The position numbers and the translations under genes are program-made. Under the pieces are notes generated by a model. That model was not told where the DNA came from and made no database searches. It was given only the letters and a program-made list of their open reading frames with translations. A DNA stretch of 28,381 bases from a virus: positions 1 to 28,381 of IMG/VR virus record IMGVR_UViG_3300027911_000053, one strand, 5' to 3'. Shown here piece after piece: positions 1 through 28,381 of this stretch; the stretch's first letter is position 1, and each line of letters starts with the position of its first letter.

Positions 1-2
1 CG

Positions 3-785
3 CCGACCGCGAGCGAGAATCGTCCGATAACACCGCAGCCGACATCGACGGAACAGGAGCCGGAATCAGCAACGACGACGGAGTCTTCCGAGCCCCGAAC
101 GAGTTCCGGTGATGACGGTGACGATGCCAGTCACCAAACGTTATCACCACCCATAATCTCGGCCCTCGACCGTCTCGCCCCTCACCGCGCCCGCACCGCG
201 TGGGCGTTGCAAAAAGCCGGTGTGGCGCCCGAGCGCATCGCGCAGCGTCTGCGTATCCCCGTTGAGCAAGTCCAGCAGGCCGTGGACGACATGGAAGCCG
301 CGAGACTCCAGATATCGTCCGACATCATCGACATGGCCGTGAACGCCGAAGTACTGACCGCCATGTATGGCGCGGGCCGTCGAATCCAAACCGCCATGCA
401 GGCGATGCGATGGACTGGTGACCTAGACAGTGAGGGCCGCCGTATCATGGAGCCCGACCACGCTGTCGCGCTAGACGCGATTACCGTGGCTGGTGATCTG
501 GTCGAGAAAGTCCGGCCCAAGAGTGGCGGCGGTGTGGCCGTAAACGTGGGAATCAACAACAACGGCAATAACGGGAACGGTGTTGGTACCGTCAAGACTT
601 TCGAGCAGCGTGTCCGCGAGAAGCGCGGTGTACTGCCTGAGGGTGATGTTAAGTTCTTGTCGGATGGTAAAGGCGAGGAAATCGTGGACGGCGATTTGAT
701 TGACGATGAAGACGACGAACTAGAAGACGACGAACTAGGCGACGGCACCAGCGATGCCGAAATCGAGGAAGCGGACAACCAATGA
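3..785 (+). CDS. Terminase small subunit-like protein, 5' end outside window
   Basis: The reading frame is open from the first bases of the window, so the true start lies upstream; 260 residues are visible. The visible N-terminus is a Pro/Ser/Thr/Glu-rich, probably disordered stretch. A helix-turn-helix-like segment follows around visible residues 62-95 (motif RIAQRLRIPVEQVQQAV), then a helical middle part. The last 35 residues are extremely acidic (IDDEDDELEDDEL). Small terminases recognise the packaging site on phage DNA and hand it to the large subunit. The assignment rests on the DNA-binding-like motif and on position: its TGA overlaps the ATG of TerL in an ATGA junction, which implies translational coupling. 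An internal TTG at 207 could give a 192-aa product, but coding-like sequence continues upstream of it. Another small DNA-binding protein is the main alternative. Confidence 0.6.
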   Translation, partial: PTASENRPITPQPTSTEQEPESATTTESSEPRTSSGDDGDDASHQTLSPPIISALDRLAPHRARTAWALQKAGVAPERIAQRLRIPVEQVQQAVDDMEAARLQISSDIIDMAVNAEVLTAMYGAGRRIQTAMQAMRWTGDLDSEGRRIMEPDHAVALDAITVAGDLVEKVRPKSGGGVAVNVGINNNGNNGNGVGTVKTFEQRVREKRGVLPEGDVKFLSDGKGEEIVDGDLIDDEDDELEDDELGDGTSDAEIEEADNQ

Positions 786-3034
786 GGGTACCGCGCAAAG
801 ACGATTCGCTGAACGACTATCTCGAAGTCCTCGACGAGAAGTTCATCCTAGCCCAGTCTAAATCTAAAACCGATTTAGAGGCGCTGCCCCGAGCGCTCGA
901 AATGCTGACCTCGGATGAGAACGAGTTTATCGACAACGAGGTCGCTAAGTGCGTAACCAACCGCCGTTACTTCATGGAGCAGTATTACGTGATCCGAGAC
1001 GAACGCGGTCGATTGCGTACGCTGTTCCCATGGTGGGACCATCAAATTCTCGTCTACGAGGCCGTCGAGGAGGAATGGCGCAAGAAGGGGTGTTGTCGTT
1101 TAATCGTGCTCAAGCCCCGTCAGGCGGGATCGACAACGTGGAACGCCGCGCTCATCTTTCACGCTACCATCTTCGTTCCGAACACGTATTCCATCGTCAT
1201 GGGGCAGGATGATCGCGTCTCGGATGAAATCTATCAGCGCATCATGGACGCCTATCACAACCTGCCGTGGTGGCTGCGCCCGGAGTTCTTGTCGAAACAG
1301 CAAGGCCGTCAAGTTATCTTCCAGCGCTCCGACGAGCTACAGCGCACTACCGACCCCGGTCTTGGCTCCACGCTTCACGTGTCCAACGCGCAAAAATCTA
1401 CGGGTGTCGCCATCGGACGCACCGTGCGTAACATTCTGGCGTCCGAAGTCAGCCGTTGGCCTGATGCTCAGATTTGGACCGCGGACATCAAACCCTCTCT
1501 CAACGCGCCTGACATGCTCGGCATTATCGAGTCCACGGCGTACGGTCGATCCGGTCTCTACTACAATATGTGGCGAGCGGCTGAAGCGGGTAAGTCCATC
1601 TGGCGTGCGCTGTTCATCCCCGTATACAAAGTACGCAAATACTCACTCCCCGTGTACAAGTCCGAGAACTTTGTGCTGACTTCCGACGAGCGCGCTCTGC
1701 GTCTCAACGTTAAGCGCAAAGAGAACTACACGATACCATTAGGGTTTTTCAAGTGGCGGCGGAACGAGATCGTCGAGACCATCAACGCCACCGGGTCGAG
1801 TGAATCCCATAAGGAGTCGTACCCGATCACGCCGAAAGAGGCGTTTATCTCATCCGGGTTCTGCGCGTTCCCTCGCAAGAAGCTCGACGAGCAGGAGCAG
1901 CAAAACTGCATCGATCCCATCGTCATCGGCGAGATCGAGTACACGGGTGCCGACACCCCTCCGGTACTGCGTCTGTCGCCTCCTACACCCGAGGACTTGA
2001 TGGACAAGCCCAAATACAACAAGCGCCTTTGGGTCTGGGAATACCCCGACGACAACGAGGCCGTCGAATACTATATCGGTGGCGACGTGTCCTCGGGTGA
2101 TGGACAAGACTATTCCGACATCACTGTATACAGGATTGGTTATGGCGTCGAACCAACCGTGCAAGTCGCCGAGTGGCACGGCCTGATTAACCCGTCGCAC
2201 TTGGCTAAAGTGGTTGCCGCTCTCGGTTATTGGTATCACACGGCGGAAGTCGCTATCGAGTACCAGATGGCGGGTGTCACTACCGGCAACGAGCTATTCA
2301 ACAACCTGGATTATCCGAACGTGTACCGTTGGCGCCACATGGATAAAGTATCCAATCAGGCCACTTTGCATGTGCACTGGATGACGAACCAGCGCACCCG
2401 TGAGGACATGATAAACCGCATGGGTGAGGCGTTGTGGGATGGCATGATTGTGATCCGCAATCTCCACACCATCGACGAAATGCGCGACTTCGGACGGTAC
2501 GAGGGCGAAATCAAGGCCGCCGGAATGGACAACAACGACGATGCGGCAATCGCGAATTGTATTGCGCTGTGCGCGTTACACCAGTCCGGCAAACGCCAAG
2601 AGTGGGCGGCGAGCGCTGGTATAGGCGAGGGGTCGAAGCACGCCCACTTGCTGCCGAAGACGCCACACTATTTCGCAATCTACAACCAGTTCGGACAGCA
2701 AATCCCGACCGACGAACCGCTCGCGAGCGAGGACGAGGGGCGGAAACTGATTGCGTTAATGGAAAAGAAACACAACGTCAAACTGTCCGACAAGTGGAAA
2801 GTGATTCCCATAGTTGTATCAAAAGCTAATACGTGTTACAGTTTGCTTTGGGATACTACTGGAGCGGAGCACGAGTTGGCTAAACTTCACGGGATGGAGG
2901 GTCGCGACATCATGCAATCCCCGGACGTGGTTGCCAACTACAAAAAGTTTATGCAGATTCGAGCCCGTGGAGGGGATGAACTGCCGGAGCCGGATGCAAA
3001 CGCTTGGTCGGACACGTCGGGAGAAGATTACTAG
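782..3034 (+). CDS. terL: Terminase large subunit (TerL), packaging ATPase and nuclease
   Basis: This 750-residue protein is the motor that pumps DNA into the prohead and cuts concatemers. The ATPase part has a terminase-type Walker A at residues 111-119 (KPRQAGSTT) and a Walker B-like strand ending in Glu222 (NILASE). The RNase H-like nuclease part shows three acidic sites in the right order: Asp435 in GGDVSSGDGQDYSD, Glu493 in AIEYQMAG and the Asp586/Asp587 pair in DNNDDAAIA. Gly434-Asp435 is the typical first nuclease strand. Around 135 residues follow the nuclease domain, more than usual; they include a lysine-rich segment and a hydrophobic strand near residues 676-690 and have no motif I recognise. 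The start ATG lies inside the TGA of the previous gene. The stop TAG shares its G with the GTG start of the following HNH gene. Confidence 0.93.
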   Translation: MRVPRKDDSLNDYLEVLDEKFILAQSKSKTDLEALPRALEMLTSDENEFIDNEVAKCVTNRRYFMEQYYVIRDERGRLRTLFPWWDHQILVYEAVEEEWRKKGCCRLIVLKPRQAGSTTWNAALIFHATIFVPNTYSIVMGQDDRVSDEIYQRIMDAYHNLPWWLRPEFLSKQQGRQVIFQRSDELQRTTDPGLGSTLHVSNAQKSTGVAIGRTVRNILASEVSRWPDAQIWTADIKPSLNAPDMLGIIESTAYGRSGLYYNMWRAAEAGKSIWRALFIPVYKVRKYSLPVYKSENFVLTSDERALRLNVKRKENYTIPLGFFKWRRNEIVETINATGSSESHKESYPITPKEAFISSGFCAFPRKKLDEQEQQNCIDPIVIGEIEYTGADTPPVLRLSPPTPEDLMDKPKYNKRLWVWEYPDDNEAVEYYIGGDVSSGDGQDYSDITVYRIGYGVEPTVQVAEWHGLINPSHLAKVVAALGYWYHTAEVAIEYQMAGVTTGNELFNNLDYPNVYRWRHMDKVSNQATLHVHWMTNQRTREDMINRMGEALWDGMIVIRNLHTIDEMRDFGRYEGEIKAAGMDNNDDAAIANCIALCALHQSGKRQEWAASAGIGEGSKHAHLLPKTPHYFAIYNQFGQQIPTDEPLASEDEGRKLIALMEKKHNVKLSDKWKVIPIVVSKANTCYSLLWDTTGAEHELAKLHGMEGRDIMQSPDVVANYKKFMQIRARGGDELPEPDANAWSDTSGEDY

Positions 3035-3912
3035 TGCCACCACTTATCGACATTACTGGTAAGAGGTTCGGCAGGCTGAAAGTACTAGGCTTGGCAAGCC
3101 GGGATCACGGGTACGTTTTGTGGTTGTGCCGATGCCATTGCGGTAAAGAGTTAAAGGTGTCAACCTCATCATTGCGGACGGGGAACACAAGAAGCTGCGG
3201 ATGCCTGTCCAGAGAAACATCTTCCGAATTGTGTAAAAAGCGTGCTAAAGATATGCGTATAGGTTCCCGATTCGGCCATCTTGTGGTCATCGGTAAATCG
3301 CGTAAAAAATTGTACTCACACGGGACTTGCTGGTTGTGTCGTTGCGATTGCGGTAAACGCATTGTGTGTTGGGGCACGCGATTGCGTAACGGCAACCACA
3401 AGCACTGTGGCTGTAAGACTTTTGGTAATCTGTCGAAGGCACGCAAGACCCATGGGCTGTCCTATTCACCCGTGTATCGTGTGTGGAAGGGTATGCTGAG
3501 TCGTTGCTATTACGCCAAAAGTGATAGCTATGCCGATTACGGCGGTCGGGGGATTACGGTTTGCCGGGAATGGAGGAATCATCCCGAGAAATTCGTTGCA
3601 TGGTCTGAGTCCCACGGATACCGTAAGGGTCTGTCTATTGACAGGATTGATAACGACGGCAACTATAGCCCAAGTAATTGCCGATGGATTACGAAGATTT
3701 GGCAAGGCAGAAACCAGAGATCGAATCATGTGTTGACTTGGAAAGGTAAAAGTAAGACCATTGCGGAATGGGCTGATATCACTGGAATTAGATATCACAC
3801 CATCAGCAAACGGGTTCTAAAATACAAGTGGAGTGTTGAAGATGCACTCACGGAGGAACCCAGTAGAAACGCTTGGAGACGCCCAGAAGGGCGCAAGAAG
3901 GGGCAGCAATAA
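3034..3912 (+). CDS. Free-standing HNH homing endonuclease with duplicated zinc knuckles
   Basis: This 292-residue protein starts at GTG 3034, whose G is the last base of the TerL stop; a GGGAGA site lies 9 nt upstream. The upstream TTG at 3004 is less likely because it lies inside TerL. The N-terminus (DITGKRFGRLKVLG) is typical of phage HNH proteins. Two cysteine knuckles repeat: C34-x-C36...C55-x-C57 and C104-x-C106...C125-x-C127. The catalytic region contains YGGRGI (169-174), VCREW and SIDRIDNDGNYSPSNCRW (201-218), the signature of the AP2-like HNH family. A C-terminal DNA-reading helix follows (TIAEWADITGIRYHTISKRV). Such enzymes cut cognate alleles lacking the gene and spread by repair. 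Its base composition looks more AT-rich than TerL, which fits acquisition. It has no obvious role in virion assembly. Confidence 0.88.
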   Translation: MPPLIDITGKRFGRLKVLGLASRDHGYVLWLCRCHCGKELKVSTSSLRTGNTRSCGCLSRETSSELCKKRAKDMRIGSRFGHLVVIGKSRKKLYSHGTCWLCRCDCGKRIVCWGTRLRNGNHKHCGCKTFGNLSKARKTHGLSYSPVYRVWKGMLSRCYYAKSDSYADYGGRGITVCREWRNHPEKFVAWSESHGYRKGLSIDRIDNDGNYSPSNCRWITKIWQGRNQRSNHVLTWKGKSKTIAEWADITGIRYHTISKRVLKYKWSVEDALTEEPSRNAWRRPEGRKKGQQ

Positions 3913-3914
3913 AT

Positions 3915-4430
3915 ATGCCATCGCTGACGCCAGAGCTTGACCAGAATCTTGCCTACGTTTTCTGCCCGCATTGTAGGCAGCAAGGTACGCCGAACACGCC
4001 GCTGACACGCGACGGCACGGGAGCGATCAAGTGTCAATTCGGGCACGGGCCGTTCGACGGCAACAGTCTGGTTGCGACTGGTGCAGAAATGGTGAAGTCG
4101 AGCACACTGTATACCGAGCAGCCCACGATCACGGACGTGAAATGGCCGATTTGGGTGAACCCGGAAATCAAGACCAAGCTGGAACGCAAATTCGCCGGAC
4201 GCCACATGGTGACGATTGCGACGTTTCTGGCCGCGTTGTCCGACGACTCCATTGTGTTAATTACCGGCGAACAGGCCATGGAGCTGAGAAAACTTGGCGT
4301 CAAGAACGGAGCCGAGATGCTGGCGGTAGTCAAGTCCGCGAAGGAAACCGAGTCTCAGCTTCAGGACGCCAACAAGACCATTGAGCGGTTCATGACCATG
4401 GTGCACGCCGCCGGGGTGCCGGGGGCGTAG
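3915..4430 (+). CDS. Zinc-ribbon protein of unknown function
   Basis: This 171-residue protein uses ATG 3915, two bases after the HNH stop, with a weak AAGGGG site 11 nt upstream; the in-frame TTG at 3873 lies inside the previous gene and is rejected. Near the N-terminus is a metal-binding pattern, C17-P-H-C20 and C40-x3-H44, resembling a small zinc ribbon. The middle is a mixed hydrophobic/charged region. The C-terminal 40 residues (VVKSAKETESQLQDANKTIERF) look like a short coiled coil. No family is recognised with confidence. Its place between TerL and portal suggests a packaging or head-assembly accessory role, but that is inference from position only. Confidence 0.78.
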   Translation: MPSLTPELDQNLAYVFCPHCRQQGTPNTPLTRDGTGAIKCQFGHGPFDGNSLVATGAEMVKSSTLYTEQPTITDVKWPIWVNPEIKTKLERKFAGRHMVTIATFLAALSDDSIVLITGEQAMELRKLGVKNGAEMLAVVKSAKETESQLQDANKTIERFMTMVHAAGVPGA

Positions 4431-4449
4431 CCGAGAACGTGTCACGTTA

Positions 4450-4477
4450 TTGACCTTCCCCCGTTCTGTGCTATCTT
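4450..4477 (+). promoter_or_regulatory. Candidate sigma70-type promoter before the portal gene
   Basis: TTGACC (4450-4455) and TATCTT (4472-4477) are separated by 16 bp and lie 15-42 bp before the portal ATG, in a 61-bp gap between genes. The -35 matches consensus at five of six positions and the -10 at four. There is no direct evidence of use, and readthrough from upstream would also supply transcription. Confidence 0.35.
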
Positions 4478-4491
4478 TGTCCTGAGTCGCC

Positions 4492-6384
4492 ATGGCTACG
4501 AGTCTAACGCTCCCGGATATTAGCAACGACCAGTCGCAACTACCCGAACCACCTCCTACCCCCGCTGGTCTGTCCGAAGCCCAAGCGCAAAGGTTGGAGA
4601 ACGATATCCTCGCGTATACGGACAAGCTGTTCGAGTCCGCGACCCAAGACCGAGAATTCGAATCGTCCGTCAAGTCAACGTTCCGCGCCATCGACGCCTT
4701 GGACGGCCGCATGTGGGGGCCGAGCGCGAGACGTGGCCGCAACCGTCCCGTACTCCCCAAAACTGAGCGCCTCTTCTGGGACGGCGTCGGACTGCTGACG
4801 GATCTCGCTATCGACTTTCAAGTCCGGATGTGGAATCACCTCAACGACTACTCGGACTTCGAAAAACTCCTGAACTCGCTCATCACGCACTGGGTTCAGA
4901 AAAACGGTTACGAGGACAACCAGTACGACGTGATCTTGTACGGCATCTTACACACTGGCCCCGCAAAGATACAATGGAAATCCAGCCTCAACGGCGGACT
5001 CGGCGACGTAGACATGGTGCCGATCGCACCGTGGCAATACGCGACAATCGGCAGCGGTGGCAAGACCCAAGACTCCGAGTGCATCATATATTTCCCTGTC
5101 GTCACCAAAGAATCTCTCATCCGTACGTACGGTCAGACTGCGCGCCGCGTCCAGTGTGATTCGGACTTCTCGGGTGGCGCTTTGCAAGGTCAGTTCAGCC
5201 GTCCGTCTGGCATCAACTCGACGCAATGGGCCGGGATGGCGCAAACCCTAAAGACCGCGCTGGGGATTAAGAAAAACATATCCTCGGACGACACGCCGTT
5301 TCCGATGGCGTTGAAGCGTGAATTCTGGTTGAACGACGATGGTGTCAATGACAGGAGTTACACGGTTACCGTCGGGCCGTCGGACGCCAAGGGGAACCCA
5401 CGTGTGAATTGGGCGTACCGCGTTGAGCCTGGTGAGCGGCTATACCCGCGAGGTCGCGTCATCATCACCGCCGGCGGCTGCGTGCTCGAAGACCAGCCCA
5501 ATCCATACTGGCACGCGATGAAACCGTTTCCCGTGTATCGTCCTCTGCGCGTGCCGTGGAAAATGTTAGGGCAGTCGAGTATACGCCCGTGGATGCAGAT
5601 GAACAGCATCATCAACCGCGTCCTCGGCGGAATGCAGGATTATCTGGATGCCGTCATCGAACCGACACTCGTTGGGCCGAAAGGTGCCATGCCCGCCGCA
5701 GACTGGGATGCGCTGGACGCTGGTGCATCGGGCGGCAAAATCAAGTACAACAACAACGCGCCGAAACCGCCCGAGTTCATGAAGAAGGCCGAGTTCCCGA
5801 TAGCAGCGGCACAACAGTTCATCGACAAGGTTGACCGCGAGCTTGACATGAACAGCGGCTCGTCTGCAATCCAGCAAGCCATGAGCAAGAAGCAAGTCCC
5901 CGGATCGGACTCGCTCGACACGATTCTCAATTCGCGCTCGCTGCCGATTCGTGTCAAGTCTCGTGCGCTGGCTTCGTTCGCGGAAGAGGGCGGTGCCATG
6001 GTGATCGCCGACATGTTGCAGTTTTATTCGGTTAGTCACAGAGTCAACATTCTGGGCGCAAAGGGATTTTCGAGTTCGGATTTCACCCCGATTTACGGAA
6101 GCGGTCTTCCATCTGGGATGAAACCGGAAGAGTACGTGCGCCAGTTTAGCGGTACTGTAAAAAGGGACACGATACTGGAATCACAGAAAGAGGCCAAGAA
6201 GCAAACAGCGTTGGTACTCGCGAAAATGGGGAAACTGTCCGACCGTAATCTGTTTAGGATTCTCGACGACTCGTTCGATTTTGAAAGCAACCGCCGCGAT
6301 CTGCTTGCCGAGGCCAAGGACAAGATTCTGGTGGCGGCGGCAGCGGCGGCAGTTCAGGGGAAAGGGCAGCACAAAAAAGGCTAG
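4492..6384 (+). CDS. Portal (head-tail connector) protein
   Basis: This 630-residue protein starts at ATG 4492. Portal dodecamers sit at one capsid vertex, dock TerL and form the DNA channel. Support comes from size, from position after TerL, and from the sequence pattern: a helical N-terminal region, a beta-rich wing region around residues 150-330 (APWQYATIGSGG, REFWLNDDGV, GRVIITAGG), then a helical stem and clip region with SIRPWMQMNSIINRVLGGMQDYLD (about 362-386) and a long Ala-rich C-terminal helix. Asymmetric residues such as KIKYNNNAPKPPEF resemble the loops of podovirus portals. I do not see a classical short catalytic motif, as expected. No protease domain is fused. The stop overlaps the stop of the convergent HNH gene by 4 nt, leaving no room for a terminator. 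Confidence 0.82.
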   Translation: MATSLTLPDISNDQSQLPEPPPTPAGLSEAQAQRLENDILAYTDKLFESATQDREFESSVKSTFRAIDALDGRMWGPSARRGRNRPVLPKTERLFWDGVGLLTDLAIDFQVRMWNHLNDYSDFEKLLNSLITHWVQKNGYEDNQYDVILYGILHTGPAKIQWKSSLNGGLGDVDMVPIAPWQYATIGSGGKTQDSECIIYFPVVTKESLIRTYGQTARRVQCDSDFSGGALQGQFSRPSGINSTQWAGMAQTLKTALGIKKNISSDDTPFPMALKREFWLNDDGVNDRSYTVTVGPSDAKGNPRVNWAYRVEPGERLYPRGRVIITAGGCVLEDQPNPYWHAMKPFPVYRPLRVPWKMLGQSSIRPWMQMNSIINRVLGGMQDYLDAVIEPTLVGPKGAMPAADWDALDAGASGGKIKYNNNAPKPPEFMKKAEFPIAAAQQFIDKVDRELDMNSGSSAIQQAMSKKQVPGSDSLDTILNSRSLPIRVKSRALASFAEEGGAMVIADMLQFYSVSHRVNILGAKGFSSSDFTPIYGSGLPSGMKPEEYVRQFSGTVKRDTILESQKEAKKQTALVLAKMGKLSDRNLFRILDDSFDFESNRRDLLAEAKDKILVAAAAAAVQGKGQHKKG

Positions 6385-6878
6385 ACAACGTGCTTCCATG
6401 ATTTACCGCTGCGGGCCATGCAGATCGCTGCCTGACTAACGCCGAATACGGCTGCGAGTTCTCTAATCTTTAAGCCCTTTAGACTCCGTATCTGTTTCAC
6501 TTTTTCCTCATTTAGTTTGGACATGGGCTGTCGTGACCCGTGCACGTTTCGACCGGCATCAATTGCATCCTGCATGTTCTGTTGGTGTGTGCCTATCGAT
6601 AGGTGCTTCGGGTTTACGCACGGCGGGTTGTGACAACTGTGACGAACTTCCAGTCCTTTCGGCACCTCACGGCCATTGAATAATTCCCAAGCCGCGATAC
6701 TTGCGTGCTGCCTTCTGCCGTTCTTCGTCACTCTTCCGTATCCGGTTCCGTTTACGTAACCGGGGCCATCCTGATTAAACGTAAACGGTATACAATCGTC
6801 GGTCTGTGTCCTAATTAGTTCAACGAGAGTCTTGAGTGCATCTCCGGGAGCGTTTACTTTACGTGGGGTATCCCACAA
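6381..6878 (-). CDS. HNH homing endonuclease, last gene of a minus-strand cassette
   Basis: This 165-residue protein runs against the surrounding late operon. It has the classical phage HNH order: NGTGYGRV (43-50), HASIAAWELFNGREVPKGLEV (58-78) and the active site with H80, C82, H83, N84, C87, N89 and H92 in HSCHNPPCVNPKHL, followed by GTHQQNMQDA. The C-terminus (LNEEKVKQIRSLKGLKIREL, then FGVSQAAI) is a helix-turn-helix used for target binding. All key residues are present, so the enzyme looks active. The start is TTG 6878, inside the end of the upstream 77-aa gene (25-nt overlap); AAGGA lies 12 nt upstream. The stop overlaps the portal stop tail to tail. The insertion point immediately behind the portal suggests the portal 3' end or the flank as homing site (inference). 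Confidence 0.88.
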   Translation of the reverse strand: MWDTPRKVNAPGDALKTLVELIRTQTDDCIPFTFNQDGPGYVNGTGYGRVTKNGRRQHASIAAWELFNGREVPKGLEVRHSCHNPPCVNPKHLSIGTHQQNMQDAIDAGRNVHGSRQPMSKLNEEKVKQIRSLKGLKIRELAAVFGVSQAAICMARSGKSWKHVV

Positions 6879-7087
6879 AGGGGTGGAGCATCCTTGACAG
6901 AACGCGGCCTCTTACTCATTCCCTTCTGTCTCCACACGTTTCCGCAACGTAGACAAGTTAGAATCGGGCGGGGGTCGATCTCTGGCTTACGCGATTCTAT
7001 GTAGGCTTTACCATAGCAGGCGCGACACAGACCTCGACCCACTTTTCGCTCGTTGTGATTACACGGTTCGGGCCACTCGAAGCTCAT
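6854..7087 (-). CDS. Small zinc-finger protein of the HNH cassette
   Basis: A 77-residue protein. The first half has C9-x-H11...C21-x2-C24 within a G-L-C-R-x-C-Y context, a small zinc finger often found alone or in front of phage HNH nucleases. The second half has C45-x2-C48 and C71, a possible second, incomplete metal site. It starts at ATG 7087, which overlaps the TGA of the preceding 51-aa gene in an ATGA junction. It ends 25 nt inside the HNH gene. This tight packing argues that the three are translated as a unit and that this protein assists DNA recognition or regulation of the endonuclease; the function is inferred. Confidence 0.72.
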   Translation of the reverse strand: MSFEWPEPCNHNERKVGRGLCRACYGKAYIESRKPEIDPRPILTCLRCGNVWRQKGMSKRPRSVKDAPPLCGIPHVK

Positions 7088-7239
7088 CGGTTCGCCTTCG
7101 GTAATGGTCGTACTCTCGGTTTATTCCAGTAGCGCGATTTACATTTCGGGCACTGCATCGGCTCGGTCTTGAGAACTCTTCTACACCACGTGTGCTGGCA
7201 TCGATTACATTTCAACTCGTACGGTATCGGCGTTTTCAT
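7084..7239 (-). CDS. 51-aa zinc-ribbon protein, first gene of the HNH cassette
   Basis: A short gene of 51 codons. The protein has a compact four-cysteine ribbon, C11-x2-C14 and C30-P-x-C33, followed by a basic tail (SRYWNKPRVRPLPKANR). The pattern C-x2-C, an H/T-W dipeptide, C-P-x-C and then W-N-K-P-R is that of a small zinc-ribbon family common in phages and mobile elements, usually beside nucleases; I recognise it by pattern only. The ATG has a near-perfect extended -10 element 6 nt upstream and almost no 5' untranslated region, so its mRNA is probably leaderless. It overlaps the next gene by ATGA. Confidence 0.8.
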   Translation of the reverse strand: MKTPIPYELKCNRCQHTWCRRVLKTEPMQCPKCKSRYWNKPRVRPLPKANR

Positions 7240-7254
7240 GTGCCTATTATATCA
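7240..7254 (-). promoter_or_regulatory. Extended -10 promoter giving a leaderless mRNA
   Basis: Read on the minus strand the sequence is TGATATAATAGGCACATG. TATAAT (7251-7246) is a perfect -10 preceded by the TGN extension (7254-7252). Six bases separate the hexamer from the ATG at 7239, so the usual start point (seventh base after the hexamer) is the A of the ATG. No good -35 hexamer is present at 16-18 bp spacing, which is normal for extended -10 promoters. Confidence 0.62.
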
Positions 7255-7259
7255 CTATC

Positions 7260-7275
7260 ATCGTCAATTGACGAT
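7260..7275. promoter_or_regulatory. Perfect 16-bp palindrome, candidate operator
   Basis: ATCGTCAATTGACGAT equals its own reverse complement over all 16 bases and has no spacer, which favours a dimeric protein-binding site over an RNA hairpin. It begins 8 bp upstream of the extended -10 and covers the -35 position of the minus-strand cassette, so a bound protein would block RNA polymerase. It also contains TTGACG on both strands. The binding protein is unknown; one of the small zinc proteins would be an obvious autoregulator. Confidence 0.5.
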
Positions 7276-7455
7276 TTTTACCACTTCAGCACATAGCCAT
7301 TTCCAGCGTTTCAATTTATCCCGCACGGTGTGCTATTACTCCTCTTGAGAGAAGACAGCACGACAGAACGACTTGCCGCGCTTAATCTTTCAGGGAGCGG
7401 AGAGATCACCCTCTGCCAAGGAACTAGAATCCTAAACTTGAAAGGAGACCTGCTC

Positions 7456-7515
7456 ATGGCCCGACGCAAAGGACGCGGCAAGAAACGTCATGGCGGCCGC
7501 AAGGGCAAGCGGTAG
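7456..7515 (+). CDS. 19-aa highly basic peptide
   Basis: The peptide MARRKGRGKKRHGGRKGKR has 11 Lys/Arg and one His in 19 residues and is otherwise mostly glycine. The start ATG 7456 is set by AAAGGAG at 7441-7447, 8 nt upstream, one of the best ribosome sites of the window. The same frame is open back to a GTG at 7330, but that extension has no ribosome site and an unlikely composition. Such a peptide should bind nucleic acid or acidic protein surfaces. It is the first gene of the head-gene block on this strand after the minus-strand cassette. A role in DNA condensation, packaging or capsid assembly is speculation. Confidence 0.6.
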   Translation: MARRKGRGKKRHGGRKGKR

Positions 7516-7551
7516 TATTCGCTTTCCTAAGTCACCCGCACGAAATTCCAC

Positions 7552-7581
7552 GGGGGTGAGTGGCTGATCCCGCTCACCTCC
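7552..7581 (+). other. Strong RNA hairpin between two small genes
   Basis: GGGGGTGAGTGG (7552-7563) pairs with CCGCTCACCTCC (7570-7581): 12 bp including two G-U pairs, around a 6-nt loop. No T-run follows, so it is not a standard intrinsic terminator. It may protect or process the mRNA or uncouple the 19-aa peptide from the gene that starts at 7620. Confidence 0.45.
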
Positions 7582-7619
7582 ACTGAATAAAACCAGATCA
7601 GATTTACAGGAGTCCTACT

Positions 7620-7835
7620 GTGGCGAAAAACAAAGAAGTCGCAACCGGCGGCAACAAAAAGTCCCGCGAGGAATCCTTCGGCGGATCGCCCGGTAACGTG
7701 GCGGTCGCGGGCGGCACGATGCACAAGTTCGGTCACACCATTCACGATGGTGTGTGGCCTACGTCGCCTGTCTCCGTTGACCAGAAGACCGGCTACCCGA
7801 AGGGCTACCAGAACGAGAAGAAGACGAAGCTGTAG
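7620..7835 (+). CDS. Hypothetical protein, 71 aa
   Basis: The gene starts at GTG 7620 with ACAGGAG ending 7 nt before it, a convincing ribosome site. The protein is small, polar and rich in Gly, Lys and Ser, with little hydrophobic core: a basic N-terminus (MAKNKEVATGGNKKSREESF), then FGHTIHDGVWP and a lysine-rich end. No signal peptide, membrane segment or known motif is visible. It lies among head-assembly genes and precedes the next gene by 14 nt, so a minor virion or assembly protein is plausible; no function is claimed. Confidence 0.75.
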   Translation: MAKNKEVATGGNKKSREESFGGSPGNVAVAGGTMHKFGHTIHDGVWPTSPVSVDQKTGYPKGYQNEKKTKL

Positions 7836-7849
7836 TCTGATCGCGCTCA

Positions 7850-8260
7850 ATGGCTGACAAGTCCAAATCCGGCGGCGGCCCTCCAGCACCGAGTTTCTAC
7901 TCGGCGGCCGCGTCCATGGATGGCGGCGGCAAGAAGCCTGACTCCGGTGCCGCTCCGAACACCGCTGGCGGCGCGCAAGGCGAGAAAGTCAAAAACATCC
8001 AAGTCCTGCTCGAAGTGTTCGGCAAGCTCGAAAAGGGCGAGGAAGATCCCGATTCCAAGGCCATGATTCAGTCGATGGCGGACACGGCCAAGAAGTATTT
8101 GGATAAACTCCAAGGCAATGACAAGAAAGGTCCAGCGGGCGCGCCAGCAACAGGCGAGGCCGGATCGGGCGGTATGGGAACGGGCGCAGGCGCAGGCGGA
8201 CCAGAAGCAGGCGCGGCACAACCTCCAGCGGGTGTTGGCGCACCCGGTGGCATGGCGTAA
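7850..8260 (+). CDS. Gly/Ala/Pro-rich hypothetical protein with a helical centre
   Basis: A 136-residue protein. Residues 1-45 and 85-136 are low-complexity Gly/Ala/Pro/Ser; the last 40 residues are a run of G-A-G and P-A-G. Between them (about 46-82) is a charged amphipathic helix region (VLLEVFGKLEKGEEDPDSKA). Disordered tails around a short helical core resemble small assembly chaperones or scaffold accessory proteins, and the next gene is a scaffold-like protein. I see no clear ribosome site before ATG 7850, so translation may be coupled to the preceding gene. Function is unknown. Confidence 0.75.
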   Translation: MADKSKSGGGPPAPSFYSAAASMDGGGKKPDSGAAPNTAGGAQGEKVKNIQVLLEVFGKLEKGEEDPDSKAMIQSMADTAKKYLDKLQGNDKKGPAGAPATGEAGSGGMGTGAGAGGPEAGAAQPPAGVGAPGGMA

Positions 8261-8298
8261 TTGGCGTGACACACTAACGACGAGGAGACAACGATTAT

Positions 8299-9120
8299 AT
8301 GGCGAAGACGGCTTACGAACAGCTACTCGATCTTCTGGGCGATGACCCAGATACACGCGCAAAGGTGCAGGCGAAGCTCGCGGCCAATCCGAAGCTGATC
8401 GCCGAGGACGCATTCACGACTGAGTTGTTTGGTATTTACAAAGGCGTCGGAGACGGAACGACGACAGAGACAGTAGTGCCCCCGGCGGCCGCTGTTGCGG
8501 CTCCCGCAGTCCACGTTCCGACGGTGCCGAACACGGTCACCACGACCGCTGCCCCGATTACGACAACCACATCTACCGACAGCGCTGCGATTCTGGCGGC
8601 CCTGAACTCTCTCAAGACATCCGTGGACGACCGTATGAAAAACCTGGTCACCATGGACAAAGTCACCGAACTCGGTGCCGGTCTCGTGAACCAGGCTGCG
8701 GTTCAAGCACTCCGTCAAGCGGACGAAATCTACACGATTCGGGACACGCATCGTCAAGAATTCGGTGAGACCTTTGATCGCGCAGCGTTCGAGAAGTTCG
8801 TGACCGACGCGTCCGATCCGACCACGAAGCGCAACAAGTATCCGACGCTGACCGACGCGTACAACGCGATGGTTGCCGAGAAGCGTATCGCGGCTAAAAT
8901 CGCCAAGGGCGTCGAGGAAGGCACCAAGCAGAAATTGTCAGGTCTTATCGTGCCCGGCCAGACGACGACAGTGTCCCTGTCGCCCGCGCAACAGGTTCTG
9001 AAGAAAGCCGCAGCGCGTGATGGTGACGGCGCAGGCAGCGCAAAGGAACGCGCCATGAATCAACTGGCGGCACTGGAGCGCGCGCGGGAAGCGGCTGGCG
9101 GATCGGCAACGGTGCAATAA
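8299..9120 (+). CDS. Scaffold-like capsid assembly protein
   Basis: This 273-residue protein has GAGGAG 11 nt before ATG 8299. It has a helical N-terminus (residues 1-50), a long Pro/Thr/Ala/Val linker (about 55-95), then charged helices. The segment EFGETFDRAAFEKFVTDASD (about 154-173) and the Ala/Lys/Arg-rich helical C-terminus fit a scaffolding protein, which templates the procapsid and then leaves. Placement just upstream of the major capsid gene supports this. No protease motif is visible. The call is based on composition and order, not on a recognised family signature. In related layouts the capsid gene follows directly; here a broken homing endonuclease lies between. Confidence 0.7.
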   Translation: MAKTAYEQLLDLLGDDPDTRAKVQAKLAANPKLIAEDAFTTELFGIYKGVGDGTTTETVVPPAAAVAAPAVHVPTVPNTVTTTAAPITTTTSTDSAAILAALNSLKTSVDDRMKNLVTMDKVTELGAGLVNQAAVQALRQADEIYTIRDTHRQEFGETFDRAAFEKFVTDASDPTTKRNKYPTLTDAYNAMVAEKRIAAKIAKGVEEGTKQKLSGLIVPGQTTTVSLSPAQQVLKKAAARDGDGAGSAKERAMNQLAALERAREAAGGSATVQ

Positions 9121-9121
9121 C

Positions 9122-9518
9122 ATGGCCCAGAACAAGATTCCGCAGGCTGAATTCGACGCAAAGATCGCGGTGGTCACCGAGATCGACTGGGCGCGTCTCG
9201 CCGCTTTTGTAGACGGTGAAGGTTCGGCAATTTGCGACAGCGGGTTCGACACTGTCGAAACAGTGCGGTGTCGTTAACCGCAAGAACGTGATGTCGTGGC
9301 GTCAGTTCGAGGAACGCGCTGCCGAAATCATCCGGCATATCATGCCGTACCTGATTATGAAACGCGAGCAAGCGGAAATTGCGCTCGCGTATAGAGAGTT
9401 ACGCAAGACAGGATCAAAGGGGCGCAAGCTCACACAAGTCGATTTGGAGATGCGTGAGAGCTTTCGTGACAAGATGTGCTCGTTGAATTCTGGAGATTGG
9501 GATCGACAGGAGAAATAG
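9122..9518 (+). pseudogene. Decayed LAGLIDADG homing endonuclease, frameshifted and internally deleted
   Basis: The first frame (ATG 9122 to TAA 9277, 51 aa) carries the N-terminal signature IDWARLAAFVDGEGSAI, the LAGLIDADG helix with its DGEG end. The rest of the same family appears in a different frame (open to TAG 9518): NVMSWRQFEERAAEIIRHIM, then PYLIMKREQAEIAL, the usual C-terminal helices with PYL-x2-K-x-EQA. Between DGEG and the W-x-F-x5-A region only about 25 codons remain, where intact single-motif members have roughly 60 or more, so both a frame change and an internal deletion are implied. The ATG comes one base after the scaffold stop. The end lies 2 nt before the major capsid start. 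Loss of function is likely because the beta strands that contact DNA are missing. Rescue by frameshifting is possible but would not restore the deleted part. Confidence 0.75.
9245..9265 (+). repeat. Overlapping inverted repeats at the endonuclease deletion junction
   Basis: TTCGACA-C-TGTCGAA (9245-9259) is a perfect 7-bp inverted repeat. It overlaps CACTGT-CGAA-ACAGTG (9250-9265), a perfect 6-bp stem with a 4-nt loop. The two hairpins exclude each other. They lie where the reading frame of the LAGLIDADG remnant changes, and such structures favour replication slippage. Confidence 0.55.
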
Positions 9519-9520
9519 TC

Positions 9521-10498
9521 ATGGCCTTAACAATCAATGACGTGACTGCCGTCACGACACAATACATCAGCCCCGAATTTGTAGACAACTATTTCCGTGT
9601 CAGCCCCACCTTTGTCAAAGTGTGGAAGGGCGGCTCCATGACCAAGCCCTTCCCTGGCGGCACGCAGATTCAAGTCCCCTTCCAGTTTGCGCCGCTGAAA
9701 GCTGGCCCGTTCCCTCCGGGTGGTGTGTTTGACATCAGCTACATCCAGACACAAACTGCCATGACGTTTAACGTCAAGTTCTCGTACGCGAACGTCACCG
9801 TGCGCGGCACCGACTTCGTGCTGAACCGCGGGTACGCGGCGATCATGAATTATCTGGAACCCAAGATCGTCAACGCCGAGCAGGCGCTGGCTCAGTCTCT
9901 CGTCACTCAGTTCTTCGCCGACGGTCAAGGCACAGTCACGCCTCTCATTGCTCTGGACGGTATCCTCGCCGGCTACGACGATGGCACCAACTACGCGTCG
10001 TACGGCGGCATCACGCGATCGGCTATCGGCGTCGGTGCCTCCACGGGCATCAACGGCTACTACTATTCGAATTCGGCAACCACCTGGCCGTTCTCGTTGC
10101 AGCAGCTCCAGACGGCATACGGTCAGGCGACGTTCGGCCCCGATCAGCCGAACTTTATCGCCACCACGCAGTCCATCTATAACTCGTTCTGGGCGAAGAT
10201 GCTGCCGATGCAGAGAACGACCGCGCAAGACCCTGAGTTGCAGGGCGCCGGATTCACGAGTTTCAAGTTCAACGGGATGTCGGTTGTCGTCGATCAATAC
10301 TGCCCGAGCGGCTACGTGTTCGGAATGAACACCGACTTCATCGACGCCTACGTGACCGAAGATCCGAAGTTCGCGTTCGGGTTCACGGGATTCAAAGAAC
10401 ACCCGAACTCGGTCGATATCGCGGGCCAGTCGCTTTTCGGTGGCAACGTGGTCGTTACCGCTCCCCGGCTCGGTTTCATCCTTGCGTCAGTCCAGTAA
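9521..10498 (+). CDS. Major capsid protein (HK97-like, probable)
   Basis: A 325-residue protein that starts at ATG 9521, preceded by AGGAG with 8-nt spacing; the upstream in-frame codons at 9476 fall in the pseudogene. The N-terminal arm is followed by a beta-rich region (FPGGTQIQVPFQFAPL). The C-terminal half has the pattern common to this capsid group: FSLQQLQTAYGQATFGPDQP, an I-A-T-T-Q-S-I-Y-N-S-F-W segment, Q-R-T-T, GAGFTSFKFNGMSVVVDQYC and a terminal beta strand with FGFTGF. This corresponds to the spine helix and P-domain region of HK97-type shells as far as can be judged by eye. Position after the scaffold-like gene supports the call. Neither a protease nor a cleavable delta domain is evident. 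Confidence 0.85.
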   Translation: MALTINDVTAVTTQYISPEFVDNYFRVSPTFVKVWKGGSMTKPFPGGTQIQVPFQFAPLKAGPFPPGGVFDISYIQTQTAMTFNVKFSYANVTVRGTDFVLNRGYAAIMNYLEPKIVNAEQALAQSLVTQFFADGQGTVTPLIALDGILAGYDDGTNYASYGGITRSAIGVGASTGINGYYYSNSATTWPFSLQQLQTAYGQATFGPDQPNFIATTQSIYNSFWAKMLPMQRTTAQDPELQGAGFTSFKFNGMSVVVDQYCPSGYVFGMNTDFIDAYVTEDPKFAFGFTGFKEHPNSVDIAGQSLFGGNVVVTAPRLGFILASVQ

Positions 10499-10553
10499 AA
10501 CGGACTGGTTGGACGGGATTTGCAACAGATTTTCGCAGTAACGGAGACACACT

Positions 10554-11186
10554 ATGTTGGCAAATGAATTTCCGGTAATCGGCCCGAATGCCCTCGGCAA
10601 CGTGTTTGGCGTAGTCGATACTTACTCGACAGCAGCGGGATACAACGGGGCGCTTAACGGTGCGCTGAATCCGCTCGGTTCTCTGTGGACGATTCCGTCG
10701 CCGTCGCAAGGCGGCAACACCACGCTGGCGACCGCCGCTGGCTACGGTTCTTGGATGACGGTCAAATACGTCAGGTATAACTCTACCGCCAACCCCGCCA
10801 TGGTCGCCGGTCCCGCCCCCGTCTATTACACGGACGAGACTTTCACCGTGGTCTCCGGCGTGTTCTCGGAAGGCATTGTGGCGGCCACCGGTTCCGCGAA
10901 CTCTATCGCCGGATGGCTGCTGCCGAACACAGGCACGGTCGCTGGCGTCGGACTGGGCACGGGCGTCACGGCAGCGCTGCTCAACGGCAACTATGTGTTC
11001 ATCGCCGTCATGGGGTTTGTGCCGAAATGCTATCTCGCCGCCGGAGCGCAATCGAACTCGATCATGGGCGCTACCGGTAACTTCACGGTCGCTGTCACCA
11101 CGGGCGTTAACCGTCCCGCAGGCATGATCTGGGGTGCGGTGTCGTCCAACATCGGCGACGTGCTGGCGACAGTGGGTCTGTACTAA
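10554..11186 (+). CDS. Putative virion (decoration-type) protein
   Basis: A 210-residue protein with GGAG 7 nt before ATG 10554. It is rich in Gly, Ala, Thr, Val and Tyr with alternating hydrophobic residues, as in an all-beta fold, and has only one cysteine. There is no signal peptide or membrane segment; LLNGNYVFIAVMGFVPKCYL near residues 140-160 is a hydrophobic strand region. Such soluble beta proteins directly behind a major capsid gene are often capsid decoration or head-fibre proteins. No family signature is recognised. Confidence 0.72.
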   Translation: MLANEFPVIGPNALGNVFGVVDTYSTAAGYNGALNGALNPLGSLWTIPSPSQGGNTTLATAAGYGSWMTVKYVRYNSTANPAMVAGPAPVYYTDETFTVVSGVFSEGIVAATGSANSIAGWLLPNTGTVAGVGLGTGVTAALLNGNYVFIAVMGFVPKCYLAAGAQSNSIMGATGNFTVAVTTGVNRPAGMIWGAVSSNIGDVLATVGLY

Positions 11187-11227
11187 TAGTGGTGTCGGTA
11201 ATCGGCCACCAGTAAGGAGATTCGAAC

Positions 11228-11599
11228 ATGGCGCTACAAAATCCACTTCCCAGAGTACAAGAGAGTCACGTACTCTTGGGGCTCGGGCTCCAGCAACAGA
11301 CGTTCCTGATCGCGCCGGGTGTGTCGGATTACGTCACTGGCGGCTATGTGATTTCATCGCAATCGTGCGGCCTCAAGAACATTCAGACCGCGTGGGTATC
11401 GGGCGCGAACGCCACCGCCATTGCCACGTGGGGCGCGCAGCCACTGTTCGCGCTCGCGCAGCTTGCTACATCCGGTGCTGGATTCACGGGGTATTCGCAG
11501 TTGCTATTTTACGTGTACGTCCTGAACGGCGGCGCGCAGGCCGCGAGCGGCGCGAACCTGACAGGAGCGATCTGGGAATTGACAGTTCAGGGCTATTAG
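11228..11599 (+). CDS. Putative small virion protein
   Basis: A 123-residue protein with AAGGAG 8 nt before ATG 11228, a strong site. The sequence is Gly/Ala/Leu/Val-rich with segments such as FLIAPGVSDYVTGGYVISSQ and GAIWELTVQGY that look like beta strands. Charged residues are very few after the first ten. It resembles its upstream neighbour in composition, so both may coat the head. It is the last gene before two tandem terminators and so ends the capsid transcription unit. Function is unknown. Confidence 0.72.
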   Translation: MALQNPLPRVQESHVLLGLGLQQQTFLIAPGVSDYVTGGYVISSQSCGLKNIQTAWVSGANATAIATWGAQPLFALAQLATSGAGFTGYSQLLFYVYVLNGGAQAASGANLTGAIWELTVQGY

Positions 11600-11643
11600 T
11601 ACTTTAGCCTGCAGACGTTGTACTCGTCGCCAACGCCACCAGG

Positions 11644-11671
11644 GAGGCTCGGAATATCGGGCCTCTTTGTT
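11644..11671 (+). terminator. Intrinsic terminator 1 after the capsid genes
   Basis: GAGGCTCG (11644-11651) and CGGGCCTC (11658-11665) form an 8-bp stem with one G-U pair and a 6-nt loop, followed by TTTGTT. Confidence 0.75.
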
Positions 11672-11690
11672 AAATATAAGATTTGCCTAC

Positions 11691-11723
11691 GGGCTGGGCT
11701 AGGTGCCCGGCCCTTGTTGTTTT
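11691..11723 (+). terminator. Intrinsic terminator 2, tandem to the first
   Basis: GGGCTGGGC (11691-11699) and GCCCGGCCC (11705-11713) form a very GC-rich 9-bp stem (one G-U) around a 5-nt loop, followed by TTGTTGTTTT. It ends 16 bp before the next gene. Confidence 0.78.
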
Positions 11724-11739
11724 AGACTGGTTTCAGCGA

Positions 11740-12762
11740 ATGACTATCGTTAACCAAATCGTGCCCAACGGCCAGCAGCCATACGCCAACCAGATGAACT
11801 TTGGCCAGTTGCTGGGTCGCGTCAACGGCTACAATCCCGAGTGTAGCCCGAGTGTCGTTGCCAACCTTATCAACAATGTCGTGCGCCGTGTTTACGACCG
11901 CCGCTCCGGTCGCTGGTATGGGCTAATGACAAAAGGCCAGATCGTGACACCGGGATTTTACTCGACGGGCATTGTGTCGGTGATACTGGGATCGACTATG
12001 GTTACAGGCACTGGCACGTCATTCACACCCGCCATGGTCGGCCAGCAGTTCCGCATGAACTACACGGCACCGATCTACAACATCGTCGCGTTCATCGACG
12101 CCACGCATCTTCAGCTTGAGCTGCCGTGGGGGAACCCGACGCAGTCTTCCAGCGGCTACTACATTACGTCTTATTACTATTCGTTCCCGAACGTGCGCGT
12201 GCTTTACTCGGTCAAAAATTTGCAGATGTATTTTCGCATGGCGACCGGTGTTCCGCAGAACTTGCTGGAGAATTGGGATCCGTCACGGTTGCTCATGATG
12301 TTTCCGTACGTGGTGGCGTCAATGCCCCCGGATGCGTCGGGTAATTTTCAAGTCGAGTTGTGGCCGGTACCGAACGTCCAGCAGGTCTACCCATATCTGG
12401 CGTACATACAGCCACCGAACCTCGTTGACGATCTCGACAATCTCCCGGCGTTTATTAGGGGCGATATTATCGAACTCGGTGCCGTGGCTGAGGTTCTGCT
12501 ATACAAGCCGAAAAACAATCCTGCGTACTCCGAGAGCATGGCGATGGAAATGTCAAAGCGTTTCTCGGGCATGTTCGAGGCCGAGTTGCAGCACGCGGCG
12601 GCCATCGACGAGGGGTTGTTCAGAAACGATATTCTGACGCGAGAAGAGTCAATGCCGTTTGTGAATCTGGACTACGGTACAGGCGCATATCTGGGCGTTG
12701 GTGGCGGCGGGTTCTTGGCGGCCATGAGCCCGGTGAGCGCGTACAACGATTGGGATTATTAG
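11740..12762 (+). CDS. Connector or head-completion-type structural protein
   Basis: A 340-residue protein starting at ATG 11740. The in-frame TTG at 11683 would place the coding sequence across the second terminator stem and is rejected. The N-terminal 60 residues are helical (FGQLLGRVNG to INNVVRRVYDRRSGRWYGL). Then comes a beta domain with the phage-typical string GIVSVILGSTMVTGTGTSF (77-95), then ATHLQLELPW and further strands. The C-terminal third is helical with DIIELGAVAEVLLYKPKNNP. This combination is frequent in adaptor and head-tail completion proteins of podoviruses, and the position after the capsid genes agrees. The exact role is uncertain. No Shine-Dalgarno site is visible, which is odd for a gene placed just behind two terminators. 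Confidence 0.72.
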   Translation: MTIVNQIVPNGQQPYANQMNFGQLLGRVNGYNPECSPSVVANLINNVVRRVYDRRSGRWYGLMTKGQIVTPGFYSTGIVSVILGSTMVTGTGTSFTPAMVGQQFRMNYTAPIYNIVAFIDATHLQLELPWGNPTQSSSGYYITSYYYSFPNVRVLYSVKNLQMYFRMATGVPQNLLENWDPSRLLMMFPYVVASMPPDASGNFQVELWPVPNVQQVYPYLAYIQPPNLVDDLDNLPAFIRGDIIELGAVAEVLLYKPKNNPAYSESMAMEMSKRFSGMFEAELQHAAAIDEGLFRNDILTREESMPFVNLDYGTGAYLGVGGGGFLAAMSPVSAYNDWDY

Positions 12763-12772
12763 GAGGCGACGA

Positions 12773-13258
12773 GTGCCCTGTTACGACGAGCGGTGCAGAG
12801 ATTGCGGCACAACGTTTGAAGCAATTGTTCTATCGTTTACGGCACCGCGGCCATGCCCCGAGTGCGGTTCCGACGACACCGAACAGCTTGTGTCGGTTCC
12901 GAATTTCCGGATGGCAGCGAGACGTTTTGAAATACAGCGTGGGCGTGCTCAGAACCCGTTTGAGAATTTGACACTCCAACATATTCGCGGCGAGGACGGC
13001 AAGCCGATCAAGGTGAACTCGGAACGCGAGTTGCGTGCAGCGGAAAATAAATACGGCTTCGTGCACGCCGCGTCATGGGGTCTGGAGAAGACGCCGCCAC
13101 AACACGAGCCTTGGGCTGGCGACATCACACACGGTTACAAGAAGAAATTTCAGCGAGATCCCGCAGCGTACAAGACGCCGGAAGCGCGCAAAGGGGTCAC
13201 GACGGGCGTAGCGAGAACTGCAAACGACACTCTGGCTAGCCGACCGAATCCCGTGTAA
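12773..13258 (+). CDS. FmdB-type zinc-ribbon protein
   Basis: A 161-residue protein with GTG start 12773; a perfect AGGAGG (12761-12766) overlaps the TAG of the preceding gene and lies 6 nt upstream. The N-terminus (MPCYDERCRDCGTTFE) with C8-x2-C11 and C28-P-x-C31 in PRPCPECGSDDTEQL is the small FmdB/CxxC ribbon also found in many phage genomes. The rest is polar and unknown, with GYKKKFQRDPAAYKTPEARK near the C-terminus. FmdB ribbons in bacteria are annotated as putative regulators; in a phage structural operon a virion or assembly role is equally likely. Translation is coupled to the connector gene. Confidence 0.8.
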   Translation: MPCYDERCRDCGTTFEAIVLSFTAPRPCPECGSDDTEQLVSVPNFRMAARRFEIQRGRAQNPFENLTLQHIRGEDGKPIKVNSERELRAAENKYGFVHAASWGLEKTPPQHEPWAGDITHGYKKKFQRDPAAYKTPEARKGVTTGVARTANDTLASRPNPV

Positions 13259-13281
13259 ATTTGGAACAGGAGTCACACAAT

Positions 13282-13668
13282 ATGGCGAAAATCAAATCGA
13301 CGTTGACGGGCGGCGGGTCGAAGTCCGGTGGCGTCAACCACCAGAAGGCTTACGACCACATGCACAGATCGGAAACCTGTGTCGGCACCGTGCGCGCCGG
13401 AGAATCCGTGCACGCGCAAACCAACTGTGTTCCGCTGTCCGCGTACGTCGAGTCGGGGTCGCTGCGCGAGTCGTCCCGGTACGACTGGAAAACCGGCAAG
13501 TTTGTCAAAGAGAAAATGGATGTGATGTCCAACGCCCGCGACAACATGAATTACCTGAAAGTCCGCCCGGTTACCGACGCGCGCCAATGCAAAGCCGCGT
13601 CCGACGACAGGAACGGGTACGCGAGTTGTCCGTCGCCGGTAATGGGCGGAAGAGGACGGAGGTACTAA
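13282..13668 (+). CDS. Hypothetical protein, 128 aa
   Basis: The start is ATG 13282 with ACAGGAG 8 nt upstream; the earlier in-frame TTG at 13261 has no such site. The protein is polar and basic, with a Gly/Ser/Lys-rich N-terminus (MAKIKSTLTGGGSKSGGV), histidines in HMHRSETC, and four cysteines. No membrane segment, signal peptide or known motif is visible. It is separated by 23 nt from the zinc-ribbon gene and joins the next gene directly (TAA then ATG). Function is unknown; a minor virion protein is possible by context. Confidence 0.75.
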   Translation: MAKIKSTLTGGGSKSGGVNHQKAYDHMHRSETCVGTVRAGESVHAQTNCVPLSAYVESGSLRESSRYDWKTGKFVKEKMDVMSNARDNMNYLKVRPVTDARQCKAASDDRNGYASCPSPVMGGRGRRY

Positions 13669-14292
13669 ATGGCTTTCCGCGTGTCGCCTTTGCTCAAAGT
13701 CGCATCGTCCACGCAACCGCAACCCGCGTTCGGTTCGTGGGTCACCGCTGTGTCACCCGCCACGGGATTCGCGCAGCCCGCAGGAGCGCCGTTGGTGTTG
13801 ACACTCGGCACTGCCGCCGCAGCCGGCAACGACGCCTCGCAAATGTTTTCCGCTGGCGAGCCTGCGTGGCTTGTTGATCCCAACGGCACTTACGGTGAGG
13901 AAGTCCGGATCGCGGCCGTTCTGAACAACACCGTCACCCTCGGGCCTAAAACGAACGTTCTCGCCAACGGCCTCCAGAACCAGTTCACCGAGTACTCGCA
14001 CGCGGTCGGCGCAATCGGTACTGGTTCCTACCTCATCCCGAAACAGATGCTGAACAACATGCTGATCGTGTACGAGGACGGCAGCGCTGGGCCCTGGCTA
14101 TATATCGGGAAGTCACCGCTGTTCACGACGGGGTTTATGCGGATATTCAAACTCCCGAACGTGTCGTCCGGCACGTTCCCGACGTACTACAATGCAGCGA
14201 TGTTCAGCGCTGGCAACCCGTTTGACATTTCAGAAATTTTCATCCGTGGCACCGCAAACGACGAATGGACAACGAGTCTTAACATCGACTAA
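13669..14292 (+). CDS. Putative virion protein, 207 aa
   Basis: ATG 13669 follows the previous stop without a gap, with GGAGG about 8 nt upstream inside that gene. The protein is Ala/Gly/Pro-rich and beta-like (SWVTAVSPATGF, APLVLTLGTAAAAG, EVRIAAVLNNTVTLGPKT), with a compact C-terminal half containing WLYIGKSPLF and FMRIFKLPNV. No leader peptide is present, in contrast to the next gene. It may be a minor capsid, adaptor or tail protein; no family is recognised. Confidence 0.75.
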   Translation: MAFRVSPLLKVASSTQPQPAFGSWVTAVSPATGFAQPAGAPLVLTLGTAAAAGNDASQMFSAGEPAWLVDPNGTYGEEVRIAAVLNNTVTLGPKTNVLANGLQNQFTEYSHAVGAIGTGSYLIPKQMLNNMLIVYEDGSAGPWLYIGKSPLFTTGFMRIFKLPNVSSGTFPTYYNAAMFSAGNPFDISEIFIRGTANDEWTTSLNID

Positions 14293-14309
14293 GGCAAGGC
14301 AGGACAACC

Positions 14310-17300
14310 ATGAGACTCAACAAACTCGGGATCGGGATTGTAGCACTAATGCTGTCGCTAGCAGCCACAGCCTATCCACAGCAAGGTGGAGGTGGCGGCG
14401 GTGGCGGTGGCGGCACTACCATCCCCGGGCCCACCGGCACCGGTCAGTGCTTCGTGTCCACGGCGTCCGGCACCGGCAACTGGACGTGGGGCTCGTGCTC
14501 GGGTACGACCAGTTTGGGATTCAACACCGTTACCACCGGCACCAACACCACGGCGGTCATGACGGTCGGCAGCGGCGGCACCTTGAACTCGGCGTCGGGC
14601 GCTGTCATCGATTTCTCGGCGACGACATTTTCGCTGTTCAAGTTACCCGTACTCGGCGGCGGTGTGACCACTGCCAATGGCAACATCGGGTACGACTCGA
14701 CGACCAAAAACTGGCACGTATGGGCGAATGCCGTTGACAACTATCTGATTCTGAGCCCGGCATCCGGCACGTTTACTAACAACGACTGCGCTAAATTCAG
14801 TGTGGCTACCGGTGTGGTCACGTTGCTCGATACAGGCGCCACGTGCGGAGGCGGCATAAGTCTAGGCACCGCAGCCCAGATACCCGTGATGAACAGTGGA
14901 GCGACCGCTTACGCTCCGGTCACGATGTCTCAAGACTGTACGATGACAGCGGCAGGGGTCATCACCTGTACGAAAACCAACAACACCGCGTTCGGTACGT
15001 TCGCCACACAGAATTACGCAACACCTCCGGCTATCGGCGGTACGACGCCAGCGGCCGGCACGTTTAATGCGCTAACCGATACCGCCATGTCGGGTGGTCC
15101 GTTCTGCGTGCACGAGACCTCTGGTGTACTGAGTGCTACCAGTGCAGATTGCGGCTCCGGCGGCAGCACGTCACCCGGAGGCTCCAACACACAGCTTCAA
15201 TGGAACAACAGTTCGGCATTCGGTGGCATCTCCGGATGGACGACGAACGGCACCACAAACCTGACGGCGGCGACAACGTCGGTGCTCGACTTGCATTCGA
15301 TGTCATCGACCAGCGGATTGCTTCTTCCCGGAGCGCTTGCTACCGGAATTGTCGGTGTCACGACATCGACAGGCGCGGTCAACATCTATAACGCGTCCGC
15401 CCAGATTCCGGCGAACTTCGTGCCGTTTGCGTCACCGGGCGCGATTGGCGGTACAACAGCGGCCGCTGGAACGTTTACGAGTTTGACGGATACGGGGATG
15501 TCGGGAGGCCCACTCTGCGTCCACGAAATTTCTGGTGTGCTGAGCGCCGCGGGCGCGGACTGTGGGTCGGGCGGTGGTAACACGACTTCGACATCTCTGA
15601 CGACGAATAAGGTTCCCAAAGCGAACGGCGCGAACTCGATTATCGACTCCAGTATTACGGACAACGGTTCTACGCTGGCCACGTCCGATACGTCGTTCAT
15701 AATAGGCTCGCCGGGGGCTATTACGGCAGGAACGGGAGCGTTGCTGATTGCCCAAGAAGGAACCGAGCCGTCTTCGGTGGCAAGCGGCTACAGCGGATTC
15801 GTCATGGATTCGACGCAGCACTGTCCGGTGATTTGGAACAATGGAGTGCAGGGTGGATGCGCTGGGAGCACGGCGTATCCCGGTTACGGAGTGGCGGTTT
15901 CAAATGGATTGTCGTGGTTGACGAGTTTGACTGTATTTGGAACAGATCTGGGGATGGTGACGGCCACAAATCCATCCGGAGCAGCGGTGAATACTCCGTT
16001 TGTAGTGGACGGCAACGGCGGCATGTCTCCAGCGGCTAGCGGGGCACTCGGTACAAACGCATTTAGCAATACAGCGTTTCTCCCCCTATCTGGAGGTACG
16101 CTTACTGGGGCGCTCTCAGGAACTACCGTAACCATGAGCGGGGCTATCACAGACACTAGCGACGGCACTCATGCTGGTTCAATGCAGCTGGCCGGAAATA
16201 CCGCACTTCCCACTGGTGCCAATGCCCCAGCGACTACCGGAATTTTCTCCATTTTTGGTTTTAATTCCACTTCGTCTACGTCCTACGGATGGCAACCGAA
16301 TGCAACGGCACCTAGCGGAACGCAGTTTGTTACCGCCGGGACACCCTCTGGGAGTCCGGCAGTGTCTGCTGTGAATTATGTATCAAGCGTGGGGTCGGGA
16401 AGCGTCGTGCTCGCCTCGTCGGCTTCGACTACTGTAAACGGTCAGAGTTGCAGTCTCGGATCGTCTTGTACGATTTCACTGTCGGCGGTAAATCCACAAA
16501 CGGCTACATATCAAGTTTTGGCATCCGACTTTTCTTCCTACAAAACAATTACCGTGGCGTCAGGTACGTTTACAATCACGCTGATTGCTTCAGGCTCTCA
16601 ACCCGCGAATGGTCAGTACATCAACGTCATCAATTACGGCAGTGGCGTGGTGACCATTGCCCGCTCTGGCCAGAACATCAATGGAGCAACGACTAGCATC
16701 ACCTTGAACGCTGGATCGGCAGCAGCTCCGACGAGTGCTTATATAGAATCGGATGGGTCTAATTACTTTGCGACCGTTGATGAAGGCACTGTAGGGACGG
16801 TAACGAGTGTTGCTCAGACTGTTCCGACTGGTTTCGCAATCGGTGGCTCTCCCATTACCAATTCTGGCACTCTCGCCATTACCACAACGGGCCTATCAAC
16901 GAACGTGTTACAAAAGGCTGTTTCTGGGGGTATCGGCAACAGCACGATTACGGACAATGGAACCACGGTGTCAACAACGGAACCATTGGTCAGCACGACC
17001 TATAATACTTGCCCAGATTCCTCTGGTTCCGGGACAGCCCAAGTTTGCAATACCACGCCGACATTTTCGGTTGTTACTGGGAGTTGTATAACATACACGA
17101 CCACGACGGCAAACACGGGTACGGGTTTGACGCTGAACGTGAATTCCTTGGGCGCAAAGTCAGTAGCAAAGTGGCAGGGGTCAACGACACTGGCTGCAAA
17201 CGATGTACTCGCCAACAAACAAGTGAAAGCCTGCTACGACGGAACAAATTGGGAACTTGCCACCATCGGCAATGCACCAACAGGCGGATCGTCAGCATGG

Positions 17301-18386
17301 TCGTCGCTCACGGCCCCAACTGGGGCGTTGTCTATTACGATGCCAGCAGGCGACACGACGGCGATGACATGGGCTACGCAAGCGGCTCCGGCATCGTCAG
17401 ATTGGTTGTGGACAGCTGGCGCTGATAGCGGAACTTCGACCGTTCCGGCGTTTAGTTTTGTAGATACAACGGGAAATACGAAGACTGGTGCACTGCTCAA
17501 CGTCAACACGGTAGGATCGTCAACGGCGCTCCCAGTGCAGTTCACCGCTCAAGGGACGGCGAACGGCGTGTCGATGAGCACGGCGGGATTGCTGGCACCG
17601 ATAGGAAGCGGCGGCATCAAGGCATCGGCCTTCACTACTCAGACGCAAAACACAGTGTTCGGCGCGTTTGGTTCGACAACACCATCGTTTACCGCTGTGG
17701 CCAGTTGTAGTGGGTCGAACAACGGCATTATCTATACGACCAATACGGGCTTTGGGTGTGGTTCGAATTTTGTGCAACTCGGAGCTACAAATCTGGGTAC
17801 GTCAACAATGACGCTGAACATGGCCGCCTCGACGACAGCCAGCGCGTTCAAGGTTCCCGTACAAGCAGGCGCTACTACGACCGTAGCTGGCGCGATTTCC
17901 GCCGATTCCACGAACCTCGAATATCATGGAGATGTTAACAGTCAGGATGCGGTGTTTGTTTCTGCCCCATCCGGCAGCGGAACCGGACTGATCGACTCCA
18001 CCGGGCTGACGGCAGCTGTCACGGCAGCCAACCTTTATTTGCCTGCATCGACGCAACGCATCAGGGTGTGTGGCTATCTCAAAGTAACGACGGCAGCAAC
18101 CACATCTTCGATTCTTGGTGGCACGACTGGCATTGTTCTGACTTACACGGACGGTACGGATTCCGTAGCGCAAACGGTGACCATGCCTATGGCCAGCCAG
18201 GCGGGTAACACCATCACGATTGGCACCGGCAATACCGGCAACGCGACGACCACGGTGTCCAGCGGCTGCACCGGGTTGCTGTATGCGAAGTCGGCCGGAC
18301 AGGTGCAATATGCGATTGGCTATACAAGTTTGGGTGCAACTCCGATGGCTTATGAGGCACACTTAACGACAGAGGTTGTGCACTAA
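14310..18386 (+). CDS. Large fibre-like repeat protein with Sec signal peptide
   Basis: A 1358-residue protein. Residues 1-21 (MRLNKLGIGIVALMLSLAAT plus A21) have a basic start, a hydrophobic core and an A-T-A cleavage site, a standard Sec leader. A run of ten glycines (about 26-35) follows. The body is Gly/Ser/Thr/Ala/Asn-rich and built of phage tail-fibre modules: A-I-G-G-T-T-x-A-A-G-T-F (twice, about 244 and 378), NTAFLPLSGGTLTGALSGTT (about 590), GTVTSVAQTVPTGFAIGG (about 830) and ITDNG (twice). These occur in fibres that bind host surfaces. There is no transmembrane anchor and no recognised catalytic motif. Cysteines recur through the chain. Phage fibres are normally cytoplasmic until lysis, so the leader is unusual. 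The 3' two thirds look poorer in GC than the first third, suggesting a mosaic. Receptor binding is inferred. Confidence 0.8.
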   Translation: MRLNKLGIGIVALMLSLAATAYPQQGGGGGGGGGGTTIPGPTGTGQCFVSTASGTGNWTWGSCSGTTSLGFNTVTTGTNTTAVMTVGSGGTLNSASGAVIDFSATTFSLFKLPVLGGGVTTANGNIGYDSTTKNWHVWANAVDNYLILSPASGTFTNNDCAKFSVATGVVTLLDTGATCGGGISLGTAAQIPVMNSGATAYAPVTMSQDCTMTAAGVITCTKTNNTAFGTFATQNYATPPAIGGTTPAAGTFNALTDTAMSGGPFCVHETSGVLSATSADCGSGGSTSPGGSNTQLQWNNSSAFGGISGWTTNGTTNLTAATTSVLDLHSMSSTSGLLLPGALATGIVGVTTSTGAVNIYNASAQIPANFVPFASPGAIGGTTAAAGTFTSLTDTGMSGGPLCVHEISGVLSAAGADCGSGGGNTTSTSLTTNKVPKANGANSIIDSSITDNGSTLATSDTSFIIGSPGAITAGTGALLIAQEGTEPSSVASGYSGFVMDSTQHCPVIWNNGVQGGCAGSTAYPGYGVAVSNGLSWLTSLTVFGTDLGMVTATNPSGAAVNTPFVVDGNGGMSPAASGALGTNAFSNTAFLPLSGGTLTGALSGTTVTMSGAITDTSDGTHAGSMQLAGNTALPTGANAPATTGIFSIFGFNSTSSTSYGWQPNATAPSGTQFVTAGTPSGSPAVSAVNYVSSVGSGSVVLASSASTTVNGQSCSLGSSCTISLSAVNPQTATYQVLASDFSSYKTITVASGTFTITLIASGSQPANGQYINVINYGSGVVTIARSGQNINGATTSITLNAGSAAAPTSAYIESDGSNYFATVDEGTVGTVTSVAQTVPTGFAIGGSPITNSGTLAITTTGLSTNVLQKAVSGGIGNSTITDNGTTVSTTEPLVSTTYNTCPDSSGSGTAQVCNTTPTFSVVTGSCITYTTTTANTGTGLTLNVNSLGAKSVAKWQGSTTLAANDVLANKQVKACYDGTNWELATIGNAPTGGSSAWSSLTAPTGALSITMPAGDTTAMTWATQAAPASSDWLWTAGADSGTSTVPAFSFVDTTGNTKTGALLNVNTVGSSTALPVQFTAQGTANGVSMSTAGLLAPIGSGGIKASAFTTQTQNTVFGAFGSTTPSFTAVASCSGSNNGIIYTTNTGFGCGSNFVQLGATNLGTSTMTLNMAASTTASAFKVPVQAGATTTVAGAISADSTNLEYHGDVNSQDAVFVSAPSGSGTGLIDSTGLTAAVTAANLYLPASTQRIRVCGYLKVTTAATTSSILGGTTGIVLTYTDGTDSVAQTVTMPMASQAGNTITIGTGNTGNATTTVSSGCTGLLYAKSAGQVQYAIGYTSLGATPMAYEAHLTTEVVH
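15030..15580 (+). repeat. Two copies of an approx. 46-aa fibre module inside the large fibre gene
   Basis: Copy 1 (15030-15168, residues about 241-286) and copy 2 (15441-15578, residues about 378-423) share AIGGTT-x-AAGTF, L-T-D-T-x-M-S-G-G-P-x-C-V-H-E, S-G-V-L-S-A and ADCGSGG, with a period of about 137 residues. The DNA has diverged at many third positions, so this is an old duplication or separate acquisition of the same module. Confidence 0.8.
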
Positions 18387-18387
18387 T

Positions 18388-19893
18388 ATGAAGCGGTTCT
18401 TACTTCTCTTTACGTTGGCGCTATTTTCACTCTCGGCATGGGCTCAAATTGCCTACGTCGGCGGTGGCACGCAGACTGCGAACTGTACAGGCGGCACATT
18501 GGGCACGCAAATCTGCGTTTTGACGGCTTCACCCCCTAACGGGGATTTTATTTTGTTGTTTGTAAAAGAGGCCAACCCGCCCCAGACGCCTTGGTGTACG
18601 GACAGTAATTTTCGCACTTTGACTCCAGGAAATTCCCAAATCACGCTGAACGGGGATTCCCTCGAAGTTTTCGGCATGATTGTAACGGGAAGCCCTACAT
18701 CGTTCACCTGCAATGGAATGGGAAGTGGAGTGAACTCGATGGCTGGCGTGTGGTATTCGGGGGCATTGTCATTAAACATGTTGATGGCTGGCGGTTCCGG
18801 CTTGGGCGCTACCTGCACTGGCGGTGGATGCGCTTCGCTGACTCCGACTCTTGACGATGCAAATGATTATGCGGTGTGTGCTTTCGGAGACTCCTCTACG
18901 ACCTTTACCACTCCATATACAGGTACTCTTCGACAAGCGGTGACCGTCAATCCCACACTCGCCATTGTAGATGGCACTTCAAGCTCTACCGGCCCAATTA
19001 CGGTTGCGGCTTCCATGACAAGTTCGACCGCATGGAAAGGCGTTTGCGCGGAACTGAGAACGGTTTCTTCTTCCTCGACATACATATTACTTCAGTACAA
19101 TCCAGTGATTCCAAATACGTACACGGGTCATCCGGCAAATTGTTCTGAATCGGCGGTTAGCTGTACCTGGCCAATCGCCCCGACACAAGCGGGAACTCTG
19201 CTCGTTTTGTCTTTTGTGGATCATGCCGACTCTTTTTCGGGGGGCGAGCCGCAGAGAACCATTGTCAGTGTAGCCGATTGCGCTAGTTTAACGTCCGGAA
19301 TATGTGCCTCCTCCATCGACACATTTGTACTGGGCAGTTCTTTGTGTCCCGGAGCGACATGTCCAGAGGCGTATGTCATCGACAGCGCCAGTGGATCGCA
19401 AAGTGTAGACGCTGCCTTTGTTCTTTCCGGTGCTGGGGGAGCTAATTGGATAACGGCTGTACGGAGTGGTGTTGCCTCCAATCCTCCGGCTGAACCCGGC
19501 CGCTATGCGCTTGCTGAAGTATTGCCCGCGTCTGGATCGTTTGCGCTTGATAATGTCGGAACGGCTACAGTGTTCACCAAAAACACGACTTTCAATATGA
19601 CCGGGGTCACTACGTGCTGTACCAATGAAGTAATCTTTCAGGGATTTGCTGGCGCTCAGCAGCCGATGCTGATTACCGCACCTTACTACTACGGTCAATC
19701 AACACAGGGGCACATGGGGTTCTGGGGAGCTCTCGGTGTATCGAGTCCGACAACCCCGACAATTACAGCCTATGGCCTTCAGTATGGAGCGGCGGGAAAT
19801 GCTTTGGCTTTCAAGAACACGTCAAGCGGGCCTTCTGTATCCGCCATGACTGCCGGAACGAAGTTGACGCCGGGAACTCGGGTGACTCCGTGA
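18388..19893 (+). CDS. Exported cysteine-rich beta protein
   Basis: A 501-residue protein from ATG 18388, one base after the previous stop; the GTG at 18376 would only lengthen the leader. Residues 1-19 (MKRFLLLFTLALFSLSAWA) are a textbook signal peptide with A-W-A|Q cleavage. The mature part is Ser/Thr/Gly-rich, predominantly beta, with many cysteine pairs (ANCTGGTLGTQIC, ATCTGGGC, TTCC) that would suit an oxidising compartment. Two similar halves can be sensed: each has a strand pattern with PNGDFILLFVK (about 50) or AGTLLVLSFVDHA (about 275) followed by T-x-T/S-D-x-x-x. This resembles extracellular bacterial beta-sandwich proteins. I do not recognise a catalytic site. Its neighbours suggest that it works with the fibres at the cell or virion surface. 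Confidence 0.75.
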   Translation: MKRFLLLFTLALFSLSAWAQIAYVGGGTQTANCTGGTLGTQICVLTASPPNGDFILLFVKEANPPQTPWCTDSNFRTLTPGNSQITLNGDSLEVFGMIVTGSPTSFTCNGMGSGVNSMAGVWYSGALSLNMLMAGGSGLGATCTGGGCASLTPTLDDANDYAVCAFGDSSTTFTTPYTGTLRQAVTVNPTLAIVDGTSSSTGPITVAASMTSSTAWKGVCAELRTVSSSSTYILLQYNPVIPNTYTGHPANCSESAVSCTWPIAPTQAGTLLVLSFVDHADSFSGGEPQRTIVSVADCASLTSGICASSIDTFVLGSSLCPGATCPEAYVIDSASGSQSVDAAFVLSGAGGANWITAVRSGVASNPPAEPGRYALAEVLPASGSFALDNVGTATVFTKNTTFNMTGVTTCCTNEVIFQGFAGAQQPMLITAPYYYGQSTQGHMGFWGALGVSSPTTPTITAYGLQYGAAGNALAFKNTSSGPSVSAMTAGTKLTPGTRVTP

Positions 19894-20042
19894 TGACTTC
19901 CCGTGAGCACTTAGAGCTGGAATACCAACTGGCTCAAGCCAAGACGAAGCGTGACCGTGCGTTAGAGAAATCGGAGAAGTACGCGCAGATCGTGAAGAAT
20001 TTCAAGGAGCGACTCAATGAGTACAGTGACGATTCCACTTGA
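19893..20042 (+). CDS. 49-aa coiled-coil protein
   Basis: A short gene whose ATG overlaps the TGA of the exported protein (TGATG). The 49 residues are almost all helical and highly charged (LELEYQLAQAKTKRDRALEK, then YAQIVKNFKERLNEY), a likely single coiled coil. There is no leader and no membrane segment. The last 26 nt overlap the following 87-aa gene, whose ribosome site AAGGAG lies within this one. Function is unknown; short coiled coils in fibre regions may be trimerisation or assembly factors. Confidence 0.65.
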   Translation: MTSREHLELEYQLAQAKTKRDRALEKSEKYAQIVKNFKERLNEYSDDST

Positions 20043-20280
20043 TCCGGGATGGTACATCACTTACAAGTCCGGCAACGGTCGTGCGCTCGCGTGGCCTTCG
20101 CGTTTCGCTACGGAGACGCAGGCGCAATCGAAGTTGGATGAACTTGGCTTGAACGAAACGATGCACGTTATTGAGGTTACGCAATATGAAGCGACTGCTG
20201 ATGCTGCTTGCGCTGTGCTCGATTCCGGCATGGGCAACGCATACCTGCACGACGTGCTACATCTCTGCGGCGGGAAGTGA
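20017..20280 (+). CDS. Hypothetical protein, 87 aa, overlapping the spike gene
   Basis: ATG 20017 has AAGGAG 7-8 nt upstream, so initiation is well supported. The first 55 residues look like a small folded domain (LDPGWYITYKSGNGRALAWP, then ATETQAQSKLDELGL). The last 32 codons overlap, in another frame, the signal peptide and first residues of the spike gene (95 nt). There is no leader, TM segment or known motif. The long overlap means either that the C-terminus has been replaced when the spike module moved in, or that the two are coupled. Function is unknown. Confidence 0.6.
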   Translation: MSTVTIPLDPGWYITYKSGNGRALAWPSRFATETQAQSKLDELGLNETMHVIEVTQYEATADAACAVLDSGMGNAYLHDVLHLCGGK

Positions 20281-23200
20281 TAGTTACGACGGTACCAGCA
20301 AGACGCACACGAGCGGTTCAGTCGGCCCGTGGGCGCACGCACCGGGTATGCCGAACGCGACCGGAAATGCTGCGTCTCAGGTGCCGGTTGTTGGCGACTC
20401 CTACATCTTTCACGGCGGAGACTCATGGCATTATGGCAATGGCGCTCTGGCAACCTCGACTGGCGGAACGTGGGCATGGTCGTGGGGCGGTTCTGGCGGA
20501 ATCTATCTCGGCGTCGATCAGACTTGGTTCAGCGGCGGATCGTGGGCGCGCCCGATCCTTACAGGCGACAATGCGACCTCGACGAGTTTCGTCACGTCCT
20601 GCACCTACGACGAATCATCGCTGGGATCGTTTCTGCGATTGAATTCGGGATCAAACTACGTCACGATTGACAACTTCGAGTTCGTTGGCGTGTGCTGGCT
20701 TACGGGCGGCGGCCCGGAATACATCTACTCGGCGTCTTCCGCGAACACGCACAACACGGTTCAGAACAATTATTTTCACGGCTGGACGGTCGATGACGCG
20801 ACGGCGCAAGACAACCTTTACGGCTATTACGGCTCTGGGTCTCGTCTTGCCAGCTTCAACACAATTCAGAATAACGTATTTGACGGTTCGGATTCATCGT
20901 CGGCGGGCGCGTCTTCCTCGCACTGCCACTTTGCTGGATACACGGCTTATCCCTGCTACTCGGGTGGCGGGGTCTACCAAGAAGCCTACGACATCCACGG
21001 TAACGTCTTCCGTCATCTTTCAAACATGGGCGTGACGACCAATACGGCCACAATGCACGACAACTGGTTTACTGACCTTCAGACGACGTTCCAAGCCAGC
21101 GGCCAGCACGCGAACTGCATGAACGTGGAAACCAACATCGCGGGCGGCTCGATGTCGGTCTATAACAACAAGGTCACAAACATCGCTTCGACGCAGTGCT
21201 TCTACCTGACGGTCGGCAATGGCGGGACGCTCTACTTCTTCAATAACGTGCTCTGGGGCAACATGAATCCGCCCACGGGCGCGTCACCGAATAACTGCAT
21301 CATTCTCGGCATAGCGGACAGCGGCGGCTCCGGTACGGCGAATATCGTCAACAACACGGTCAGCCAAGCTGGCGGCTCGGGTGGCGGCTGCAAAGTCCAG
21401 CTCTCGAACGACAATAGCCCGTACTTCCGCTGGAATGGCGTAGTCAACTTTCAGAACAACGACCTGATTGGACTCTCGTCTCCGATCTCGAATTTCTACT
21501 ACCTGAATCCCGGCAGTAATCCACCGTGCAACATCTCCTGTACAGAAAATGATCTTGGCAATGAACTCTTCCGCACCGAAGCGGCGGCAAATGCTCAAAA
21601 CTATCTCAGCACGAACGACTACTCTCCGGGGAACGGTGGCGGGACATACTCGACTGCCGGTGCGGGCGCGAATCTCAATCCGTCGTGCGGGATATTTGGA
21701 ACGGCATTGTGCTCAGGAACTTCTGACAGCGTGACTGAACAGTCCGGCAGCGGCGGTAAGATCGCAAGTTATCCAGCGATTACCGTCAACGCACGCCCTA
21801 CGGCGTGGGACACAGGAGCTTATCAATACATAGCTTCCAGCGGCGGAATGCGAATGAGCGGTAACATGGTACTCAAGGGGAGTTGGTCGCTCACGACCAA
21901 TACTGGCAGCAGTTCGCTTGTCTACAGTGCGCGCACGGATAACTGTGCCGTAGGAACTGAATCGGGATGTGGAAGCACGGCAGATGCTTCGGCGATGCTA
22001 TTCGATTTGTCGCCTGCGTCTCTGACTTATAACCACTATTTGCCATTTCAGACACTTGCCGTCACCAGTTCGTCTTACTGCCCATCGACCGCATCGGGAA
22101 CGTTCAACACGACAGCAACTGACCCTGATTTTCATTCCTACCTAATCATGGTCACCGATCCCTGCACGTATAATCTCAATAACACGATGAATTTGCAGGA
22201 GCCGACCGACACAAACTATTTCAATCTGGACTCCTCGTTTATCGAGGTTCTGAGCAACGGCGGTGGCCCGTACTTTCTTTATCTCAATACCGCGCTTGCT
22301 CATTCCGGCAATTGCAGTCCGACAAATCCTTGTCTGTCCGCAAGCAACATCGGGGGGGGCGTAAGTACGTCTTACACTTTGTCCGGCATTGTCGGCAACG
22401 GCACGACGGCGACGGCGACATGCGCCACGAACTGCGGCGCCTTGCCAGTCGGATACTACGTGACGATTACAGGGAACTCGCAACAGAATTTCGACCGTAT
22501 ATTTACGGTGACTGGCGTGACTGGAGGCCCGGTTACGAGTTTCACGTTCGCCAGCACGACGAATGCAACGGGCACAGGTGGGAGCGCGAATTACTCTTTT
22601 GGATGTAACGTCAATTGCACGAACACACAGGGCGGGCCGAATACGACTTTCTCACGGGTTTCTGGCGAGCCGAATGTCATTTACGAAGTTCAGAATGGCG
22701 TCACTGTATACAAACTTACGGTGTGTCGCAATGGATTCTCTGACGCTGTGTGCTCCTCGACGGCGACTGACACCTTTACTCGCGCTATTTGGGCGAATTT
22801 TGCCGACTCAGTGAATGGAGTTTTGCCGACCGATTACAATTCGACTTGGGGTGGAACCTTCGGCGTGGCAGCGGACGGCTCGACCACAGTAACGAGCGCG
22901 GGCGGTGGGAGCTATCAAACGATCAACCAGCAGCCGGGAGTCGCAGGGTGCCCGTCTTGCGCGATAAGCAGTACAGACGTGTTCATTCTGCCCGTCAACA
23001 ACAACACGCAGAACATGGGCTATCAGGCATCGACAGGAACGATCAGCGGGACGGAGCCAAACTGGCATAGTCTTTGCCCAAATGTGACGAATACGTGCAC
23101 GGATGGTAGTGTGACGTGGACGAACATTGGAAAGCTAACTGGACAAGGGCCGGGATTCGATGAACTGCACTTCGGTTCTCCGATAGCCAATACGGCACGA

Positions 23201-25024
23201 GGATACAGCCGCCTGAACACACGCACAGCCAAGATTACTCGCGGAGCAACCGAATACACGCCGGTTGCGAGTGGTGGCGGCGGACCAGGAGTCAATGATT
23301 ATTCTGGCGTGGCTTATTCTGACGATGGTCTGATGTGCGAGCAGTACGGCTTTGCGCCCGCTGTGACGGGCACGGTCTCAACGAACGCGACAACCGCAGT
23401 GACGTGGGTCAGCGGAGCGCAGTTCGATACTCTCAATCTTTGGGTAGGCCGGACAATTACAATCAACTCTGTAGCTTATCTGGTAGCAACGGAGAACTCG
23501 GCAACATCGTTGACTCTGAAGAGTGCGGCGGCAGGGACAGGAACCTTCTCCTATTCAATCAGCCCTCCCCCAGCGAGCGGCGTTTGTTCAACAAACATTC
23601 CGTTCACCGAATATTTCACCATCCACGATGGATCAAACGTTCTCGACAGTCAGTTCTCGGAAATCACCGAAACTGGCGGCGGATCAAACGGCCCTGGCCC
23701 GCTCATCGGCGGTCAAACTTACTCACCTCCTGGAGCCGTCGCAGCCTGTCTGCCAACGAACGTTAGCTACTATGGGCCGTATTCGGCTAGTTGGGGAACG
23801 TATCCAAATCATGCTGGCGTCTTTGATCCTACTCATCCTGCGAATATGTACGTGTGTCAGAATGTCTCTGGATGCTCAAGTGCTCCTCCGACTGGCTGGC
23901 TGGATCAAACCGTTACAGGTGGTCCGATCATGTGCTACAACTCGGTCTGGAACGTGGACAGTGGGCGTCTTAATGCCTGCTACATCCGTAATCCCATCGG
24001 CAACATCAATGCCGGACACTGCCCAGGCCACGAGATTCACGCCGTCTACAACTACGGCGACTCGAATGCCGTGAAGCACATCTACAATCAGCGCACGATT
24101 GATGGTTATACAAATCCGTGGCCGATTGTGCAGTTGGTCAACGTATCTCCGCAAGGCGATCAGCATGGAAGCGGACAAAACGATAGCCTGACGAACCCCG
24201 CGCCGATGCTGGGAATTGCCAACACGGATGTACCGACACAGACTTACGCGCTGGCCGACGCCCACGCACTGGGGACAGCGGCAGGATACACAGAATATGT
24301 CGGAGCGCAGACTTCCGGTTCCGGCATCTTCTATCGCTTCAACCATAACTTCTCGTCCGGTATCGAGAATGATTTTGCTGCCCAAAACAACCTCAGTCTA
24401 AGTTCTCAAGACGGTAAGTGGGCGATGGTTCCAACGGACATGATGGGGACGCGGGGATCGCGTTCGACGGGAACATGGCAAAACAATCACCACTATGTTT
24501 TAGGCACGTCACTCCAGCCGCTTAATCCGACGAACAACTCCGGCGCCTACGACTTTGTGGTGATGATCGATGGCACCAGTAATGCAAGTGCAGCCTCAGA
24601 GCCCAATTGGAATACCTGCACGCCAACCTGCACGGACGGTACAGTTACGTGGGAGCGCGCGGCCGGCTCCTGCAACACTTACAAATCCTCGTCTGTCTGG
24701 AATGGCACGGTCTATACGGGAGTGCAGCGGTTCGCACCCGCGCTCTCGTCCTTCGTCGGAGCAACGGTAAATCTCGGTGACACGGTGATGCCGGTCGGCG
24801 CGAATGATCTGTTCTTGGCGTGCGGGAGCTTCACGACAGGCACTCTAAGTTGCAACGGCGGGACACCCGGAACTCCAAGCGGTGCGGCTCCTGCTTGGCA
24901 GACGGTCTGTCCGAATTATGGCAACCTTTGCACTTACGCCAGTGGCGGCCCGACGTTTGTAAATATTGGGCAATCGGACTGCCGAGCGGATATTATGTTG
25001 GTAGATCTGCTGAGCGCACATTGA
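20186..25024 (+). CDS. Exported beta-helix spike protein with cysteine-rich C-terminal domains
   Basis: A 1612-residue protein from ATG 20186 (GAGG 9 nt upstream). Residues 1-17 are a signal peptide ending A-W-A|T. The N-terminal domain (about 20-550) is a right-handed beta-helix of the pectate-lyase type: the opening YISAAGSDSYDGTSKT, a G-D-S-Y-I-F turn, then rungs such as YVTIDNFEFVGV, NTVQNNYFHGW, FNTIQNNVFDG and SMSVYNNKVTNI. Phage tailspikes and bacterial polysaccharide lyases use this fold. The C-terminal 1000 residues are beta-rich, possibly a propeller-like domain with small inserts (for example YRFNHNFSSGIENDFAAQ and SLSSQDGKWAMV), plus three copies of a P-x-W...DG-x-V-T-W module. 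I count 46 cysteines, many close pairs. A role in binding or cleaving surface polysaccharide is inferred; no catalytic residues can be assigned. Confidence 0.82.
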   Translation: MKRLLMLLALCSIPAWATHTCTTCYISAAGSDSYDGTSKTHTSGSVGPWAHAPGMPNATGNAASQVPVVGDSYIFHGGDSWHYGNGALATSTGGTWAWSWGGSGGIYLGVDQTWFSGGSWARPILTGDNATSTSFVTSCTYDESSLGSFLRLNSGSNYVTIDNFEFVGVCWLTGGGPEYIYSASSANTHNTVQNNYFHGWTVDDATAQDNLYGYYGSGSRLASFNTIQNNVFDGSDSSSAGASSSHCHFAGYTAYPCYSGGGVYQEAYDIHGNVFRHLSNMGVTTNTATMHDNWFTDLQTTFQASGQHANCMNVETNIAGGSMSVYNNKVTNIASTQCFYLTVGNGGTLYFFNNVLWGNMNPPTGASPNNCIILGIADSGGSGTANIVNNTVSQAGGSGGGCKVQLSNDNSPYFRWNGVVNFQNNDLIGLSSPISNFYYLNPGSNPPCNISCTENDLGNELFRTEAAANAQNYLSTNDYSPGNGGGTYSTAGAGANLNPSCGIFGTALCSGTSDSVTEQSGSGGKIASYPAITVNARPTAWDTGAYQYIASSGGMRMSGNMVLKGSWSLTTNTGSSSLVYSARTDNCAVGTESGCGSTADASAMLFDLSPASLTYNHYLPFQTLAVTSSSYCPSTASGTFNTTATDPDFHSYLIMVTDPCTYNLNNTMNLQEPTDTNYFNLDSSFIEVLSNGGGPYFLYLNTALAHSGNCSPTNPCLSASNIGGGVSTSYTLSGIVGNGTTATATCATNCGALPVGYYVTITGNSQQNFDRIFTVTGVTGGPVTSFTFASTTNATGTGGSANYSFGCNVNCTNTQGGPNTTFSRVSGEPNVIYEVQNGVTVYKLTVCRNGFSDAVCSSTATDTFTRAIWANFADSVNGVLPTDYNSTWGGTFGVAADGSTTVTSAGGGSYQTINQQPGVAGCPSCAISSTDVFILPVNNNTQNMGYQASTGTISGTEPNWHSLCPNVTNTCTDGSVTWTNIGKLTGQGPGFDELHFGSPIANTARGYSRLNTRTAKITRGATEYTPVASGGGGPGVNDYSGVAYSDDGLMCEQYGFAPAVTGTVSTNATTAVTWVSGAQFDTLNLWVGRTITINSVAYLVATENSATSLTLKSAAAGTGTFSYSISPPPASGVCSTNIPFTEYFTIHDGSNVLDSQFSEITETGGGSNGPGPLIGGQTYSPPGAVAACLPTNVSYYGPYSASWGTYPNHAGVFDPTHPANMYVCQNVSGCSSAPPTGWLDQTVTGGPIMCYNSVWNVDSGRLNACYIRNPIGNINAGHCPGHEIHAVYNYGDSNAVKHIYNQRTIDGYTNPWPIVQLVNVSPQGDQHGSGQNDSLTNPAPMLGIANTDVPTQTYALADAHALGTAAGYTEYVGAQTSGSGIFYRFNHNFSSGIENDFAAQNNLSLSSQDGKWAMVPTDMMGTRGSRSTGTWQNNHHYVLGTSLQPLNPTNNSGAYDFVVMIDGTSNASAASEPNWNTCTPTCTDGTVTWERAAGSCNTYKSSSVWNGTVYTGVQRFAPALSSFVGATVNLGDTVMPVGANDLFLACGSFTTGTLSCNGGTPGTPSGAAPAWQTVCPNYGNLCTYASGGPTFVNIGQSDCRADIMLVDLLSAH
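23048..24974 (+). repeat. Three dispersed P-x-W / DG-x-V-T-W modules in the spike protein
   Basis: Copies at 23048-23134 (residues about 955-983, GTEPNWHSLC...CTDGSVTWTNIG), 24590-24667 (about 1469-1494, ASEPNWNTC...CTDGTVTWERA) and 24881-24974 (about 1566-1596, GAAPAWQTVC...GGPTFVNIG). This tryptophan-rich module is common in phage surface proteins and is thought to be carbohydrate-associated. The third copy is the most degenerate. Confidence 0.7.
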
Positions 25025-25051
25025 TTTTTGATCTGGCCGAGGTAGGAGAAG

Positions 25052-25234
25052 ATGAATCATGGAACGGTGGATACACTTCTTGGAGTGGGATCAATCGCGG
25101 CTATCCTTATTAGCACTTTTGGGGTCTACATTCTTACTCGTCGTGATAGTAGGCTGGATTCATTGGAGACGACAGACAAAAATCACGAGAGCCGAATTTC
25201 GTTCCTTGAAGGCCGGTCGCAGAGACGGAGGTAG
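25052..25234 (+). CDS. 60-aa membrane protein with coiled-coil tail
   Basis: ATG 25052 follows AGGAG (25044-25048) at a short 3-nt distance. The protein has one membrane segment (about residues 8-28, LLGVGSIAAILISTFGVYIL) and a charged, coiled-coil-like tail (RRDSRLDSLETTDKNHESRI). This layout is seen in small phage lysis accessory proteins of the XhlA or holin-associated kind. A second frame starting at ATG 25059 is open through the whole gene (179 aa) and is also hydrophobic at its start; I prefer the 60-aa reading because a separate start for the downstream gene exists right after its stop. It opens the lysis block. Confidence 0.6.
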   Translation: MNHGTVDTLLGVGSIAAILISTFGVYILTRRDSRLDSLETTDKNHESRISFLEGRSQRRR

Positions 25235-25235
25235 C

Positions 25236-25598
25236 GTGTTTTCCCCAAGTTTATGGATTATAGCGCCGTGCGTGATACTGACGCTGGTCATCTCCGCGTC
25301 TATTCCGGTTGAACACGCGGCGGTGCAAAACAACGTCCACACGATGGGAAGATTATATTTGCCGCACGTCGTTGAAGAACTGGACAATTTCACGTTTTAC
25401 ATGGAGCCTCCGGGTGATCCCGATCATAGAGTAAAAGACCGTTTCTGTGATAAATCAGGTCAGAAGCCGCTATTTGACGAAGGGCAAACGCTGAAGTGGA
25501 TGAAGTATCGAGTAGACGTACAAAATAACTGTCTCGAACTGTTGGGCGCGGATTGCGAGCGCACGGATGGAGATAGCGGGCCATGTACAAGGAGATGA
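25236..25598 (+). CDS. Membrane-anchored protein, 120 aa
   Basis: GTG 25236 lies one base after the stop of the 60-aa gene, with GGAGG 4 nt upstream. Residues 6-22 (LWIIAPCVILTLVISAS) form a signal anchor, leaving about 95 residues outside the membrane (VEELDNFTFYMEPPGDPDHR, WMKYRVDVQNNCLELLG) with five cysteines, one of them in the anchor. The same frame extends upstream to ATG 25059, which would add 59 residues and a second hydrophobic segment overlapping the 60-aa gene. Neither form matches a family I know. In this position an accessory lysis or envelope function is plausible. Confidence 0.6.
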   Translation: MFSPSLWIIAPCVILTLVISASIPVEHAAVQNNVHTMGRLYLPHVVEELDNFTFYMEPPGDPDHRVKDRFCDKSGQKPLFDEGQTLKWMKYRVDVQNNCLELLGADCERTDGDSGPCTRR

Positions 25599-25603
25599 AA
25601 ATC

Positions 25604-25795
25604 ATGCCACAAGATCACGAAGGAAAACCGATTACCACAGGCACGGAACTATACCTGCCTGTCAAAGTCGTAGCCATCGAAGCTGACGGCTCATTGAATT
25701 GCGTTACCGGATATTCCGGGAACCCAGTTAATGGGGTTGTTGGCTCTGACACGCATCACGGACAGCCTCCATCATGGCCAGCAATGCCAGCGTAG
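25604..25795 (+). CDS. Hypothetical protein, 63 aa
   Basis: Three in-frame ATGs exist (25583, 25595, 25604). AAGGAG at 25589-25594 sits 9 nt before 25604, which decides the start there, 5 nt after the preceding stop. The protein is small and soluble (GTELYLPVKVVAIEADGSLN), beta-like, with a His/Pro-rich end. The motif LYLPVKVVAIEADG-x-L resembles short beta-barrel proteins of phage virions, but no family is claimed. Confidence 0.65.
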   Translation: MPQDHEGKPITTGTELYLPVKVVAIEADGSLNCVTGYSGNPVNGVVGSDTHHGQPPSWPAMPA

Positions 25796-25824
25796 ACGGC
25801 GACTTTTTAATTAGGAGCCTATCA

Positions 25825-26055
25825 ATGAACGTGTGGGGGCCAGTAATTATCTCAATCGCGTGCGGCGTCGTCGCACACATGATGGTTGCTGCTTATTTTT
25901 ATGGGAGGCTAATCCGTACCGTGGAAATCAATACAAAGCGGATCGACCATCTTGAAGTCAAGGTAGATCAACACGACAAGTTCATTGCCGGTTTAACGGC
26001 GGTGGGGTGCCCCCATCCCGACTGTGTGTTTCACTACAAACCTACGGAGGATTGA
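25825..26055 (+). CDS. 76-aa membrane protein with coiled coil, lysis accessory-like
   Basis: ATG 25825 has AGGAG 7 nt upstream; the earlier ATG 25774 lies inside the previous gene and lacks a site. One membrane segment (about 5-27, GPVIISIACGVVAHMMVAAY) is followed by a coiled-coil helix (TVEINTKRIDHLEVKVDQHD) and a short end with C-P-H-x-D-C. It has the same layout as the 60-aa protein at 25052 and stands directly before the holin-like gene. Holin regulators and XhlA-type haemolysins are built this way, but the match is by architecture only. Confidence 0.7.
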   Translation: MNVWGPVIISIACGVVAHMMVAAYFYGRLIRTVEINTKRIDHLEVKVDQHDKFIAGLTAVGCPHPDCVFHYKPTED

Positions 26056-26057
26056 TT

Positions 26058-26288
26058 ATGTGGACTAAAATCGTAGCATGGTGGAATGGATTGAATCATG
26101 TTGTGCAGGCTGTGTTGATTCTGTTCGCAGGCACGGTCGTTGACAGCGTTTATAAGCAGTTGACCGTTCCCAATGCCTGCATGACGTGGGCGTGCTGGGG
26201 ACAGGATATTTCCGGGGGGCTACATGCCGGGATCTCGGCGGTGATTGCGCTCTATATCCAAAGTAGCCGGGGGCAAGCGAAGCCGTGA
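26058..26288 (+). CDS. Holin-like protein
   Basis: A 76-residue protein; GGAGG lies 7 nt before ATG 26058. It has two hydrophobic segments, about 15-32 (VVQAVLILFAGTVVDSVY) and 54-69 (GGLHAGISAVIALYIQ), with a basic C-terminus (SSRGQAKP). The size, the topology, the phrase H-A-G-I-S-A-V-I-A-L and the position immediately before the endolysin (TGATG overlap) fit a small phage holin, which permeabilises the inner membrane so that the endolysin can reach peptidoglycan. Holins are diverse and the call is by pattern and context. Confidence 0.65.
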   Translation: MWTKIVAWWNGLNHVVQAVLILFAGTVVDSVYKQLTVPNACMTWACWGQDISGGLHAGISAVIALYIQSSRGQAKP

Positions 26289-26797
26289 TGGACGCCATCA
26301 GTCAAACTCGATTGGCTCTGATCAATCCCCGTTTTTCGGACACAATTGAGCACCTTGCCGAACTGCTCGAAGCCGAAGGAATAGTGATCCGGGTAACGCA
26401 GGGATTACGAAGTTGGCAGCAACAAGCCGTGCTGTACGCTCAAGGCAGAACGCAGCCGGGAAATATCGTTACCAACGCCCCCCCGGGCCACAGTTGGCAC
26501 CAATTTGGACTGGCAGTAGACGTGGCTCCATTCGACGCTCAGGGTAGCCCAGATTGGAATTCCAACGATGCCCAATGGAAGCGTATTATTGGATTAGGAG
26601 AGAGTCTGGGGTTAGTTTCTGGCAGCACGTTCATTCACTGCCCAGACAACCCCCACTTTCAGATGACTGGCATTTTCCCAGAATCGCCGAACGATGAAGT
26701 ACGGCAAATCTTTCTCGGAGCGGGCATGTCAGAGGTTTGGAAAGAAGCTGGCCTCTTTGATACTGACTCCGATTCACCCGAAACACTTTCAACTTAG
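26288..26797 (+). CDS. Endolysin: M15-family peptidoglycan peptidase
   Basis: A 169-residue protein from ATG 26288, overlapping the holin TGA. It carries the M15 (LAS) signature: QGLRSWQQQAVLYAQGRTQP at about 38-57, then S69-x-H71-x2-G74-x-A76-x-D78 and D120-N-P-H123-F. The zinc ligands are H71, D78 and H123, and D120 matches the acid next to the final histidine in L-alanyl-D-glutamate peptidases such as those of Listeria phages. The enzyme cuts peptide cross-links or stems of the cell wall at lysis. It has no signal peptide and needs the holin for access. There is no cell-wall-binding domain; the C-terminal 40 residues are short and acidic, as in single-domain Gram-negative phage lysins. Confidence 0.9.
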   Translation: MDAISQTRLALINPRFSDTIEHLAELLEAEGIVIRVTQGLRSWQQQAVLYAQGRTQPGNIVTNAPPGHSWHQFGLAVDVAPFDAQGSPDWNSNDAQWKRIIGLGESLGLVSGSTFIHCPDNPHFQMTGIFPESPNDEVRQIFLGAGMSEVWKEAGLFDTDSDSPETLST

Positions 26798-26809
26798 AGA
26801 GGAAACAAC

Positions 26810-27346
26810 ATGAGAAAATCACTACTCGCAACCGTTTTGACTTGTGCTGTCCTGCTGCTGACCGCCTGCGCTATTCAATGGGCAACGATTATTGCCACCG
26901 CCGAAGCCATCTCGCAACTCGTCGTCGTCGCCGATCCTTCCGCCGCCAAAGTCGCCAAGATTTCCCAAATGGCCGTGACCGGTCTTCAGGTCATTGAGCA
27001 AACCTACAACGCGTACGAATCCGACAAGACTGGAACCGGCAAGCTCGCCGCGTTTGAGGCTGCTGTGCTGGCATTCCAGCAAAACCTACCCGCTGAGTTG
27101 GCCGCCGCGCAGATATCGAACCCGACCACAAAGGCCGCCGTCACCGCTGCCGTTAACATCGTGCTTGATTGGGTAGACGCATTAGCGGGACAGGTTCCGC
27201 AGTTATCCAAAAAGACGGCCGCCAACCGATCGCGCAGGGGCACCGGTGAGATACCGTCGAAACCGTTAATGAAGTCTCAAATCGTGGCCCGCTGGAAAAC
27301 GGAAGTGTGCCGCGGCGATTCCACGTGTGCGGCGCTGGTACACTAA
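26810..27346 (+). CDS. Predicted lipoprotein, Ala-rich helical
   Basis: A 178-residue protein; AGAGGA ends 6 nt before ATG 26810. Residues 1-20 form a lipoprotein leader with the lipobox L17-T-A-C20. The mature part is Ala-rich and helical (TAEAISQLVVVADPSAAKVA, LAAFEAAVLAFQQNLPAELA), ending in a basic segment with SRRGTGEIP. It should be anchored at the periplasmic side of the inner or outer membrane. Position after the endolysin would suit an outer-membrane spanin, but it lacks the short Pro-rich form typical of o-spanins; superinfection exclusion is another option. Confidence 0.75.
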   Translation: MRKSLLATVLTCAVLLLTACAIQWATIIATAEAISQLVVVADPSAAKVAKISQMAVTGLQVIEQTYNAYESDKTGTGKLAAFEAAVLAFQQNLPAELAAAQISNPTTKAAVTAAVNIVLDWVDALAGQVPQLSKKTAANRSRRGTGEIPSKPLMKSQIVARWKTEVCRGDSTCAALVH

Positions 27347-27347
27347 C

Positions 27348-27560
27348 GTGAAACAAACCGTTATATCAATCGCTCTACTGCTGTCCACGGTGCTCGCCAA
27401 CGCGGGCACCTTGGACAGTAAATCGCTGTATATCGGCATCGGCATCGGTGCCGGATCGTTCGTGACGCGGAACTACGTCGCGCTGCCTGTGACTCGCGCA
27501 ACCAAAAAAGCTGCCAAGAAAACCGCGCACACGGTTAAGAAGCTGATTGCGCCAAAGTGA
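27348..27560 (+). CDS. Exported or membrane mini-protein, 70 aa
   Basis: GTG 27348 begins one base after the lipoprotein stop; no strong ribosome site is seen, and the in-frame GTG at 27327 would only extend the leader. Residues 1-19 (MKQTVISIALLLSTVLANA) look like a cleavable leader with A-N-A|G. A second, glycine-rich hydrophobic stretch follows (YIGIGIGAGSF), then a lysine-rich amphipathic tail (RATKKAAKKTAHTVKKL). The tail could lie on a membrane or bind nucleic acid or lipid phosphates, as in pore-forming or antimicrobial peptides. Function is unknown. Confidence 0.65.
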   Translation: MKQTVISIALLLSTVLANAGTLDSKSLYIGIGIGAGSFVTRNYVALPVTRATKKAAKKTAHTVKKLIAPK

Positions 27561-27564
27561 TTCT

Positions 27565-28381
27565 ATGAACAGTAAACTCGGTCTGGTATTCGTACTGGTT
27601 TTGGCGATCACGCTACCCTGTCACGCCCAAGTCATCGACACCACGGCGAATCTTGGGGTCGCGAACGTGTTCACCCAGACGAACCAGTTTATTCTTGGCG
27701 TCGAGTTTGGCCCCGTCCTGTTTTCACAGCTCCCGTCCGAGATCGACGGAATCCAGATTTATTGCGCGGACTGTCACCAGACGAATCCGTGCTCGGCGGG
27801 CGGAACCGGCGCCATGGCTGCGGGTATCGATGGCGTGTGGTCGTGTACGAATGGTGGCACAGCGACTCCGGTGTACACGCTTCAGGTTGCAGGCACACCA
27901 TTGACGGCGGGAGACACGGTCAACTTTAACGCCAGTCTGCCGTCGGCACCGACAAACGGTTACAACGTCACGTTTGCTGCGTCGAAATCGGGATCGACCG
28001 ACAGCGTCAGTGCGGCGATAATCGGCGACGGCAACTCGGCGCACTGCTTTATCGGCACCGGAGCTTTTGCGACGTGTCCCGCGACGGGCGTAACCAGCAT
28101 TAGCGCCGGTACAGGAATCACGCTGACTCCGAATCCGATTGTTGGCACAGGCAGTGTGGCGATCACGAATACCGCAGTCACTCCCGGTAGCTACACAAGT
28201 GCCAATATCACCGTCAATCAGCAGGGCCAGATCACATCGGCAGCTAACGGAGGCTACACTCTACAGGTTGCTGGCGTATCGCTTACAGCAAACGACACGA
28301 TAAATTTCAACAATACGCTGCCGACAGCACCGTCGAATGGTCTGAACGTAGTCTTCGCTACGTCTCGATCAGGCACCACGG
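27565..28381 (+). CDS. Exported fibre-like protein, 3' end outside window
   Basis: The frame is open from ATG 27565 to the window end (272 codons visible). Residues 1-21 (MNSKLGLVFVLVLAITLPCH plus A21) form a signal peptide with C-H-A|Q cleavage. After an N-terminal region with C-x2-C (IYCADC) come fibre modules: a repeated unit YTLQVAG-x-x-L-T-A-x-D-T (104 and 231) and between them TSISAGTGITLTPNPIVGTG, then NITVNQQGQITSAANG, a wording found in many phage tail fibres. Receptor binding or host-surface decoration is inferred. It is a second, independent fibre gene with an export leader in this window. There is no visible ribosome site. Confidence 0.78.
   Translation, partial: MNSKLGLVFVLVLAITLPCHAQVIDTTANLGVANVFTQTNQFILGVEFGPVLFSQLPSEIDGIQIYCADCHQTNPCSAGGTGAMAAGIDGVWSCTNGGTATPVYTLQVAGTPLTAGDTVNFNASLPSAPTNGYNVTFAASKSGSTDSVSAAIIGDGNSAHCFIGTGAFATCPATGVTSISAGTGITLTPNPIVGTGSVAITNTAVTPGSYTSANITVNQQGQITSAANGGYTLQVAGVSLTANDTINFNNTLPTAPSNGLNVVFATSRSGTT
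27874..28381 (+). repeat. Tandem fibre repeat with 127-aa period, cut by the window end
   Basis: Copy 1 begins at 27874 and copy 2 at 28255. They share YTLQVAG, D-T-x-N-F-N, L-P-x-A-P-x-N-G, N-V-x-F-A and S-x-S-G-(S/T)-T. The second copy runs off the window. Confidence 0.75.

Follow-up and report, generated by a model that had tools for sequence, protein, structure and literature searches.

Sequence comparison shows that a small zinc-ribbon gene and the promoter directly in front of it recur as a DNA unit of ~160 bp that is joined to mobile nucleases of unrelated families. The window, by which we mean the whole analysed stretch of 28,381 bases of a virus record, carries such a ribbon gene at the head of an inserted HNH cassette. 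On balance, we favor an interpretation in which the ribbon is a controller-like module attached to interchangeable mobile nucleases, with binding to an operator predicted. More tentatively, and with slightly more reason for doubt than for acceptance, we propose a mobile ~160-bp controller unit, made up of the zinc ribbon and a promoter that is leaderless and self-regulated, which would be common to unrelated homing endonucleases (HNH, GIY-YIG, and LAGLIDADG) and TnpB, would swap its nuclease partners, and would have in the window a divergent member with an operator sequence of its own.

An inserted cassette behind the portal gene

The features of the cassette and its promoter are as follows:

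7260..7275: candidate operator, a 16-bp perfect palindrome ATCGTCAATTGACGAT over the -35 position
7246..7254, minus strand: extended -10 element TGATATAAT, spaced 6 bp from the start codon, with a leaderless transcript predicted
7084..7239, minus strand: 51-aa zinc-ribbon mini-protein with CxxC...CxxC and YWNKPR, related to the Pyrococcus PF0610 zinc ribbon
6854..7087, minus strand: 77-aa open reading frame (ORF) with a GLCxxCY finger and the first knuckle of a second ribbon
6381..6911, minus strand: HNH frame back to its upstream stop, with ribbon knuckle 2 (CQGCSTPLWDTPRK), HNH_3, and a C-terminal helix-turn-helix (HTH)
6378..7240, minus strand: approximate extent of the inserted cassette (~0.86 kb), the right edge being uncertain within ~90 bp

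All three cassette ORFs are oriented against the portal operon. The 51-aa and 77-aa ORFs overlap through ATGA on the minus strand, and the 77-aa ORF shares 25 nt with a 165-aa ORF on the same strand that begins at a TTG (6381-6878). The six bases AGGCAC separate TGATATAAT (7254-7246) from the ATG at 7239, and the -35 position, TCGTCA, lies 17 nt from the -10 element and under the palindrome. A coordinate check placed the three minus-strand ORFs, the extended -10, and the palindrome where the original prediction had put them, including the exact 6-bp distance to the ATG and the location of the palindrome at -35. The sequence TGNTATAAT occurs once in the window (both strands), at the cassette promoter, which also scores highest of all promoter candidates within the first 20 kb. 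The palindrome is the sole perfect one of at least 14 bp in the 28.4-kb window; shuffled windows contained ~0.6 palindromes of at least 16 bp each, or ~0.001 per 50 bp.

Five IMG/VR relatives of the portal gene (L002 to L006, 75-78% protein identity) lack ~0.86 kb at the position of the cassette. The gap between the portal gene and the next gene, a 19-codon basic ORF, is ~0.2 kb in these contigs versus ~1.07 kb in the window, a difference that fits the cassette length, and the HNH stop codon overlaps that of the portal gene. An empty site behind homologous portal genes had been proposed as something to search for, and its presence in five related contigs supports the predicted inserted, self-promoted endonuclease cassette, which we identify by sequence as a free-standing homing endonuclease that has inserted itself with the portal gene on one side and the 19-codon ORF on the other. 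The right edge is uncertain within ~90 bp on account of a poorly aligning flank, so that the palindrome may or may not have arrived with the insert. The portal region had no close DNA relative among phages. A self-splicing intron was considered and rejected, as Rfam searches of the window and of contigs L002, L006, and L007 returned no match.

Two further observations concern this intergenic region. The 19-aa basic ORF, MARRKGRGKKRHGGRKGKR (7457-7515, plus strand), has a good ribosome-binding site and is kept in the portal relatives as MARKRGRGKKRHGGRKGKR between the portal and the next gene. The string GTCAATT occurs in the empty-site intergenic DNA of L002 (~7910), about where the window palindrome has it (7264-7271), and this sharing could be due to chance or to similarity between target and operator.

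A nuclease gene probably split between two frames

The HNH frame matches HNH_3 with 46.2 bits against a cut-off of 24.8, and PHROG HNH families are matched as well. It remains open upstream of the assumed TTG start, where it reads EAAFCQGCSTPLWDTPRK, and contains the second half of a zinc ribbon, FCQGCSTPLWDTPRK, beginning upstream of the TTG; the corresponding first half is what the 77-aa ORF has at its end. A ribbon hidden Markov model (HMM) built from 100 relatives, with the window excluded, scored 50.5 bits against the 51-aa protein, 11.2 bits against the 77-aa ORF (model positions 3-15), and 8.7 bits against the HNH frame (positions 20-35), and reached 24.5 bits (best domain, positions 3-35) once the latter two were joined. 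The 51-aa protein followed by these two ribbon halves made up the top three in a six-frame scan of 926 window ORFs, and joining both frames lowered the E-value against phrog_22461 from 0.12 to 0.0025. Locus L033 carries an intact single-frame fusion of ribbon, HNH_3, and HTH, and the GLCRACY finger with which the 77-aa ORF begins resembles the N-terminal fingers of HNH_3 proteins in L155, L160, L164, L166, L171, L174, and L180.

The complementary ribbon halves in the two frames, the L033 fusion, and the N-terminal fingers lead us to regard the 77-aa ORF as the front of the HNH gene, and the most plausible reading of ORFs 2 and 3 is a single finger-ribbon-HNH-HTH gene that a frameshift has disrupted. 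The window had been predicted to encode two zinc mini-proteins; the second of these would instead carry a finger and one half of a ribbon whose other half lies in the HNH frame. Three genuine genes, comprising two separate zinc mini-proteins and an HNH protein started at the TTG, would explain why all ORFs are open and overlap as co-translated phage genes do, and re-initiation at TTG 6878 would still yield the catalytic HNH and HTH parts. We nevertheless consider this very improbable, given the split ribbon, the existence of a fused form, and a finger that forms the N-terminal module of HNH_3 proteins; furthermore, searches of viral contigs (single-sequence) and phages returned no relative of the 77-aa ORF as a gene of its own. 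The 165-aa HNH itself had no close relative in viral contigs by single-sequence search. In the frameshifted gene, the HNH and HTH parts lie in an open frame, the finger and ribbon start are in a different one, and TTG 6878 is a possible restart site.

Programmed -1 frameshifting from the 77-aa ORF into the HNH frame was rejected as a candidate because no X-XXY-YYZ heptamer lies in register, and for the same reason decay or assembly error is the more likely origin of the break. The frameshift in the nuclease gene suggests that the window copy is probably decaying, and it could alternatively be an assembly error. The predicted three-gene endonuclease module is supported as an inserted, self-promoted cassette but not as a trio, its middle ORF more plausibly encoding the N-terminus of the HNH protein.

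Ribbon genes, their neighbors, and their promoters

By its sequence, the 51-aa ORF encodes a complete zinc ribbon, and its relatives in viruses number in the hundreds. Alignment shows that the protein fits the pattern CxxC-xxx-W ... CxxC-x-S-xx-W, and its closest solved relative by profile is the PF0610 zinc ribbon (PDB 2gmg; Pfam PF23470; E = 3.9e-6); a fold search with a model of the 51-aa protein gave weak matches, the best again being 2gmg (E = 0.52). PF0610 (105 aa) carries its ribbon behind a winged helix, whereas the mini-protein is the ribbon alone and contains no HTH. A first profile scan returned 37 viral loci and a second 464 relatives, of which the best-scoring 80 were kept as the main sample. 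After removal of duplicates, 109 ribbon loci were available; 18 ribbon loci were in genome contigs.

The gene downstream of the ribbon is a homing-type nuclease (HNH, GIY-YIG, or LAGLIDADG) in ~31 of 95 distinct ribbon loci, plus the fused L033, compared to only ~3-5 of 97 upstream genes; these labels come partly from manual reading of sequences, backed by family searches. Pfam assigned the downstream genes to HNH_3 (10), NUMOD3 (4), OrfB (4), GIY-YIG (2), and AP2 (2), and the upstream genes to HNH (4) and HNH_5 (2), with HNH_3 not among the families listed for the latter, and PHROGs agreed with these counts. The downstream nucleases fall into 11 groups without mutual similarity at E = 1e-5, and ribbons at least 80% alike precede HNH, LAGLIDADG, and NUMOD3 proteins in one case, or HNH and GIY-YIG proteins in another. 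In most cases the ribbon gene overlaps the nuclease gene or lies directly against it, and in the window the HNH gene follows directly after the 51-aa ribbon gene. The ribbon is not dedicated to nucleases, since about two thirds of its loci have no homing-type neighbor.

Individual loci add to the picture of ribbon gene neighborhoods. A TnpB/OrfB-type gene directly follows the same kind of ribbon gene in L096, L097, L116, and L117, and D12-class adenine methyltransferase genes adjoin ribbon genes in the genome contigs L052 and L053. In L007 (3065-5435, with the same cassette in L008 to L011), a zinc ribbon and HNH lie within the terminase large-subunit gene, which is split into pieces of 302 and 198 aa with no Rfam intron match. 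L085 has a second copy of promoter and ribbon ~1 kb upstream, before a second HNH of the same type, so that one contig holds tandem cassettes. ARAGORN found no tRNA beside the LAGLIDADG cassette of L067.

The HNH core of the window is of a family common in phages, and 1250 phage records match it. Its relatives in six known phages have no ribbon in front, and in IMG/VR L033 (the same locus as L154) was the one related HNH_3 locus retrieved that does. Homologous phages with the HNH gene and without the two small genes and the palindrome had been named as evidence against the module, and in this respect the prediction was partly contradicted, by the six known phages and nearly all IMG/VR relatives. 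An ordinary lone HNH insertion, with ribbon, palindrome, and promoter as incidental neighbors, would fit these relatives. We give this reading little credence, because the combination of ribbon and homing nuclease recurs across the 11 unrelated nuclease groups, no extended -10 of this kind occurs in the window besides that of the cassette, and the stretch missing from the empty-site relatives is long enough for both the ribbon and HNH genes.

De novo motif search in the 60 bases upstream of 107 ribbon ORFs yielded ACTTACCTATAGGT, part of a palindrome TTACCTATAGGTAA that overlaps or adjoins a TATACT -10 box. The motif scored at least 8 in 48 of the 107 ribbon upstreams versus 7 of 453 control upstreams. 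Trained without nuclease loci, it found 15 of 32 nuclease loci (0.6 expected), and trained on nuclease loci it found 14 of 75 others (1.5 expected). ACN6GT was enriched at a spacing of 6 only (49 versus ~18), and symmetric covariation inside the motif was only suggestive (Fisher p = 0.08). The motif also precedes ribbons without nuclease neighbors, and about half of the ribbon loci have no clear motif. In many ribbon loci, as in the window, 6-9 nt separate the -10 box from the start codon; in others the distance is 13-21 nt, with a purine-rich stretch. A scan of the collection for TTACYNATARGTTATACTTAT returned five contigs, three with a ribbon ORF after it, one of which was new and again had an HNH-like ORF after the ribbon. 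In the pairs compared, DNA similarity mostly begins at ~-42, at the -35 box, and does not continue past the end of the ribbon ORF. With regard to the proposed search for the same gene trio in other phages, what recurs is a zinc ribbon before nucleases with a close-set palindromic promoter, and a trio was not supported.

These promoters bear on a different role for the ribbon, that of a DNA-binding cofactor of the nuclease acting at the homing site, with the promoter being a strong sigma-70 promoter inherited together with the ribbon. Such a role would agree with a ribbon that is fused in frame to HNH_3 in L033, as it would have been in the window prior to the frameshift, and with the close packing of ribbon and nuclease genes. 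It accounts poorly for a palindromic motif that has fixed spacing, generalizes in cross-validation, and is present before ribbons lacking nuclease neighbors, or for a single ribbon type that pairs with nucleases of unrelated families, and we regard a pure cofactor as rather unlikely.

The window itself departs from the family motif: its upstream region scores 1.6 and has no TTACCTATAGGTAA-like operator, and its palindrome differs in sequence and lies several bases further upstream. The ribbon family as a whole does not have long perfect palindromes as a regular feature; recurring in it is a mostly imperfect, operator-like TTACC/GGTAA motif. Because of this difference, membership of the window rests on its ribbon, nuclease neighbor, and promoter layout, and it is a divergent, probably decaying family member with a different palindrome.

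A putative controller and its known parallels

We propose that the ribbon protein would be made first, from a leaderless transcript, and would bind the operator-like palindrome over its own promoter, and would limit synthesis of the co-transcribed nuclease in the fashion of a controller (C) protein of a restriction-modification operon. The HNH nuclease would cut portal-region DNA free of the cassette, which would then spread by repair. Both leaderless transcription and repression in the window cassette are what we infer from its sequence. The ribbon is the likeliest binder of the palindrome because the operator goes with the ribbon rather than with any one nuclease family, though the binder could also be the nuclease or a regulator of the host. 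Given the ribbon-HNH fusion in L033 and, ancestrally, in the window, the ribbon may also help the nuclease grip DNA, and such a possible targeting role is compatible with that of a controller.

Parts of this arrangement have precedents. The T7-like 7.7C type shares the HNH_3 core and C-terminal HTH of the window HNH, and free-standing phage HNH genes (7.7C type and T4 mob genes) are, like the window cassette, intergenic insertions beside a conserved virion gene with empty sites in relatives. Unlike the one in the window, the HNH genes that we examined in T7-like and other phages stand alone, with no ribbon gene in front. The homing nuclease I-TevI is held down by operator binding over its own promoter (PMC2988022); it has a zinc finger, and its DNA-binding part also binds the own-promoter operator, which resembles the candidate described here. 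However, I-TevI is itself the repressor, whereas the candidate regulator in the window is a separate zinc ribbon made before the nuclease. Operons of C proteins in restriction-modification systems, one of which includes a translational C-nuclease fusion (PMC4824078), resemble the predicted cassette layout in their tiny first gene, palindromic operator at their own promoter, leaderless transcript, and nuclease next in line. C proteins are HTH proteins found with restriction enzymes, whereas the candidate here is a zinc ribbon found mostly with homing nucleases, and the likeness of the 51-aa ribbon to C proteins is therefore meant as one of working principle only.

Searches of an open-access library turned up no account of ribbon genes being paired with homing endonucleases, and a shared controller for homing endonucleases is apparently undescribed. 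Homing endonucleases are usually viewed as solitary selfish genes with their own DNA-binding parts and, in the case of I-TevI, parts for self-repression. If our proposal holds, an interchangeable promoter-regulator unit would serve as a common control layer for selfish nucleases of unrelated families, comparable to the controller proteins of restriction systems, and would provide a marker for such cassettes in viral metagenomes.
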